From Streptomyces dengpaensis (GTDB taxonomy: Bacteria; Actinomycetota; Actinomycetes; Streptomycetales; Streptomycetaceae): a DNA stretch of 64,000 nt. Of this stretch, positions 1 through 64,000 are shown in pieces. The stretch covers positions 6,262,001 through 6,326,000 of the forward strand of contig NZ_CP026652.1 of NCBI RefSeq assembly GCF_002946835.1. The letters run 5' to 3'. The translations under genes were made by a program, and so were the position numbers. Numbering within the stretch: position 1 is the first letter of the stretch; every line of letters begins with the position of its first letter. The notes beneath the pieces were generated by a model. The model had not been told where the DNA came from and did no database searches. It saw only the letters and a program-made list of their open reading frames with translations.

Positions 1-248
1 ACCAGGACCACGGCGAGGATCGACAGGCTGCCGCCCAGCGCCTCCTGCGCCTCGAACGTCAGCTCCTGGGAGCCGAATTCGAGCGCGCAGCCGAAGCCCA
101 GGGCGAGGGCGACCGCGACACCGATGCCGGCCCAGACCGGCTGCAACGCGTCTTTGCGGTCCGTCTTCACCAGGTAGGCGATCAGGATGCAGACGATGAG
201 GCTGGCCTCCAGGCCCTCGCGCAGACCGATCAGATAGTTGGAGAACAC
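1..248 (-). CDS. efeU: EfeU-type ferrous iron permease (FTR1 family), 3' end outside window
   Basis: Membrane permease of the EfeUOB elemental/ferrous iron uptake system. Only the first 82 codons are in the window; the gene runs off the left edge. Translation begins FSNYLIGLREGLEAS. The REGLE motif in the first membrane helix is the iron-binding signature of the FTR1/EfeU family, and a second hydrophobic helix follows. The start is a GTG at 246-248, three bases after the efeB stop, so it is the last gene seen of efeO-efeB-efeU and probably translationally coupled. Family assignment is firm; the C-terminal half cannot be assessed. Confidence 0.9.
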   Translation of the reverse strand, partial: MFSNYLIGLREGLEASLIVCILIAYLVKTDRKDALQPVWAGIGVAVALALGFGCALEFGSQELTFEAQEALGGSLSILAVVL

Positions 249-251
249 GGG

Positions 252-1511
252 CTACGCCTCCCTGGAGAACAGCGTCCGGCCCCACCAGTCGTCCTTGTCG
301 CGGACGCCGGGCGGGATTGCGAAGATCGCCGAACCCACGTGCTGGATGTACTCGTTGAGGACGTCGATCGCCAGGCTGCGCTGGATGGGGATGAAGCCCT
401 TGCGGACGTCCCGCTGGTAGGCGAGGAAGAACAGGCCCGCGTCCAGGCGGCCGAGGCCGTCGGTGCCGTCGGTGAAGGAGTAGCCGCGGCGCAGGATCGT
501 CGCCCCGTCGTTGGTGTCGGGGTGCGCGAGCCGGACGTGCGCCTCGGGCTTCATCGCCTTCAGGAACGGCTCGTCGCGCTCCTTCGCCTTGCCGACCGGG
601 GCGCCTTCGCCCTTGTCGCGGCCGAAGATGTCCTCCTGTTCCTGCAGCGAGGTACGGTCCCACGTCTCGATGTGCATCCGGATGCGGCGGGCGACGAGAT
701 ACGAGCCCCCGGTCATCCAGGCTGACTTCTCGTCGACATCCTTCTCGTCCACCCAGACGAACTTCTTCAACCGGTCGGTCTCGGTGCCCGCGATGTTGCG
801 GGTGCCGTCCTTGAAGCCCATGAGGTTGCGCGGGGTCTGTGCCTCCGGCGTCGTCGACGACGTCTTGCCGAAGCCGAGCTGCGACCAGCGGATGACGACC
901 TTGCCGAAGCCGATGCGGGCGAGGTTGCGGATGGCGTGCACGGCGACCTGCGGGTCGTCCGCGCAGGCCTGGATGCACAGGTCGCCGCCGCTGCGGTTCT
1001 TGTCGAGGTTGTCGCCGGAGAACTTCGGCAGGTCGACGAGCGCCTCCGGACGCATGTCCGCCAGCCCGAACTTCTCGAACAGCGACGGGCCGAAGCCGAT
1101 CGTCAGCGTCAGCCGGGACGGCTTGAGGCCCAGTGCCTCACCGGTGTCGTCCGGCGGCGCCTCCGCCAGGCCGCCGTACGCGCCCTCGCCGACCGGTTGT
1201 CCGGCGGTCATCCGCCGTGCGGCCACCGTCCAGTCCTTCAGCATCCGCACGAACTCGGCGCGGTCGTCGGTCTCCACGTCGAACGCGGCGAAGTGCAGCC
1301 GGTCCTGCACGGGCGTGGCGATGCCCGCCTGGTGCGCGCCGTGGAATTCCACCGGGGCGCCCGTCTCGGCGGCGGTCGGGTCCACGTCGTTGCCGGTGCG
1401 GGCCATCGCCACGGCGCCGCCGGCCGCTGCGGCGCCGAGCGCGAGCCCGGCACCGCCCCAGCCGATCAGTGAACGCCGGGACGGGGCCTGGGATTTCGAA
1501 GTGTCCGTCAT
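252..1511 (-). CDS. efeB: EfeB-type deferrochelatase / DyP heme peroxidase, Tat-exported
   Basis: Dye-decolourising-type heme peroxidase of the EfeUOB system, 419 aa, thought to act outside the membrane on ferrous iron or heme. The N-terminus has a twin-arginine signal (SRRSLIGWGG followed by an Ala/Gly-rich hydrophobic stretch), so export is by Tat with folded cofactor. The DyP signature is visible: GFKDGTRN (the GxxDG motif) in the middle and RRGYSFTDG near the C-terminus. The ATG at 1509-1511 was chosen because it sits directly before the Tat signal; an upstream in-frame extension is not signal-like. It starts 11 bases after the efeO stop and ends 3 bases before efeU. Confidence 0.93.
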   Translation of the reverse strand: MTDTSKSQAPSRRSLIGWGGAGLALGAAAAGGAVAMARTGNDVDPTAAETGAPVEFHGAHQAGIATPVQDRLHFAAFDVETDDRAEFVRMLKDWTVAARRMTAGQPVGEGAYGGLAEAPPDDTGEALGLKPSRLTLTIGFGPSLFEKFGLADMRPEALVDLPKFSGDNLDKNRSGGDLCIQACADDPQVAVHAIRNLARIGFGKVVIRWSQLGFGKTSSTTPEAQTPRNLMGFKDGTRNIAGTETDRLKKFVWVDEKDVDEKSAWMTGGSYLVARRIRMHIETWDRTSLQEQEDIFGRDKGEGAPVGKAKERDEPFLKAMKPEAHVRLAHPDTNDGATILRRGYSFTDGTDGLGRLDAGLFFLAYQRDVRKGFIPIQRSLAIDVLNEYIQHVGSAIFAIPPGVRDKDDWWGRTLFSREA

Positions 1512-1522
1512 GAGGGTGCCCC

Positions 1523-2674
1523 TTACTTCACAACGGCGGCGGCGAGCTTGGACAGGGGCTCGGCGAGCGCGTTGACCGCGTCCGACAGCTCCTTGCGGTC
1601 GGCCTCGCCGACCTTGTCGTACGAGGTGAAGTCGTAGGAGGTGTTGTCCGCGCGGTACTTGTCGAGCAGCGTGTTCAGCGCGGCGAACTGCTTGTCCAGC
1701 TCGGTGGTGAGCGCCGCGTCGTTCTCCTGGGCAACCGGCTTGAGGAGTTCGTACGACGTCTCGGCGCCCTCGACGTTGGCCTTGAAGTCGACCAGGTCCG
1801 TGTGCGAGTAGCGCTCCTCCTCGCCGGTGACCTTGCCGGTGGCGACCTCGTCGAGGAGCTCCTTGGCGCCGTTGGCCATGGAGGTCGGGGTGATCTCGGC
1901 CTTGCCGACCCGGTTCTGCCAGTCCGCGAGGTCCTTCACCAGCTGGTCGGCGAGCTCCTTGTCCCGGTCCGTGAGCTTCTTGTCCTTCCACAGCGAGCGT
2001 TCGAGGCGGTGCCAGCCGGTCCAGTCCTTCTCGAGGTCCTGGCCGTCCTCCAGACCGTCCTCGCGCAGGTCGACCTTCGGGTCGATGTCACCGAAGGACT
2101 CGGCGACCGGCTCGGTGCGCTCCCAGCCGATGCGGGAGGGCGCGTACGCCGCCTTCGCGGCCTCCATGTCGCCGTCCTTGACCGCCTTGACGAAGGTCTC
2201 GACCTTGGGCAGCGTCTCGTCGGCCTGCGTCTGCGCGTACTCGCGGTACGCGGCCACGGCCTTGTCCAGGCGCGGGTCGCGCTGGGCGGTTGAGCCGCCG
2301 GTGACCTTGATGTCCTGGCGGATGCCCTTGCCCTTCATACCCGGCTTGCAGGCGATCTGGTAATCGCCGGCCTTCACCTCGGCGGTGACCCGCTGCTTGG
2401 TGCCGGGGCCGATGTTCTCGCGCTCGGTGACGACCCGGTCGTCCGGGAAGAGGATGTAGACCTCGGTGACCTTGGAGCCCTTGTTCTCGACGGCCAGCTC
2501 GACGCTCCCGGCGGCCACCTCCGTCTTGGACACCTCGCACTTGTCGTCCGTCGCGGTCACGGTGATCACGCCGTCGCCGTCCCCCGAACTGCCTTTCTCG
2601 GTGCAGCCGGTGACAGCGGTCAAAGCCGCCACGGTGGCGGCGGCGGTGACGACGGAGAGTCTGACGGCGCGCAT
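1523..2674 (-). CDS. efeO: EfeO iron uptake lipoprotein (cupredoxin plus M75 domain)
   Basis: Extracytoplasmic iron-binding component of EfeUOB, 383 aa. The N-terminus is a lipoprotein-type signal ending TAVTGC, so the protein is probably lipid-anchored. A cupredoxin-like domain follows (about residues 30-120), then the helical M75/imelysin-like domain. The metal-binding HxxE motif of M75 is visible as WHRLERSLW. First gene of the efeO-efeB-efeU operon. The internal ATG at 2672-2674 is preferred over an upstream ATG because it begins directly with the signal peptide. Two iron-box-like sites lie 46-84 bases upstream. Confidence 0.93.
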   Translation of the reverse strand: MRAVRLSVVTAAATVAALTAVTGCTEKGSSGDGDGVITVTATDDKCEVSKTEVAAGSVELAVENKGSKVTEVYILFPDDRVVTERENIGPGTKQRVTAEVKAGDYQIACKPGMKGKGIRQDIKVTGGSTAQRDPRLDKAVAAYREYAQTQADETLPKVETFVKAVKDGDMEAAKAAYAPSRIGWERTEPVAESFGDIDPKVDLREDGLEDGQDLEKDWTGWHRLERSLWKDKKLTDRDKELADQLVKDLADWQNRVGKAEITPTSMANGAKELLDEVATGKVTGEEERYSHTDLVDFKANVEGAETSYELLKPVAQENDAALTTELDKQFAALNTLLDKYRADNTSYDFTSYDKVGEADRKELSDAVNALAEPLSKLAAAVVK

Positions 2675-2719
2675 GCGGGCTCCAGGAGTGGCGAACAATC
2701 GCGTGAGGGATCACGCAGT

Positions 2720-2738
2720 CGTGGATAGGCTCCCCTAA
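2720..2738. promoter_or_regulatory. candidate DmdR/IdeR iron box 1 upstream of efeO
   Basis: GGATAGGCTCCCCTAA matches 13 of 16 positions of the corresponding part of the actinobacterial iron box TTAGGTTAGGCTAACCTAA (13 of 19 overall). It lies upstream of efeO and next to a second match, consistent with Fe2+-dependent repression by a DtxR-family protein such as DmdR1. Inference from sequence match and gene function. Confidence 0.65.
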
Positions 2739-2739
2739 C

Positions 2740-2758
2740 TTAACTGAGGCTTACCTGT
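2740..2758. promoter_or_regulatory. candidate DmdR/IdeR iron box 2 upstream of efeO
   Basis: TTAACTGAGGCTTACCTGT matches the 19-bp iron box at 13 of 19 positions and begins 20 bp (about two helical turns) after the start of the first box. Tandem spacing supports cooperative binding of two repressor dimers on one face of the helix. Confidence 0.6.
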
Positions 2759-2955
2759 GTAGTACCTCGCGTGTGCGGTGATTCAGCTCTCATGGACGGT
2801 GTAAGTGCACGGGCCGATCACGGTGGTTGGCGGGCGCGGGCACGACCGGGCCTGCGTCGCCGGCCCGAAGGCCGGCTCATCCGCTCCTGGCCCCTGCCCG
2901 GGCGGTCCCGCGGCCTGGGACGGTCTCGCGGCGCGGGTGGTGTTTGAATGCTGGA

Positions 2956-3633
2956 GTGAGTAACTACGACGTGCTGCGGGTCTTCTGCGGACCCGGCGGC
3001 GGGTATGGCAATGAGCTCGCTGTAGTGCGCGAGGGCTCGGTGATGCCGGAGCGCGAGGAACGGCAGGCGTTCGCCGCGAAGCTCGGCTTCAGCGAGACCG
3101 TGTTCGTCGACGACCCCGAGCGTGGGGTCATCGACATCTACACGCCCACGCTGCGGCTGCCGTTCGCCGGGCATCCGTGCGTCGGGGTGGGCTGGCTGCT
3201 CGACGTGCCCGAACTGGTCACACCTGCCGGGGTGATCGGCGTACGGCTGGACGGCGAGTTCAGCTGGATCGAGGCGCGGGCGGAGTGGGCGCCGCCGCGC
3301 ACGCTGCGGCAGTACGGTTCCGCCGCCGAGATCGACGCGCTGCCCGTGCAGGCGCCGGGTGTGGGGGCACCTCCCACGCCTTTCGGGCAGTGGGGGAGGG
3401 TCTACGCCTGGGCCTGGGAGGACGAGGCGGCCGGGCGGGTACGGGCCCGCGCGTTTCCCGGGCGGGACGACGGAATCGACGAGGACGAGGCCACCGGGGC
3501 GGCGGCGCTGCTGCTGACCCAGCAGTTGGGCCGTGCGCTGAACATCGTCCAGGGGGTCGGGTCGCAGATGCTCACGGCGCCGCAGCCGGGGGGTTGGGTT
3601 GAGGTGGGGGGTCGGGTGCGGCTGGAGCGGTGA
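2956..3633 (+). CDS. PhzF-family epimerase/isomerase-like protein, short, with inserted repeat
   Basis: PhzF fold (diaminopimelate-epimerase-like) protein, 225 aa; the family is usually about 260-300 aa. Seen: DVLRVFCGPGGGYGNELAVV at the N-terminus (family GNPLAVV), LPFAGHPCVG (family GHPxxG) and DEDEATGAAA (family ExTGsA). The substrate is unknown. The GTG at 2956 is chosen because homology begins there. An oddity is the stretch GVGAPPTPFGQWGR, encoded at about 3360-3401. It comes from a 36-bp palindromic repeat that also occurs at 55732-55767, so the ORF has absorbed a repeat in frame. Whether the enzyme remains active cannot be told. Confidence 0.75.
   Translation: MSNYDVLRVFCGPGGGYGNELAVVREGSVMPEREERQAFAAKLGFSETVFVDDPERGVIDIYTPTLRLPFAGHPCVGVGWLLDVPELVTPAGVIGVRLDGEFSWIEARAEWAPPRTLRQYGSAAEIDALPVQAPGVGAPPTPFGQWGRVYAWAWEDEAAGRVRARAFPGRDDGIDEDEATGAAALLLTQQLGRALNIVQGVGSQMLTAPQPGGWVEVGGRVRLER
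3363..3398 (+). repeat. 36-bp palindromic interspersed repeat, copy 1 (inside a CDS)
   Basis: Begins GGGGGCACCTCCCAC and ends GCAGTGGGGGAG. The same 36-bp sequence, differing only in about six central bases, occurs in inverse orientation at 55732-55767. The outer arms are near-complementary, so it can form a hairpin. It is read in frame within the PhzF-like gene. Confidence 0.8.
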
Positions 3634-3639
3634 GAGGGC

Positions 3640-3693
3640 CGGATCAAGCCCCTCCGGCGTGTGAGGAGCGGGGTCCGGGGCAGAGCCCCGAGA
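3640..3693 (+). repeat. GC-rich intergenic repeat (CCGGCGTNTGAGGA family), copy at the PhzF/heme oxygenase junction
   Basis: AAGCCCCTCCGGCGTGTGAGGAGCGGGG followed by a GGGGC...GCCCC hairpin; shares its core with 15241-15322, 36829-37090 and 60557-60721. It fills the whole space between two convergent genes and may act as a bidirectional terminator. Confidence 0.75.
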
Positions 3694-3696
3694 CGG

Positions 3697-4374
3697 TCAC
3701 GCGGACAGGGGGAACTCTTCCCCGAGGGCACGGAAGACACCGGTGTTCAGGGCGAACGCCCGCTTGCATTCCGCGATGATGCGCTTTCTCTCCAGGTCGT
3801 CGGCGCGGACCCCGTCCAGCAGTTCGCGGTAACTCCGCTTGAACGCGGCCGGGTTGGAGATGTCCTCGAAGACGTAGAAGCGGACGCCGTCGCCCTTGCG
3901 GGCGAAGCCCCAGGTCTGCTCCGCCTTGCCGCGGATGATCTGGCCGCCGGAGAGGTCGCCGAGGTAGCGGGTGTAGTGGTGGGCGACATATCCGGCGGGC
4001 CACCGCCGGGCGCACTCAGCGACGCGGGCGGCGTACGCCTGGGTCGCGGGCAGCGCGGTGAGCGTCGCGCGCCAGCCGGGGCCCCGGAGGTGGGCCAGGT
4101 CGCGCGCGAGGGCGGTGCGGCGCAGCAGCTCGGGCCGGAGGAAGGGCCCGGCCACCGGATCGTCCGCCAGGCGCTCGACGTCCGCCTCCAGCGCCTCGTA
4201 CACGAACCACAGTTGCTCGGTGTAGCGCGCGTACGCGTCGACGCCGAGCCGGCCGCCGAGCAGGTCGCTCATGAATGTCGAGGTCTCGGCCTCGGTGTGC
4301 TGCTCGTGCGACGCGGTGCGGATGAGGGTCGAGAAGGCGGTGCTCGACATGTCCGTCGTGTCCGTCGCGTTCAT
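3697..4374 (-). CDS. biliverdin-producing heme oxygenase (HmuO/HO-1 family)
   Basis: Cytoplasmic heme oxygenase, 225 aa, which opens heme to biliverdin, CO and Fe2+. Family features: an N-terminal helix with the proximal His (TASHEQHTEAETSTF) and the distal-helix motif RYLGDLSGGQIIRG, whose glycines allow helix kinking over the heme. Length matches the family. The ATG at 4372-4374 is chosen because GGAGG lies a few bases upstream; an upstream ATG at 4413 has no such site. Its position near efeUOB and a palindromic iron-box-like site just upstream suggest iron-responsive expression. Confidence 0.92.
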   Translation of the reverse strand: MNATDTTDMSSTAFSTLIRTASHEQHTEAETSTFMSDLLGGRLGVDAYARYTEQLWFVYEALEADVERLADDPVAGPFLRPELLRRTALARDLAHLRGPGWRATLTALPATQAYAARVAECARRWPAGYVAHHYTRYLGDLSGGQIIRGKAEQTWGFARKGDGVRFYVFEDISNPAAFKRSYRELLDGVRADDLERKRIIAECKRAFALNTGVFRALGEEFPLSA

Positions 4375-4417
4375 GAGGCCTCCGGTGCCGAAGAGGACGA
4401 GCGTTGATCGCATCTTC

Positions 4418-4436
4418 TATGGTTAGGGTCAACCAC
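4418..4436. promoter_or_regulatory. possible iron-box-like palindrome upstream of heme oxygenase
   Basis: The core GGTTAGGGTCAACC has four-base inverted arms and contains GGTTAGG of the iron box, but only about 11 of 19 positions match. It lies about 45 bp upstream of the heme oxygenase start. Weak evidence. Confidence 0.35.
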
Positions 4437-4495
4437 TTGCCGACATTCTGTCGGTAAAAGCGTACCCGGATTCCTGATCAGGCCCACATGCCAAA

Positions 4496-4519
4496 GCCCG
4501 CCCTGTGGACAGGGCGGGC
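4496..4519 (-). terminator. terminator downstream of map
   Basis: Perfect 11-bp inverted repeat GCCCGCCCTGT/ACAGGGCGGGC with a 2-base loop. On the minus strand the stem is followed by TTTGG, so it fits intrinsic termination of map transcription. Confidence 0.75.
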
Positions 4520-4602
4520 TGAAGAGGCGGGGACGGGGCCCGGCTCGTGGCTTACTGCAGGGGGCCAGGCGATGGCTTTCGGCAGGAGTGCCGGGCGATG
4601 GC

Positions 4603-5460
4603 CTACGGCAGGGTGAGGATCTCCGCCCCGGTGTCCGTGACCACGAGCGTGTGCTCGAACTGAGCCGTACGCTTCCGGTCCTTCGTCACGACGGTCCAGC
4701 CGTCGTCCCACATGTCGTACTCGTGCGTACCGAGCGTGAGCATGGGCTCGATGGTGAAGGTCATCCCCGGCTGGATGACGGTCGTCGCGTGCGGGCTGTC
4801 GTAGTGCGGAATGATCAGCCCGGAGTGGAAGGAGGAGTTGATCCCGTGCCCGGTGAAGTCCCGCACGACCCCGTAGCCGAAGCGCTTGGCGTACGACTCG
4901 ATGACGCGCCCGATGATGTTGATCTGGCGGCCGGGCTTGACCGCCTTGATGGCGCGGTTGAGGGACTCGCGGGTCCGCTCGACGAGCAGCCGGCTCTCCT
5001 CGTCCACGTCACCGACCAGGTAGGTCGCGTTGTTGTCGCCGTGCACCCCGCCGATGTACGCCGTCACGTCCAGGTTGACGATGTCGCCGTCCCGCAGGAC
5101 CGTGGAGTCCGGGATGCCGTGGCAGATGACCTCGTTGACGGAGGAGCACAGCGACTTGGGGAAACCGCGGTAGCCGAGAGTCGAGGGGTAGGCGCCGTGG
5201 TCGCACATATAGTCGTGCGCCACCTGGTCCAGCTCGTCCGTCGTCACTCCCGGCGCGATGAGCTTGGCGGCCTCGGCCATCGCCTGAGCGGCGATCCGCC
5301 CGGCGGTCCGCATCGCCTCGATCGTCTCGGGCGTCTGCACCTCGGGGCCGGTGTACGGCGTGGGCGCGGGCTTGCCCACGTACTCGGGACGCCGGATGTT
5401 TCCCGGGACGGTACGGGTGGGAGAGAGCTCCCCTGGTACGAGCAGCGACTGGCCAGACAT
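4603..5460 (-). CDS. map: type I methionine aminopeptidase
   Basis: Removes the initiator Met from nascent proteins; cytoplasmic dinuclear metalloenzyme, 285 aa. The metal ligands are visible in the usual order: the first Asp in [17 protein letters not shown], the second in GGVHGDNN, His in [13 protein letters not shown], Glu in [10 protein letters not shown] and the last Glu in [10 protein letters not shown]. An N-terminal extension of about 30 residues before the catalytic fold is common in actinobacterial MetAPs. The ATG at 5458-5460 is chosen because upstream in-frame sequence is unlike the family. Divergent from the small gene at 5519, with 58 bp between starts. Confidence 0.95.
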
Positions 5461-5518
5461 GTCAGCGAGTCTAACCAGCGGGCGTGGGGGACCATGTCTG
5501 TGGCGAAAGGAGCCGTCC

Positions 5519-5755
5519 ATGGCCCTCTTCAAGAAGCGAACCGTCGGCAAGCCCGGCGAGTGGTACTACTGCCTGGAGCACAAGAAGGTCGAGGAAGGCC
5601 CCGACTGCCCGGGCAAGGACCGCTTCGGCCCGTACGCCTCCCGCCAGGAGGCGCAGCGCGCGATGGACATCGCCCGCGAGCGGAACCTCGAGTGGGAAAC
5701 GGACCCCAGGTGGCATGACGGGTCCGGGACGGAGCCGGGGCCCAAGGACGACTGA
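5519..5755 (+). CDS. small conserved actinobacterial protein (SPOR-like C-terminus), unknown function
   Basis: 78-aa soluble protein with a strong ribosome-binding site (GAAAGGAG, 6 bases before ATG). The sequence [18 protein letters not shown] then [15 protein letters not shown] ends in an Asp/Pro/Gly-rich tail. The [11 protein letters not shown] segment resembles the end of SPOR-type repeats, but there is no signal peptide, so peptidoglycan binding is doubtful. Two Cys, in YYCLEH and DCPG, could bind a metal. It is divergent from map. I do not assign a function. Confidence 0.8.
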
Positions 5756-5927
5756 GAGGGGCTGGGGCGGGCCGCGCCGCTCGACGGCCGGCAGCCGCCG
5801 ACGGCGATCACCCCCACGGGAGACCCGTACTTGCCAGGTAACAGTCACGGGCGGTGCGCGGGCGGGGAATGCAGCCCGGCCGCCAGGCCGGGCACAGGCG
5901 GCGAGAGCGGCCATCGGCCCCCGGTGG

Positions 5928-6530
5928 CTACCACCGCGCCGACGGCGGATCCGTCAGCTGATCCGCGAGCCGGGACAACCGGTCCCGGAACCGCCGCCGC
6001 CCCCGCGGAGCCGGCAACGCGTTCTCCCCGGCCGCCGCACTGACAAGATGCTGCACGGTGTCGAGATCGAGCTCGGGATCGGCCGGCACGGCAAGCGCCT
6101 CGTGGGCCAGAGCCCCCAGCTCCCGGTCCCCCGCGGAAAGCGCCAGCACCGTCGCCCCGGCCCGCCGCGCGTCATGGACCCGCTCCAGCAGCGCGTCGCC
6201 CGGCGAGGCCGACGACACCACGAGCAACGTCTCTCCGCGCCGCGCCGCCTCGATGCGCCCGAGCCCCACCGTCAGGTGGGCCGGATCGGAGTCCCGCGCG
6301 GCGTGCCGCACCAGCGTCGGCGACAGCTCCGGCGTCCCCGACCACGCCGCCTCGTCCACCAGGTGTGCCGCGAGATGCCAGGGCTCATACTCCTCGGTCC
6401 CCACCAGCAGCAACCCGCCCCCGTACGACACCACGGACCCGCGCAACGCCCCCGCGAACCGCCGTGTGGCCCCCAACCACTCCGTCCCGGCGAGCACTTC
6501 GCGCAACAACGCGACCCGTACGGCATCCAT
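5928..6530 (-). CDS. SIS-domain-like hypothetical protein
   Basis: 200 aa, cytoplasmic, no signal or membrane segments. The central part has the pattern of a SIS (sugar isomerase) Rossmann-like domain: SYGGGLLLVG, LLVVSSASPGDALLERVHDA and TVLALSAGDRELGALAHEAL, alternating strand, loop and helix. Catalytic residues of known isomerases are not evident, so it may only bind a phosphosugar. The ATG at 6528-6530 is preferred to the GTG six bases upstream because AGGA lies 9 bases before it. Gene context gives no partner. Confidence 0.65.
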   Translation of the reverse strand: MDAVRVALLREVLAGTEWLGATRRFAGALRGSVVSYGGGLLLVGTEEYEPWHLAAHLVDEAAWSGTPELSPTLVRHAARDSDPAHLTVGLGRIEAARRGETLLVVSSASPGDALLERVHDARRAGATVLALSAGDRELGALAHEALAVPADPELDLDTVQHLVSAAAGENALPAPRGRRRFRDRLSRLADQLTDPPSARW

Positions 6531-6678
6531 GCGCACGCATCCTGCCCCAACCTGCCACTCGTGACCCGGAGTTCACCACGAATTCGCCCAAGCTGGGCAG
6601 AGGCACGCATCACCGGCCACACGAGAAGCGCTCAAGAAGTCCTTCCCGATGCGTCTCCGACGCCCCCAGGAGCCCCCT

Positions 6679-7752
6679 ATGGCAGAGACGAGCACGCCGT
6701 TCCGAGCAGGCCGCGAAGGCTACGCCAGCTTCCGCATCCCCGCGGTCGTCGTCACCCGCGCCGCCACGCTTCTCGCCTTCTGCGAGGGGCGCGTCGGCTC
6801 CGCGCAGGACCACGGCAACATCGACATCGTGCTGAAGCGTTCGACGGACGGCGGCCGTACCTGGGGCCCGCTCCAGGCCGTCGCCAAGAACGGCGACAAC
6901 CTCGCGGGCAACCCGGCGCCCGTCGTCCTCGACACCGGCCGCGTCCTGCTCGTACACGTCCGCAACGCGGCCACCGCGAGCGAGGACGCCATCCGGCGCG
7001 GCAAGGTGACGGCGGCCGACGGGCGGCGCGTCTGGGTGCGGCACAGCGACGACGACGGGGTCACCTGGTCGAGCCCGAGGGAGATCACCGGGCAGGTGAA
7101 GAAGACGAGTTGGCGGTGGTACGCCACCACGCCCGGGCACGCCATCCAGCTCGGCACCGGCCGGGTCGTCGTCCCCGGCAACCACACCGTGCCGCCCACC
7201 GGCACGGACAACGGCACCGAAGCGAAGTACAACAGCGGCCACTGCCTGCTCAGCGACGACCGTGGCGAGACCTGGTACCTCGGCTACATCGACCAGAACC
7301 CCGACAACTACATCAACGCCAATGAGACGACCGCCGCCGAACTCCCCGACGGACGCGTCTACTTCAACTCCCGCAACGACTCCCCGTCCCCGGGCAACCG
7401 CGCCGACGCCCACTCCAAGGACGGGGGAAAGACCCTGGTGAAGCCCTTCCGCCCGCAGGCCGGGCTCGTCACCCCCGTCGTCCAGGGCAGCCTGCTCCAG
7501 CTCCGCGACCCCGACCTGCTCCTGTACTCGGGCCCCGCCGACCCCGGCTTTCGCGCCCTGATGACCGTGCGCGCCAGCGCGGACGGCGGCACCACCTGGC
7601 GCACGGCGTACACCCTGGACGGGCTGCCCGCCGCGTACTCCGATCTCGTACGCGTCGACGCGTCGACCGTCGGCCTCCTCTACGAGACGGGCGACTTCGG
7701 CGCGTACGAGACGATCACCTTCCGCCGCATTCCCGTGACCGCCCTCACCTGA
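6679..7752 (+). CDS. exo-alpha-sialidase (GH33-like), apparently cytoplasmic
   Basis: 357-aa six-bladed sialidase fold. Seen: the FRIP motif at residues 18-21 and Asp-boxes at 55-62 (STDGGRTW), 123-130 (SDDDGVTW), 192-199 (SDDRGETW) and 300-307 (SADGGTTW), with a degenerate one near 246. The region NETTAAELPDGRVYFNSRN carries the Glu expected in the active site, and AAYSDLVRV carries the family Tyr. There is no signal peptide, unlike most Streptomyces sialidases, so it would act inside the cell or use a non-classical exit. The ATG at 6679 is preceded by CCAGGAG at good spacing. Confidence 0.88.
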   Translation: MAETSTPFRAGREGYASFRIPAVVVTRAATLLAFCEGRVGSAQDHGNIDIVLKRSTDGGRTWGPLQAVAKNGDNLAGNPAPVVLDTGRVLLVHVRNAATASEDAIRRGKVTAADGRRVWVRHSDDDGVTWSSPREITGQVKKTSWRWYATTPGHAIQLGTGRVVVPGNHTVPPTGTDNGTEAKYNSGHCLLSDDRGETWYLGYIDQNPDNYINANETTAAELPDGRVYFNSRNDSPSPGNRADAHSKDGGKTLVKPFRPQAGLVTPVVQGSLLQLRDPDLLLYSGPADPGFRALMTVRASADGGTTWRTAYTLDGLPAAYSDLVRVDASTVGLLYETGDFGAYETITFRRIPVTALT

Positions 7753-7789
7753 GCCCGCGGGCGCGATCCCGCGCACGTAAAGTCGGGCC

Positions 7790-8509
7790 ATGACCACTAG
7801 TGACAGCGCCTCCGCCACCAGCGCAGAGAAGGCCCCCGCCAAGGACCCCTGGGACCTGCCCGACGTGTCCGGGCTCGTCGTCGGCGTGCTCGGCGGCACC
7901 GGCCCCCAGGGCAAGGGCCTCGCCTACCGGCTCGCCAGGGCCGGACAGAAGGTGATCATCGGCTCCCGCGCCACCGAACGCGCACAGGCCGCCGCCGCGG
8001 AGCTCGGGCACGGCGTCGAGGGCGCCGACAACGCCGAGTGCGCGCGGCGCAGCGACATCGTGATCGTCGCCGTGCCGTGGGAGGGCCACGGCAAGACCCT
8101 CGAATCCCTGCGCGGGGAACTGGCCGGCAAGCTCGTCGTCGACTGCGTCAACCCGCTCGGCTTCGACAAGAAGGGCGCGTACGCGCTGAAGCCGGAGGAG
8201 GGCAGCGCCGCCGAACAGGCCGCCGCCCTGCTGCCCGACTCCCGCGTCACCGCCGCCTTCCACCACCTCTCCGCCGTCCTCCTCCAGGACCCGGTGATCG
8301 AGGAGATCGACACCGATGTGATGGTCCTCGGCGAGGAGCGCGCCGACGTCGAGATGGTCCAGGCCCTCGCCGGCCGCATCCCCGGCATGCGCGGCATCTT
8401 CTCCGGCCGCCTGCGCAACGCCCACCAGGTCGAGTCCCTGGTCGCCAACCTGATCTCCGTGAACCGGCGCTACAAGGCGCACGCGGGCCTGCGGGTGACG
8501 GACGTATAG
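7790..8509 (+). CDS. npdG: F420H2:NADP+ oxidoreductase (NPDG/FNO family)
   Basis: Moves hydride between NADPH and coenzyme F420; cytoplasmic, 239 aa. The Rossmann motif VGVLGGTGPQGKGLAYRLA is near residues 31-50, with IIGSR after the second strand (NADPH 2'-phosphate site). SDIVIVAVPWEGH, VVDCVNPLGFDKKG and a C-terminal helical part ending LVANLISVNRRYK are characteristic of the family. F420-dependent enzymes are common in Streptomyces, so it probably supplies reduced F420. It starts 37 bp after the sialidase stop. Downstream lies a 34-bp tandem repeat. Confidence 0.92.
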   Translation: MTTSDSASATSAEKAPAKDPWDLPDVSGLVVGVLGGTGPQGKGLAYRLARAGQKVIIGSRATERAQAAAAELGHGVEGADNAECARRSDIVIVAVPWEGHGKTLESLRGELAGKLVVDCVNPLGFDKKGAYALKPEEGSAAEQAAALLPDSRVTAAFHHLSAVLLQDPVIEEIDTDVMVLGEERADVEMVQALAGRIPGMRGIFSGRLRNAHQVESLVANLISVNRRYKAHAGLRVTDV

Positions 8510-8512
8510 CGG

Positions 8513-8630
8513 CGTACGGGCGTGGGGTGCACCGAGGCGCTGGCGCCGGACGGGCGTGGGGTGCACCGAGGCGCGGGCGCCGTACGGGCGTGGGGTGCAC
8601 CGAGGCGCGGGCGCCGTACGGGCATGAGGG
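8513..8630 (+). repeat. 34-bp tandem repeat, 3.5 copies, just after npdG
   Basis: Copies at 8513-8546, 8547-8580, 8581-8614 and a partial at 8615-8630. Each contains CGTACGGGCGTGGGGTGCAC and GAGGCG, with only one or two substitutions between copies. GGTGCACC is palindromic. The array starts four bases after the npdG stop. Confidence 0.9.
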
Positions 8631-8684
8631 ACACTGGACGCCGTAGCACCAGCGATCCGTCCGTCTGTCAGGAGCCAGCCCCCC

Positions 8685-8867
8685 ATGCCCCGCCTCGCCC
8701 TCTACGCCCTCACCGTCTGCATCCTCTCCGTCGCCGCGGCCGTGGTCTCCTTCGCGCAGGGCAGCTGGCTGGGGATCGTGTGGGTGCTGCTGGCGGGTGT
8801 GTCGTCCAACATGACGTGGTACTACGCGCGGAAGGGCAAGGCCCGGGGCGACTCCGTCAGCGGCTGA
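8685..8867 (+). CDS. 60-aa small membrane protein
   Basis: Small protein with two predicted hydrophobic helices (LALYALTVCILSVAAAVVSFA and WLGIVWVLLAGVSS) and a short basic/acidic tail (YYARKGKARGDSVSG). It has an SD sequence (CAGGAG) 10 bases before ATG 8685. Function unknown. Its stop overlaps the stop of the convergent site-2-protease-like gene by 11 bp, which supports both ends as annotated. Confidence 0.75.
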   Translation: MPRLALYALTVCILSVAAAVVSFAQGSWLGIVWVLLAGVSSNMTWYYARKGKARGDSVSG

Positions 8868-9657
8868 GCGTGCAGTACTCGTCGACGCCGTCCCAGAAGC
8901 GGTAGAGGTCCTGGCCGCAGTAACGCTGCGCGTCGTCGATGCCCAGGGCGCCCAGGACCGAGTAGATCGCCTCGAAGAACGCGCTGTTGACCGACGGGAT
9001 CCACAGCACCGCGAACACCGCGAGCAGGCCGAAGGGGGCGAACGGCTCCACCTGGCGGCGGATGTTGTACGACAGCCAGGGCTCGATCACGCCGTAGCCG
9101 TCCAGGCCCGGGACCGGCAGGAAGTTCAGGATCGCGGCCGTGACCTGGAGCAGCGCGAGGAACGCCAGAGCGTATCGGAAGGGGTCCGGGACGCCGTCCA
9201 GGGTGTGCAGCCAGAACGGGGCCGTGCAGACGACGGCGAAGAGCACGTTCGTCAGCGGGCCCGCGGCCGAGATCAAGCTGTGCTTCCAGCGGCCCTGGAT
9301 GCGGCCGCGCTCGATGAAGACCGCGCCGCCCGGCAGACCGATCCCGCCCAGGATGACGAAGATCACGGGCAGCACGATGCTGAGCAGTGCGTGCGTGTAG
9401 GCAAGAGGATTGAGGCTCAGGTAGCCCTTGGCGCCGATCGAGATGTCGCCGCTGTGCAGGGCGGTGCGCGCGTGCGCGTACTCGTGCAGACAGAGGGAGA
9501 CGATCCACCCGGCCGTCACGAAGAGGAACACGGCCACACCGGGCTCCTCGGCGAACCCGCTCCAGGTCGCCCAGCCGGTCACCGCCATCACGGCCACGAT
9601 CCCGACGAAGACGGGACTGATCCTCCGTTCACTCCGGCGGGCGGCTGCGGTGGTCAT
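8857..9657 (-). CDS. site-2 protease (M50) family membrane zinc metalloprotease
   Basis: 266-aa polytopic membrane protein. The zinc-binding motif HEYAH lies in the second predicted helix (SLCLHEYAHARTAL). The third ligand is the Asp in FLPVPGLDGYG, matching the NxxPxPxLDG motif of S2P-type proteases. About six transmembrane helices. Such enzymes cut within or near membranes, for example in anti-sigma factor release, but no substrate is indicated here. The ATG at 9655-9657 is chosen because AGGGAG precedes it; upstream residues are not conserved-looking. Confidence 0.85.
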   Translation of the reverse strand: MTTAAARRSERRISPVFVGIVAVMAVTGWATWSGFAEEPGVAVFLFVTAGWIVSLCLHEYAHARTALHSGDISIGAKGYLSLNPLAYTHALLSIVLPVIFVILGGIGLPGGAVFIERGRIQGRWKHSLISAAGPLTNVLFAVVCTAPFWLHTLDGVPDPFRYALAFLALLQVTAAILNFLPVPGLDGYGVIEPWLSYNIRRQVEPFAPFGLLAVFAVLWIPSVNSAFFEAIYSVLGALGIDDAQRYCGQDLYRFWDGVDEYCTLSR

Positions 9658-9813
9658 GGCGCTCCCTGGCTGGCGGTGCGTGTGTGCTCGGGCCTGCCCG
9701 ACCGTACCGGGCTCACGCCGAAAACGTCTCGCTATCGGGCATTGGTTCCGGGGAGGGTAGGGGATGGGGCGATCGGAAGTGCCGGGCCCCCGCACCTGAC
9801 GTCACCGGAGACA

Positions 9814-12800
9814 ATGGACCCCGTGCGCTACCGCATTCTCGGCACCACCCAGGCACTCCGCGCCGACTGCACGCCCGTCCCGGTCGGCGGGGCGCGGCTG
9901 CGTGCCCTGCTGACCGTGCTCGCGTTGCGGGCCGGACGGACCGTGCCCGTGGGCGTCCTGGTCGACGAGGTGTGGGACGGCGCCCCGCCCGCCGACGCGC
10001 CCGGCGCGCTGCAGGCGCTGGTCGGGCGGCTGCGCAGGGCGCTCGGGCCGGACGCCGTGGAGTCGGCGGACGGCGGTTACCGGCTCGCCGCGAGCGCCGA
10101 CGACATCGATCTGCACCGTTTCGAGCGGCTCGCGGGGGAGGGCACGCGCGCGCTCGCCGACGGCGACCCCGCGAAGGCGGCCGCGGTCCTCGACGACGCG
10201 CTGGCCCTGTGGCGGGAGCCGGCCCTCGCCGACCTCCCGGACCGCACGGCGGAATCGGCCCGCTGGGAGACCCGCTGCCTCGACGTCCGCCGCGCCCGCC
10301 TCACCGCGGCCCTCGCCCTCGGCCAGGCCGAGGCGGCCCTCCCTGAAGTCACCGCCCTCTGCGATCTCCACCCCCTGGACGAGGCCCTCCACGCCCTCCG
10401 CCTCCGCGCCCTCCGCGCCGCCGGCCGCCCGGCCGAGGCCCTCGCCGCGTACGAGTCCGTACGCGCGCTGTTGTCCGACCGCCTGGGCTCGGCCCCTGGT
10501 CCCGAACTCCGTTCCCTCTATGGGGAGTTGCTGACCCCGGGCGAAGGACCCGCCGTGGCGGGGCCTGGCCGAGAGCCGTACGGCGCGGGCGCGGGGAACG
10601 CCGCCGCGCACCGCGCCGGCCCGCAGGGCGCACGCGCGGGCGCCCTGGCCGGGGGACCTCCAGTTGGAGCCGCCTCCGCCCCCGACGCCGGGCCCGCCCG
10701 GCTTTCCCGTACCCGCCCCGCACCCCCACCCCCCGGCAATCTCCGCGCCCGCCTCACCTCCTTTGTGGGCCGGGAAGCCGATATCGACACCATTCGGGGC
10801 GACCTCGCGGCGGCCCGGCTGGTGACGTTGCTCGGGCCCGGCGGGGCCGGGAAGACACGGTTGTCGCAGGAGGCGGCGGAGGCCGTGGCGTATGCGGCGC
10901 GGGACGGGGTGTGGCTGGCCGAGCTCGCGCCGGTGGATGACCCGAAGGCGGTGCCCGAGGCCGTGCTGACGGCCGTCGGCGCGCGCGAGACCGTGCTGCG
11001 CGGTGCCGGTGCCGAGGAGATGCGGGCCGTGGCCGACCGGCACGACGACCCGCTCACCCGGCTCGCCGAGCACTGTGCCAAGCGGCGCATGCTGCTCATC
11101 CTCGACAACTGCGAGCACGTCGTGGACGCTGCCGCGCACCTCGTCGAGGAGTTGCTGGAGCGGTGTCCGGGACTGACCGTACTCGCCACCAGTCGCGAAC
11201 CCCTCGGCGTACCGGGGGAGTTGCTGCGTCCCGTGGAGCCGCTGCCGGAGCCCGTCGCGCTGCGGCTGCTCGCCGACCGCGGGGCCGCGGCCCGGCCCGG
11301 CTTCCGGGTCGAGGACGACCCGTCCGCGGCGGCCGAGATCTGCCGGCGCCTCGACGGCCTCCCGCTCGCCATCGAACTCGCCGCCGCCCGGCTGCGGATG
11401 CTCACCCCCCGGCAGATCGCCGACCGGCTCGACGACCGCTTCCGGCTGCTGACCTCGGGCAGCCGTACCGTCCTGCCCCGGCAGCAGACCCTGCGCGCCG
11501 TCGTCGACTGGTCCTGGGACCTGCTCGACGAGGACGAACGGGACGTCCTGCGGCGGCTGTCCGTCTTCGCGGGCGGCTGCGACCTCGCCGCCGCCGAGGC
11601 GGTCTGCGGGCCCGCCGCGCTGGAAGCGCTCGGCTCGCTCGTCGACAAGTCCCTTGTCGTCGCCGCCCCTTCGGGCGAGGACGAGATGCGCTACCGGCTC
11701 CTGGAGACCGTCGCCGAGTACGCTGGCGAGCACCTCGACGAGTCCGGCGACCGCCCCACCGCCGAGCGCGCCCACCTCACGTACTACCGCGAACTCGCCC
11801 GCACCACCGACCCCGGACTGCGCGGCCCCGGACAGGGTGCCGCGATCGCGCTCCTTGAACGCGAGTACGAGAATCTGCGCACCGCCCTGCGGCACGCGGT
11901 CGCCGGACGCGACGAGCAGGAGACCATCTGCCTCGTCCTCTCCCTGGCCTGGTACTGGCAGATCCGCGACCAGCGCATCGACGCCCGTACCTGGTCCCAG
12001 GAAGCCATGGCCCTCGGCCCCGACCCCTTCGCACCGCCCCTTCGCCAGGCCGAGCCGCTGTACGAGAGGTGCACGGACGCCCCGCCGCCGATGCGCCCGG
12101 AGGTCCTCGAAGAGGCCCGGCGCGGTGTACACCTCGTCCATCTCGCCTGTATGGACATGGACTTGGACGCCTGGCAGACCCCGCAGGCCAAGGAGAAGCT
12201 GCGCGCCATCAGCGCGACCTACCGGCCCGGACTCCCGCAGACCTGCCGCAGCCCCGGCAGCCTCTGGTTTTACGCCGTCCTGCTCACCGGCGACCTGGAG
12301 CAGGTGAGCGACGTCATCGACACGTCGATCGGCGCCTGCCGCGAGCTCGGCTACGAGTGGGAACTCGCCGCCGCGCTGCAGATACGCGCAAACATCCGCG
12401 CCAACCGCGCCGACATGGCGGGCGACGCGAGGCGTGACGCCGACGAGGCGCTGGAGATCTTCGCCCGGGTCGGCGACGCCTGGGGCGCCGCCGAGTCGCT
12501 CTCCGCGCGCGGCGAGGCCTATGAGCGCAGGGGCGATTTCGCGGCCGCCGCGGCGGACTACGCGGAGGCGCGAACGTATGCCGAACGGCTGGGCGCCCGC
12601 GCCCAGACGGCGGTGCTCAAGGTCCGGCTCGGCAGTACGTACTTCGAGCTGGGGGAGCCCGAGCGGGGCGAGCGGATGATCCGCGAGGTGCTGGCGGAGG
12701 GCCACGGCGCCCTCAACGAGGCCATGCCCGCCGCCCGGCTCTTCCTCGCCATGTGGCTCGGCCGCAGCGGCCGGATCCCCGAGGCGCGTGAGGAGCTGCG

Positions 12801-13230
12801 GCTGCTGCGCAGGGACTTCGTGGCCAGCACCTTCGCGGTCTTCGACGGGTTCGTCATCGGCGTGGAGGCCTGGCTGGACGCGGAGGAGGGGAAGTACCCG
12901 AGCGCCCTGGACAAGGCGCGCGAGGCGATGGCCCTGTCCATGGACCCGCTGACGCTGATGATCGCGCCGCATATGACCTCCGCGCATCTGACCACCGCCG
13001 CCGTCGCCCTCACCGGCCTGGACGGCGGCCGCCGCGCCCGTGACGCGGCCCGGCTCCTGGGCGCTGCCGACCACTTGCTGCCGCCGGGCCACTACAAGGG
13101 CCCGACGGAGGACGAGATACGCGCGCGGGCCGAGGCGCGCGTGCGGGCCGTACTCGACGATGCGGCGTACGACGCCGCGTACGCCGAGGGCGGCGGGCTC
13201 TCCCGGGAGGAGGCCGCCGCCCTCGTCTGA
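9814..13230 (+). CDS. AfsR/SARP-like transcriptional regulator with NB-ARC-type ATPase and TPR domains
   Basis: 1138-aa regulator. Domains in order: winged-helix DNA-binding domain of the OmpR/SARP type (about 1-95), bacterial transcriptional activation domain (about 95-245), a proline/alanine-rich linker (about 245-310), an STAND/NB-ARC-like ATPase with Walker A GPGGAGKTRL (about 341-350) and Walker B LLILDNCEHV, then alpha-helical TPR-like repeats to the end. This architecture matches AfsR-like regulators that activate secondary metabolism genes. ATG 9814 is taken because GGAG lies 4 bases upstream; GTG 9823 is an alternative. It converges on the ABC exporter genes; a functional link is possible but not shown. 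Confidence 0.88.
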   Translation: MDPVRYRILGTTQALRADCTPVPVGGARLRALLTVLALRAGRTVPVGVLVDEVWDGAPPADAPGALQALVGRLRRALGPDAVESADGGYRLAASADDIDLHRFERLAGEGTRALADGDPAKAAAVLDDALALWREPALADLPDRTAESARWETRCLDVRRARLTAALALGQAEAALPEVTALCDLHPLDEALHALRLRALRAAGRPAEALAAYESVRALLSDRLGSAPGPELRSLYGELLTPGEGPAVAGPGREPYGAGAGNAAAHRAGPQGARAGALAGGPPVGAASAPDAGPARLSRTRPAPPPPGNLRARLTSFVGREADIDTIRGDLAAARLVTLLGPGGAGKTRLSQEAAEAVAYAARDGVWLAELAPVDDPKAVPEAVLTAVGARETVLRGAGAEEMRAVADRHDDPLTRLAEHCAKRRMLLILDNCEHVVDAAAHLVEELLERCPGLTVLATSREPLGVPGELLRPVEPLPEPVALRLLADRGAAARPGFRVEDDPSAAAEICRRLDGLPLAIELAAARLRMLTPRQIADRLDDRFRLLTSGSRTVLPRQQTLRAVVDWSWDLLDEDERDVLRRLSVFAGGCDLAAAEAVCGPAALEALGSLVDKSLVVAAPSGEDEMRYRLLETVAEYAGEHLDESGDRPTAERAHLTYYRELARTTDPGLRGPGQGAAIALLEREYENLRTALRHAVAGRDEQETICLVLSLAWYWQIRDQRIDARTWSQEAMALGPDPFAPPLRQAEPLYERCTDAPPPMRPEVLEEARRGVHLVHLACMDMDLDAWQTPQAKEKLRAISATYRPGLPQTCRSPGSLWFYAVLLTGDLEQVSDVIDTSIGACRELGYEWELAAALQIRANIRANRADMAGDARRDADEALEIFARVGDAWGAAESLSARGEAYERRGDFAAAAADYAEARTYAERLGARAQTAVLKVRLGSTYFELGEPERGERMIREVLAEGHGALNEAMPAARLFLAMWLGRSGRIPEAREELRLLRRDFVASTFAVFDGFVIGVEAWLDAEEGKYPSALDKAREAMALSMDPLTLMIAPHMTSAHLTTAAVALTGLDGGRRARDAARLLGAADHLLPPGHYKGPTEDEIRARAEARVRAVLDDAAYDAAYAEGGGLSREEAAALV

Positions 13231-13278
13231 CGCGGACCGGGGGCCGTGGCCGCCCGTCCGTTCCGTGGCCGCCGAACG

Positions 13279-14157
13279 TCAGCTCTTGGTACGGAACTTG
13301 TGGATCGCGATCGGCGCCATGACCACCGTGAGCCCCGCCGTCCAGCCGAGGGTCACCCACAGGTCGTGCGCGACCGGGCCGCCCACCATCAGACCGCGCG
13401 CGGCGTCGGCGAGCGCGGACAGCGGGTTGTAGTCGGTGAAGTTCTGCAGCCAGCCGGGCATGGTCGCGGTCGGCGAGAAGATCGACGAACCGAACTGCAG
13501 GGGCATCAGCACCAGGAAGCCCATCGCCTGCACGGACTGGGCGTTCTTCATCGTCACCCCGAGGACCAGGAAGATCCACATCAGGGCGGAGCCGAAGAGG
13601 ACGGAGAGCCCCACGGAGGCGAACAGGCCCGGCCAGCTGGTGATGTCGAAGCCGACGAGCACGCCGACGACCATGAGGATCGCCGTCGCGACGAGCATCC
13701 GCATCAGCTCCACCACGATCTTGGCGAAGAGCACGGAGCCCTGGCCGATCGGCAGGGTGCGGAAGCGGTCCATCACCCCCTTCTGGAAGTCCTCGTTGAA
13801 GCCGGTGCCCACGGCCGTCGCGATGTTCATCGCCGTCATCGCCATCAGACCGGGCACCACGTACTGCACGTAGGCGTCCTGACCGCCGCCCAGCGACTGC
13901 CCGATGGAGCCGCCGAAGACGTACACGAACAGCAGGGTGAAGACGATCGGCATCAGGATGGCGTCGAACACCGACTCCGGGTCCTGGCGGATCCACAGCA
14001 GATTGCGGCGGACGAGGGCCCCGATGTGGCGGGCGTGCGCGCGGGGCGAGATACGGGAGTCGCCCTGGGCGGCGAGGGGGGCTTCGGCGACAGAGGGGAG
14101 GTGCGCGGCGGAGCCGCTCCTTGGAAGGGTGGTGGCGGGCGACGGGCGGGCACTCAT
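13279..14157 (-). CDS. ABC-2 type transporter permease (DrrB family)
   Basis: 292-aa integral membrane subunit of a drug/antibiotic-type ABC exporter. After a soluble N-terminal segment there are about six hydrophobic helices, with the DrrB-type sequence RNLLWIRQDPESVFDAILMP and the loop GVMDRFRTLPI typical of ABC-2 permeases. The start codon overlaps the stop of the upstream ATPase gene by 4 bases (ATGA), which indicates translational coupling. It works with the ATPase at 14154-15182; likely substrates are hydrophobic drugs or lipids. Low sequence divergence from DrrB-like proteins does not allow the substrate to be named. Confidence 0.9.
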   Translation of the reverse strand: MSARPSPATTLPRSGSAAHLPSVAEAPLAAQGDSRISPRAHARHIGALVRRNLLWIRQDPESVFDAILMPIVFTLLFVYVFGGSIGQSLGGGQDAYVQYVVPGLMAMTAMNIATAVGTGFNEDFQKGVMDRFRTLPIGQGSVLFAKIVVELMRMLVATAILMVVGVLVGFDITSWPGLFASVGLSVLFGSALMWIFLVLGVTMKNAQSVQAMGFLVLMPLQFGSSIFSPTATMPGWLQNFTDYNPLSALADAARGLMVGGPVAHDLWVTLGWTAGLTVVMAPIAIHKFRTKS

Positions 14158-15182
14158 GCGGAGACCTCCTCGTAGGCGGGGGCGGGGGCGGTGTCGTCCT
14201 GCGGGACACTGGCCTTGTGGCCGGTGAGGGACAGGAACACCTCGTCCAGGCTGGGCAGTTCGGTGTTGATGGAGCCGATGGTGATGCCGCGCGCGGTGAC
14301 CGCGCCGACGACGGCGGTGAGCTGTTCGTCGCTGAGGACCGGCACGAGCACGGTGCCGGTCTCGGTGTCCACGGCCGAGGCGGCGAGACCGGTCAGGCCC
14401 AGCTCGTCGAGCATCGCGGCGAGCGGGCGCAGCTCCAGCGGGTCCACGGGGCGGATCCGCAGCGTGCGGCCGCCGACCCGTGCCTTCAGTTCGTCGATCC
14501 GGCCGTTCGCGATGACCTTGCCGCGGTCGACGACCGTCAGCTCGGAGGCCAGCTGCTCGGCCTCCTCCATGTACTGGGTGGTGAGCAGCACGGTGGCGCC
14601 GTCGGCGACCATGCGCTTGACCTCGTGCCACACCTCGTTGCGGGTGCGCGGGTCGAGGCCGGTCGTCGGCTCGTCCAGGTACAGCACGGCCGGGTGGCCG
14701 ATCATGGAGGCGGCCAGGTCGAGACGGCGGCGCATACCGCCGGAGTACGTGGACGCCGGGCGCTTCGCCGCCTCGGTGAGCGAGAAGCGCTCCAGGAGTT
14801 CGTCGGCACGCCGGCGGGCGTCCTTGCGGGACAGGTCGAGCAGCCGCCCGATCATGTACAGGTTCTCCCAGCCCGGGAGCTTCTCGTCGACCGAGGCGTA
14901 CTGGCCGGTGAGGCCTATCACACGGCGCAGCTGCCGGGGCTGCCTCAGCACGTCGTACCCGGCGACCGTGGCCTGCCCGGAGTCCGGCGTGACGAGGGTG
15001 GACAGGCAGCGGACGAGGGTGGTCTTGCCGGCGCCGTTGGGGCCCAGCACGCCGAGGACGGTGCCCTCATGCACGTCCAGGTCCACCCCGTCCAGTGCCC
15101 TGGTCTCGCCGTAGTGCTTGACCAGCCCTCGCACGGTGACGGCGCGACCGCCGCCTGCGGGCTTCTTGTCGATTCGCGTCAT
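14154..15182 (-). CDS. daunorubicin-resistance-type ABC transporter ATPase (DrrA family)
   Basis: 342-aa ATPase subunit. Walker A GPNGAGKTT, Q-loop TGQYASVDEKL, signature YSGGMRRRLDLA, Walker B VLYLDEPTTGLDP and an H-loop replaced by Q in LLTTQYMEEAEQ. The TTQY form is usual in the DrrA subfamily. The C-terminal DrrA extension (LSLTGHKA) is present. Forms a two-gene exporter operon with the permease. The start has only a weak SD sequence. A GC-rich intergenic repeat lies upstream at 15241-15322. Confidence 0.93.
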   Translation of the reverse strand: MTRIDKKPAGGGRAVTVRGLVKHYGETRALDGVDLDVHEGTVLGVLGPNGAGKTTLVRCLSTLVTPDSGQATVAGYDVLRQPRQLRRVIGLTGQYASVDEKLPGWENLYMIGRLLDLSRKDARRRADELLERFSLTEAAKRPASTYSGGMRRRLDLAASMIGHPAVLYLDEPTTGLDPRTRNEVWHEVKRMVADGATVLLTTQYMEEAEQLASELTVVDRGKVIANGRIDELKARVGGRTLRIRPVDPLELRPLAAMLDELGLTGLAASAVDTETGTVLVPVLSDEQLTAVVGAVTARGITIGSINTELPSLDEVFLSLTGHKASVPQDDTAPAPAYEEVSA

Positions 15183-15240
15183 GCCGCCAAACTGCCAGCC
15201 CCCACCGACAAACCACCGACAGACGGCCGACAGCTGCTTT

Positions 15241-15322
15241 CAGCCCCTCCGGCGTTTGAGGAGCGGGGTCTGGGGCGGAGCCCCAAGTACGGGACGGGCA
15301 GGGGCGGAGGGGGCGAAAAACC
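15241..15322 (+). repeat. GC-rich intergenic repeat, full unit (CCGGCGTTTGAGGA family)
   Basis: About 82 bp: CAGCCCCTCCGGCGTTTGAG, then a GGGGC/GCCCC hairpin, then GGGACGGGCAGGGGCGGAGG and GGGCGAAAAACCC. Both halves recur in the head-to-head pair at 60557-60721, and the first half recurs at 3640 and 36829-37090. It lies between the ABC ATPase promoter region and the MFS gene end. Confidence 0.85.
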
Positions 15323-15379
15323 CAGCACCCACCCACCCGCACCGCTTCCCCGGTGAAGTGAGTTCGTCGGTGGCCCACC

Positions 15380-16603
15380 TCAGTGGTGAACGTGCTCCTC
15401 CGACGCCGGGACATGGGCGGCGACAAGGCGCCCCGGCGTCGCCGCGCCGGCGGCCGCACGCCGCCGGTCGACGCCATACGCGGCGGCAGCCACCGCGAGA
15501 CCGAGGACGGCAAGAGCCGCCCCCGCCGGCGCGGGCGACGTCGCCCCGAAGCCGGCGGCCAGCGCGAGACCCCCGACCCACGCACCCCCGGCGTTCGCGA
15601 GGTTGAACGCGGCCTGGTTGGCGGACGACGCCAGGGACGGCGCGGCGGACGCCTTCTCCATGACCATCAGCTGCAGGGGCGAGCCGGTGATGAACGCGGC
15701 AACGCCGAGGAGGGTGACCGCGACGGCCGCGCTCCACTGGGCGGTCATGAGGACCGGGAAGAGCGCGAGGACCGCGACCAGGGCCGCCAGACCGCCGAAG
15801 AGGGTTCCCCGGAGGGAGTGGTCCGCGAGGCGGCCGCCCACCAGGTTGCCCGCCGTCGCACCGACGCCGAAGAGGGCAAGGAGCAACGTCACATTGCCAT
15901 CGCTGTACCCGGCCGCGTCCGTGAGCATCGGCGTGATGTAGCTGTACGCGGAGAAGAGCGCGCCGAAGCCCGCCACGGTCGTCCCCAGGGCCAGCCAGAC
16001 CGGGAGCGAGCGAAGGGCGGCCAGCTCGCCGCGCAGTCCGCCGGCGGGGGCTTCGGCGCCATCACGCGGAATCAGGAGCGCTAGCGAGGCTATGGCGGCC
16101 ACGCCGATCGCGCTCACGCCCAGGAACGTCGCGCGCCAGCCCAGGTGCTGGCCCATGAGCGTGGCCACGGGCACACCCGCGATGTTCGCCACGGTCAGGC
16201 CGAGGAACATCAGCGAGACGGAGCGCGCCTTGCGCTCGGGGGCGACCAGGCTGGTGGCGACGACGGCTCCCACGCCGAAGAAGGCGCCGTGCGGCAGACC
16301 GCTGAGGAAGCGGGCGGCCACGAGCCAGTGGTAGTCGGGGGCGAAGGCGGAGAACGCGTTGCCCGCCACGAAGAGGACCATCAGGGCAACGAGGACCTTG
16401 CGGCGGGACATACGGGCGGTGGCGGCGGCGAGCAGCGGGGCGCCGATGACGACGCCGAGCGCGTACGCGGAGACCAGGTGCCCGGCGGTGGGGATGGAGA
16501 TGTGCAGGTCGTCCGCGACCTCGGGCAGCAGGCCCATCATCACGAACTCGGTGGTACCGATGCCGAAGGCGCCCACGGCGAGGGCGAGCAGGGCCAGAGG
16601 CAT
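15380..16603 (-). CDS. MFS transporter, DHA1 (AraJ/chloramphenicol-resistance-like) family
   Basis: 407-aa exporter with 12 predicted helices. The N-terminus ALLALAVGAFGIGTTEFVMM is the hallmark of the AraJ/CmlR-type DHA1 subfamily, and the loop ARMSRRKVLV after helix 2 is a variant of MFS motif A. The C-terminus is His-rich (EEHVHH). Likely a proton-driven drug or sugar efflux pump; substrate unknown. The ATG at 16601-16603 is chosen because GAAAGG precedes it and homology starts there; earlier in-frame ATGs add an unlikely Arg/Pro-rich leader. A 10-bp perfect inverted repeat lies about 100 bp upstream and may be its operator. Confidence 0.88.
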   Translation of the reverse strand: MPLALLALAVGAFGIGTTEFVMMGLLPEVADDLHISIPTAGHLVSAYALGVVIGAPLLAAATARMSRRKVLVALMVLFVAGNAFSAFAPDYHWLVAARFLSGLPHGAFFGVGAVVATSLVAPERKARSVSLMFLGLTVANIAGVPVATLMGQHLGWRATFLGVSAIGVAAIASLALLIPRDGAEAPAGGLRGELAALRSLPVWLALGTTVAGFGALFSAYSYITPMLTDAAGYSDGNVTLLLALFGVGATAGNLVGGRLADHSLRGTLFGGLAALVAVLALFPVLMTAQWSAAVAVTLLGVAAFITGSPLQLMVMEKASAAPSLASSANQAAFNLANAGGAWVGGLALAAGFGATSPAPAGAALAVLGLAVAAAAYGVDRRRAAAGAATPGRLVAAHVPASEEHVHH

Positions 16604-16703
16604 GAGGGGCCTTTCAAGAGGAGCGGAGAGCACGGAGCGGGGCGGGGACGAGCGGTTCATGGGCGCGCGTACGCACAGCGGCGTACGCGCACGCATGGAC
16701 GCG

Positions 16704-16727
16704 CCCGTGCACACCGATGTGCACGGG
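16704..16727. promoter_or_regulatory. perfect 10-bp inverted repeat upstream of MFS gene
   Basis: CCCGTGCACA, 4-base spacer CCGA, TGTGCACGGG; pairing extends further (GACGCG / ACGCGT) with one bulged base. About 100 bp upstream of the MFS start at 16603 and 118 bp downstream of the end of the next gene (16846). It could be a TetR/MarR-type operator or the terminator of the upstream gene; no T-tract follows. Confidence 0.5.
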
Positions 16728-16845
16728 ACGCGTGGGTCGGGTCGGCTGTGGGCCCAGGCGTACGTTCGGCTTCAGCCGTACAGCTCGGCTTCTGCCATAA
16801 GTTCAGCTAGGGAACAAACCCTCTCAGGCCCAGTATTCCAAGAAG

Positions 16846-17883
16846 TTAAGACGCGGTTGCGTCCATCTTGACGCGGGCGGCGATCGGAAGGTGATCGCTG
16901 CCGGTCCCGGGCAGGGTCCACGAGGTCACCGGCTCGACGCCCCTGACCATGATCTGGTCGATCCGGGCCATCGGGAACGACGTCGGCCAGCTGAACCCGA
17001 AGCCGCTGCCCGCCGCGCCCTGCGTGGAGCGCATCTGCGCGGTGACGGCGTTCAGCGCGCGGTCGTTCATCGTGCCGTTGAGGTCGCCGAGCAGCACGAT
17101 CCGCTGCAGCGGCTCGTCGGCGATCGCCTCGCCCAGCGCGTCGGCGCTCTTGTCGCGCTGGCGGGCGGTGAACCCGGCCTCCAGCTTCACCCGTACCGAG
17201 GGCAGGTGGGCGACGTAGACGGCGACCTGTCCAGCCGGCGTCGTCACCGTCGCCCGCATGGCGCGCGTCCAGCCCAGCTCGATGTCCACGGGCTGGGCGA
17301 AGGTCAGCGGGTACTTGCTCCACAGCCCGACGGTGCCCTGCACCGAGTGGTACTTGTACGTCGACGCCAGCGCCGTCTCGTACACCGGAACCGCCGAGGC
17401 CGTCAGCTCCTCCAGGGCCAGGACGTCGGCGCCGGAGGCGGCCACGTCGCGAGCGGTGCCGGACGGGTCCGGGTTGTCGGCGTTGACGTTGTGCGTGGCG
17501 ACGGTGAGGTCGCCGCCGTTGGCGGTCTTGTCGGTGAGCAGTCCGCCGAAGAGGTTCAGCCAGACGATCGCGGGCAGCAGCACGGCGATGAGCGCGGTGG
17601 CGGACTTCCGTACGAGGGCGAGGAGCAGCAGCACCGGGACGAGCGCGCCCAGCCACGGCAGGAACGTCTCCGTGAGGCTGCCGAGGTTGCCGATCCTGTT
17701 CGGGATCTTTGCGTGCAGCACCATCACCACGGACAGGATCATCGCGAGCGCGGCCAGGATCAGCCCGCGGCGCCAGATGCCGCGATCGCCGCGCCAGCCG
17801 TCGCCCAGGCGCCGAAGCCGGGATCCTCTGCGGTCCGGCCCCTGGCCACCGCTGCCCGTCTCCGTCAAATACGCCTGCGCCAT
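16846..17883 (-). CDS. endonuclease/exonuclease/phosphatase (EEP) family membrane protein
   Basis: 345 aa. A basic cytoplasmic N-terminus is followed by three hydrophobic helices (about residues 38-112), then an EEP (DNase I-like) domain. EEP motifs seen: ATHNVNADN (metal Asn), LALEELTAS (metal Glu), LLGDLNGTMND (GDxN catalytic pair), RIDQIMVRG and TGSDHLPIAA (terminal SDH). Topology puts the catalytic domain outside the membrane. The family includes nucleases, lipid and inositol phosphatases; the substrate here is not predictable. Start ATG 17881-17883. The 257 bp upstream (17884-18140) hold no recognised gene. Confidence 0.85.
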   Translation of the reverse strand: MAQAYLTETGSGGQGPDRRGSRLRRLGDGWRGDRGIWRRGLILAALAMILSVVMVLHAKIPNRIGNLGSLTETFLPWLGALVPVLLLLALVRKSATALIAVLLPAIVWLNLFGGLLTDKTANGGDLTVATHNVNADNPDPSGTARDVAASGADVLALEELTASAVPVYETALASTYKYHSVQGTVGLWSKYPLTFAQPVDIELGWTRAMRATVTTPAGQVAVYVAHLPSVRVKLEAGFTARQRDKSADALGEAIADEPLQRIVLLGDLNGTMNDRALNAVTAQMRSTQGAAGSGFGFSWPTSFPMARIDQIMVRGVEPVTSWTLPGTGSDHLPIAARVKMDATAS

Positions 17884-18140
17884 ACCGTCGCCTCACAACC
17901 TGCCGTGCGCACCGTCTGTCCCTCGGTTACGACCCTAGGGGATGATCGGCGTCGTTCTCGCCGTCGCATGACGGCCGTACGGGCAAGGGGACGTACAACT
18001 TCGTGTGCGGAGTTCCGAATACGGGCACGGAGCGCGCCCTCTGTGACGAAACGCGCACATTCGCCCCGTCGGACACACCGTCAGAAACCCTGTCCGTGAG
18101 GTCGGGAGCACGGCGTAAAGCTCGTCACAGGTGCGGCGCA

Positions 18141-18764
18141 TTACGGATGATCCGGCCGCAGTCCCTCCAGCACCGTGTCGACGATGCGCTCCGCGAGGTC
18201 CTCCGGAAGGTCGCCCTCCGGGCGCATGAGGGCGCGTACCAGCATCGGGCCGACGAACAGGTCGCTGACCAGGTCTATGTCGACGTCCTCGCGCAGTTCG
18301 CCGTTGCGCTGTCCGCGGCGCAGGACGTCGTGGCCCAGCCGGCGCCTCGGCGCGATGACCGTCGTGTGGTACGCGTTCCAGAGTCGGGGGCTGCTCTTCA
18401 TCTGGGCGTACACGTTGTGGAGCATCGCCGACGAGCGGTTGATCAGGCCGCGTTGGCGCAGCGACTTCAGGAGGACGACGAGGTCGTCGCGCATCGAGGT
18501 GCCGGGGAGTTCCGGGTCCGGGGGCTCGGCGGCGCGCAGTACGTCGACGAAGAGCTCCTCCTTGCCGCTCCAGCGGCGGTAGATGGTCGCCTTGCCGACG
18601 CCCGCGGTGCGGGCGATGCGCTCGATGGACAGCTCCCCGAGCGGTACGCCGTCCTCCAGGAGCTTCATCACGCCCTCGATGATCGAGCGCTCCACGGCCT
18701 CGCTGCGGGGGCGTCCCCTGACGGGCCCCTCGTGCCCGGCTCGGCTCTGCGTCGCGAGGCTCAC
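18141..18764 (-). CDS. TetR/AcrR family transcriptional repressor
   Basis: 207 aa. The N-terminal helix-turn-helix is about residues 20-65 (SIERIARTAGVGKATIYRRW). The C-terminal ligand-binding domain includes LFVGPMLVRALM. It lies 114 bp downstream of the EmrB/QacA-type exporter on the same strand and probably represses it and itself. The best operator candidate is the inverted repeat at 20494-20520 in front of the exporter. The start is a GTG at 18762-18764 with GGAG about 9 bases upstream. The ligand is presumably a substrate of the pump. Confidence 0.9.
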   Translation of the reverse strand: MSLATQSRAGHEGPVRGRPRSEAVERSIIEGVMKLLEDGVPLGELSIERIARTAGVGKATIYRRWSGKEELFVDVLRAAEPPDPELPGTSMRDDLVVLLKSLRQRGLINRSSAMLHNVYAQMKSSPRLWNAYHTTVIAPRRRLGHDVLRRGQRNGELREDVDIDLVSDLFVGPMLVRALMRPEGDLPEDLAERIVDTVLEGLRPDHP

Positions 18765-18803
18765 GTCGAACTCCGTTTCGTTCGGTGCCCTGCGTTCATT
18801 TTC

Positions 18804-18840
18804 TCTGGCGTACGGGACTGTCGTTTCTGGCGTACGGGAC
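18804..18840 (+). repeat. 15-bp direct repeat upstream of TetR gene
   Basis: TCTGGCGTACGGGAC at 18804-18818 and again at 18826-18840, a 22-bp period, in the short space between the exporter stop and the tetR start. It could be regulatory (two helical turns) or a small duplication. Confidence 0.6.
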
Positions 18841-18878
18841 GCTCGGCACCCGCTGCCCGCGGTCCGCCCGAAGCCGGC

Positions 18879-20474
18879 TCAGTGCTCCGCCGCCGTCATC
18901 AACTCGGCTTCCCCGGTGCCCTCCCGCTCCGTGGGCAGCCGGCCCGGCAGGAACACCGCCACGAGCACCGCGCCGACGATCGCGACGACCGCGCCGCACA
19001 GGGCGGTGGTGTGCATGGCGTGCAGGAAGGCCTCGTGGGCGGGGCCGACGAGGGTCTCGCCCTGGGGGCCGAGCCTGGCGGCTGCGCCGAGGGTGGCCTC
19101 GATGGACTCGCCCGCGGTGTGGCGCTGACCGGCCGGGACGACGGTCAGCTTCTCCTCGATGCCGCCGCGGTAGGCGGTGGAGAGGACGGAGCCGAGGACC
19201 GCGATGCCGAGGGCGCCGCCGACCTGGCGGAAGGTGTTGCCGAGCGCGGACGCGGAGCCCGCCTTCTCGCGCGGCAGGGCCTGCATGATCACGACACTGG
19301 TCGGGGTCATGATGTGCGCCGTGCCGGCGCCCATGAGGAAGAAGATGACCTCGAGGAGCCAGATCGGCGTGTCCGTGTCCAGGATGGCGAACGAGGCCAG
19401 CATCGTGGCGAGCAGCAGCAGCCCCGCCGTACAGGTGGCCCGGTGGCCGAACCGGTCGACGACGAGCCGGGCGCGCGGCGCGAAGAGGAGCTGGGCCGCG
19501 GCGAGCGGCAGCATCAGCACGCCGGTCTGCAGCGGCGAGTAGCCGCGCACGCTCTGCGTGTAGAAGACGGAGAAGAACGTCACGCCCATCAGCGCGAAGA
19601 AGACGAGCGCGGTGGCGGCGATGGCTGCCGAGAAGACCTTGTTCTTGAAGTAGGTGACGTCGATGGACGGATGGTCGCTGCGCTTCTCGTACACGACGAA
19701 CGCGACGAGGACGGCGAGTCCGGCCGCGATGGCCCCGAGCACCGTCGCATCGGTGAAGTCGGCCAGTTGGCCGCCCTTGATGATGCCGTAGACGAGCAGG
19801 ACGAGCCCCAGGACCGAGAGGACGACGCCTATCGGGTCGAGGCGGCCGCGGTTCGGGTCGCAGGAGTCGGGGACCAGCCAGATCATCAGGGCGAGCGCGA
19901 GCAGCACGATCGGCACGTTGATCAGGAAGACCGAGCCCCACCAGAAGCGGTCGAGGAGGATGCCGCCGGTGATCGGGCCGATCACGATGGCGATCCCGAC
20001 GCCGCCGGCCCAGATACCGATGGCCCTGGGCTGCTCCTCGCGCTCGAAGACGTTCATCAGGACGGCGAGCGTGGCGGGCATCACGAAGGCGGCGCCGAGG
20101 CCCATCAGCGCGCGGAACGCGATGAGCTGGACCGGCGAGCCGGACTCCGCGGCCAGCGCGGAACCCAGGCCGAACACGGCGAGACCGGCGAGCAGCGTCT
20201 TCTTGCGGCCGAGACGGTCGCCGAGCACGCCCGCGGTGAAGAGGAGTCCGGCGAAGACGAGCGTGTAGGAGTTGATGGCCCACTCCAGCTCGCCCTGGGT
20301 GGCGCCGAGTCCGGTGGGCGGCGGGGTCGAGATCGTCTTGATGACGACGTTCAGGATGGAGTTGTCGATCACCACGATCAGCAGGCTGAGCATGAGCGCG
20401 CCGAGGATCGCCCAGCGACGCCGGTGCACCGCTTCGGGCACGCGGCGATCAGCGGGAGGAGCGGAAGTCGTCAT
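18879..20474 (-). CDS. MFS drug exporter, DHA2 (EmrB/QacA) family
   Basis: 531 aa with 14 predicted helices. DHA2 features: the first helix [18 protein letters not shown] with the membrane Asp, motif [15 protein letters not shown] and motif C-like GPITGGILL. The family exports cationic and neutral drugs with proton antiport. ATG 20472-20474 is chosen over the ATG at 20483 because AGGA lies 8 bases before it and would be too close for the other. It is probably cotranscribed with the TetR gene downstream, and a strong inverted repeat overlaps its promoter region. Confidence 0.92.
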
Positions 20475-20493
20475 TACGAACATCCTGTCGAAA

Positions 20494-20520
20494 TTCGATA
20501 CGGCGCCGTCTCGTATCGAA
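20494..20520. promoter_or_regulatory. candidate TetR operator upstream of the DHA2 exporter
   Basis: TTCGATACG, 9-base spacer, CGTATCGAA: perfect 9-bp arms, 20-46 bp before the exporter ATG. A second small palindrome TCGAAATTCGA (20488-20498) overlaps its left arm. Position, symmetry and the linked TetR gene support autoregulated repression. Confidence 0.7.
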
Positions 20521-20672
20521 ACGCTCGCACAGACCGTACGAGGAGACCCAGGAATAGGGGACCAGACGGGGTAAACCGCCCTGGTCTAGCCGTGCGTGGC
20601 ACGAGGTGCCACCATGGAGCTGGTCCGGGGACGCCGTAAGGGCGCCTCGAGATGACAGAAGGAGCCGTTGCG

Positions 20673-21560
20673 ATGACGCAGCTTTCGGCTGCCCAGAAGC
20701 AGCCTGCGGAGGGTGTGCGCCCGTCGACCGACAGCAGTAAGGCGCTGTACGGGGGCAAGAGCACCCGCAGGATCACGGTCCGCGACATCGCCGCCGCCAA
20801 GGAGCGCGGCGAGAAGTGGCCCATGCTCACCGCGTACGACGCGATGACCGCGTCCGTCTTCGACGAGGCCGGCATCCCGGTCATGCTCGTCGGTGACTCC
20901 GCGGGCAACTGCCACCTGGGGTACGAGACGACCGTGCCCGTCACCCTGGACGAGATGACCATGCTGTCGGCCGCGGTCGTACGCGGCACGAACCGCGCGC
21001 TCATCGTCGGCGACCTGCCGTTCGGCTCGTACCAGGAGGGTCCGGTGCAGGCGCTGCGCTCGGCGACCCGGCTGGTGAAGGAGGCCGGGGTCGGCGCCGT
21101 CAAGCTGGAGGGCGGCGAGCGCTCGCACCGGCAGATCGAGCTGCTCGTCGAGTCCGGCATCCCGGTCATGGCGCACATCGGGCTGACCCCGCAGTCCGTG
21201 AACGCCATGGGCTACCGCGTGCAGGGGCGGGGCGAGGAGGCCGCGCAGCAGCTGCTGCGGGACGCCAAGGCCGTGCAGGACGCGGGCGCGTTCGCTGTCG
21301 TCCTGGAGCTGGTGCCGGCCGAGCTGGCGGCCGAGGTCACGCGGACGCTGCACATTCCGACGGTCGGGATCGGGGCGGGGCCCGAGACCGACGCGCAGGT
21401 GCTCGTCTGGACCGACATGCTCGGGCTGACGGGGGGCCGGGTACCGAAGTTCGTGAAGCAGTACGCCGACCTGCGGGCGGTCATGGGTTCCGCGGCGAAG
21501 GCGTTCGCCGAGGACGTCGTCGGCGGGACGTTCCCCCTGGAGGAGCACTCCGTCCACTAG
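20673..21560 (+). CDS. panB: 3-methyl-2-oxobutanoate hydroxymethyltransferase
   Basis: First committed enzyme of pantothenate (vitamin B5/CoA) synthesis; transfers a hydroxymethyl group from methylene-THF to ketoisovalerate. 295 aa, cytoplasmic. Motifs: MLTAYDAMTA, VGDSAGNCHLGYETT (metal-binding Asp), KLEGGE, MAHIGLTPQSVNAMGG-like (here MGYRVQGRG), VLELVPAELA (catalytic Glu) and TVGIGAGPETDAQVLVWTD. Start ATG 20673 has AGAAGGAG 8 bases upstream; an earlier ATG at 20652 lacks this. The stop is followed by short repeats and a hairpin terminator. Confidence 0.95.
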   Translation: MTQLSAAQKQPAEGVRPSTDSSKALYGGKSTRRITVRDIAAAKERGEKWPMLTAYDAMTASVFDEAGIPVMLVGDSAGNCHLGYETTVPVTLDEMTMLSAAVVRGTNRALIVGDLPFGSYQEGPVQALRSATRLVKEAGVGAVKLEGGERSHRQIELLVESGIPVMAHIGLTPQSVNAMGYRVQGRGEEAAQQLLRDAKAVQDAGAFAVVLELVPAELAAEVTRTLHIPTVGIGAGPETDAQVLVWTDMLGLTGGRVPKFVKQYADLRAVMGSAAKAFAEDVVGGTFPLEEHSVH

Positions 21561-21577
21561 ACCTCTGGACCTCTAGA

Positions 21578-21615
21578 TCTCCAGGCCTCACTTGTAGGTC
21601 TCCAGGTCTCACTTG
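21578..21615 (+). repeat. 17-bp direct repeat (21-bp period) after panB
   Basis: TCTCCAGGCCTCACTTG at 21578-21594 and TCTCCAGGTCTCACTTG at 21599-21615, beginning 17 bases after the panB stop. It resembles the other short tandem duplications found at gene 3' ends in this window. Confidence 0.75.
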
Positions 21616-21633
21616 AGCCACTGCGGCACCAAG

Positions 21634-21666
21634 GCAGCCCGCCGATTTCCCCCGTCGGCGGGCTGC
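21634..21666 (+). terminator. terminator after panB
   Basis: 12-bp perfect stem GCAGCCCGCCGA/TCGGCGGGCTGC with a 9-base loop, followed by GCCGTTTC. Located 74 bp after the panB stop. Confidence 0.7.
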
Positions 21667-21713
21667 GCCGTTTCGGAGTCTCGGTCTGCTCGCGGCCGAC
21701 GCTCTGGTCGAAG

Positions 21714-21752
21714 CGGTCCAGAACGAGGGCTGACGGTCCAGAACGAGGCTGA
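21714..21752 (+). repeat. 20-bp tandem direct repeat between panB and nadE
   Basis: CGGTCCAGAACGAGGGCTGA at 21714-21733, repeated with one base missing at 21734-21752. No function is apparent. Confidence 0.75.
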
Positions 21753-21755
21753 AGG

Positions 21756-21790
21756 CGGGGGCGGGGGCGGAGAATCCGCCCCCGCCCCCG
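21756..21790 (-). terminator. strong GC hairpin at the 3' end of nadE
   Basis: Perfect 16-bp stem CGGGGGCGGGGGCGGA / TCCGCCCCCGCCCCCG with loop GAA, lying 4 bases beyond the nadE stop codon. It could terminate nadE (minus strand) and also act from the panB side. Confidence 0.75.
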
Positions 21791-21793
21791 GCG

Positions 21794-23572
21794 TCACGCG
21801 TGCTCGCGCCACCGGTTCGTGATCGGCAGCCGCCGGTCCTTGCCGAAGCCCTTGGCGGAGATCTTGGTGCCCGGCGGGTACTGGCGGCGCTTGTACTCCG
21901 CCGTGTCGACCATGCGGAGCGTCTTCACGACCAGCTCGCGGTCGAACCCGGCGGCGACGATGGAGTCCGCCCCCTCGTCCCGGTCGACGTACCGCTCGAG
22001 GATCGCGTCCAGGACGGGGTAATCGGGGAGCGAGTCCGTGTCGACCTGGTCCGGGCGGAGCTCCGCGCTCGGGGGCTTGGTGATGGAACTCTCGGGGATC
22101 GGCGGCGTCTGCCCCCGCTCCGCCGCAGCCCGGTTGCGCCACTTGGCCAGCTCGAAGACCGACGTCTTGTACACGTCCTTGATGGGCCCGTACGCCCCCA
22201 CGGAGTCGCCGTACAGCGTCGAGTACCCCACGGCCAGCTCCGACTTGTTGCCGGGCGCCAGCACGATGTGCCCCTCCTGGTTGGAGATCGCCATCAGCGT
22301 CGTGCCCCGGAGACGGGACTGGAGGTTCTCCTCGGCGAGCCCGGTCAGCCCCAGCGACGACATGTACGCGTCGAACATCGGCTCGATCGGCACGGTCCGG
22401 AAGTTCAGCCCCGTCCGCTGCGCCAGCTCCGCCGCGTCGCCCTTGGAGTGGTCGGAGGAGTACTTCGACGGCATCGAGACGCCGTACACGTTCTGCGCGC
22501 CCAGCGCATCGCAGGCGATGGCCGCGACCAGCGCGGAGTCGATTCCCCCGGACAGCCCGATCAGCACCGAACGGAACCCGTTCTTCGCCGCGTACGCCCG
22601 CAGGCCGACGACCAGCGCCGAGTAGATCTCCTCGATGTCGTCGAGCCGCTCGGCGTACCCGCTGGCCAGCTCAGCGTCGTACGCGGGCAGCGGCTCCTCG
22701 GAGAGGATCAGGCGCTCGATGCGCAGACCGTCGTCCACAAAGCTTCCATCAGCGACTTCGTCGCGGGCGGTCACCGGCTCGGCCGCCGCCGCCGGAAGGT
22801 CCAGGTCCAGTACGACGCAGCCCTCCGCGAACTGCGGCGCCCGCGCGATGACGTCACCGTCGCGGTCGACGACGATCGAGTCCCCGTCGAAGACGATCTC
22901 GTCCTGCCCGCCGATCATGGCGACGTAGGCGGTGGTGCACCCGGCTTCCTGGGCGCGCTTGCGGACCAGTTCGAGCCGGGCGTCGTCCTTGTTGACCTCG
23001 TACGGGGAGGCGTTGATGGAGACCAGCAGCCCGGCCCCGGCGGAGCGGGCGGCGGGTACGCGGCCGCCGTCCTGCCAGAGGTCCTCGCAGATGGCGAGGG
23101 CGACATCGACCCCGTGGACCCGCACGACCGGCATGGTGTCGCCGGGCACGAAGTACCGGAACTCGTCGAACACGCCGTAGTTGGGGAGGTGGTGCTTGGC
23201 GAAGCTCAGCGCCACCTGCCCCCCGTACAGCACGGCGGCGGCGTCCTGCGGGGCGCCGGCCGGCTGCCCGTACCTCGGCTGCGCGGTCTCCGACCGGTCG
23301 AGGTAGCCGACGATCACCGGCAGCTCACCGAAGCCCTCGTCGGCGAGCCGGGCGGCCAGCGAGCGCAGTGCCGCGCGGGAGGCCTCGACGAAGGACGGCC
23401 GCAGGGCCAGGTCCTCGACGGGATAGCCGGTCAGCACCATCTCGGGGAACGCCACCAGATGCGCTCCCTGCTCGGCGGAGTGCCGGGTCCAACGGACGAT
23501 CGCCTCGGCGTTCGCGGCGAGATCGCCGACGGTCGAGTCGATCTGATTCAGGGCGAGACGTAGTTGAGGCAC
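21794..23572 (-). CDS. nadE: glutamine-dependent NAD+ synthetase
   Basis: Last step of NAD synthesis: amidates deamido-NAD+ with ammonia from glutamine. 592 aa, a fusion of an N-terminal nitrilase-like glutaminase domain and a C-terminal ATP-dependent synthetase. Glutaminase triad region: Glu in FPEMVLTGYP, Lys in FAKHHLPNYG and Cys in ALAICEDLW. Synthetase P-loop GLSGGIDSALVAA, plus TGNKSE-like PGNKSELAVGYSTLYGD. Start is a GTG at 23570-23572 (PQLRLALNQ follows); the SD is weak. The end is marked by a strong hairpin. Confidence 0.95.
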   Translation of the reverse strand: MPQLRLALNQIDSTVGDLAANAEAIVRWTRHSAEQGAHLVAFPEMVLTGYPVEDLALRPSFVEASRAALRSLAARLADEGFGELPVIVGYLDRSETAQPRYGQPAGAPQDAAAVLYGGQVALSFAKHHLPNYGVFDEFRYFVPGDTMPVVRVHGVDVALAICEDLWQDGGRVPAARSAGAGLLVSINASPYEVNKDDARLELVRKRAQEAGCTTAYVAMIGGQDEIVFDGDSIVVDRDGDVIARAPQFAEGCVVLDLDLPAAAAEPVTARDEVADGSFVDDGLRIERLILSEEPLPAYDAELASGYAERLDDIEEIYSALVVGLRAYAAKNGFRSVLIGLSGGIDSALVAAIACDALGAQNVYGVSMPSKYSSDHSKGDAAELAQRTGLNFRTVPIEPMFDAYMSSLGLTGLAEENLQSRLRGTTLMAISNQEGHIVLAPGNKSELAVGYSTLYGDSVGAYGPIKDVYKTSVFELAKWRNRAAAERGQTPPIPESSITKPPSAELRPDQVDTDSLPDYPVLDAILERYVDRDEGADSIVAAGFDRELVVKTLRMVDTAEYKRRQYPPGTKISAKGFGKDRRLPITNRWREHA

Positions 23573-23728
23573 GGGCCCAGTGTAATCGTCAGAGCGACGC
23601 GATGGGGTGGCGAGGGGTGTGGGCCGCCCCACGCGGGCAGGGCATCGGCCGAGGCCGGACCGGCCGAGTTCGCGGCCGGTAAGCAGGGAGAGCGGGGCGG
23701 CCCCGCCCGCACATCTCCCGGCCGCGTC

Positions 23729-24352
23729 TCAGTCGCGCGCCTTCGCGCCCCGTTCCTTGAGCAGGTCGGCCATCAGCTCGATCTCCGCCTGCTGTCCGTC
23801 GACCATGCCCCGCGCGAGCCGCTTCTCCACGCCGACCTCGCACTTGGCGACACAGCCCTCGGCCATGTGGATGCCGCCCTTGTGGTGGTCGGTCATCAAC
23901 TGCAGATAGAAGACCTCGGCCTGCTTGCCGCCGAGCGTGTTCAGCTTCTTCATCTCCGCGTTGGCCGCCATGCCCGGCATGAGCGCGCCGTCCTCGCCGG
24001 AGGCCATGTCACCCATGCCCATCCAGGTCATCGGCGCGTCCGAGGACGCCTTCGGCAGCTCCCACAGGTCGAGCCAGCCGAGCAGCATGCCGCGCTGGTT
24101 TGCCTGCGTCTGCGCGATGTCGTACGCGAGGCGCCGGAGCTCCACGTCCTTGGTGCGGTCGCGCACGATGTACGACATCTCGACGGCCTGCTGGTGGTGC
24201 ACCGCCATGTCCCGCGCGAAGCCCGCGTCGGCGGAGTCGGCGGCCGGCGTCACGGTGTTCGAACCGCCGTCCCCGGCGACCGCGTACGTGATCGCCCCGG
24301 CCGCGACGAGCACAGCCGTCACGGCCGGGGCGATCCACCCGACATGCCTCAC
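23729..24352 (-). CDS. DUF305 family exported protein
   Basis: 207 aa. An N-terminal uncleaved or cleaved signal helix (GWIAPAVTAVLVAAGAITYA) is followed by an extracytoplasmic helical DUF305 domain. Two His-rich helices are diagnostic: FARDMAVHHQQAVEMS and QLMTDHHKGGIHMAEG, a ferritin-like four-helix arrangement suited to metal binding. Met-rich stretches (MTWMGMGDM, MPGM) also suggest copper or another soft metal. Biochemical role unproven. GTG start at 24350-24352 overlaps the stop of the DUF3105 gene by 4 bases (GTGA), so the two are translationally coupled. Confidence 0.88.
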   Translation of the reverse strand: MRHVGWIAPAVTAVLVAAGAITYAVAGDGGSNTVTPAADSADAGFARDMAVHHQQAVEMSYIVRDRTKDVELRRLAYDIAQTQANQRGMLLGWLDLWELPKASSDAPMTWMGMGDMASGEDGALMPGMAANAEMKKLNTLGGKQAEVFYLQLMTDHHKGGIHMAEGCVAKCEVGVEKRLARGMVDGQQAEIELMADLLKERGAKARD

Positions 24353-25020
24353 TGGGGCAGACCGTTGGTGCAGGGGGCGCCCGGCTCGGGCGTCTGCTTG
24401 CCCTGGACGAACTCCGAGAAGAACGCGTCGACGTTCGGGTCGCTCGCGCCCGTCACCGTGCGCTGCTTGCCCCATGCGCTGAGCATGATCGGGTCCTTCT
24501 GGCCGTCGACGGGGCTCATCAGCGTGTACGGGGTCTTCTTGACCTTCGCCGCGAGCGCGTCGATGTCGGCCTTCGCGGCCTTGCTGTTGTACGTCACCCA
24601 GACCGCGCCGTGCTCCAGCGAGTGCACGGCGTTCACGTTGTTGATCGCCTTGGTGTAGACGTCGCCGTTGCAGTTCATCCACGCCTGGCTGTGGTCACCG
24701 CCGACCGGGGGCTCCATCGGGTAGTTCACGGCCTTGGTGACGTGGTTCTGCGTCAGCGTGCCCTTCCAGGTCTTCACGCCGTCCTGGCCCGTGACGAAGT
24801 GCCCCGACGCCTTCGAGTCGCTCGCCGTGTCGTTCTTGTCGTTCGCGTCGGACTGCGACTGGACGAGGACGACGCCGCCGACGGCGAGACCGGCGACCAC
24901 GACCACGCTGGCGGTGATCGCGAGGATCCGGTTGCGGCGCTCGCGGGACTGCTGGGCGCGGCGCATCTCCTCTATACGCGCCTTGCGCGAGGTGCTGCTG
25001 CTGTTCTTGACGGAACCCAT
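24349..25020 (-). CDS. DUF3105 family membrane-anchored protein
   Basis: 223 aa. A basic cytoplasmic N-terminus (RKARIEEMRRAQQSRERRNR) is followed by one transmembrane helix (about residues 32-54), then an extracytoplasmic DUF3105 domain. The domain contains NYPMEPPVGGDHS, WMNCNGDVY, SLEHGAVWVTY and PIMLSAWGKQ. Its HS...C...EHG arrangement could coordinate a metal. Function unknown. It is coupled to the DUF305 gene, which suggests the two proteins work together outside the membrane. SD AAAAGGA precedes ATG 25018-25020. Confidence 0.88.
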   Translation of the reverse strand: MGSVKNSSSTSRKARIEEMRRAQQSRERRNRILAITASVVVVAGLAVGGVVLVQSQSDANDKNDTASDSKASGHFVTGQDGVKTWKGTLTQNHVTKAVNYPMEPPVGGDHSQAWMNCNGDVYTKAINNVNAVHSLEHGAVWVTYNSKAAKADIDALAAKVKKTPYTLMSPVDGQKDPIMLSAWGKQRTVTGASDPNVDAFFSEFVQGKQTPEPGAPCTNGLPQ

Positions 25021-25154
25021 GGCGAGTCCTTTTGAGGAATGGGGCGGTCGGGTCCGCTGATCGTAGTGGGGGAGGAGGGGGTGGATGCACGAAGCCTCAC
25101 CTGAATGACCGAAGGTGGCTTTCGTGCGGGCGGAAAGGCGGCTTTCGTCCAGAA

Positions 25155-25177
25155 AATTTGAATCGCGGATGCGTATT
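25155..25177. promoter_or_regulatory. candidate NsrR operator upstream of nsrR
   Basis: 23-bp imperfect palindrome with half-sites AATTTGAAT and ATGCGTATT, 17 bp before the nsrR start. It matches the perfect palindrome upstream of hmpA (27007-27029) at 16 of 23 positions, including both outer ends. Supports autoregulation by NsrR. Confidence 0.65.
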
Positions 25178-25193
25178 ATTTATGCTCTCCGGT

Positions 25194-25628
25194 ATGCGGC
25201 TGTTGCGATCCACCGACCTGGCCCTGCGCGTCCTCATGCGGCTCGCCGTCGCGGGCGAGTCCACTCCCACGACCCGCGAGGTCGCGGCGGACATGGATGT
25301 GCCGTACACGCATGCCGCGAAGGTCGTCGCCGAGCTCCAGCACCTCGGACTGCTGACGGCCCGCCGGGGCCGGGGCGGCGGCCTCGCGCTCACCGAGGAG
25401 GGGCGCACGGCATCGGTCGGCGCCGTCGTCCGCACCTTCGAGGGGGACGGCGACGTCGTCGAGTGCGAGGGCGCCACGCCGTGCCCGCTGCATTCCGCGT
25501 GCCGTCTGCGGGGCGCCCTGAGGCGGGCCCAGGAGGCGTTCTTCGCCTCACTGGACCCGCTGACCGTCGCGGACATGGTCGCCCCGCCGACCGGACCGGT
25601 GCTGCTCGGGATCTCCAGCAGGCCCTAG
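25194..25628 (+). CDS. nsrR: NsrR, Rrf2-family iron-sulfur nitric oxide sensor
   Basis: 144-aa Rrf2 repressor. Winged helix in about residues 1-75 (RSTDLALRVLMRLA; VPYTHAAKVVAELQHLGLL). Cluster ligands fit NsrR: three Cys at 91, 97 and 103 with C-x5-C-x5-C spacing (ECEGATPCPLHSACR), and Asp8, which is the fourth ligand in S. coelicolor NsrR as I recall. NO destroys the 4Fe-4S cluster and lifts repression. It is convergent with hmpA, the classical target, and both genes carry related palindromes upstream. ATG 25194 gives the family N-terminus; ATG 25182 would add four residues. Confidence 0.88.
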   Translation: MRLLRSTDLALRVLMRLAVAGESTPTTREVAADMDVPYTHAAKVVAELQHLGLLTARRGRGGGLALTEEGRTASVGAVVRTFEGDGDVVECEGATPCPLHSACRLRGALRRAQEAFFASLDPLTVADMVAPPTGPVLLGISSRP

Positions 25629-25706
25629 CCCTCTGGATGTCCATCAGGCCCTAGCCCTCTGGATGTCCATCAGGCCCTTGCCCTCTGGATGTCCATCAGG
25701 CCCTTG
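25619..25706 (+). repeat. 26-bp tandem repeat over the nsrR stop codon
   Basis: CAGGCCCTAGCCCTCTGGAT plus GTCCAT, copies at 25619-25644, 25645-25670 and 25671-25696, with a partial at 25697-25706. The first copy contains the last sense codons and the TAG stop of nsrR; copies differ by one base. Confidence 0.9.
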
Positions 25707-25750
25707 ATTCTCCAGCTCTTCGCGGCAGCTCAGTAGCCCTTCGCGACGCT

Positions 25751-26938
25751 CTAGGGCTGCGCGAGCCAGAGGTCCGGGCCGAACACCTCGTAGTGGATGT
25801 CGGCGGCCGCCACGCCCTTCCCGATGAGCTGCTCCCGTACGGCCCGCATGAAGGGCAGCGGACCGCACAGGTACGCGCGCGTGCCTGACGGAATCGCCAC
25901 TCCGGAGAGGTCGACCAGGCCCGTGCGGTCGGCCGGGTGCCCCGGCTCCGGCCGGTCGTACCAGAAGTGGACGGCCGCGTCCGGCAGCTTGCCCGCGTAG
26001 GCCTCGTGGTCGGCGCGCAGGGCGTGCTCGGCCGGGGACCGGTCCGCGTGGACGACGGTGACCGGGGCGCGGTGCCCGGTGGCCGCGAGCTGTTCCAGCA
26101 TCGCGATCATCGGGGTCACGCCGATCCCGGCGGAGGCGAGCAGGAGGGGCGCGTCGTCGGCGTCCAGCACCAGATCGCCGTACGGATCGGAGAGCCACAG
26201 CCTGCTGCCCTCGTGCACGCGCGCGTGGAGGTGGTTCGACACCTCGCCGTCGGGGGTGGCGCCCCCGTGCACGCGCTTGACGCCGATCTGGCGCACGGGC
26301 GAGCCCGGAGCGCTGGAGAGGCTGTACTGGCGTATCTGACGGGCCCCGTCGGGCAGTTCGACCCGCACCGAGACGTACTGTCCCGCCCGGAAGTCCGGCA
26401 CCGGGCCGTCGTCGGCCGGGCGCAGCCGGAAGGTCGCGACGTCCGCGGTCTCCTCGACGCGTCCGACGACCTCCCACTCCCGCCATCCACCACCGCCGCG
26501 CTCCTCGGACAGCCGCCGCTCGATGGCGATGAGGGCGTTCGCCATCAGCCAGTAGACCTCGTCCCAGGCGGCCGCGACCTCGGGGGTGACCGCGTCGCCG
26601 AGCACCCCGGCGATGCCCGCGAAGAGGTGCTCGTGGACGACCTTGTACTGCTCGGGCTCGATGCCCAGGGAGGCGTGCTTGTGGGCGATGCGCTGAAGCA
26701 TCGCGTCGGGGCGCTCGTCCGGGTGCTCCACGAGGTACTTGGCGAAGGCGGCGATCGACCCCGCCAGGGCCTGGCGCTGGGTGCCGTCCGCTTGGTTGCC
26801 GCGGTTGAAGAGATCGCGCAGCAGCTCGGGGTGCGCGGCGAACAGCCCGTCGTAGAAGCGGTCGGTGATCTCACCGATGGCGGCGCCGACGACGGGGAGG
26901 GTGGCGCGCACGGTGGCGGCGGACTGCTCGGACAGCAT
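25751..26938 (-). CDS. hmpA: flavohemoprotein nitric oxide dioxygenase
   Basis: 395 aa. Converts NO to nitrate with O2 and NAD(P)H. The N-terminal globin domain (1-140) has FNRGNQADGTQRQALA (the Gln-containing E helix) and the proximal His in RIAHKHASLGI. An FAD domain follows with RQYSLSS (FAD-binding RxYS) and GEVSNHLH, then an NAD domain with LLLASAGIGVTPM and YLCGPLPFM, ending YEVFGPD. ATG 26936-26938 has TTAGGAG 7 bases upstream. A perfect palindrome at 27007-27029 is a likely NsrR operator. Confidence 0.95.
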   Translation of the reverse strand: MLSEQSAATVRATLPVVGAAIGEITDRFYDGLFAAHPELLRDLFNRGNQADGTQRQALAGSIAAFAKYLVEHPDERPDAMLQRIAHKHASLGIEPEQYKVVHEHLFAGIAGVLGDAVTPEVAAAWDEVYWLMANALIAIERRLSEERGGGGWREWEVVGRVEETADVATFRLRPADDGPVPDFRAGQYVSVRVELPDGARQIRQYSLSSAPGSPVRQIGVKRVHGGATPDGEVSNHLHARVHEGSRLWLSDPYGDLVLDADDAPLLLASAGIGVTPMIAMLEQLAATGHRAPVTVVHADRSPAEHALRADHEAYAGKLPDAAVHFWYDRPEPGHPADRTGLVDLSGVAIPSGTRAYLCGPLPFMRAVREQLIGKGVAAADIHYEVFGPDLWLAQP

Positions 26939-27006
26939 CAGGACTCCTAAGGGGCCGAGGCGGGAAGGGGCGGTTGCGGCCCCTCGTCTGCACGGCACGG
27001 TAGTAA

Positions 27007-27029
27007 AATTTGCATCTGAAATGCAAATT
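27007..27029. promoter_or_regulatory. candidate NsrR operator upstream of hmpA
   Basis: Perfect inverted repeat AATTTGCAT, 5-base spacer CTGAA, ATGCAAATT, 69 bp before the hmpA ATG. It is strikingly AT-rich in this genome. Half-sites resemble the NsrR motif known from other bacteria (ATGCAT-type half-sites). Confidence 0.75.
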
Positions 27030-27268
27030 AAAACGACCGGGTGTGAGGAAGGCGGCGGTCGGCCATTTCAGAGACGCGGGCGAGCAGGCAAGATGGGCGT
27101 CAGAGCAGTACACCTGCCGTACGCGAGGCGTTCAGGCCGCGGCCGCTGGGGCGATCAAGGTCCGCAACGCGCACGAAATGGTGTTGTGGTGGGATGCTCA
27201 GGTACGCCGATCGTCTCCGAGGCGTGGGAGCAGGCGGCCTGACCAGCAACGATGGGTGGAAGCGGAAG

Positions 27269-28630
27269 ATGGACAAGCAGCAGGAGTTCGTGCTCCGGAC
27301 ACTGGAGGAGCGGGACATCCGCTTCGTACGCCTGTGGTTCACGGACGTGCTCGGCTTCCTCAAGTCGGTGGCCGTGGCCCCGGCCGAACTGGAACAGGCC
27401 TTCGACGAGGGCATCGGGTTCGACGGCTCGGCGATCGAGGGCTTCGCCCGGGTGTACGAGTCCGACATGATCGCCAAGCCGGACCCGTCGACCTTCCAGG
27501 TCCTGCCGTGGCGCGCGGAGGCCCCCGGTACGGCCCGTATGTTCTGCGACATCCTCATGCCGGACGGCTCCCCGTCCTTCGCCGACCCGCGCTACGTCCT
27601 CAAGCGCGCCCTGGCGAAGACCTCCGACCTGGGCTTCACCTTCTACACCCACCCGGAGATCGAGTTCTTCCTGCTGAAGGACCGCCCGCTGGACGGTTCG
27701 CGGCCCACCCCCGCCGACAACTCCGGCTACTTCGACCACACCCCGCAGAACGTCGGCATGGACTTCCGCCGCCAGGCCATCACCATGCTGGAGTCGATGG
27801 GCATCTCGGTCGAGTTCTCCCACCACGAGGGCGCCCCCGGCCAGCAGGAGATCGACCTGCGCTACGCCGACGCGCTCTCCACGGCCGACAACATCATGAC
27901 GTTCCGCCTCGTCATGAAGCAGGTCGCGCTGGAGCAGGGCGTGCAGGCGACCTTCATGCCCAAGCCCTTCTCCGAGCACCCCGGCTCCGGCATGCACACC
28001 CACCTCTCCCTCTTCGAGGGCGACCGCAACGCGTTCTACGAGTCCGGCGCGGAGTACCAGCTCTCCAAGGTCGGCCGCTCCTTCATCGCGGGCCTGCTGA
28101 AGCACGCGGGGGAGATCTCCGCCGTCACCAACCAGTGGGTCAACTCCTACAAGCGCATCTGGGGCGGCTCGGAGCGCACGGCCGGCGCCGGCGGCGAGGC
28201 CCCCTCGTACATCTGCTGGGGCCACAACAACCGCTCCGCCCTCGTCCGCGTCCCGATGTACAAGCCCGGCAAGACCGGCTCCGCGCGCGTCGAGGTCCGC
28301 TCCCTCGACTCGGGCGCGAACCCGTACCTGGCCTACGCGCTGCTGCTGGCGGCGGGCCTCAAGGGCATCGAAGAGGGCTACGAGCTCCCGCCCGGCGCCG
28401 ACGACGACGTCTGGGCCCTCTCCGACGCCGAGCGCCGCGCCATGGGCATCGAGCCCCTGCCGCAGAACCTCGGCGAGGCCCTGGACCTGATGCAGCGCAG
28501 CGAACTCGTCGCCGAGACCCTCGGCGAGCACGTCTTCGACTTCTTCCTGCGCAACAAGAAGTCGGAGTGGGAGGAGTACCGCTCCGAGGTGACGGCGTTC
28601 GAGCTGCGGAAGAACCTGCCGGTGCTGTAA
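27269..28630 (+). CDS. glnA2: glutamine synthetase-like enzyme GlnA2 (probable gamma-glutamylpolyamine synthetase)
   Basis: 453-aa GSI-type ligase. Motifs: GFDGSAIEGFARVYESDM (beta-grasp), HPEIEFFLL (metal Glu), HHEGAPGQQEIDLRYADAL (metal and ATP), FMPKPFSEHPGSGMHTHLSL and NNRSALVRVP. As I recall, the S. coelicolor orthologue (SCO2241) does not make glutamine but glutamylates polyamines for their breakdown; this role is inferred here. It lies beyond nsrR-hmpA and 4.8 kb before glnE. ATG 27269 is chosen because GGAAG precedes it and homology starts there. A clear terminator follows. Confidence 0.9.
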   Translation: MDKQQEFVLRTLEERDIRFVRLWFTDVLGFLKSVAVAPAELEQAFDEGIGFDGSAIEGFARVYESDMIAKPDPSTFQVLPWRAEAPGTARMFCDILMPDGSPSFADPRYVLKRALAKTSDLGFTFYTHPEIEFFLLKDRPLDGSRPTPADNSGYFDHTPQNVGMDFRRQAITMLESMGISVEFSHHEGAPGQQEIDLRYADALSTADNIMTFRLVMKQVALEQGVQATFMPKPFSEHPGSGMHTHLSLFEGDRNAFYESGAEYQLSKVGRSFIAGLLKHAGEISAVTNQWVNSYKRIWGGSERTAGAGGEAPSYICWGHNNRSALVRVPMYKPGKTGSARVEVRSLDSGANPYLAYALLLAAGLKGIEEGYELPPGADDDVWALSDAERRAMGIEPLPQNLGEALDLMQRSELVAETLGEHVFDFFLRNKKSEWEEYRSEVTAFELRKNLPVL

Positions 28631-28663
28631 GCGCGGTCAGGGCGGGTAACCCGCAAGAACATC

Positions 28664-28700
28664 CCGCAGGGCCGACGGTCACCGACCGCTGGCCCTGCGG
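28664..28700 (+). terminator. terminator after glnA2
   Basis: CCGCAGGGCC (28664-28673) pairs perfectly with GGCCCTGCGG (28691-28700). The loop itself contains GGTCACCGACC, which can fold as a smaller hairpin. 33 bp after the glnA2 stop. Confidence 0.75.
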
Positions 28701-28729
28701 CGTCTGACTGGCCATGAGGCTGACCACCT

Positions 28730-28960
28730 TTGGCAGAGGCGTGGTCAAGTCAGCGCGTGAGGTTGATCATCGGCAATCCCGACACGGCAGTCATCCCGGG
28801 CGAGGCCGTCGACCGATACTGCCTCATCGGGCCCAGGGCGCACGCTGAGAAGCTGCGTACCCTGCGTGATCTGGGCGTCGACCAGTGCGTCGGCTGTACC
28901 AGGCACGGCGTGCGGGAGACGGTCGTCGATGCGTGCGGCGTCGACATGGCGTCGATGCGC
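28730..28960 (+). pseudogene. relic of a luciferase-like (F420-type) monooxygenase C-terminus
   Basis: The frame reads VDRYCLIGPRAHAEKLRTLR, then DLGVDQCVG, and later RETVVDACGVD. This resembles the end of LLM-class flavin/F420 oxidoreductases (CLIGxPEHxVERLRxLxDLGVDQF ... ETxDAYG). No N-terminal barrel is present, there is no convincing start, and the reading frame runs on antisense to the LuxR-family gene. Best read as a degraded 3' fragment. Moderate confidence, as identification rests on motif resemblance. Confidence 0.5.
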
Positions 28961-31666
28961 TCAGGCCGGCTCCGGCGGAGGTGGCTCCAGCAGGTGGGCA
29001 AGCTCGGTGCGGCTGGCCACGCCCAGCTTCGCGGAAAGCCGGTAGAGGTGGCCCTCCACGGTGCGCACGGAGACGGTGAGCCGGTCCGCGATCTGCTGAT
29101 TGCTCAGCCCTGCCGCCGCCAGCAGCGCGATCTCGCGTTCGCGGCGGGTCAGGGGCAGCGGGCGGGCCCAGGCGAGCAGGGCCGGGGTGCGGACGCCTTG
29201 ACAGGCGGTGACAAGACGATCGGCAGCGGCGGCCGCCGTGCTCGCGGACCCGGCACGGCCAGCCCGCTGGAAGGCGTCGGCGGCCTGGGCATGGGCGTCG
29301 GCAGCGGCGACCGGGGCGCCGGTGCGTGCCAGGTCGTCGGCGGCCGCGCGCAGTGCCTCGCCGTCGTCCGCGTGCAGCGCCGCAGCGTGCCGAGCGGCAC
29401 CGCGCCCCGCCGGACCGTCCACCTCTTCCGCCAGCTCCGCGAGCCGCTCCGCCGTGGCCCGGCCGGCGTCCCCGAGGCGGACCGCGCAGTGCAGCGCCCA
29501 CACCTCATAGCCCGGGTGCCCGCGCGCCGCCGCCAGTTTCGCGCCGGTGCGGGCGTGAGCCAACGCTTCGCTCAGCGCACCCTCCGCCGCCGCCGTCCAG
29601 GCCCGCGTCACCCACAGCTCCGGATCCCGGACGGCGAACGTCGGGCTGTGTACGGACTCGGCCTGGGCCAGCGTCCGCCGGGCGGCCCCCATGCGACCGC
29701 GCAGCGCGTGCGCCCGGGCCAGAGCTACCAGAGCGAACAGCAGGAATCCGCCCGCGTTGCCGTGCTCGCGCAGCCCGCCGACGGCGTCCCGCAGCAGGCG
29801 TTCGGCATCGCCGGGACGGCCCTGTTCCAGCAGTGCCTCGCCGAGCACGCAGCCGGACAGCTCGGCGCCGAACGGGATGTTCACGTCCACCGTCCGGTAG
29901 GCCAGCGCCAGCGCCACCGCCTCCTCGGTCCGCCCCGCCAGCCACTCCCCGGCGACCTCGGCGAGCGACAGCGGAATCCGCAGAAACCCCAGCTGCCAGG
30001 AGCGTGCCATCGCCGCCCGCGCCTGCGCTGCCGAGTCCCGTGCGAGGCGGCTCTGGCCGCGGACGGCGTGGGCGACGGTACGGGTGAGGTTGGCGAGGAG
30101 GACGGGTTCGGGGGCTCCTGTCGCGGTGCCCGCCGGCGCCGCCGTGGCTGCATCGTGCAGGGCGTCCGTGTCCCCGGCCGCGGCCAGGAGCCGGAGGTAG
30201 GAGCGGATCGCGGCGAGATAGCGGTGGGCGACCGGATCGTGCAGGTGTGTGGCCGTCGCCGCGAGTGCGTCCAGGGCCCCCGCCGTGTCCTGGGCGACCA
30301 GAGCGAGACCCAGAATCTGCGGCACGGCGGCCTGGACGTGTTCCAGGTCGCTTCGGGCGAGATCCGTCAACACGCCCAGTTCCGCCGGGAGGTCGTCCGC
30401 CCGGGTGTGCGCCATGACCGCCGTGGTGACGATGAGCTGTGCCGGGAATCCGGCCCCCGCCGCCAGTGCGGCCCGTGCCAGCCGCTCGGCCAGCGGCATG
30501 TCGACGAGGAGCGCCGCCTGCCCGGCCGCCCGCAGCGAAAGCCTGGCGTCGGGCGGCAGATCGGAGTCGAGGCGCAGCAGGGCCCTGCGCAGGAGATGTG
30601 TGGGGGGCTCGGCTGCTTCGGCCGTGTCGCTCGGTTCCAGCGCGCGGGCCAGCATCCCCCGCAGGCGCCGCCCCCGAAGCCGCCTCATCCTCGCGCGGCG
30701 GACCTCCCCGTACAGCGGGTGGGCGAGCCGGGCCAGGAGCCGCCCGTCGTCCTCCACGACGGTGAGCAGCCCGCGCTCTTCCGCGGCCTCGACCGCATCC
30801 GCCGCCCCGGGCGACACCAGGCCGCTCAGCAGCCGGGTGCCGAGAGGTTCGCCGAGGGCCAACAGGTCGACGATCTCGCCGACCGCGTCCGGGAGTTCAC
30901 CCATGCTCGCCGCGACCAGGTCCGCGAGCGCCGGGGTCACCGTTGCGACGCCCTTCCAGCGCCACGTCTCCGCCGCCTCGTACAGACCGCCTGACGCCCG
31001 CTCGCCCTCGACCAGATGCCGCAGGAACAGCGCGTTGCCCTCCGTCAGCCGCCACAGTCGTTCGGCCGACACGGCGTCCAGCGGCCCGCCCAGCACCGCC
31101 GTCAGCAGCTCCGCGCACTCCTGGAGGCCGAGCGGGGGGACGTCGAGGCGCCGTAGCCGCCCGCCCTTCCACAGCCCGGTCACCGCCTCCGGCACGGGCA
31201 CACCGGAGCGGACCGTCACCACCAGCCCGGCCGCTCCCTCCAGAGCCAACTGCTGGACCAGGAGCGCGGAGAGATCGTCCAGTAGGTGCGCGTCGTCCAC
31301 GCCCACCACGAGCCCACCCCGGCCCGCGCCCCGGCACATCGCCTGCAGGGTGCGGTGCAGGGCTTCGGCGGGGCCGGTGTCCCCGGGCGCGGCCCAGGCG
31401 GCAAACGCGCCCAGCGGGACGGCGCGCGCGGTCGGGGTGCCTACTGCCCAGTGCGTCAGCGCTCCGCGCCGGGCCGCGTCGGCCAGGGCCTCTCTGGCCA
31501 GCCGGGTCTTCCCTACCCCCGGTGGTCCGATCAGTACGGTCCCGGCGGGGTGGGCCGCGAGCGGGGCGATGGTTGCCGTGGCCGTCGGGACGCGCCCCGT
31601 GGCGAGCGTTCCCTCGATGATCCGCATGTGCTCGGACCGCCCGGCCAGCGGCCAGTCAGGCGTCAT
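28961..31666 (-). CDS. LAL-type LuxR family transcriptional regulator (ATPase plus HTH)
   Basis: 901 aa. An N-terminal AAA/STAND ATPase has Walker A GPPGVGKTRLA at residues 47-57 and Walker B-like GLVVGVDDAHLLDD. A long helical, TPR-like central region is followed by a C-terminal LuxR/GerE helix-turn-helix: LTRREREIALLAAAGLSNQQ then RLTVSVRTVEGHLYRL. This is the MalT/LAL architecture. Inducer and targets unknown. No ligand-specific neighbour lies nearby; upstream (plus strand) is a small secreted protein gene. Start ATG 31664-31666 has a poor SD. Confidence 0.9.
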   Translation of the reverse strand: MTPDWPLAGRSEHMRIIEGTLATGRVPTATATIAPLAAHPAGTVLIGPPGVGKTRLAREALADAARRGALTHWAVGTPTARAVPLGAFAAWAAPGDTGPAEALHRTLQAMCRGAGRGGLVVGVDDAHLLDDLSALLVQQLALEGAAGLVVTVRSGVPVPEAVTGLWKGGRLRRLDVPPLGLQECAELLTAVLGGPLDAVSAERLWRLTEGNALFLRHLVEGERASGGLYEAAETWRWKGVATVTPALADLVAASMGELPDAVGEIVDLLALGEPLGTRLLSGLVSPGAADAVEAAEERGLLTVVEDDGRLLARLAHPLYGEVRRARMRRLRGRRLRGMLARALEPSDTAEAAEPPTHLLRRALLRLDSDLPPDARLSLRAAGQAALLVDMPLAERLARAALAAGAGFPAQLIVTTAVMAHTRADDLPAELGVLTDLARSDLEHVQAAVPQILGLALVAQDTAGALDALAATATHLHDPVAHRYLAAIRSYLRLLAAAGDTDALHDAATAAPAGTATGAPEPVLLANLTRTVAHAVRGQSRLARDSAAQARAAMARSWQLGFLRIPLSLAEVAGEWLAGRTEEAVALALAYRTVDVNIPFGAELSGCVLGEALLEQGRPGDAERLLRDAVGGLREHGNAGGFLLFALVALARAHALRGRMGAARRTLAQAESVHSPTFAVRDPELWVTRAWTAAAEGALSEALAHARTGAKLAAARGHPGYEVWALHCAVRLGDAGRATAERLAELAEEVDGPAGRGAARHAAALHADDGEALRAAADDLARTGAPVAAADAHAQAADAFQRAGRAGSASTAAAAADRLVTACQGVRTPALLAWARPLPLTRREREIALLAAAGLSNQQIADRLTVSVRTVEGHLYRLSAKLGVASRTELAHLLEPPPPEPA

Positions 31667-32001
31667 GAGCCGAGCGTAGGGACGGCGGCGGCCGCCCGGT
31701 ACGCCGGAATCGGACGGTCCCCCCGCGGCCCGTCACCGTCCTTTCGGATTCGAGTAGCCGACTACTCGTGCCGCGCCCCCGAACCCCACAGATGCTGGCT
31801 GAGCCTCGCTCGACTGGAACGGGGCAACAGGTGGACCGCCCGTCCGGCAGCCGGAGGGGGAACCGGTGTGGAGCAGAGGGCGCACCGCGCACGCCGGCCA
31901 GGCGGCCACCGGACAGGAATGACGGGGGAGAACCACAGGTCGATGGATCCCAACATCGACCGGACCACCGTCCTTCGCCCACCAGAAGTAAGGACAAGGA
32001 C

Positions 32002-32496
32002 GTGAATCGAACGAAATCCACACAACGCCGCACAGTGGGCGGGCTCGCCGCCCTTTTGCTGGCCGCCGGCACGGTGGGCGTCGCGTTGGCGGCCCCGGCC
32101 CAGGCGCGTCAGGCGGAGGAGGCCGTCACACAGGCCTCGCCCGCCGCGGACCGGTACGAGCGGGTGTTCAAATTCAGGGGCTCCGCCGCGGGTGACTGCC
32201 GGCGTCTCGCTGGGGCGACCTGGAAGCTCTCGTCAGACGGCCGCGCCTACTTCAAGGGCAAGTTCTGGAGCAGCAGTGGCGACGACGCCTGGCTGATGCG
32301 CGCCAAGCTGCTCGACAGCGACGGCGGCCTGATCGGCTACATCCGCACCACCAACGGGCCGGGCCCCGGCGATCGCACCAAGTTCGTCTTCAATCTGCCG
32401 GAGTCGAACCAGCTCTACTCCTACGGCCGGAACGGCCGGTTCTCGTCCCATCTCTGGGACGAGATCGACACCATCAGCCTGACGCGCCACTGCTGA
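32002..32496 (+). CDS. small secreted protein (DUF6294-like)
   Basis: 164 aa with a typical Sec signal (RRTVGGLAALLLAAGTVGVALAA, predicted cut after APAQA). The mature part is a small beta-rich domain: FKFRGSAAGDCRRLAGATWKL ... GRAYFKGKFWSSSGDDAWLM ... DTISLTRHC. There are two Cys (one near the start of the domain, one at the very C-terminus) that could form a disulfide. It resembles a Streptomyces family I believe is DUF6294; function unknown. GTG 32002 follows AAGGACAAGGA. A perfect hairpin terminator follows. Confidence 0.8.
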   Translation: MNRTKSTQRRTVGGLAALLLAAGTVGVALAAPAQARQAEEAVTQASPAADRYERVFKFRGSAAGDCRRLAGATWKLSSDGRAYFKGKFWSSSGDDAWLMRAKLLDSDGGLIGYIRTTNGPGPGDRTKFVFNLPESNQLYSYGRNGRFSSHLWDEIDTISLTRHC

Positions 32497-32527
32497 CGGC
32501 GGCGTCCGCCGCGGCACATGAGAACCG

Positions 32528-32554
32528 CCGGGCAGCGGCGTCACCGCTGCCCGG
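32528..32554 (+). terminator. terminator after the small secreted protein gene
   Basis: Perfect 11-bp stem CCGGGCAGCGG/CCGCTGCCCGG with 5-base loop CGTCA, 32 bp after the stop codon. Confidence 0.75.
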
Positions 32555-32611
32555 CCGTTCGGTTGCCGACGAGGGTCGGCCACGTACACCCTGTGCACGC
32601 GGGACAGTGTC

Positions 32612-32764
32612 GGCCTGCCGCAGCCCGGCTCGCTCACGCCACGCCTTGATCTGCCGGCCGACCGCCTTCAGTACGGCACCGGAGTCGTCCTCGGGACCGT
32701 TGTCCCAACCCGAACCCTCCGCACCCTCCGCCAACACATGGTCCGTGTTGTTCAGGGTGCGCAC
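32612..32764 (-). pseudogene. N-terminal relic of an XRE-family (DUF5753-type) regulator
   Basis: From a GTG at 32762-32764 the frame reads about 51 residues ending SGAVLKAVGRQIKAWRERAG, then LRQAD. That is the beginning of Streptomyces XRE-type helix-turn-helix regulators. The recognition helix and all the rest are missing; the following codons give unrelated Arg/Pro/Ser-rich sequence. Probably a truncated remnant. Confidence 0.5.
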
Positions 32765-32830
32765 GGACGACTACGCTGAGTGACGTGCATCAGAAATTCG
32801 CCCAACCCGTCGCCCTGGCGCATCCCAGGG

Positions 32831-33274
32831 CTACCGCTGTGCCGCCAGCTCCGTCAGTAGCTGGTGGAGTGGCTCGGTGGCGCGGCGGCGGTACTCCTGG
32901 ATGGCCCACCCGTTTCCGTCCGGGTCCTTGAAGTACATGAACGTGGCGCCGTCCTGTGGTGCGTACTCCTGGGGCTCGCTGAGCTGGAGGCCGCGGGCCG
33001 TGAGTTCCTCGTACGCCGCTTTGGCGTCCGTGACGCACAGCTGCATTCCGTGGTACGTCCCCGGCTGCGGCGTCCCCGTCGGGATCTGCAGGCCGTCGAT
33101 GAGCGCGATGGAGCACCCCGACCCGGGCGGCGTCAGCTGGACGATCCGCACCCCCTCCATCACCTCGCCGTCCAGGTCGACGTGGAAGCCGACCTTGTCC
33201 CGGTAGAACTCCTTCGCCCGGTCCACGTCCGATACCGGGAGCAGGATCACTTCGAGGGTCATGTCCATCGCCAT
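32831..33274 (-). CDS. VOC (glyoxalase/bleomycin-resistance fold) family protein
   Basis: 147 aa. Two beta-alpha-beta-beta-beta modules: MTLEVILLPVSDVDRAKEFYRD at the N-terminus, and GMQLCVTDAKAAYEEL ... TFMYFKDPDGNGWAIQEY at the C-terminus. FKDPDGNGWAIQE is the usual VOC closing motif with a metal-ligand-position Glu. Could be a dioxygenase, glyoxalase or drug-binding protein; substrate unknown. ATG 33272-33274 has AAGGAG 7 bases upstream, better than the ATG six bases inside. Divergent from glnE with tandem repeats between. Confidence 0.85.
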   Translation of the reverse strand: MAMDMTLEVILLPVSDVDRAKEFYRDKVGFHVDLDGEVMEGVRIVQLTPPGSGCSIALIDGLQIPTGTPQPGTYHGMQLCVTDAKAAYEELTARGLQLSEPQEYAPQDGATFMYFKDPDGNGWAIQEYRRRATEPLHQLLTELAAQR

Positions 33275-33294
33275 CGTGTGACTCCTTCTTCGTC

Positions 33295-33352
33295 GCATGC
33301 GGGTTTCACGCAGCTTCAGCATGCGGGTTTCATGCGGCTTCATGCGGGCTTA
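33295..33352 (+). repeat. 24-bp tandem repeat, about 2.5 copies, between VOC gene and glnE
   Basis: GCATGCGGGTTTCACGCAGC plus TTCA at 33295-33318, repeated with changes at 33319-33341 and partly at 33342-33352. It sits just upstream of the VOC gene, where its promoter should be. Confidence 0.75.
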
Positions 33353-33473
33353 CGGCACTTCCTGCGGAAGTGGAATGCCGTGCGGGGCGCCACCCTGGGG
33401 GCCGGGGATAGGCTCAGGTTTGTACGGCCCTGATCCCATGGCCTGTGCGAGTTCCATCCGACGGGAGGCCGGG

Positions 33474-36470
33474 ATGACGGCGCCGGGGCGCAGGAGCAGT
33501 ACCTTCTCGCGGCTGCTGCGGCACGGCTTCACCGATCCCTCGGCCGCCGAGCGGCTCCTGGAGAGCGACGAGCTGGCGGACGTACGGTCCGATCCGGTGC
33601 TCCTGGAGGCGCTGGGTGCGACCGCCGACCCCGATCTGGCGCTGCACGGTCTCGTCCGGCTCGCCGATGCGCAGGACGGCCACACCGCTCAGCGGGAGCT
33701 GCTCGACACGCTGATCGCGGCGAAGCCGCTGCGGGACCGGCTGCTCGGCGTGCTCGGTGCCTCCGCCGCGCTCGCCGACCATCTCGCCCGGCACCCGCGC
33801 GACTGGCAGGCGCTCGTCACGTACGAGCCGCAGGACCTGCACCCCGGGGTGGAGGAGTTCGAGCGGGGCCTCGCCGAGGCGACCGACCCGGTCTCGCTGC
33901 GCGTCGCCTACCGGCGCTGCCTGCTGTCCATCGCCGCGCGTGACGTGTGCGGCACCACCGACCTCGCCCAGACCGCCGCCGAGCTCGCCGACCTCGCCAC
34001 CGCGACCCTGCGCGCCGCGCTCGCCATCGCCCGGACGGCCGCGCCCGACGACGCCGCGCTGTGCCGGCTCGCCGTCATCGCGATGGGCAAGTGCGGGGGA
34101 CACGAACTCAATTACGTGTCCGACGTCGATGTCATCTTCGTGGCGGAAGCCGTCGACGGGGCCGACGAGCGCAAGGCCGTGCAGGCCGCCACCCGGCTTG
34201 CCGCGCACATGATGCGGATCTGTTCCGAGACGACGGTCGAGGGAAGCATCTGGCCCGTCGACGCCAATCTGCGGCCCGAGGGGCGGAACGGTCCGCTCGT
34301 CCGGACGCTGAGCAGCCATCTCGCCTATTACCAGCGGTGGGCCAAGACCTGGGAGTTCCAGGCGCTGCTCAAGGCGCGGCCCGTGGCCGGGGACCTCGAA
34401 CTCGGCGAGGAGTACGTGGCCACGCTGGCGCCGCTGGTGTGGCATGCCGCCGAGCGCGAGAACTTCGTCGCCGATGTGCAGAAAATGCGGCGGAGGGTCG
34501 TCGAGAACATTCCCGCCGCCGAGATCGAGCGTGAGCTGAAGCTCGGTCCGGGTGGGTTGCGGGATGTCGAGTTTGCGGTGCAGCTGCTTCAGTTGGTGCA
34601 TGGGCGGGCCGATGCGTCGTTGCGGAGCGGTACGACGCTCGATGCGCTGAAGGCGCTGGCCGCCGGTGGGTACGTCGGGCGCGTCGACGGCGCGCAGCTC
34701 GATGCCGCGTATCGGTTTCTGCGGTCCATGGAGCATCGGATCCAGCTGTATCGGCTGCGCCGGACTCATCTTGTGCCGGAGGACGAGGCCGACCAGCGCC
34801 GCATCGGCCGCTCCCTCGGTCTGCGCAGCGACCCGGTCGCCGAGTTGAACCGTGAGTGGAAGCGGCACGCCTCCGTCGTACGCCGACTGCACGAGAAGCT
34901 CTTCTACCGTCCGCTGCTCGACGCGGTCGCCCAACTCGCCCCCGGTGAGGCTCGGTTGAGTGCCGAGGCGGCACGTGAACGCCTCATCGCCCTCGGCTAC
35001 GCCGACCCGGCCGCCGCCCTGCGCCACCTGGAGGCGCTGGCCTCCGGGGTCACCCGTAAGGCCGCGATTCAACGGACCCTGCTGCCCGTCTTGTTGGGGT
35101 GGTTCGCGGACTCCGCCGATCCTGACGCCGGGTTGCTCAACTTCCGGAAAGTTTCTGATGCGTTGGGCAAGACCCCTTGGTATCTACGGCTGTTGAGGGA
35201 CGAGGGCGCCGCGGCCGAGAACCTCGCGCGGGTGCTGTCGGCGGGCCGGCTCGCCCCCGACCTGCTGATGCGCGCACCCGAAGCCGTGGCGCTGCTGGGC
35301 GACGGTGACGGCGGTGGGCTGGAGCCGCGAGGGCGGGCCCACCTGGAGCAGGAGATCCTCGCCGCGGTCGGCCGCGCCGACGGCGCCACGCAGGCGGTCG
35401 CGGCGGCACGTGGCGTACGGCGCCGCGAACTGTTCCGTACGGCCGCCGCCGACATCGTCGGTTCCTACGGCACCGAGACGCAGCCGGCCGAGCCCGACCA
35501 GGGCGCTCTGGTCGACACCATCGGTGGCGCGATCTCCGACCTGACCGTCGCCACGCTCGCCGGCACCCTGCGCGCGGTGGTGCGCGACGGGTGGGGCGAC
35601 ACCCTGCCGACCCGCTTCGCGATCATCGGCATGGGCCGCTTCGGCGGGCACGAACTGGGCTACGGCTCCGACGCGGACGTCCTGTTCGTGCATGAGCCCC
35701 GGGAGGGGGTGGACGAGCAGGAGGCCGCGCGTGCGGCGAATGCCGTGGTCGCCGAGATGAGGCGGTTGCTTCAGATTCCCAGTGCGGATCCGCCGTTGCT
35801 GGTGGATGCGGACCTGCGGCCCGAGGGGAAGTCGGGGCCGCTCGTACGGACGTTGAAGTCGTACGAGGCGTACTACCGGCGGTGGTCGTTGGTGTGGGAG
35901 TCGCAGGCCTTGCTGCGGGCGGAAGTTGTGGCGGGGGACGAGGACTTGGGGCGCCGGTTCATCGAGTTGATTGATCCGTTGCGGTATCCGGCCGAGGGGC
36001 TGGGTGACGAGGCGGTGCGGGAGATTCGGCGGCTGAAGGCTCGGATGGAGTCGGAGCGGTTGCCTCGCGGGGCGGACCCTACGTTGCACGCCAAGCTGGG
36101 GCGGGGTGGGCTGTCCGACGTCGAATGGACCGTGCAGTTGATGCAGTTGCGGCAGGGGTGGGCGGAGCCGGGGCTTCGGACCACGCGGACGCGGGAGGCG
36201 CTGGGCGCAGCGTGTGCGGCGGGGCTGTTGTCCGGGGAGGATGCGGCGACGCTGGATGACGCGTGGGTGCTGGCTTCGCGGGTGCGGAACGCTGTGATGC
36301 TGGTGCGGGGGCGGGCGGGGGATACGTTTCCGTCGGGTGGGCGTGAGCTTGCCGCGGTGGGGCGGTACTTGGGGTACGGGCCGGGGCATGTGGGGGACAT
36401 GCTGGACGACTATCGGCGGACTACTCGGCGGGCTCGGGCCGTTGTGGAGTCGTTGTTCTACGGGGCGTAG
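33474..36470 (+). CDS. glnE: bifunctional glutamine synthetase adenylyltransferase/deadenylase
   Basis: 998 aa. Adds and removes AMP on type I glutamine synthetase in response to PII and glutamine. Two homologous nucleotidyltransferase halves: the N-terminal (deadenylylase) half with GHELNYVSDVDVIFV near residue 211, and the C-terminal (adenylylase) half with GGHELGYGSDADVLFVHE near residue 729. Each is followed by the conserved DxNLRPEG / DADLRPEGKSGPL motif and a helical domain (LGPGGLRDVEF, LGRGGLSDVEW). ATG 33474 has GGGAGG upstream. Target GlnA is not in the window; GlnII and GlnA2 are. Confidence 0.96.
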   Translation: MTAPGRRSSTFSRLLRHGFTDPSAAERLLESDELADVRSDPVLLEALGATADPDLALHGLVRLADAQDGHTAQRELLDTLIAAKPLRDRLLGVLGASAALADHLARHPRDWQALVTYEPQDLHPGVEEFERGLAEATDPVSLRVAYRRCLLSIAARDVCGTTDLAQTAAELADLATATLRAALAIARTAAPDDAALCRLAVIAMGKCGGHELNYVSDVDVIFVAEAVDGADERKAVQAATRLAAHMMRICSETTVEGSIWPVDANLRPEGRNGPLVRTLSSHLAYYQRWAKTWEFQALLKARPVAGDLELGEEYVATLAPLVWHAAERENFVADVQKMRRRVVENIPAAEIERELKLGPGGLRDVEFAVQLLQLVHGRADASLRSGTTLDALKALAAGGYVGRVDGAQLDAAYRFLRSMEHRIQLYRLRRTHLVPEDEADQRRIGRSLGLRSDPVAELNREWKRHASVVRRLHEKLFYRPLLDAVAQLAPGEARLSAEAARERLIALGYADPAAALRHLEALASGVTRKAAIQRTLLPVLLGWFADSADPDAGLLNFRKVSDALGKTPWYLRLLRDEGAAAENLARVLSAGRLAPDLLMRAPEAVALLGDGDGGGLEPRGRAHLEQEILAAVGRADGATQAVAAARGVRRRELFRTAAADIVGSYGTETQPAEPDQGALVDTIGGAISDLTVATLAGTLRAVVRDGWGDTLPTRFAIIGMGRFGGHELGYGSDADVLFVHEPREGVDEQEAARAANAVVAEMRRLLQIPSADPPLLVDADLRPEGKSGPLVRTLKSYEAYYRRWSLVWESQALLRAEVVAGDEDLGRRFIELIDPLRYPAEGLGDEAVREIRRLKARMESERLPRGADPTLHAKLGRGGLSDVEWTVQLMQLRQGWAEPGLRTTRTREALGAACAAGLLSGEDAATLDDAWVLASRVRNAVMLVRGRAGDTFPSGGRELAAVGRYLGYGPGHVGDMLDDYRRTTRRARAVVESLFYGA

Positions 36471-36533
36471 TCGCTGCCGCTGTTGCTGCCGGGTTCGCCT
36501 GCCGCCGGTGCGCTTTGCGCCGGTGGGTGGGTC

Positions 36534-36646
36534 GGGGCCGTGCCGGTACATCCGCCCGTCGTGGCCGGTGGATCAGGCGTTGGATTACAGGAGCCGTTTC
36601 CAGATCCGAACGGGGCGACGGGCATGTGATGTACCGGCACGGCCCC
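36534..36646. repeat. long inverted repeat (19-bp perfect arms) downstream of glnE
   Basis: GGGGCCGTGCCGGTACATC at 36534-36552 is exactly complementary to 36628-36646. Pairing continues inward (GCCCGTCG near 36554-36561 with CGACGGGC near 36616-36623) apart from a small bulge. The arms enclose about 54 bp without coding signal. It could be a MITE-like element or the glnE terminator. Confidence 0.75.
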
Positions 36647-36719
36647 TCCCGTGCGTCGGCGACTGCGGGTGCGTGGGGGCGTGCGTCCTTCACACCGTGG
36701 GTGGGAAGCCGAAGCCTCC

Positions 36720-37090
36720 CGGCCCGTCCGGTGTCCGAGGACGAGGCAACGAGCCGCGCTCACCAACCGGTCCGCATTTCCCACCCGCCCCCGCCGCGCC
36801 TCCACCCGGCCCGGCGAAGGTGGTCTTTCAGCCCGTCCGCCGTTCGAGGACGAGGCAACAAGCCGCGCTCACCAACCGGTCCGCATTTCCCACCCGCCCC
36901 CGCCGCGCCTCCACCCGGCCCGGCGAAGGTGGTCTTTCAGCCCGTCCGCCGTTCGAGGACGAGACGACGAACCGCTCCCCCCACCCACCCCCACGCCTCC
37001 ACCTCTCCCGCCCACCCCGCCGCGCCTCCACCCCGGCTGGCGGAGGTGGTCTTTTTCAGCCCGTCCGGCGTTTGAGGACGAGGCCGTTCA
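36720..37090. repeat. 109-bp tandem array carrying the CCGTCCGNCGTTNGAGGACGAG element
   Basis: Units at 36720-36828 and 36829-36937 are nearly identical. A diverged 119-bp unit lies at 36938-37056 and a partial one at 37057-37090. Each begins CAGCCCGTCCG(C/G)CGTT and ends in GGCGAAGGTGGTCTTT. The array fills most of the glnE-EamA gap (36471-37055, no complete gene seen) and supplies the last codons and stop of the EamA fragment. Confidence 0.9.
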
Positions 37091-37649
37091 GGCAGAAGCG
37101 GGGGTCTGGGGGCGGCAGTCTCCAGGTACGGGAATGGGGGGCGCCCTGGGTGGTGAGATGGCGGGCCATGTAGGCGAAGGCGATCGCGTAGCTGGCGGCC
37201 GCGCCCAGGAGGGACAGGGTGCCCCAGCTGGCGAGGCCCGCGTGGTGGCAGGGGGCGAAGATCAGGAGGACCCCGGCGAAACCCAGGAGGAGGCCGGTCA
37301 GGCGGAGGGGCCGGAAGGCGCGATCCGTGCCCAGGAGGGCGCCGATGAGGAGCGACCAGAGGGGCGTCGTCGCGTTCAGGACACCCGCGACGCCGGAGTC
37401 GACCGTCTGCTCGCCCAGGGCGAAGAGGGCGAACGGTATGGCGTTGCAGAAGAGGGCGGCGATGGCCAGATGGCCCCAGAGCGCGCGGGAGCGGGGGAGT
37501 CGCTGGGTGGCCCGGCGGGCCAGGAGGAAGAGGACCGTTGTGCCCAGGGCGCAGCGGATGACGGTGATGTGTGCGGGCGACAGGCCGTGGTTCAGGGCCA
37601 GCTTGATCCAGAGGAAGCCCGAGCCCCAGAGGAGGGCCAGGGGCGCCAT
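37056..37649 (-). CDS. EamA/DMT-family transporter, C-terminally truncated
   Basis: 197 aa with about six hydrophobic helices; EamA transporters usually have ten helices and about 300 aa. The first half is normal (ALLWGSGFLWIKLALNHGLS, GVAGVLNATTPLWSLLIGAL, SYAIAFAYMARHL). After GAPHSRTWRLPPPDPRFCLN the sequence runs into the intergenic repeat and ends GLVLKRRTG, a peptide encoded by the repeat itself. The second EamA repeat is absent, so this is probably non-functional, or a half-transporter acting as a dimer. Next to it, divergently, lies a LysR relic, the usual partner regulator. Start ATG 37647-37649. Confidence 0.7.
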   Translation of the reverse strand: MAPLALLWGSGFLWIKLALNHGLSPAHITVIRCALGTTVLFLLARRATQRLPRSRALWGHLAIAALFCNAIPFALFALGEQTVDSGVAGVLNATTPLWSLLIGALLGTDRAFRPLRLTGLLLGFAGVLLIFAPCHHAGLASWGTLSLLGAAASYAIAFAYMARHLTTQGAPHSRTWRLPPPDPRFCLNGLVLKRRTG

Positions 37650-37690
37650 GCGCAGGGGTTCGTGGCCGCGGGGCTCGGGGTGATCTGATT

Positions 37691-37858
37691 CCCGGGCTCG
37701 GGCTGGGGGGCCGGCATCCCGATGTGGTGGTGCGGAAGGTGCGCGGTCCCGAGCCGGTGCGGGCCATCTACGCGGCCGTACGGGAGACGGCTCCCGAGCG
37801 GCCAGCCCTCCAGGGGCTGTTGGACGCGCTTCGGGGTGTGGCCGCCGAGGCGGCGTAG
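37691..37858 (+). pseudogene. C-terminal relic of a LysR-family regulator
   Basis: Open frame ending in TAG at 37856: HPDVVVRKVRGPEPVRAIYA, then AVRETAPERPALQGLLDALR. This is how Streptomyces LysR regulators end. No helix-turn-helix or most of the sensor domain remains. Only 41 bp separate it from the EamA start, so a deletion removed the regulator's 5' part. Confidence 0.65.
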
Positions 37859-37942
37859 GCCCTGGAGGTTCGCTCCCGGCTCGGCGGCGCAGGCCCTGGA
37901 GGCTCGCTCCCGGCTCCCGGCTCCCGGCTCCCGGCTCCGGCT
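37857..37942 (+). repeat. tandem repeats after the LysR relic, including a 7-bp microsatellite
   Basis: A 26-bp unit AGGCCCTGGAGG(T/C)TCGCTCC plus CGGCTC at 37857 and again at 37891, then CCCGGCT repeated four times at 37909-37936 and a shortened CCGGCT. Starts within the relic's stop codon. Confidence 0.85.
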
Positions 37943-37962
37943 CCCCGTCCCGGATCCCGGGT

Positions 37963-38823
37963 TCAGGCCTCGGCCGGCACCAGCGCCGCCCCCCGCGCCC
38001 CCGCTACCCGGCGCGGCAGCGCATACGGCAGGGTGCCGTACCAGACGTGGGCCACCGCGAAGCCGACGGCGAGGCACAGCATGCCGCCCACGGCGTCGAG
38101 CCAGAAGTGGTTGGCGGTGGCGACGATCACCACGAGCGTGGCCACCGGGTACAGCAGCCCGAGGACGCGGCCCCAGGGCACCGACGCCAGCGCGAAGATC
38201 GTCAGGCCGCACCACAGGGACCAGCCGATGTGCATGGAGGGCATCGCGGCGTATTGGTTGGACATGTGCTTCAGGTCGCCGGACGCCATGGAGCCCCAGG
38301 TCTGGTGGACGAGCACCGTGTCGACGAAGCCGCCGCCGTTCATCAGGCGGGGCGGCGCCAAGGGGAAGAAGTAGTAGCCGACGAGGGCGACCGCGGTCGT
38401 GGCGAAGAGGGCCAGCCGCGTCGCCGCGTAACGGCCGGGATGGCTGCGGTACAGCCACACCAGGACGCCCAGCGTCACCACGAAGTGGAGCGTCGCGTAG
38501 TAGTAGTTCATCCCCACGATCAGCCATGTCACCGAATTCACGGTGTGGTTGACCGTCTCCTCGACGGCGACCCCGAGCTGGTGCTCCACCCGCCAGATCC
38601 AGTCCGCGTTGCGCAGCGCCTCGTGCTTCTGTTCCGGCACGGCGTTGCGGATCAGCGAGTAGGTCCAGTAACTGACCGCGATGAGCAGGATCTCGAACCA
38701 GAAGCGGGGGCGGCGCGGGGCCCGCAGGCGACGCAGGAAGGACTCGCGTGCCTCCTCCTCCGCGACGGGCTGTGGGGTGGCCTGCTCCTGGCCTTCCAGT
38801 GTCGTCACGGTCGTCTCACCCAT
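37963..38823 (-). CDS. PAP2-superfamily membrane phosphatase
   Basis: 286-aa membrane protein with about six helices. PAP2/AUR1-type catalytic motifs: AAMPSMHIGWSLW (PSMH, middle motif) and ATANHFWLDAVGG (HxxxD, last motif). The first motif, KxxxxxxRP, is not clear. Such proteins hydrolyse or transfer lipid-linked phosphates; the AUR1-like spacing may indicate inositolphosphotransferase activity instead. The ATG at 38821-38823 is chosen; a GTG two codons upstream is also possible. Located downstream of malR on the same strand. Confidence 0.82.
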   Translation of the reverse strand: MGETTVTTLEGQEQATPQPVAEEEARESFLRRLRAPRRPRFWFEILLIAVSYWTYSLIRNAVPEQKHEALRNADWIWRVEHQLGVAVEETVNHTVNSVTWLIVGMNYYYATLHFVVTLGVLVWLYRSHPGRYAATRLALFATTAVALVGYYFFPLAPPRLMNGGGFVDTVLVHQTWGSMASGDLKHMSNQYAAMPSMHIGWSLWCGLTIFALASVPWGRVLGLLYPVATLVVIVATANHFWLDAVGGMLCLAVGFAVAHVWYGTLPYALPRRVAGARGAALVPAEA

Positions 38824-38933
38824 AGGCACAGAGTCTGCCAGAAAAGCCTTCCCCCGCCGATCATCCCCTGGTCGGGTCTCGGTCGCATGTTCTACGCCCA
38901 GTAGACGTCAACGTGCGCCCTGTGTGCTCCTCC

Positions 38934-40061
38934 TCAGGGACGATTCCGGTCCCCAGGGGCAGAAGCGGTCGAACCGCGCACCACCAGTTCCGGCATGAAC
39001 ACGAACTCACTGTGCGGAGCGGGCGTCCCGCCGATCTCCTCCAGCAACGTCCGTACCGCCGCCTGCCCCATGGCGGGCACCGGCTTGCGGATCGTGGTGA
39101 GCGGTGGGTCGGTGAAGGCGATGAGCGGCGAATCGTCGAACCCCACGACCGAGATGTCCTTCGGAACCTCCAGGCCGCGCCGGCGCGCCTCCCGTATCGC
39201 GCCGAGGGCCATCATGTCGCTGGCGCAGACGACGGCCGTGCAGTCACGGTCCATCAGGGCGCTCGCCGCGGCCTGGCCGCCCTCCAGGGTGTACAGCGAG
39301 TGCTGGATCAGCCGCTCCTCGATGTCCGCGGGACTCAGGCCCAACTGCTCCTGCATCGTACGTACGAAGCCCTCGACCTTGCGCTGTACGGGCACGAACC
39401 GCTTGGGCCCCAGGGCGAGTCCGATGTTCGTGTGCCCGAGCGAGACGAGGTGCGTGACCGCCAGGGCCATCGCCGCACGGTCGTCGGGCGAGATGAACGG
39501 CGCCTGCACCTTGGGCGAAAAGCCGTCGACCAGGACGAAGGGGACTCCCTGGGCGCGCAACTGGTCATAGCGCTGCATGTCCGCGGAGGTGTCGGCGTGC
39601 AGTCCGGAGACGAAGATGATGCCGGCGACACCGCGGTCCACCAGCATCTCCGTCAGCTCGTCCTCCGTCGACCCGCCCGGCGTCTGGGTCGCGAGGACCG
39701 GCGTATAGCCCTGCCGCGTCAGCGCCTGCCCGATGACCTGCGCCAGCGCGGGGAATATCGGGTTCTCCAGCTCCGGGGTTATCAGGCCCACCAGGCCCGC
39801 GCTGCGCTGTCGCAGACGCACGGGGCGCTCGTAGCCCAGTACGTCGAGCGCGGCCAGGACGGACTGGCGGGTGGTGGCGGCGACGCCCGGCTTCCCGTTC
39901 AGGACGCGGCTGACGGTCGCCTCGCTGACCCCCGCTTGGGCTGCGATGTCGGCAAGCCGTGTGGTCACAGGACGGGACTGTACTGGCCGGGTCTCACCCT
40001 GCCCACCAACCAGACGCCGTGTGCGGGCGGTTGAACGGCCCGCTCCGGGCTGCTGCGTCAT
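38934..40061 (-). CDS. malR: MalR, LacI/GalR-family repressor of maltose/starch genes
   Basis: LacI-type regulator: helix-turn-helix RLADIAAQAGVSEATVSRVL, hinge, then a sugar-binding domain (GLVGLITPELENPIFPALAQ; DDRAAMALAVTHLVSLGHT; VVGFDDSPLIAFTDPPLTT). Very like MalR/Reg1 of S. coelicolor and S. lividans, which represses malEFG and amylase genes. Divergent from malE. The ATG at 40059-40061 has GAGGGAGC at ideal distance and gives 375 aa. The GTG at 39966-39968 would give the 344-aa form I recall for the S. coelicolor protein but lacks a good SD. CTTGCAG-type heptamers lie in the shared promoter region. Confidence 0.9.
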   Translation of the reverse strand: MTQQPGAGRSTARTRRLVGGQGETRPVQSRPVTTRLADIAAQAGVSEATVSRVLNGKPGVAATTRQSVLAALDVLGYERPVRLRQRSAGLVGLITPELENPIFPALAQVIGQALTRQGYTPVLATQTPGGSTEDELTEMLVDRGVAGIIFVSGLHADTSADMQRYDQLRAQGVPFVLVDGFSPKVQAPFISPDDRAAMALAVTHLVSLGHTNIGLALGPKRFVPVQRKVEGFVRTMQEQLGLSPADIEERLIQHSLYTLEGGQAAASALMDRDCTAVVCASDMMALGAIREARRRGLEVPKDISVVGFDDSPLIAFTDPPLTTIRKPVPAMGQAAVRTLLEEIGGTPAPHSEFVFMPELVVRGSTASAPGDRNRP

Positions 40062-40123
40062 CGCGCTCCCTCGTGTTCTGGTCGGCTCGGCGTCCCTTGC
40101 GCGCGCCGCGGAAAGGGTGGCTC

Positions 40124-40300
40124 CTGCAAGGCGCTGACGGGGCGATGATCCCCGTACCCGACAACTGTGGCAAGAGCTTTCAGAGTCTTGCACAGGGGCT
40201 TCCATGTCTGCTGAGCGGCCTCGTACGGGGGTTTCCGAGCCGCCGACGACAGGTCACGGGCGCGTAACTCTCGGCAGGCCTTGCACTTTTTTGCTGCAAG
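40124..40300. promoter_or_regulatory. MalR operator-like heptamers in the malR-malE intergenic region
   Basis: CTTGCAG-type heptamers in both orientations: CTGCAAG at 40124-40130, CTTGCAC at 40187-40193, CTTGCAC at 40280-40286 and CTGCAAG at 40294-40300. The last two face each other as an inverted pair across a T-tract. Heptameric CTTGCAG repeats are, from memory, the described binding pattern of Streptomyces MalR. Confidence 0.65.
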
Positions 40301-40434
40301 GTCTTTCGCGGCGCTTACAACGCTGTTACGTTCACGTCGCCCGGCGGACGCAACGGCGCAGTCGGCAAGTCGGAAAGGGGAGCGGGCTCGACCGCTGCCC
40401 CCACCACTCGGGCTTTCACCCTCAAGGAGATCTC

Positions 40435-41709
40435 ATGCGGCGTGGCATAGCGGCCACCGCGCTGGTGGCGTCCCTCGCCCTCGCGGCGACGGCCTGCGGC
40501 GGCAGTGACAGCGGCAGCGACAAGTCGGACGGCCCCCTCACCATCACCTGGTGGGACACCTCCAACGCCACCAATGAGGCGCCGACGTACCAGGCCCTGG
40601 CCAAGGAATTCGAGAAGGCCAACCCCGGCATCAAGGTCAAGTACGTCAACGTCCCCTTCGACCAGGCGCAGAACAAGTTCGACACGGCCGCCGGCTCCAA
40701 GGGCGCCCCGGACATCCTGCGCTCCGAGGTCGGCTGGACCCCGGCGTTCGCGAAGAAGGGCTTCTTCCTGCCGCTCGACGGCACCGAGGCGCTCGCGGAC
40801 GAGAGCAAGTTCCAGTCCAGCCTGATCGAGCAGGCCAAGTACGAGGGCAAGACGTACGGCGTGCCGATCGTCACCGACACCCTCGCCCTGGTCTACAACA
40901 AGGACCTCTTCGAGAAGGCCGGCATCAGCGAGGCACCCAAGACCTGGGCCGACCTGAAGACCGCCGCCGCCACGGTCAAGAAGAAGACGGGCGTCGACGG
41001 CTACTGGGGCTCGACGCAGGCGTACTACGCGCAGTCGTTCCTCTACGGCGAGGGCACAGACACGGTCGACGCCACCGCCAAGAAGGTCACCGTGAACTCG
41101 GCCGCCGCGAAGAAGGCGTACGGGACCTGGCAGGGCATGTTCTCCGGCAGCGGCCTGCACAAGGCCGACACCACCGCCGACGCGTACGCCCACATCCAGG
41201 ACGCGTTCGTCAACGGCAAGGTCGCCGCGATCGTCCAGGGCCCGTGGGAGATCACCAACTTCTACAAGGGCTCGGCCTTCAAGGACAAGACCAACCTCGG
41301 TATCGCCACCGTCCCGGCCGGCTCCACCGGCAAGGCGGGCGCCCCGACCGGCGGTCACAACCTCTCGGTGTACGCGGGCTCGGACAAGGCCCACCAGGAG
41401 GCCTCGCTGAAGTTCCTGAAGTTCATGACGTCGGCGAAGTCCCAGGAGACGACCGCCCTCAAGAACTCCACGCTGCCGACGCGTGACGACGCCTACACCG
41501 CCGAGGTCAAGGCCGACCCGGGCATCGCGGGCTACCAGGCGGTGCTCGCCTCCGCCCAGCCGCGCCCGGCGCTGCCCGAGTACAGCTCGCTGTGGGGCCC
41601 GCTCGACACCGAGCTGCCCAAGATCGCCGGTGGCAAGGTGTCGCTGGACAAGGGTCTGAGCAACGCGGAGACCGCGATCGCCAAGCTGGTCCCGGACTTC
41701 AGCAAGTGA
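40435..41709 (+). CDS. malE: maltose/maltodextrin-binding lipoprotein
   Basis: 424-aa extracellular solute-binding protein of the carbohydrate ABC importer MalEFG. Lipoprotein signal: MRRGIAATALVASLALAATA then CGG, with lipidated Cys at 21. The mature protein has the two-lobe binding fold (ITWWDTSNATNEAPTYQALA; TDTLALVYNKDLFEKAG; AAIVQGPWEITNFYKG; GGHNLSVYAGSDKAHQEASL). Maltose specificity is inferred from neighbours (malFG, aglA, malR). ATG 40435 has AAGGAG at good spacing. The promoter region holds MalR-type heptamers. The importer ATPase is not in the window and is probably the shared MsiK. Confidence 0.95.
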   Translation: MRRGIAATALVASLALAATACGGSDSGSDKSDGPLTITWWDTSNATNEAPTYQALAKEFEKANPGIKVKYVNVPFDQAQNKFDTAAGSKGAPDILRSEVGWTPAFAKKGFFLPLDGTEALADESKFQSSLIEQAKYEGKTYGVPIVTDTLALVYNKDLFEKAGISEAPKTWADLKTAAATVKKKTGVDGYWGSTQAYYAQSFLYGEGTDTVDATAKKVTVNSAAAKKAYGTWQGMFSGSGLHKADTTADAYAHIQDAFVNGKVAAIVQGPWEITNFYKGSAFKDKTNLGIATVPAGSTGKAGAPTGGHNLSVYAGSDKAHQEASLKFLKFMTSAKSQETTALKNSTLPTRDDAYTAEVKADPGIAGYQAVLASAQPRPALPEYSSLWGPLDTELPKIAGGKVSLDKGLSNAETAIAKLVPDFSK

Positions 41710-41715
41710 CCTCGT

Positions 41716-41764
41716 ATGGCCGTCGGATCCTCCTGACCACTGAGGGGACGGATCCGGCGGCCAT
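41716..41764 (+). other. hairpin between malE and malF
   Basis: ATGGCCGTCGGATCC (41716-41730) pairs with GGATCCGGCGGCCAT (41750-41764), 14 of 15 positions, loop 19 bases. It lies just after the malE stop. It may lower malFG expression relative to malE by partial termination or by protecting the malE mRNA 3' end. Confidence 0.7.
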
Positions 41765-41829
41765 CGGCCTGTGCCAGCACCGACCTGGCCACTCCGTAGT
41801 GCCGTAGATCTTCCAGAAGGTGTCGAACC

Positions 41830-42834
41830 ATGACAGTCGCCATCGACCGAGCGACCGGCAAGCGCCGCGGTGACCGAGCGCCGCGCCCGGGCCGGCTGCA
41901 GCGTCTCAAGCACTCGTACCAGAAGTACTGGTACGCGTACGCGATGATCGCCCCGGTCGTCGTCGTACTGGGCGTACTGGTGCTCTATCCGCTGGTGGAG
42001 GGCTTCTACCTGACTCTCACGGACGCCAACAGCCTCAACTCGGCCCGCACCATCGGCGTCAACCACATCGAGGCCACGTACAAGTTCATCGGCCTCGACA
42101 ACTACAAGGACATCCTGTGGGGGCCGACCTCGTACGACCGTTTCTGGTCGCACTTCATCTGGACGATCGTGTGGACGGCGCTCTGTGTCGTCCTGCACTA
42201 CTGCATCGGCCTCGGTCTCGCGCTGCTGCTCAACCAGAAGCTGCGCGGCCGGACCTTCTACCGGCTGATCCTGGTCCTGCCGTGGGCCGTGCCGACCTTC
42301 GTCACCGTCTTCGGCTGGCGCTTCATGCTCGCCGACGGCGGCATCATCAATTCCATGCTCGACGCGGTGCACCTGCCGTCGCCGCTGTGGCTGGAGGATT
42401 CCTTCTGGCAGCGGTTCGCGGCGATCATGGTCAACACCTGGTGCGGTGTGCCGTTCATGATGGTCTCGCTGCTCGGCGGACTGCAGTCCATCGACTCCAC
42501 CTTGTACGAGGCCGCCGAGATGGACGGCGCGAACGCCTGGCAGCGGTTCCGGTACGTCACTCTGCCGGGTCTGAGGTCCGTCAGCTCCACCGTCGTACTC
42601 CTCGGCGTCATCTGGACCTTCAACCAGTTCGCCGTCATCTTCCTGCTGTTCGGTGACACCGCACCCGACGCGCAGATCCTCGTCACCTGGGCCTACTACC
42701 TGGGCTTCGGCCAACAACCGCGCGACTTCGCGCAGTCGGCGGCCTACGGCATGCTGCTCCTGGCCATCCTTGTCGTCTTCACCTCCTTCTACCGCCGCTG
42801 GCTGAACCGCAATGAGCAGCAGCTCGCGATCTGA
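41830..42834 (+). CDS. malF: maltose/maltodextrin ABC transporter permease
   Basis: 334-aa inner membrane subunit, six predicted helices after a basic N-terminus. The ABC importer EAA loop that contacts the ATPase is clear: YEAAEMDGANAWQRFRYVTL with P following. Forms the channel with MalG; cytoplasmic ATPase elsewhere. ATG 41830 begins 120 bp after malE, a gap that contains a hairpin. The end lies 13 bp before malG, so malF and malG are tightly linked. Confidence 0.95.
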   Translation: MTVAIDRATGKRRGDRAPRPGRLQRLKHSYQKYWYAYAMIAPVVVVLGVLVLYPLVEGFYLTLTDANSLNSARTIGVNHIEATYKFIGLDNYKDILWGPTSYDRFWSHFIWTIVWTALCVVLHYCIGLGLALLLNQKLRGRTFYRLILVLPWAVPTFVTVFGWRFMLADGGIINSMLDAVHLPSPLWLEDSFWQRFAAIMVNTWCGVPFMMVSLLGGLQSIDSTLYEAAEMDGANAWQRFRYVTLPGLRSVSSTVVLLGVIWTFNQFAVIFLLFGDTAPDAQILVTWAYYLGFGQQPRDFAQSAAYGMLLLAILVVFTSFYRRWLNRNEQQLAI

Positions 42835-42847
42835 GGCAGGAGTCCCC

Positions 42848-43753
42848 ATGAGTACCACCACCCTTCAGACGCCTCCGGCCGACCAGGTCCCCGCGTACGA
42901 CGAGCCCCGCAAGGCGCGCAAACGCGGTGACCGCGGCCTCGCCGGCTCGTTGGCCTCCCACGGCCTCCTGATCGTCGCGAGCCTGATCGCCATGTTCCCG
43001 ATCGCCTGGCTGTTCTACCTGTCCCTCGGCCCGGACAAGGACGACTACCTCCACCCCGCGGGCATCTGGGACAAGATGACGCTCGACAACTACGCGTTCG
43101 TGCTCCAGCACACGAACTTCTTCGACTGGTTGAAGAGTTCGCTGATCGTCTCGCTGGGCACCGCGTTCATCGGTGTGCTCGTCGCCGCCACCACCGGCTA
43201 CGCGGTCTCCCGCATGCGCTTCCCCGGGTACAGGAAGTTCATGTGGGTGCTTCTGGTCACCCAGATGTTCCCGGTGGCCGTGCTCATGGTGCCGATGTAC
43301 CAGATCCTGTCGAACCTGCAGCTCATCGACAGCTACCTCGGTCTCATCCTCGTCTACTTGACGACGACCGTGCCGTACTGCGCATGGCTGATGAAGGGCT
43401 ACTTCGACACCATTCCGTTCGAGATCGACGAGGCGGGGCGCGTCGACGGGCTGACCCCCTTCGGCACGTTCACACGGCTGATCCTGCCGCTCGCCAAGCC
43501 GGGCCTGGCCGTCGCCGCCTTCTACAGCTTCCTCACCGCCTTCGGCGAGGTCGCGTTCGCCGCGACGTTCATGCTGTCCGACACGAAGTACACCTTCGCC
43601 GTGGGACTGATGAGCTACGTCAGCGAGCACGACGCGCAGCGCCACCTCATGGCGGCCACCGCCGTGCTGGTCGCGATACCCGCGTCCGCGTTCTTCTACC
43701 TCGTGCAGAAGAACCTGGTGACCGGCCTCACCGCGGGCGGCACGAAGGGCTGA
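42848..43753 (+). CDS. malG: maltose/maltodextrin ABC transporter permease
   Basis: 301-aa inner membrane subunit with six predicted helices. EAA-type loop: IDEAGRVDGLTPFGTFTRLI then LP. N-terminal soluble segment of about 35 residues, then HGLLIVASLIAMFPIAWLFY. Partner of MalF. ATG 42848 follows GCAGGAG. 158 bp separate it from aglA, with no terminator-like hairpin seen, so aglA may be cotranscribed. The gap contains an alternating CGTACGT stretch (about 43849-43868). Confidence 0.95.
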   Translation: MSTTTLQTPPADQVPAYDEPRKARKRGDRGLAGSLASHGLLIVASLIAMFPIAWLFYLSLGPDKDDYLHPAGIWDKMTLDNYAFVLQHTNFFDWLKSSLIVSLGTAFIGVLVAATTGYAVSRMRFPGYRKFMWVLLVTQMFPVAVLMVPMYQILSNLQLIDSYLGLILVYLTTTVPYCAWLMKGYFDTIPFEIDEAGRVDGLTPFGTFTRLILPLAKPGLAVAAFYSFLTAFGEVAFAATFMLSDTKYTFAVGLMSYVSEHDAQRHLMAATAVLVAIPASAFFYLVQKNLVTGLTAGGTKG

Positions 43754-43911
43754 TTCCCTCCCAGGGCTCCCGCGCGCCTGTCCGCGCGGGTGGCGGCCGC
43801 GGTGCCCCTCCGACCCCGCCGGCATCGCGGCCGCTTCGTCAACCGCCCGACGTACGTCGTACGTACGCATGCACATCCACGACCAGACCCCCCGTCACGC
43901 ACAAGGACGCC

Positions 43912-45645
43912 ATGAGCCAGCACTCCGCCGACCAGGCCCCGAACTCCGCTCTCGCCACCGTCGCCGGCCATCGCGACTGGTGGCGCGACGCGGTGATCTA
44001 CCAGGTCTATCCGCGCAGCTTCGCCGACAGCAACGGCGACGGCATGGGCGACTTGGAGGGCGTACGTTCCCGACTCCCGTACCTGCGCGACCTCGGCGTG
44101 GACGCCGTGTGGCTCAGCCCCTTCTACGCCTCGCCGCAGGCCGACGCCGGCTACGACGTGGCGGACTACCGGGCCGTCGACCCCATGTTCGGCAACCTCA
44201 TGGACGCCGACGCCCTCATCCGCGACGCCCACGAACTGGGTCTGCGGATCATTGTCGACCTGGTCCCCAACCACTCCTCCGACCAGCACGAGTGGTTCAA
44301 GCAGGCCCTGCGCGAAGGCCCCGGCTCGCCGCTGCGGGAGCGCTACCACTTCCGGCCGGGCAAGGGCGAGAGCGGTGAACTTCCGCCCAACGACTGGGAG
44401 TCCATCTTCGGCGGCCCCGCCTGGACCCGGGTCACCGAGCCGGACGGCACCCCCGGCGAGTGGTACCTGCACCTCTTCGCCCCTGAGCAGCCCGACTTCA
44501 ACTGGGACCACCCGGCCGTGGGCGACGAGTTCCGCTCGATCCTGCGGTTCTGGCTGGACATGGGCGTCGACGGCTTCCGCATCGACGTGGCACACGGACT
44601 GGTGAAGGCGGCGGGTCTGCCGGACCTGGGCGCCCACGACCAGCTGAAGCTGCTGGGCAACGACGTCATGCCGTTCTTCGACCAGGACGGCGTGCACGTC
44701 ATCTACCGGCAGTGGCGCACGATCCTCGACGAGTACGCGGGCAATGAAACAGGGCCCGAAGGGCCTTCCTCGGAAGGGCGGGGGCGGGAGACGGGCGGGC
44801 GGATCTTCGTGGCCGAGGCCTGGACTCCCACCGTCGAGCGCACCGCGAACTACGTCCGCCCCGACGAACTCCACCAGGCCTTCAACTTCCAGTACCTGAG
44901 CACCGCCTGGGACGCGAAGGAGCTGCGGACGGTCATCGACCGTACCCTCGCGGCGATGCGCCCGGTCGGCGCCCCCGCCACCTGGGTCCTGTCCAACCAC
45001 GACGTCACCCGGCACGCCACCCGCTTCGCCAACCCGCCCGGCCTCGGCACCCAGATCCGCACCGCGGGCGACCGCGGCCTGGGCCTGCGCCGGGCCCGTG
45101 CCGCCACGCTGCTGATGCTGGCGCTGCCCGGTTCGGCGTACGTCTACCAGGGCGAGGAACTCGGCCTCCCGGACGTCGTCGACCTGCCCGACGAGGTGCG
45201 CCAGGACCCCGCGTACTTCAGGGGCGCGGGCCAGGACGGCTTCCGCGACGGCTGCCGGGTGCCGATCCCGTGGACGCGGGAAGGTTCCTCGTACGGCTTC
45301 GGCAGTGGCGGAAGCTGGCTTCCGCAGCCTTCGGTCTGGGCCGAGTTGAGCGTGCAGGCGCAGGAGGGTGTGCCGGGTTCGACGCTGGAGCTGTACCGCT
45401 CGGCGCTGCGCGTCCGCCGGGAGAGGCCCGACCTCGGCGCGGGCGACGCGGTGGAGTGGCTGAGCGCCCCCGAGGGCGTCCTCGTCTTCCGGCGCGGGGA
45501 GTTCGTGTGCGTCGCGAACACCACGGGGGAGTCGGTGACCACCCCGGCGTACGGACGCGTGCTGCTCACCAGCGGCGAGGTGACCGAGGCCGCCGGCGAG
45601 GCGAAGGTGCCGGCCGACACGACGGTGTGGTGGACGACGGCCTGA
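43912..45645 (+). CDS. aglA: alpha-glucosidase, GH13 (AglA type), cytoplasmic
   Basis: 577 aa, no signal peptide; hydrolyses imported maltose and maltodextrins. GH13 motifs: [18 protein letters not shown] (nucleophile Asp225), FVAEAW (acid/base Glu302) and LSNHDVTR (Asp364). C-terminal beta domain. Residues 278-295 ([18 protein letters not shown]) form a hydrophilic block just before the beta strand of Glu302. It looks like an insertion (DNA about 44743-44796) because DEYAG would normally lead straight into [11 protein letters not shown] 43912 follows AAGGACG. Confidence 0.92.
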
Positions 45646-45739
45646 CGGCAGGTCATCCGCAGGTCGTCCGCAACGTTCTGGCGTCAACTTCCCCCGCCCC
45701 GCTGCCCTTTTGGGCGGCGGGCCTTTAACATCTGCGCCA

Positions 45740-45768
45740 CCGCAAGATTTCCGCAACTTTTCTGCAAG
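45740..45768. promoter_or_regulatory. MalR operator-like heptamers upstream of the alpha-amylase gene
   Basis: CCGCAAG at 45740-45746 and CTGCAAG at 45762-45768, with CCGCAAC between; 22 bp from first to last start and 28 bp before the amylase ATG. Same heptamer class as in the malR-malE region. Confidence 0.6.
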
Positions 45769-45796
45769 AACCTTCAATGACGAAGGGAACCCCCAC

Positions 45797-47170
45797 ATGG
45801 CCCGCAGAACGCTTGCCGGGGTCACCGCTCTGGCAGCGGCCGCACTTGTCATGACCCCGACTGCGGCACACGCCTCCCCGCCCGGAACCAAGGACGTCAC
45901 CGCCGTCCTCTTCGAGTGGAACTACGCCTCGGTCGCCCGCGAGTGCACCACAACTCTCGGCCCCGCCGGCTACGGATTCGTCCAGGTCTCCCCGCCCGCC
46001 GAGCACATACAGGGCGCGCAGTGGTGGACCTCCTACCAGCCGGTCAGCTACAAGATCGCAGGCCGCCTGGGCAACCGCACCGCGTTCCAGAACATGGTGA
46101 ACACCTGCCACGCGGCAGGCGTGAAGGTCGTCGCCGACACGGTGATCAACCACATGTCGGCGGGATCGGGCACCGGCACCGGCGGATCGTCGTATACGAA
46201 GTACGACTACCCCGGCCTGTACTCCTCGTTCGACTTCGACAACTGCACCTCCGAGATCACCAACTACCAGGACCGCTGGAACGTCCAGAACTGCGAACTG
46301 GTGGGCCTGGCCGACCTCGACACGGGCGAGGAGTACGTCCGCCAGGCCATCGCGGGCTACATGAACGACCTCCTGAGCCTGGGGGTCGACGGCTTCCGCG
46401 TCGACGCGGCCAAGCACATACCGGCCGCGGACCTGGCCAACATCAAGTCCCGCCTGACCAACCCCTCCGCCTACTGGAAGCAGGAGGTCATCCACGGCTC
46501 GGGCGAGGCGGTCCAGCCCACCGAGTACACCGGCAACGGCGACGTCCAGGAGTTCCGGTACGCCTACGACCTCAAGCGGGTCTTCACCAGCGAGAACCTC
46601 GCCTACCTGCGGAACTACGGCGAGGGCTGGGGCTATATGAGCAGCTCGGTCGCGGGCGTCTTCGTCGACAACCACGACACCGAGCGCAACGGCTCGACAC
46701 TGAACTACAAGGACGGGGCGAACTACACGCTCGCCAACGTCTTCATGCTCGCCCATCCGTACGGCGCCCCCGACGTCAACTCCGCCTACGAGTGGTCCAA
46801 CCCGGACGCCGGACCGCCCAACGGCGGTACGGTCAACGCCTGTTGGCAGGACGGCTGGAAGTGCCAGCACGCCTGGCCGGAGATCAAGTCGATGGTCGCC
46901 TTCCGCAACGCCACCCGTGGCCAGGCGGTCACCAACTGGTGGGACAACGGCGCCGACGCCATCGCCTTCGGCCGCGGCGGCAAGGGCTTCGTGGCCATCA
47001 ACCACGAGTCCTCCTCGCTGACCCGTACGTACACCACCTCGCTTGCCGCGGGCACGTACTGCGACGTCCAGAACAACACGAGCGTCACGGTGAACAGTTC
47101 GGGCCAGTTCGCGGCGACACTGGGCGCCAACACGGCACTGGCGGTCTACGCGGGCAAGTCCAGCTGCTGA
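45797..47170 (+). CDS. secreted alpha-amylase (GH13_32)
   Basis: 457 aa. Sec signal [20 protein letters not shown] with predicted cut after AHA. The catalytic (beta/alpha)8 domain is of the Streptomyces type: [17 protein letters not shown] (nucleophile Asp203), [10 protein letters not shown] (acid/base Glu237) and [10 protein letters not shown] (Asp294). A short C-terminal all-beta domain follows, ending in Cys. There is no CBM20 starch-binding domain, which many streptomycete amylases carry. Cuts internal alpha-1,4 bonds of starch outside the cell. MalR-type heptamers lie just upstream. Confidence 0.94.
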
Positions 47171-47186
47171 AAGCCCTTGCCGACCG

Positions 47187-47215
47187 TTGCAAGACTCTTG
47201 CTGTAAACCTTGCGT
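47187..47215. promoter_or_regulatory. MalR operator-like heptamers upstream of the pullulanase gene
   Basis: TTGCAAG (47187-47193), CTTGCTG (47197-47203) and CTTGCGT (47209-47215), 94-122 bp before the start. Less perfect than at malE, but three in a row at 10-12 bp intervals. Confidence 0.5.
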
Positions 47216-47308
47216 GAGCGATACGGTCACGCGGGCGTTCGGCACCGAAGCCGGAACGCAGCGCGGGGTCGGACCCGAATACGCCGTCATCGCTAGGAGT
47301 TCACGCCT

Positions 47309-52696
<5,388 letters not shown>

Positions 52697-52705
52697 AGCA
52701 CTAGC

Positions 52706-52747
52706 GTGGTGGGGGCGTCCCCGGGGTTCCGGGGACGCCCCCACCAC
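52706..52747 (+). terminator. strong terminator after the pullulanase gene
   Basis: Perfect 19-bp stem GTGGTGGGGGCGTCCCCGG and its complement, loop GGTT, 9 bp after the stop. Closes the mal/starch block and separates it from the phosphatase gene. Confidence 0.9.
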
Positions 52748-52770
52748 CCGCGCCCCGAGGGGCTGTTCGT

Positions 52771-54378
52771 ATGGACGGCGACGACAGCGAGTCCACCGTG
52801 ATGGTGGTCGACGACACGGCGGCCAGCCGCTACGCGCTGGGCGCCGTGCTCAGCCGCGCGGGGCACAGCGTCATACCCGTGGCCAGCGCCGGCGAGGCGC
52901 TCGTCGAACTCGACGTACGACTGCGCGCGGGCGGCCTGCCCGACGTGGCACTCGTGGACGTCGGACTGCCCGACATGAACGGCTTCGAGCTGTGCCGCAG
53001 GCTCAAGGCGCAGCCGCCCACAGCCGCCCTGCCCGTCGTGCACTTCTCCGCCGTGTCCGCGGGACCCGCCTACCGCTGCCGGGGCCTGGACGCGGGCGGC
53101 GAGGCGTACCTGGCGGTGCCCGCGGAACCCGAGGAGATCCAGGCGGTCGTACGGGCCGCGGTGCGCGGGGCCAGGATCCGCACGGGCGCCGAGACACTCG
53201 TGCGGCGGCTGACCCTGCTGTCCGAGACGATCGCCGCCGTCCAGACGGCACGCTCCCTGCGGGAACTCGCGCACGCCGCGGCCGAGGGCACCGCGCGGCT
53301 CACCGGCTCGCCCGCCGCCGTGTTCGTCCTCGGCGAGGACGGCGAGCTGTACCGCGGACTCTCCCGGAGCCGGGCGCGGGCGGCCCTGCCCGACCCCGGC
53401 GCGCACGAGACCGTGGCCCGGCTGATCCGCCACGCCACCGCCGGACGCACCGGGGTGCGCCACACCGTCGTCCCCGCTCCGCTGTGGCCCGCGGGCTTCT
53501 TCCGGCCCGGCGCGTCCGACGACGCGCACCTCGTCCTGGCCCCCGCCCAGGACGGCAGGGCACCGGTGTGCCTCGCCACACCCGCGCACGCCGACCGCGG
53601 CGCGGCGCCCAACACCGACGCGCTGGTCGCCCGGCTCGCCCGTGCCACCGCGCTCGCCGCCGAGCCGCTGTTGATGTACCAGGCGGAACGCCATGTCGCG
53701 CTGACCCTGCAACACAGCTTCCTGCCCCAGCAGTTGCCCGAAATGCCGGGCATCGACGTCGTTGTCCGCTATGTTCCCGCCTCCCGGCAGACCGAGATCG
53801 GCGGCGACTTCTACGCGGCACTGCGCACGGCGGACGGGGTGCTCACCGCGGTCGGCGACGTCGTCGGGCACTCGCTGGACGCCGCCACCGTGATGGTCGA
53901 GATCCGGCACGCGCTGCGCGCCTACTGCGTCGAGGATCCCGACCCCGGGGTACTGGCCGCACGCCTCGACCAGATGCTCCAGCACTACCACCCCGACGCC
54001 ACGGCCACCGTCTGCCTGACGCTGGTCGACCCGGCCGGCGGGCGGGTCCGGATCGCCAACGCGGGCCACATCCCGCCGCTGCTCGTCCCCGACACGGGCA
54101 CGGCCGAGTACGCCGAGGTTGCGGGCCCGCTGCTCGGCCTGGGCCTCGACCGTCCACCACCCGCCGAGCTGACCCTCGCTCGCAGTCACCGGCTCCTCAT
54201 GGTCACCGACGGCCTGATCGAGACCCGCGGCACCGACCTCGCCGTCTCGCTGGAACAGCTGCGCGCCGCCGCGACGGCCGCCCCGCCCGGCACCGCCGCC
54301 CTCTGCGACACCCTGCTCGACTGCTTCGGCCGGGACAGGGAGGACGACATCGCGCTGCTCGCGCTGCGGCTGGGGTGA
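52771..54378 (+). CDS. response-regulator PP2C phosphatase (REC-GAF-SpoIIE, RsbU-like)
   Basis: 535 aa. An N-terminal receiver domain has the acidic pair VMVVDDT and phosphoacceptor Asp in ALVDVGLPDMNG; the Thr/Lys switch residues are less clear (HFSAVS, YLAVPAE), so phosphorylation may be altered. A GAF-like domain occupies about residues 150-300. The C-terminal SpoIIE/PP2C phosphatase starts LQHSFLPQQLPEMPGIDVVV, with EIGGDFYAA, GDVVGHSLDAATVM, NAGHIPPLL, TDGLIETR and DDIALLALR. Probably dephosphorylates an anti-sigma antagonist. A 33-bp tandem repeat covers its last codons. Confidence 0.88.
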   Translation: MDGDDSESTVMVVDDTAASRYALGAVLSRAGHSVIPVASAGEALVELDVRLRAGGLPDVALVDVGLPDMNGFELCRRLKAQPPTAALPVVHFSAVSAGPAYRCRGLDAGGEAYLAVPAEPEEIQAVVRAAVRGARIRTGAETLVRRLTLLSETIAAVQTARSLRELAHAAAEGTARLTGSPAAVFVLGEDGELYRGLSRSRARAALPDPGAHETVARLIRHATAGRTGVRHTVVPAPLWPAGFFRPGASDDAHLVLAPAQDGRAPVCLATPAHADRGAAPNTDALVARLARATALAAEPLLMYQAERHVALTLQHSFLPQQLPEMPGIDVVVRYVPASRQTEIGGDFYAALRTADGVLTAVGDVVGHSLDAATVMVEIRHALRAYCVEDPDPGVLAARLDQMLQHYHPDATATVCLTLVDPAGGRVRIANAGHIPPLLVPDTGTAEYAEVAGPLLGLGLDRPPPAELTLARSHRLLMVTDGLIETRGTDLAVSLEQLRAAATAAPPGTAALCDTLLDCFGRDREDDIALLALRLG

Positions 54379-54451
54379 CGGTTCGGGCTGCTCGCGCTGC
54401 GGCTGGGGTGACGGTTCGGGCTGCTCGCGCTGCGGCTGGGGTGACGGTTCG
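54355..54451 (+). repeat. 33-bp tandem repeat over the stop codon of the phosphatase gene
   Basis: CTGCTCGCGCTGCGGCTGGG plus GTGACGGTTCGGG in three copies (54355-54387, 54388-54420, 54421-54451). Copy 1 encodes the C-terminal LLALRLG and the stop; each later copy repeats the stop. Confidence 0.92.
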
Positions 54452-54496
54452 CGCCGTGGTTAAGGTGACCGGGACAGCCCTAGAACAGGAGTGCCC

Positions 54497-54850
54497 ATGC
54501 CTCAGATCACCATCGACCACTCCGGGTCACTCGATCACGTCGACTGGGAGGCGTTCGCGGTCGAGCTGCACCCGGTGATCGTCGAGACGGCGGCCGCGCG
54601 GATCGAGGCGTGCAAGACGCGGGTCGCACGGACCGAGGAAGACGTGGTGGGAGCGGAGGCGGCCGGGCACGCCATCGTGCACGTCACGATCGCGCTGCTC
54701 GCCGGACGGTCCGACGAGACCAAGGCCAAGCTCACCGAAGCCGTACTGGACCTGCTGCGCAAGTACATCGAGCCCGAGGACGGGGTCACGCTGCACGCCT
54801 CCGCCGAGGTCCGCGACCTCGACCCGTCGTACCGCCAGTTCGACCGGTAG
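54497..54850 (+). CDS. 5-carboxymethyl-2-hydroxymuconate isomerase family (tautomerase fold)
   Basis: 117 aa. The start Met is followed by Pro (PQITIDHSG), the catalytic N-terminal proline of the tautomerase/CHMI superfamily. The rest fits CHMI: DWEAFAVELHPVIVETAAAR, HAIVHVTIALLAGRSDETKA, SAEVRDLDPSYRQF. In homoprotocatechuate breakdown this enzyme isomerises a muconate intermediate, but no other genes of that pathway are here, so the true substrate is uncertain. ATG 54497 rather than GTG 54491, because AACAGGAG is correctly spaced for it. Confidence 0.82.
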   Translation: MPQITIDHSGSLDHVDWEAFAVELHPVIVETAAARIEACKTRVARTEEDVVGAEAAGHAIVHVTIALLAGRSDETKAKLTEAVLDLLRKYIEPEDGVTLHASAEVRDLDPSYRQFDR

Positions 54851-54871
54851 CGGCTGCGACCCCGGCAGCGA

Positions 54872-55600
54872 TCACGCCTCCGGCGGCGACGCCAGTGCGA
54901 TCAGCCGGACGACGAGGTCGCCGAACGGCCCGTCGCCCGGCTCGCCCTGGAGGCTCCCGCGCAGCAGCGCGCTCATCTCCTCGTCGTACGCGGCGCTCAC
55001 CGCCGCCAGCGCCGCGAAGTCGTGCACGAGCTGCACCTCCAACTCGCCGCGCGGAATCCGCCGCCCGTCCAGCCAGATCAGCGCCGTCGACTCGACGAGC
55101 GAGATCCAGGAGCGGATCACCAGCTCCAGCCGGGCGGGCGGGTTCTCGACCTTCATATGCGCGAGTATCTGGACGTACGCCGCCTGCCGTACGCCGTCGA
55201 TCAGCGCGGTGGCGGTGGAGGCCGCGCCCATGGAGCGGACCGCGTCCGCGGGGACCGCGGGGCCGCCCCGCATCAACGCGGCGAAACCGGGCCCGTGGTC
55301 GTCCACGAAGTCGAAGAACCGGCGCATCACGCGCAGAAGCCGCTCGCCCAGCGGACCCTCGTGGGGCTCCACGAAGCGGCTCGCGAGATCCTCCGAGGCA
55401 CGCTGCAACGCCGCCTCGTACAGGCTGAGTTTGCCCGGAAAGTAGTGGTAGACGAGCGGCCGCGAGATGCCGGCGGCCGAGGCTATCTCGTCGATGGAGA
55501 CCTCGTCGGGCGAACGTCGGCTGAACAGTTCGAGGGCGACACCGATCAGCTGCTGCCGTCGCTCCTCGACACCCATCCTGCGGCGTACCCCGGTTGTCAT
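54872..55600 (-). CDS. TetR/AcrR family transcriptional regulator
   Basis: 242 aa. N-terminal HTH: QLIGVALELFSRRS ... SIDEIASAAGISRPLVYHYF (about residues 17-60). The C-terminal helical ligand domain contains RSWISLVESTALIWL. It converges on the CHMI-like gene with 21 bp between. Just upstream on the same strand is an oxidoreductase relic that may once have been its target. No operator recognised. Confidence 0.9.
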   Translation of the reverse strand: MTTGVRRRMGVEERRQQLIGVALELFSRRSPDEVSIDEIASAAGISRPLVYHYFPGKLSLYEAALQRASEDLASRFVEPHEGPLGERLLRVMRRFFDFVDDHGPGFAALMRGGPAVPADAVRSMGAASTATALIDGVRQAAYVQILAHMKVENPPARLELVIRSWISLVESTALIWLDGRRIPRGELEVQLVHDFAALAAVSAAYDEEMSALLRGSLQGEPGDGPFGDLVVRLIALASPPEA

Positions 55601-55656
55601 GCGAACACCTTACCGATCGGATCCGGCCCGCAACGGGCCGGTCCGGCCACGGTCGT

Positions 55657-55869
55657 TCACATGTCCAGCACGATGCGGTCCCCGCGTGCCCGCGAAACAC
55701 AGATCAGCATCGAGTCGCCACGCTCCGCGTCCTCCCCCACTGCCTTAAGGACGTGGGAGGTGCCCCCAAGTTCGTCCCGGTGCTCGATCTCCCCTTCCAG
55801 GACCCGCTGTTGGCACGCGTCCGCGGACGAGCGCGCGCCGCGGGGCAGACGGGAGTTTGTCGACAGGGC
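55657..55869 (-). pseudogene. relic of a phthalate-dioxygenase-reductase-type ferredoxin domain
   Basis: 71 codons, in frame with and directly following the stop of the 55870-57792 gene, no start codon of its own. CQQRVLEGEIEHRDE and then DSMLICVSRARGDRIVLDM followed by TGA match the end of the C-terminal 2Fe-2S domain of PDR/VanB oxidoreductases. Between these segments the 36-bp palindromic repeat (55732-55767) is inserted in frame. The flavin and NAD domains are missing. Confidence 0.7.
55732..55767 (-). repeat. 36-bp palindromic interspersed repeat, copy 2
   Basis: Read on the minus strand it starts GGGGGCACCTCCCACG and ends GGCAGTGGGGGAG, identical to 3363-3398 except for about six bases in the middle (GTCCTTAAG here). 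Inserted in frame in the oxidoreductase relic. Confidence 0.85.
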
Positions 55870-57792
55870 CTAGCGCAGTCCGCTGATCTGCCTGCCGTCG
55901 GTCAGCTTCCCCTTCAGGCCCGCCTGCGCCCCCTGCTTCGTCCGTACGGTGAGCAGGGAGCCCTGTGCCGATCCGTCGACGCCGCCCATCGCGCGGATCG
56001 ACGCGGTGTCCCTGCTTCCCGCCGCGAGGAGGTACCAGGTTCCCGCGCCCGACTTCCACAGCACGCCCGCCAGGACATGGGGGTCGCGGGAGCCGCACGC
56101 GGGGGAGTTCTCGGCCTGCGCGGCGACCGCCCCGTACACGTTGCCCGGGGTGTGGAACTGGGCGAGCACGCGCGTGCCGCCGCCCCGCCAGGTGTCGGCC
56201 CGGGTGCAGACCCACTCCGCGCTGCCGCTCGCGTCGGGCAGCGGCTGCCGCGCGTACTGCCAGGCGTTCACGGACCGTACGCCCTGGGACCGCACGGAGG
56301 CGAGGGAGCAGGCGAAGGGCGACCAGTCGCGCAGGGCCTCGGCGCCGGACGCCCCGTGGGGTGCCGTGGGGCGGCCCGAGGTGAGGCGCGCCGGGGTCAG
56401 CTCGCCGAGGTCGGTCATCAGGTGTGTGCCGGAGTCGTCCTTCAGCTGGAGTACGTTCCACGACGTGCACGCACCGGTCTTCTGGACGGGGCCGGCCAGC
56501 GGCGAGGTGACGCCGTCCGCCGAGAGGGTGAGGTCCATCGCCCCGGAGGACGGCTTCAGCAGATCCCGCTCGGCGGCCCTGGTCACCCAAGGAGCCGTCA
56601 GATAGCGGACGTTGCCGTCGGTCCGGTCCAGGACCACCGCGCTCGCCCCGGCCCCGGTCGCGCCGTCGACCCGCGCGAAGTCGAGGGCCGCCCCGCTCGT
56701 GCCGCCCTTCGGCTCGGCATACCGGGCGATGCGCAGACCGTCGTAGAGGAGCACCACGCGCGCCTGGTCGACCTCGCCCGCGTACAGCAGCTGCGGCGGT
56801 CCGGGCGGGCCGCCCGACGGGGTGCCGGGCGTCACCGAGACCTGCACGGACTCGCCGGGCCGCGCCCACACGGCGAGCGCGCGGCGCAGCAGCGCGGAGT
56901 CCTCGACGAGGTTCCCGCGTGCGGGCCACACGGAGAAGTCGGTGCGCGCCGACGACTGCCAGGCATTGCTGGCGACCTTCGTCAACAGGCCGGGGTTCAG
57001 GGCGGCTTCGGCCGCCGGATTCTGCGCGTACGAGGGTGCCGCGGCGCCGTCGGGGCCCCACCCGTCGCCGGGCAGCCCGAGCAGCGCGCCGCACACGGCC
57101 ACGGCCGCGGTCGCGGCGAGCGCGGCCTTCATGTGCTGTCTGCGCCGCATCAGGTCGGTGGGCCGCGCCTGGAGCGAACAGGGGTCGAACTCGGGGGAGT
57201 TGAGCAGGGCGTCGGGCGCCTCGATCCCGCCGGCCTCCGCAAGCGCCGCGCCCGGGTCTTCGACCCCGGCCGCCGTCAGCACTTTCCGTACGTCCGCCGC
57301 GGGCAGCTTCTCCAGACCGCGCAGCACATACGCGGCGCGGGCCGGCCCCGAGAGCGCGGACAGCCGCTGGTCCAGGGCGAGTTCGTCGGCCCCGCCCGAG
57401 CGCGGGAAGAGCCTCAGGCCCCACACCTGCGGCAGCAGCGGCGGCAGCTGGGACCGCTTGGGCCACGCCCGCCGCTTCAGCGGAAGGCCCGCCTCCAAGG
57501 CCGTACGCACCACGTGGAGGCGTACGAAGGCATAGCCCGGGTCTCCGTCGCGCCCGGTCGCCTGCGCCGGGATCACGGACGCGGACGCGCGGCGTCTGGG
57601 CAGCGCGCGCTGGGTGAGAGCGTGCGCGGTCAGCACCCGGCGGTTGCGGCCGAGGCTCGGCGGCAGCACCAGATAGGCCAGCCGGACGAGCCGCGGATAG
57701 TGCTCGACGAGGGCGGCCTCGGCCTGCTCGACATCGACGACCGGGCCGGAGGAGGCGGGTGAGGGGTGCGGGGCGACATCCTGTGACTGCAC
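55870..57792 (-). CDS. membrane-anchored protein with sigma-factor-like N-terminus, function unknown
   Basis: 640 aa from GTG 57790-57792 (a TTG three codons upstream is also possible; no clear SD for either). Residues about 20-190 resemble a degenerate ECF sigma factor: EAALVEHYPRLVRLAYLVLP like region 2.1, and LDQRLSALSGPARAAYVLRG then LEKLPAADVRKVL like region 4. A basic RRRQHMK precedes one transmembrane helix (about 222-240), followed by about 400 extracytoplasmic residues without a recognised domain, with several Cys (CTSWN, FACSL, EWVCTR, PACGSR). It may sense an external signal. Confidence 0.7.
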   Translation of the reverse strand: MQSQDVAPHPSPASSGPVVDVEQAEAALVEHYPRLVRLAYLVLPPSLGRNRRVLTAHALTQRALPRRRASASVIPAQATGRDGDPGYAFVRLHVVRTALEAGLPLKRRAWPKRSQLPPLLPQVWGLRLFPRSGGADELALDQRLSALSGPARAAYVLRGLEKLPAADVRKVLTAAGVEDPGAALAEAGGIEAPDALLNSPEFDPCSLQARPTDLMRRRQHMKAALAATAAVAVCGALLGLPGDGWGPDGAAAPSYAQNPAAEAALNPGLLTKVASNAWQSSARTDFSVWPARGNLVEDSALLRRALAVWARPGESVQVSVTPGTPSGGPPGPPQLLYAGEVDQARVVLLYDGLRIARYAEPKGGTSGAALDFARVDGATGAGASAVVLDRTDGNVRYLTAPWVTRAAERDLLKPSSGAMDLTLSADGVTSPLAGPVQKTGACTSWNVLQLKDDSGTHLMTDLGELTPARLTSGRPTAPHGASGAEALRDWSPFACSLASVRSQGVRSVNAWQYARQPLPDASGSAEWVCTRADTWRGGGTRVLAQFHTPGNVYGAVAAQAENSPACGSRDPHVLAGVLWKSGAGTWYLLAAGSRDTASIRAMGGVDGSAQGSLLTVRTKQGAQAGLKGKLTDGRQISGLR

Positions 57793-57953
57793 GTTCAGCA
57801 AAACGAGCGAATCATGGGATGGTCACCCAGCGGACCGGAACTCTTCTGCCCGCGCGGTCGACTGAGCGTGGGGCGCGCGGGAGCCGTATCGAAGGGCGGA
57901 GCCCTCGCCGGGGCTTTCATCGGCGTGAGCGCCGACAGGTACCGGAGGAACGT

Positions 57954-58433
57954 ATGACGTTGACACGCGAGAAGCTGACCGTCGGAGCCGCCGGGGCGGC
58001 CATGGCCCTGCTGATGCTCACCGGCTGCGGTGGACCGGGCGACGAGGCGGCGGAGGACAAGGCGGCCAAGGACAAGGTCCCGGCCACGGCGACCGGCAGC
58101 CTGGAGGAACTGGCGTCCGAGGTGAAGTGCAAGCCGGACATCCAGACGGACGCCGACGAGATCCGCCAGGGCGTCTGCAAGATCAGCGACGGCAAGTTCA
58201 TCCTGGCGACCTTCGCCACCGACAACGGCCAGCGCGAGTGGCTCAGCCAGGCCAAGGACTACGGCGGTTCGTATCTCGTCGGCGTCAAGTGGGTCGCCGT
58301 GGGCGACGAGAAGATGGTGACGACGCTGCGCGGCCAGCTCGGCGGGACCGTGGAGGAGGGGGCCTCGCACCACTCGGGGAGTAGCGGTGGCGGGGGAACC
58401 GAGACCTCGCACTCCGGTCACCACGGCGGCTGA
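57954..58433 (+). CDS. small lipoprotein, unknown function
   Basis: 159 aa. Lipoprotein signal GAAGAAMALLMLTGC with lipid Cys at about 25, then an acidic/Lys linker and a compact domain: EELASEVKCKPDIQTDADEI, VCKISDGKFILATFATDN, YLVGVKWVAVGDEKM. Two Cys (in KCKPD and VCKIS) may form a disulfide. The C-terminus is Gly/Ser/His-rich (HHSGSSGGGG, HSGHHGG), possibly metal-binding. ATG 57954 follows GGAGGAA. Divergent from the sigma-like membrane protein (161 bp between starts), so the two may share regulation. Confidence 0.82.
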   Translation: MTLTREKLTVGAAGAAMALLMLTGCGGPGDEAAEDKAAKDKVPATATGSLEELASEVKCKPDIQTDADEIRQGVCKISDGKFILATFATDNGQREWLSQAKDYGGSYLVGVKWVAVGDEKMVTTLRGQLGGTVEEGASHHSGSSGGGGTETSHSGHHGG

Positions 58434-58517
58434 CCGCGCAGGACTTTGGGGCGGCAGGGCTTTGCCGGGCTTGGCTGGATCAGGGCTTGGCTGGAGCGGG
58501 GCTTTGTCGGAGTAATG

Positions 58518-58553
58518 GAAAGCCGGTAGCGGGAATCCCCGCCACCGGCTTTC
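58518..58553. terminator. bidirectional terminator between the lipoprotein gene and the DUF1996 gene
   Basis: GAAAGCCGGT(A)GCGGG / CCCGC(C)ACCGGCTTTC: 15 paired bases with one mismatch and a 4-base loop, 12 bp beyond the DUF1996 stop. A-runs at one side and T-runs at the other suit both convergent genes. The preceding 58441-58517 contains short GGGCTT(T)G repeats. Confidence 0.85.
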
Positions 58554-58565
58554 TCAGTGGGTCAC

Positions 58566-60113
58566 TTACTTGCAGCGCTGGCCGGTGTTGATGCAGTTGA
58601 CCATCTTGTTCATCAGCCTCTCGCTGAAGACGTTGATGAAGTCGTCGTGGTCGGTGGCCGGTTTGTGCAGCTGCTCAGGGAATCCGTCCACCGCGTAGGC
58701 GTTCTTGACCTGACCGTTCTCGAGGGTCGGGGCCTCGAAGTCGTAGACCAGGCGCATCGTCAGCTGCGGAATCGCCTTGAAGCCGTTGGCGCAGTTGCCC
58801 GCCGCGTCGGCGAAGGCCACGTGCGTACGGTGGTTCGCGCTGTCGATGTTCTGGCCGTCCCAGCAGCTCTGGAAGGAGAACAAGCGGACCACGTTGCTGC
58901 CCTCGGGGCAGATCGGGTACTGCTCGGTCAGCTGCACCTTGTTCTCGAAGCCGGTGCAGCTCCAGTGGGCGTTGGCGTTCGCAAGGCCGTTGGTCGTGGT
59001 CTTCGCGTCACCGGTGATGATCCGCAGGAATTTCGGCATCGCGACGACCTTGCTCTTCGGGTTACCGACGAACTTGATCTGTGCCTGCTCGACCTGCTGG
59101 ATCTCGCCGACGTTGCCTTCCTTGCCACCGCCGTCGTTGTTCTGGTCGAAGTCCTGCGTACCGTTCTGGATACGCACGACCGGCCAGTAGTACGACGACT
59201 TGTCGCCCTGGTTGGCGCAGCTGGTCTCGGCCGCCGCGAACGTGTCGTTGTTGGCGAAGGCGTCGTTCGCCTGGTTGCCGACGTAGTCGTGCAGGTGGTG
59301 CGCGCCGTTGGTGACACCGGGCGCCACGATCACGTTGTCGGTGTTGAACTTCTTGTTCTCGTTCACACCGCAGGAACTCGTGAACGTGCCGCTCGAACCG
59401 CCGTCCCGGGTCCGGGGCTTGCGGGCGACATTCGGCTGGACCTGCGTGATGTCGACGAAGTCGGCGGCGACGGGACCGTTTCCGGCCTGACCGCCGTTGC
59501 CGGCCTCCTGACCGCCGTCACCGCCCTCCTGGCCGCCGTTCTCGGCGGGCTCGCCGGCGGACGCCGAAGCGCTCGGGTCCGCGGGGGCCGCGCTGCCGTC
59601 ACCGCCCTGCTGGCCGTCGCCTTCGCCGTCGTTGGTCTGCGGCTGTTCCGCGACCTGTCCGGTGCAGGTGGCGAGTCCGTCCAGGGAGTCCGGGGCGGTA
59701 CCGCCCACCCGCGAGATCTCCAGCTGGATCCGGTCGATGATCACCGACCGCCGGTCCTTCAGCGGCTGGAGAACGGAGTTCTGGACGAAACTCGCGTCCC
59801 TGGCCTGCGCGTCCCGCGTGGTGGCCAGGCGCTGGTAGGCGTCGGTGATCTGCTGGTCGAGGGTGGCCAGCTCGCCGTCGACCTCCCCGCGGGCCTGATC
59901 CGGCACCTCGGTGAGTTTCTGGCCGACGTCCGGACAGTCGATCGTGGCCACCTGGGCAGCGACCTTCGTGGTGTCGGGAGACGAGTTCTCCTCATGTGCC
60001 GAGGCGTAGAAATTCGCCCAGATCAACCCACCTCCACCGATCGCGAGAGCGGCCGACGCGGCCACAGCACGAACGGCCAGTGGCGAACGGCGTTTTCGTA
60101 TGTTGCGTCCCAT
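58566..60113 (-). CDS. secreted DUF1996 protein
   Basis: 515 aa. N-terminal signal helix ([21 protein letters not shown]), a helical segment (about 40-150), a low-complexity Gly/Glu/Asp/Gln linker (about 155-215, repeated [16 protein letters not shown]), then the DUF1996 domain: [42 protein letters not shown], and the C-terminal [12 protein letters not shown]1996 occurs in secreted proteins of actinomycetes and fungi, often with carbohydrate-related domains; its activity is not established. ATG 60111-60113 follows AGAGGAG. Confidence 0.88.
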
Positions 60114-60289
60114 GGAACTCCTCTGACTTCCTTGCGGGGCATCGAGGCGCCCGACAGGAGTGAAGCGGCTCCATTCCATACGCAGGAGGCGCGTGAGGTG
60201 TTCAGGAACCTCGGAAAATCTTTAAACTTCGTGAGGCCAATTCCGGCACAATGGGCCCAGAAGCCCGCGTTTTCACGAGAGTTGATCTC

Positions 60290-60550
60290 CTATTCGATGT
60301 TTGGCGCCGGCTTTTGAACGATATTCAGCGCGGGGTGGGCGACCGTCGGTGACTTCGATGCGACCGTCGGTGACTCCGATTCAGCGGGCCCCTGATCCAA
60401 ATAGGCCAGCAGCGCGAGAACGCGTCGGTTGTCGTCGTCCGACACCTCCAGGCCCAGCTTGGCGAAGATGTTGGAGGTGTGCTTGGCGATCGCCCGCTCC
60501 CTGACGACGAGTTGGGCGGCGATCGCCGTGTTCGAGCGCCCCTGCGCCAT
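60290..60550 (-). pseudogene. C-terminal relic of a NarL/LuxR-type response regulator
   Basis: From codon 1: MAQGRSNTAIAAQLVVRERA, then IAKHTSNIFAKLGLE and DDDNRRVLALLAYLDQ, which is the LuxR/NarL HTH end of a two-component regulator. The receiver domain is missing. Immediately upstream of the Met the sequence is the intergenic GC-rich repeat, so the 5' part was lost or replaced there. The C-terminal tail contains a duplicated SPTVA segment encoded by a short DNA repeat (about 60339-60381). ATG at 60548-60550 without a clear SD. Confidence 0.7.
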
Positions 60551-60556
60551 CAGTGG

Positions 60557-60721
60557 GGGTTTTTCGCCCTCTCCGCCCCTTCCCTTCCCGACCTGGGGCT
60601 CTGCCCCAGACCCCGCTCCTCAAACGCCGGAGGGGCTGGGTTTAGCCCGTCCGGCGTTTGAGGACGAGCGCGTCAGCGCGATGGGTACGGGACGGGTAGG
60701 GGCGGAGGGGCGAAAAAACCC
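60557..60721. repeat. head-to-head pair of the GC-rich intergenic repeat
   Basis: Left copy (minus strand) about 60557-60640, right copy (plus strand) about 60643-60721. The outer ends GGGTTTTTCGCCC and GGGGCGAAAAAACCC are complementary, as are the inner CCGGCGTTTGAGG cores, so the whole 165 bp is a long imperfect inverted repeat. It ends 5 bp from the epimerase stop and begins 7 bp before the LuxR relic. Confidence 0.85.
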
Positions 60722-60726
60722 GCTGG

Positions 60727-61719
60727 TCACGCCCCCAGGACCTTCGCCTCCACTGCCGGGTCCAATCCCACGGCCGGTCGATCGGCCCGCACGGGCGCAA
60801 CCCCGCCGAGGCCCTGGAGCCAGCTCCAGGTGTCGGAAACGGTCGACAGGACGGGCCGGCACCGGAGCCCGGCAGCGACCGCGCGGGAGACGTCCGCCGA
60901 GTGCAGAGCGCCGTGGAGCTCGCTCCCACCCGGCACCCACACCGGCAGCTGAGTCCACGGCTCGATCCCGGCGTCGAGGACGACGTCGGCATCGGTCCAC
61001 CGGAGCTCCACCTGGGCCCCGGTGACCTGAACGCACGCGTCGAGCAGACCCCCCATCGTCGTATGCCCCGAAGGACTGACGAGGTTGTACGCCCCGCTCA
61101 GCCCCGCCGACACCGCCCCGAGCGTCCACTCGGCGAGGTCCCGGACATCGACGTACTGGAGCGGCAGATCGCGCGGCCCGGGCGCGAGGACGGGACCGCC
61201 CCGCGCGACGCGGTTCAGCCACCACGGCAACCGCCCGATGTTCTCGTACGGCCCGAGGATCAACCCGGCCCGCACGAGCAGCGGCTCATCCGCCCCGAAG
61301 GCGTCGAGCACGGCCAGCTCCCCGCCCTGCTTGTCCCGCGCGTAGTCGGTCTGTTCCGCGTCCGCGGCGGCTCCCTCCACGAGGGGCGCGTCCTCGGCGT
61401 ACCCGGCGGCCGGAGCCCACGCGTACACGGAGCAGCTCGATACGTACGCGTACCGCGCGACACGGCCCGCCAGCAGCCGCGCCGCGTCGCGGACGGCCCG
61501 CGGCGCCGCCGACCAGGTGTCGACGACGACATCCCACGCACCGTCGGCAAGCGCCGCGAGCCCGTCGGGCGCGGTGCGGTCACCCAGCAACGACCGCACC
61601 CCGGCGGGAGGTTCGTGGCGGCCACGGTGGAAGACGGTCACGTCCCAGCCACGGCCGAGCGCCGCCTCGACGACCGCCCGCCCCACGAACTCCGTACCGC
61701 CCAGCATCAGAAGTCTCAT
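60727..61719 (-). CDS. NAD-dependent epimerase/dehydratase (extended SDR family)
   Basis: 330 aa. N-terminal Rossmann motif MRLLMLGGTEFVGRAVVEAA (GGTxFVG, the atypical extended SDR form), VTVFHRGRHEP, then WDVVVDTW, YVSSCSVYAW and the active-site-type YARDKQGGE in place of the classic YxxxK. Similar to isoflavone-reductase-like or UDP-sugar epimerase-like proteins; substrate unknown. ATG 61717-61719 is chosen because homology starts exactly there. The head-to-head repeat pair lies directly downstream and probably ends transcription. Confidence 0.85.
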   Translation of the reverse strand: MRLLMLGGTEFVGRAVVEAALGRGWDVTVFHRGRHEPPAGVRSLLGDRTAPDGLAALADGAWDVVVDTWSAAPRAVRDAARLLAGRVARYAYVSSCSVYAWAPAAGYAEDAPLVEGAAADAEQTDYARDKQGGELAVLDAFGADEPLLVRAGLILGPYENIGRLPWWLNRVARGGPVLAPGPRDLPLQYVDVRDLAEWTLGAVSAGLSGAYNLVSPSGHTTMGGLLDACVQVTGAQVELRWTDADVVLDAGIEPWTQLPVWVPGGSELHGALHSADVSRAVAAGLRCRPVLSTVSDTWSWLQGLGGVAPVRADRPAVGLDPAVEAKVLGA

Positions 61720-61810
61720 ACGGACGACTCTGCACGGACGCCCCGCCGGACGGAACACGAATCTGCTGACAGAAGATCCGCCCGAGGGGGGTTCCTGGGT
61801 GTGCGTGCGG

Positions 61811-62389
61811 TCAACGGCCGGTCGGCGGCGTGTACTTGTACCCCACCCGACGTACCGTCTGGATCGCTTTCCGGTGCTGCGCCCCGAGCTTGCGCCGCAG
61901 CCGGGCGACATGGACGTCGACGGTCCGCCCGTCGCCCACGTGCCCGTAGCCCCACACTGTGGTGACCAACTGGTCGCGGGTGTGGACCCGGTGGGGATGC
62001 GCGACGAGATGCGCGAGCAGTTCGAACTCCAGGTAGGTGAGATCGAGCGGCCGCCCGTCGACGTCGGCGGTGCGCTGCACGGTGTCGACGCGCACGAGCG
62101 GTTCGTCGCCGTCGGCGGCCGCGGACGGCCTGGGCTCCGGCTCGGGCTCCGGCTCCGGCGCCGCGACCGACGGCACGGATTGCTGGTCGGCCGGTACGAG
62201 GACCAGGTAGCCGATCATCGGCGGCTGCCCCGGCAGGACGGGCAGGGTGTGCTGGGGAGCGGGCAGCCAGGTGGCACCCGGCGGCAGAAGCTCCGAGACG
62301 TCCACCACCTCGTCCCGGTCGACGGCCCGCAGCCGGTGCCGGGAACCGTTCGGGGAGGTGGCGGTGGAGAAAGGACGAGTGGTCGCCAT
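61811..62389 (-). CDS. stand-alone OmpR-type winged-helix regulator
   Basis: 192 aa. The C-terminal half (about 100-188) is an OmpR/PhoB DNA-binding domain: LTYLEFELLAHLVAHPHRVH, RDQLVTTVWGYGHVGDGRTV, DVHVARLRRKLG, VRRVGYKY. There is no receiver domain with phosphoacceptor Asp; the N-terminal 95 residues are Pro/Asp-rich with an EPEPEPEPRP stretch. GlnR-type orphan regulators share this DNA-binding fold, and glnII lies nearby, but no direct link is seen. ATG 62387-62389; the upstream SD is weak. Confidence 0.82.
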   Translation of the reverse strand: MATTRPFSTATSPNGSRHRLRAVDRDEVVDVSELLPPGATWLPAPQHTLPVLPGQPPMIGYLVLVPADQQSVPSVAAPEPEPEPEPRPSAAADGDEPLVRVDTVQRTADVDGRPLDLTYLEFELLAHLVAHPHRVHTRDQLVTTVWGYGHVGDGRTVDVHVARLRRKLGAQHRKAIQTVRRVGYKYTPPTGR

Positions 62390-62507
62390 GAGACGTCAGC
62401 TCTTTCGCGCGAGAGGTTCGTCGGGAAGGACGACGGCCGTGAGTTCGTGGTCGGGCTCGTCGAGGACGTACGTCGTGCGCGCTGGCCGAAGGCCGGGGTG
62501 TACGGCT

Positions 62508-62630
62508 TTAGAGGGCCGGCGCGTACATCGCGCGGCAACACACCCGGTCGTAGTCGTGGTGCTGGCGGGAAGGCCAGAAGGGCTCGAGGTCATGGCGACC
62601 CGTCGCGGTGTACTTCTGAAAGCTGGCCAT
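62508..62630 (-). CDS. 40-aa small ORF, probably genuine
   Basis: MASFQKYTATGRHDLEPFW then PSRQHHDYDRVCCRAMYAPA and L before TAA. Third codon positions are almost all G or C, as in real genes here, and the composition (two Trp/Phe clusters, HH, CC) is unlike shadow ORFs. GGGG lies 3-4 bases before the ATG. The rest of 62390-62814 holds no other recognised feature. Function unknown; I have a vague memory of similar small streptomycete proteins but cannot confirm. Confidence 0.5.
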   Translation of the reverse strand: MASFQKYTATGRHDLEPFWPSRQHHDYDRVCCRAMYAPAL

Positions 62631-62814
62631 GACCCCATTGAAGCAGACACCGCCGGGCGACAGGACCCTCCTCTCACTGCGTGGACGCCTCCTTGGCATG
62701 AACTTGACGCTGCGGCCCCTCATCCGAGCAGCGTCACCAACCACGCGAGAGGGCGCCCACCACGACGGTGGACGCCCTCGGTCAAACAGGGTCATCGGGG
62801 TCAAGCAGGGTGGA

Positions 62815-63843
62815 TCAGACCTGGCCGGCCTTCTCCAGGGCGGAGCAGCAGGTGTCCACGAGCAGACGCGTCACGACGTACGGGTCGACGTTGGCGTTCG
62901 GGCGGCGGTCCTCGATGTAGCCCTTGCCGTCCTTCTCGACCTGCCACGGGATGCGGACCGAGGCGCCGCGGTTGGAGACGCCGTACGAGTACTCGTTCCA
63001 CGGGGCGGTCTCGTGCAGACCGGTCAGGCGGTCGTCGATGCCGGCGCCGTAGTTCTTGACGTGGTCGAGCGGCTTCGAGCCCTCGCCCAGCGACTCGCAC
63101 GCGGTGATGATCGCGTCGTAGCCCTCACGCATCGCCTTGGTGGAGAAGTTGGTGTGCGCGCCCGCGCCGTTCCAGTCGCCCTTCACCGGCTTCGGGTCAA
63201 GTGTCGCGGAGACGCCGAAGTCCTCGGCGGTGCGGTAGAGCAGCCAGCGGGCCACCCACAGCTGGTCGGCGACCTCGAGCGGCGCCAGCGGGCCGACCTG
63301 GAACTCCCACTGGCCGGGCATGACCTCGGCGTTGATGCCGGAGATGCCCAGGCCCGCCTTGAGGCAGTTGTCCAGGTGCGCCTCGACGACGTCACGGCCG
63401 AAGATCTCGTCCGCCCCGACGCCGCAGTAGTAGCCGCCCTGGGGGGCCGGGAAGCCGCCGACGGGGAAGCCGAGCGGGCGCTCACCGTCGAAGAAGGTGT
63501 ACTCCTGCTCGATGCCGAAGATCGGCTCCTGCGCGGCGAACTTCTCCGCGACCTCGGCCAGCGCGGCACGGGTGTTGGACGTGTGCGGCGTCATGTCGAT
63601 GTTCAGGACCTCGCACATGACGAGGACGTCGTCCCCGCCGCGGATCGGGTCCGGGAAGGTGGCGACCGGCTTGAGTACGCGGTCCGAGGCGTGCCCCTCG
63701 GCCTGGTTCGTGGAGGAACCGTCGAAGCCCCAGATCGGCAGCTCGGCGCCCTTGGCGTCGTCGGCCAGTATCTTCGTCTTCGAACGAAGCTTGGCCGTCG
63801 GCTCGGTGCCGTCGATCCAGATGTACTCAGCCTTGAAGGTCAC
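62815..63843 (-). CDS. glnII: glutamine synthetase type II
   Basis: 342-aa eukaryote-like GSII; makes glutamine from glutamate, ammonia and ATP and is not regulated by adenylylation. Motifs: [20 protein letters not shown] at the N-terminus, [23 protein letters not shown] (metal Glu), [30 protein letters not shown] and NRGASVRIP, ending RLLVDTC. GTG 63841-63843 is chosen because AAGGATGAGG lies upstream and it gives the usual VTFKAEY start; the ATG nine bases upstream has its SD too close. The complete GS set of the cell would include GlnA, not present here. Confidence 0.96.
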
Positions 63844-63964
63844 GGGCCTCATCCTTCGGGTGGGTCTCTAGGCGCACTTGCGGGTGCTGCGGCGCTGCGG
63901 CACTGGGGCGCCGCTGGATGCCCGGCAGCCTGTCAACAGGCGATTTCCCGATCATTGCCCGAAT

Positions 63965-63980
63965 GTGAACCCCGTGTTAC
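63965..63980. promoter_or_regulatory. possible GlnR half-site pair upstream of glnII
   Basis: On the minus strand GTAAC, 6 bases, TTCAC, about 122-138 bp before the glnII start. GlnR boxes have gTnAC-n6-GaAAC form, so only the first half fits well. Reported because glnII is a known GlnR target in S. coelicolor; weak on sequence alone. Confidence 0.25.
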
Positions 63981-64000
63981 CTGGGCTGTGTGTGCCGTTG

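What the first reader, a model, noticed from the sequence alone, without database searches (positions are those of the whole stretch)
3363..3398. Palindromic mobile-type repeat read in frame inside a PhzF-like gene
A 36-bp sequence with near-complementary ends lies inside the CDS, adds about 12 residues and keeps the frame. The same element sits at 55732-55767 within a different gene relic. This suggests a non-autonomous palindromic element (REP/RPE-like) that can insert into coding sequence.
Basis: seen in the sequence. Interest (0 to 1): 0.7.

Follow-up and report, generated by a model that had tools for sequence, protein, structure and literature searches.

The report
Hairpin DNA insert inside Streptomyces genes
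A tiny hairpin-shaped DNA repeat, scattered through Streptomyces genomes, has repeatedly landed inside genes while keeping their reading frame, adding a short foreign peptide to the encoded proteins; what moves it is unknown.

Summary
A 35-bp core (37-bp unit) lies at 3362-3398 in a PhzF-family gene and, reversed, at 55732-55768 in a truncated PDR/VanB-type oxidoreductase gene; both are read in frame. It belongs to a dispersed hairpin family: 20 strict copies in this 8.7-Mb genome (reversed-pattern control 0), strict matches in 104 of 150 genomes of the genus, up to 113 in one. The ends are constant (TGGGGGCACCTCCC...TGGGGGAG); the upper stem varies with compensatory changes. 27 of 29 aligned relatives lack the PhzF insert; the other two carry different insertions there. 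Of 121 copies classified, 42 lie in frame inside genes and 3 shift the frame (second sample: 11 and 2 of 77). Hosts include rho, era-like, pheT-like, PGI and four acyl-CoA dehydrogenase genes. Filled and empty copies within one genome show the unit replacing 4-5 target bases; units also nest in each other. It behaves like Rickettsia palindromic elements, but lacks the GTAG/CGTC tag of known REP families and shows no target duplication, and the most copy-rich genome has neither a Y1 transposase nor a reverse transcriptase match; other movers were not tested. I saw no description of it in ten searches of an open-access library.

The parts
3362..3398 (+). Palindromic unit, 37 bp (TGGGGGCACCTCCC-ACGCCTTTCGGGCAG-TGGGGGAG), inserted in frame in the PhzF-family gene; read as ..GVGAPPTPFGQWGR..
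   Evidence: repeated unit, absent from 27 of 29 aligned relatives, net +33 nt against most
3372..3395 (+). Hairpin: arms TCCCACGCC and GGC-A-GTGGGG around the loop TTTCG, with 5' tail TGGGGGCACC and 3' tail GAG
   Evidence: DNA fold of the region z-score -2.5 (that minimum-energy fold also has a second small hairpin on the left); compensatory stem changes across family members
2953..3633 (+). Host gene: PhzF-family protein, 225 aa, reading frame intact through the element
   Evidence: Pfam PF02567, E 4.4e-12; 4902 homologues at E<=1e-20 among 7998 scored candidates
55732..55768 (-). Second copy of the 37-bp unit (core GGGGGCACCTCCCACGTCCTTAAGGCAGTGGGGGA), read in frame as GGTSHVLKAVGE
55657..55839 (-). 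Host relic: C-terminal part of a truncated PDR/VanB-type oxidoreductase gene, ending ..MLICVSRARGDRIVLDM-stop
   Evidence: translation; tblastn against plasmid records, E 6e-6, annotated PDR/VanB family oxidoreductase; PDB 7ylr and 2pia; no Pfam match
55835..55873 (+). End of a larger MITE-like repeat of this genome (..GCGGGGCAGACGGGAGTTTGTCGACAGGGCCTAG) that borders the relic
   Evidence: L279, G000:C1:6317835-6317873

Best explanation
This is one copy of a family of very small (about 31-44 bp), non-autonomous, hairpin-forming mobile elements of Streptomycetaceae. A copy of the hairpin, with its constant tails TGGGGG(CACC) and GGGGAG, is pasted into a short purine-rich target of the form NRRMG or AGTG, and 4-5 target bases are exchanged for the unit. 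The insertion machinery acts in trans and is not encoded by the element (inferred). Insertions that stop or shift a gene are purged (inferred), so copies surviving inside genes are nearly all in frame and add about 9-13 residues, most often the Gly/Ser-rich GGTSxxx...GG, at places that tolerate it. Shown: repetition, empty sites, frame preservation, hairpin covariation, nesting, replacement of target bases. Inferred: continuing mobility, the hairpin as the recognised feature, and a trans-acting enzyme or host replication/repair as the agent.
For: 20 copies with control 0; 104 of 150 genomes, up to 113 copies, one control hit in all 150. PhzF insert absent from 27 of 29 relatives aligned. For seven other host genes, 48 of 50 relative rows are without the element, one Rho row has a partial one and one row of an unnamed gene a diverged relative. 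In frame 42, frameshift 3, of 121 copies; 11 and 2 of 77 in a second, named sample; binomial against 1/3 on 42 of 45 and 11 of 13: 4e-17 and 2e-4 (related copies are not independent). Compensatory stem changes: 9 cells against 2.8 shuffled, and 5 against 1.3, 0 of 500 shuffles as high in either. Filled and empty copies of a MITE-like repeat in the same genome, and 13 nested composites in the loci held, show target bases replaced.
Against: No enzyme was found, and only two candidate families were tested. No insertion was seen to occur. Empty sites outside this genome are only 69-92% identical, so boundaries there are uncertain by a few bases. In the covariation counts the number of pairs with a double change does not exceed the shuffles (312 and 387 of 500 as high). 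Some copies are shared between genomes at the same site (FdhD, PGI, L198/L222), so counts overstate independent events. Intergenic copies are common: 58 of 121, 53 of 77. At one MITE place 2 of 8 filled copies have different right borders.
Confidence: 0.8

Rival explanations
1. A REP in the strict sense, mobilised by a RAYT-like Y1 (IS200/IS605-type) transposase.
For: Small imperfect palindrome with a constant head. Y1_Tnp occurs in the own genome (4 matches), and strict-element genomes are somewhat more frequent among Y1-positive ones: 38 of 47 against 66 of 103, Fisher p 0.055.
Against: With the sister form counted too, 41 of 47 against 79 of 103, p 0.19. 66 strict-element genomes have no Y1 match, among them the two richest, G089 (113 copies) and G096 (47). 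No GTAG or CGTC tag at either end of the consensus.
Confidence: 0.12
2. No transposase at all: copies spread by hairpin-driven template switching or fork restart during host DNA replication, with microhomology at GG and AG.
For: Neither Y1 nor reverse transcriptase gives a match in the most copy-rich genome. Target bases are lost rather than duplicated, and units nest at one another's tips.
Against: Template switching should give variable junctions, whereas constant ends and 4-5 replaced bases recur. Other transposase classes were not tested.
Confidence: 0.25
3. A functional host motif (terminator, protein-binding site or mRNA element) kept by selection rather than a mobile element.
For: It can form a stable hairpin, and many copies are intergenic (58 of 121).
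Against: No strict match in 46 of 150 genomes of the genus (16 of those 46 have the sister form), absent at orthologous sites in most relatives read, in frame inside coding sequence, and nested in itself.
Confidence: 0.05
4. An ordinary lineage-specific indel in PhzF; the second copy is coincidence.
For: PhzF length varies at this place.
Against: 20 copies in the genome against 0 in the control; the same unit sits in many unrelated genes.
Confidence: 0.01

Closest known systems
Rickettsia palindromic elements (RPE; protein-coding palindromes)
   Same: Palindromic, dispersed, found between and inside genes, read in frame inside conserved proteins (PMC10969869 and PMC2229807: passages seen; the Ogata 2000/2002 papers only as cited there).
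   Different: RPEs are described there as about 105-150 bp in Rickettsia. Here units are about 31-44 bp, GC-rich, in Streptomycetaceae, with ends TGGGGGCACC / GGGGAG, and replace target bases.
REP elements, GTAG- and CGTC-tagged superfamilies (RPE-4 and RPE-6 belong to CGTC)
   Same: 20-40-bp hairpins in high copy; some are intragenic and encode residues; CGTC families also lack a dedicated transposase (PMC3733652: abstract, passages and one section read).
   Different: Neither tag is present; the constant ends are different. The word Streptomyces has 0 occurrences in that paper.
MITEs, such as the CTAG-flanked MITE-like repeat of this same genome
   Same: Short, non-autonomous, multi-copy.
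   Different: No terminal inverted repeats and no target duplication seen; the element inserts into that MITE-like repeat rather than being one.

Membership tests
Rickettsia palindromic elements (RPE-like, functional sense) | Palindromic sequence able to form a hairpin | tested here: met
   (copy 1 only; copy 2 not better than shuffles)
Rickettsia palindromic elements (RPE-like, functional sense) | Inserted in frame in protein-coding genes, absent from orthologues | tested here: met
Rickettsia palindromic elements (strict family) | Size about 105-150 bp, in Rickettsia | tested here: not met
   units mostly 31-44 bp; the 80 listed loci of a capped scan are Streptomyces, Kitasatospora and Actinacidiphila
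Rickettsia palindromic elements | Element-encoded peptide present in the expressed protein | not testable with these tools
   no proteomics available
REP, GTAG or CGTC superfamily | Terminal GTAG or CGTC tetranucleotide | tested here: not met
   consensus ends TGGGGG...GGGGAG, reverse complement CTCCCC...CCCCCA; definition from PMC3733652
REP mobilised by RAYT | Associated Y1 tyrosine transposase in the genome | tested here: not met
   66 of 104 strict-element genomes have no Y1_Tnp match, including G089 with 113 copies
MITE | Terminal inverted repeats and target site duplication | tested here: not met
   left end TGGGGGCACC and inverted right end CTCCCCCA do not form TIRs; within-genome filled/empty pairs show 4-5 bases replaced, none duplicated
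Rfam RNA family | Match to a curated structured RNA | tested here: not met
   0 matches at gathering score in the window

The most novel reading that the evidence does not exclude
A class of transposase-independent 'hairpin substitution' elements: a 31-44-bp hairpin is copied into a 4-5-base purine-rich target by host replication or repair, replacing the target bases. Its length classes and stop-free Gly/Ser frame make it pre-adapted to live inside essential proteins of a whole bacterial family.
Probability: 0.2. Interest if true: 0.85.

Novelty: new variant of a known kind. Interest (0 to 1): 0.6.

Why it matters
Selfish palindromes inside coding genes are known mainly from Rickettsia, with scattered intragenic REPs elsewhere (PMC10969869, PMC3733652, passages). 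Here a GC-rich counterpart sits in frame in conserved proteins such as Rho, an Era-like GTPase, a PheT-like protein and PGI across Streptomyces, organisms easier to handle in the laboratory than Rickettsia. That makes the open question of how protein-coding palindromes move, and what their peptides do to proteins, directly testable. It also warns that short linker-like segments (GGTSRSSEAESGG, GAPPTPFGQWG) in Streptomyces proteins can be insertion debris rather than function.

Tried and rejected
Y1/RAYT transposase as the mover: tested in 24 and then 150 genomes, not required. Reverse transcriptase (PF00078): match in 7 of 10 copy-rich genomes and in 2 of 10 without a strict match, but none in the richest, G089, nor in G054 and G120. 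Three of those ten 'without' genomes do carry the sister form (G014 14, G031 1, G052 1), so they are not truly free of the family. Phage spread: no match to one 38-bp query; plasmids: 8 records, all Streptomyces, with one 42-base query. Structured RNA: none in the window. An AlphaFold model of PhzF to place the insert failed (mean pLDDT 40.9) and is not used; PDB relatives of PhzF align well only over the N-terminal part. The DNA-fold test is clear for copy 1 (z -2.5) but not for copy 2 (z -0.8 and -0.5). No paper describing this family was seen, but most subscription journals are not in the library.

In the classifier, copies with one coding flank (17 of 121; 10 of 77), intergenic copies (58; 53) and two-gene cases (1; 1) were not counted as in frame; 9 copies near locus ends were skipped. 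The classifier under-calls: it put the Era-like and PspA copies under 'one side' and the window's copy 2 under intergenic, although the translations run through; they are not among the 42. The 121 come from 130 loci that I picked from capped listings: all 20 of the own genome, 30 of the 113 of G089, 80 others. In one search, 4 of 120 proteins did not fit the search expression and were read by eye. In some searches I set the first T and last G of every row by hand to the consensus; I chose 14 of the known 35-base cores.

Full report
What is there. In the window, a 35-bp core GGGGGCACCTCCCACGCCTTTCGGGCAGTGGGGGA lies at 3363-3397 on the + strand, and a second core, differing at a few bases, at 55733-55767 on the - strand. 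With the T before and G after that most copies have, the unit is 37 bp (3362-3398 and 55732-55768). Copy 1 is inside a 225-aa PhzF-family gene (PF02567, E 4.4e-12). Copy 2 is inside the last 60 codons of a truncated gene and is also in frame: RVLEGEIEHRDEL-GGTSHVLKAVGE-DAERGDSMLICVSRARGDRIVLDM. That piece has no Pfam match, but tblastn finds it in 92 plasmid records (E<=0.01), and 8 of the 10 rows listed are annotated PDR/VanB family oxidoreductase, the other two having no annotation; the PDB relative 7ylr aligns on both sides of the insert in that frame with 8 residues fewer.

Not chance. A two-armed pattern (GGGGGCACCTCCC, 6-30 bases, TGGGGGA) hits 20 places in the 8.71-Mb genome; the reversed pattern hits 0. 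A sequence model built from those 20 gives 101 hits at E<=1, 72 of them at E<=1e-3, 150 of 9905 candidates scored. In a class-wide sample 20 of 296 genomes match, own included; the only one outside the genus has a single hit (G411). A sister form with head TGGGGGTCCCCCC and the same tail occurs in 94 of 150 genomes, 24 times in this one; 120 of 150 have one form or the other.

Anatomy. The constant parts are TGGGGGCACCTCCC on the left and TGGGGGAG on the right; between them is a variable upper stem and loop. Core lengths in the loci held cluster at 29, 30, 33, 35 and 39, with a few up to 48. Predicted RNA-parameter hairpins of four types pair TCCC plus the upper stem with its partner and GGGG, leaving 5' TGGGGGCACC unpaired. 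Among all 11 distinct 30-base cores 98.9% of pair cells are standard, with 9 double-sided changes against 2.8 in shuffles; among 14 chosen 35-base cores 98.4%, with 5 against 1.3 (0 of 500 shuffles as high in either); the number of pairs with such changes (2 and 1) is not above the shuffles. So pairing is kept while letters change, at a few positions.

Empty sites. PhzF: 56 of 61 genomes match the query, own included, a few of them only through the element; 29 relatives were given loci and aligned. 27 lack the segment (net gap 33 nt, or 30 in nine with an extra codon); the two others (L095, L097) carry different palindromic insertions at the same point. Of the 120 best protein homologues (of 4902), 57 show the short form (55 by expression, 2 by eye), 18 the PhzF-type insert (the own protein included), and 45 another insert, mostly like ..ERSEMGVPPDEVWGR... 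The list is biased towards inserts because the query has one. For seven other host genes of this genome, nine relatives gave 61 matching places; 50 were read: FdhD 5 of 5 empty, Rho 4 of 5 (one partial element), the TPP enzyme 8 of 8, an unnamed gene 8 of 9 (G024 has a diverged relative), the Era-like gene 9 of 9 (G024 has a possible remnant), glycosyltransferase 5 of 5, PspA 9 of 9.

Frame. I scored the coding potential of 180 bases on each side, with codon usage from the window. Of 121 distinct copies, 42 lie in one gene with the frame kept, 3 shift it, 1 lies between two coding stretches, 17 have one coding side, 58 are intergenic. In the 80 named loci, 77 copies: 11, 2, 1, 10, 53. At 2000 random positions of the named loci, 981 read as coding in one frame on both sides, 63 as coding otherwise on both sides, 676 on one side, 280 on none. 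So in that sample copies are depleted in genes, but where they are in genes they are nearly always in frame (binomial against 1/3: 4e-17 and 2e-4). The 42 are not 42 events: FdhD (L001/L201), PGI (L205/L224), L198/L222 and L179/L183 share sites. The 42 reading frames, and those of the Era-like and PspA copies, run through the element without a stop. 27 of 42 read the frame GGTSxx..., 9 the reverse strand, 6 other forward frames, PhzF among them. 39-base cores dominate in genes (21 of 42) and 29-base cores between genes (26 of 58); the commonest 29-base core has a TAG in the GGTS frame.

Hosts. Pfam names FdhD, Rho, a TPP enzyme, a glycosyltransferase, a GTPase with KH domain, PspA, a protein with B3/4 and tRNA-binding domains, PGI and acyl-CoA dehydrogenase; one of the ten scanned has no family. 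Ten more give an ABC ATPase twice, aromatic lyase, solute-binding protein, acyl-CoA dehydrogenase three times, MMPL, prolyl oligopeptidase and aldehyde dehydrogenase. 'Era', 'PheT' and 'KorB' are my readings of those domains from recall. Four acyl-CoA dehydrogenase genes (L192 of G022; L195, L196, L200 of G124) have the insert at the same place, before a (D/E)(W/Y)(I/V)(L/V)(N/D)G motif; in the solved relative 3sf6 the alignment to L200 skips 12 residues there. That this is a beta-turn is from recall. Site reuse: one gene (ABC ATPase in L172) carries the element in opposite orientations in two genomes at the same point (L172, L281), and one unnamed gene carries two hairpin types at one point in two genomes (L179, L183).

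How it inserts. The cleanest comparisons are inside one genome. A MITE-like repeat of this genome (ends CTAGGTCCTGTCGTCAAACTCCC / GGGAGTTTGACGACAGGGCCTAG) has, among the 25 loci printed, 8 copies filled and 12 empty at one place and 3 filled and 5 empty at another (counted by eye). Place 1: GCGGCGAG-AGTG-CGTGCC (AGTG in 8 empty copies, AGGG in 4) becomes GCGGCGAG-unit-CGTGC in 6 of the 8 filled; the other two (L251, L255) have a different right border. Place 2: GCGGGGC-AGACG-GGAGTTTG becomes GCGGGGC-unit-GGAGTTTG. So 4 or 5 bases are exchanged for 37. Nested units tell the same: in this genome TGGGGGTCCCCCCGCTC-GAGCG-AAGCCGAGAGTGGGGGAG (present intact) has GAGCG replaced by a whole unit (one copy, L043, lacks one base more), and in G089 TGGGGGCACCTCC-CAGCG-GTAGCTGGGGGAG has CAGCG replaced; 13 nested composites were found in the loci held, one three deep. 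In genes the replaced bases look like CGACG (FdhD, TPP enzyme), CGGCG (the unnamed gene), CGGAG (Rho, PspA) and AGTG (PhzF) (read by eye, flanks 69-92% identical, uncertain by a few bases; the glycosyltransferase and Era-like sites fit less clearly). I read a target NRRMG or AGTG. A 41-base unit minus 5, or a 37-base unit minus 4, keeps the frame, so part of the frame excess may come from unit length rather than selection.

Who moves it. Not shown. Y1_Tnp matches in 47 of 150 genomes; the strict element is in 38 of those 47 and in 66 of the other 103 (p 0.055); with the sister form 41 of 47 and 79 of 103 (p 0.19). G089 and G096, the two richest, lack it. Reverse transcriptase matches in 7 of 10 copy-rich genomes and 2 of 10 without a strict match, but not in G089. 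No phage record matched one 38-bp query; 8 plasmid records matched one 42-base query, all Streptomyces. I think a trans-acting enzyme not yet named is somewhat more likely than host replication alone, because ends and replaced lengths recur.

Compared with what is known. It works like Rickettsia palindromic elements (PMC10969869, PMC2229807: passages read) and like intragenic REPs (PMC3733652: abstract, passages and one section read). It is not a member of the GTAG or CGTC superfamilies, because neither tag is present, and it fails the MITE test, because no TIR or target duplication was seen. In the open-access library I saw no description of this family; most subscription journals are not in it, so earlier reports may exist.

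Noticed in passing
G000 loci L251-L279; window 55835-55873: A MITE-like repeat with long terminal inverted repeats and CTAG at its ends; a second type with ends CTAAGCGGC..CCGGGGAAGT shares its core. One end lies beside the relic in the window. Its IS-family assignment was not tested.
   Followed up: partly
P0006, P0012 and others; L095 in G016: The PhzF site holds another insert (mostly like ERSEMGVPPDEVWGR) in 45 of the 120 best homologues, apparently from the TGGGGGTCCCCCC sister form plus an upstream GAGCGAAGCGAGA piece.
   Followed up: partly
G089 loci L051-L080: Many copies sit inside other, larger palindromic contexts (GTTGTGGGCAGTCGTTCCGCAGGGCG[element]GGGTGGGCACAAC), suggesting further repeat families in this small genome.
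   Followed up: no
20 genomes: Reverse transcriptase matches in 7 of 10 copy-rich genomes and in 2 of 10 without a strict match, though not in the richest; not corrected for genome size or kinship.
   Followed up: no
G411:C1:2460573-2460605: A single strict match in an actinobacterium of another family of the class: possible horizontal transfer or chance.
   Followed up: no
window 1523-2698 and 3697-4413: PhzF is flanked on the - strand by a protein with imelysin and cupredoxin domains and by a heme oxygenase, perhaps an iron-related neighbourhood.
   Followed up: no
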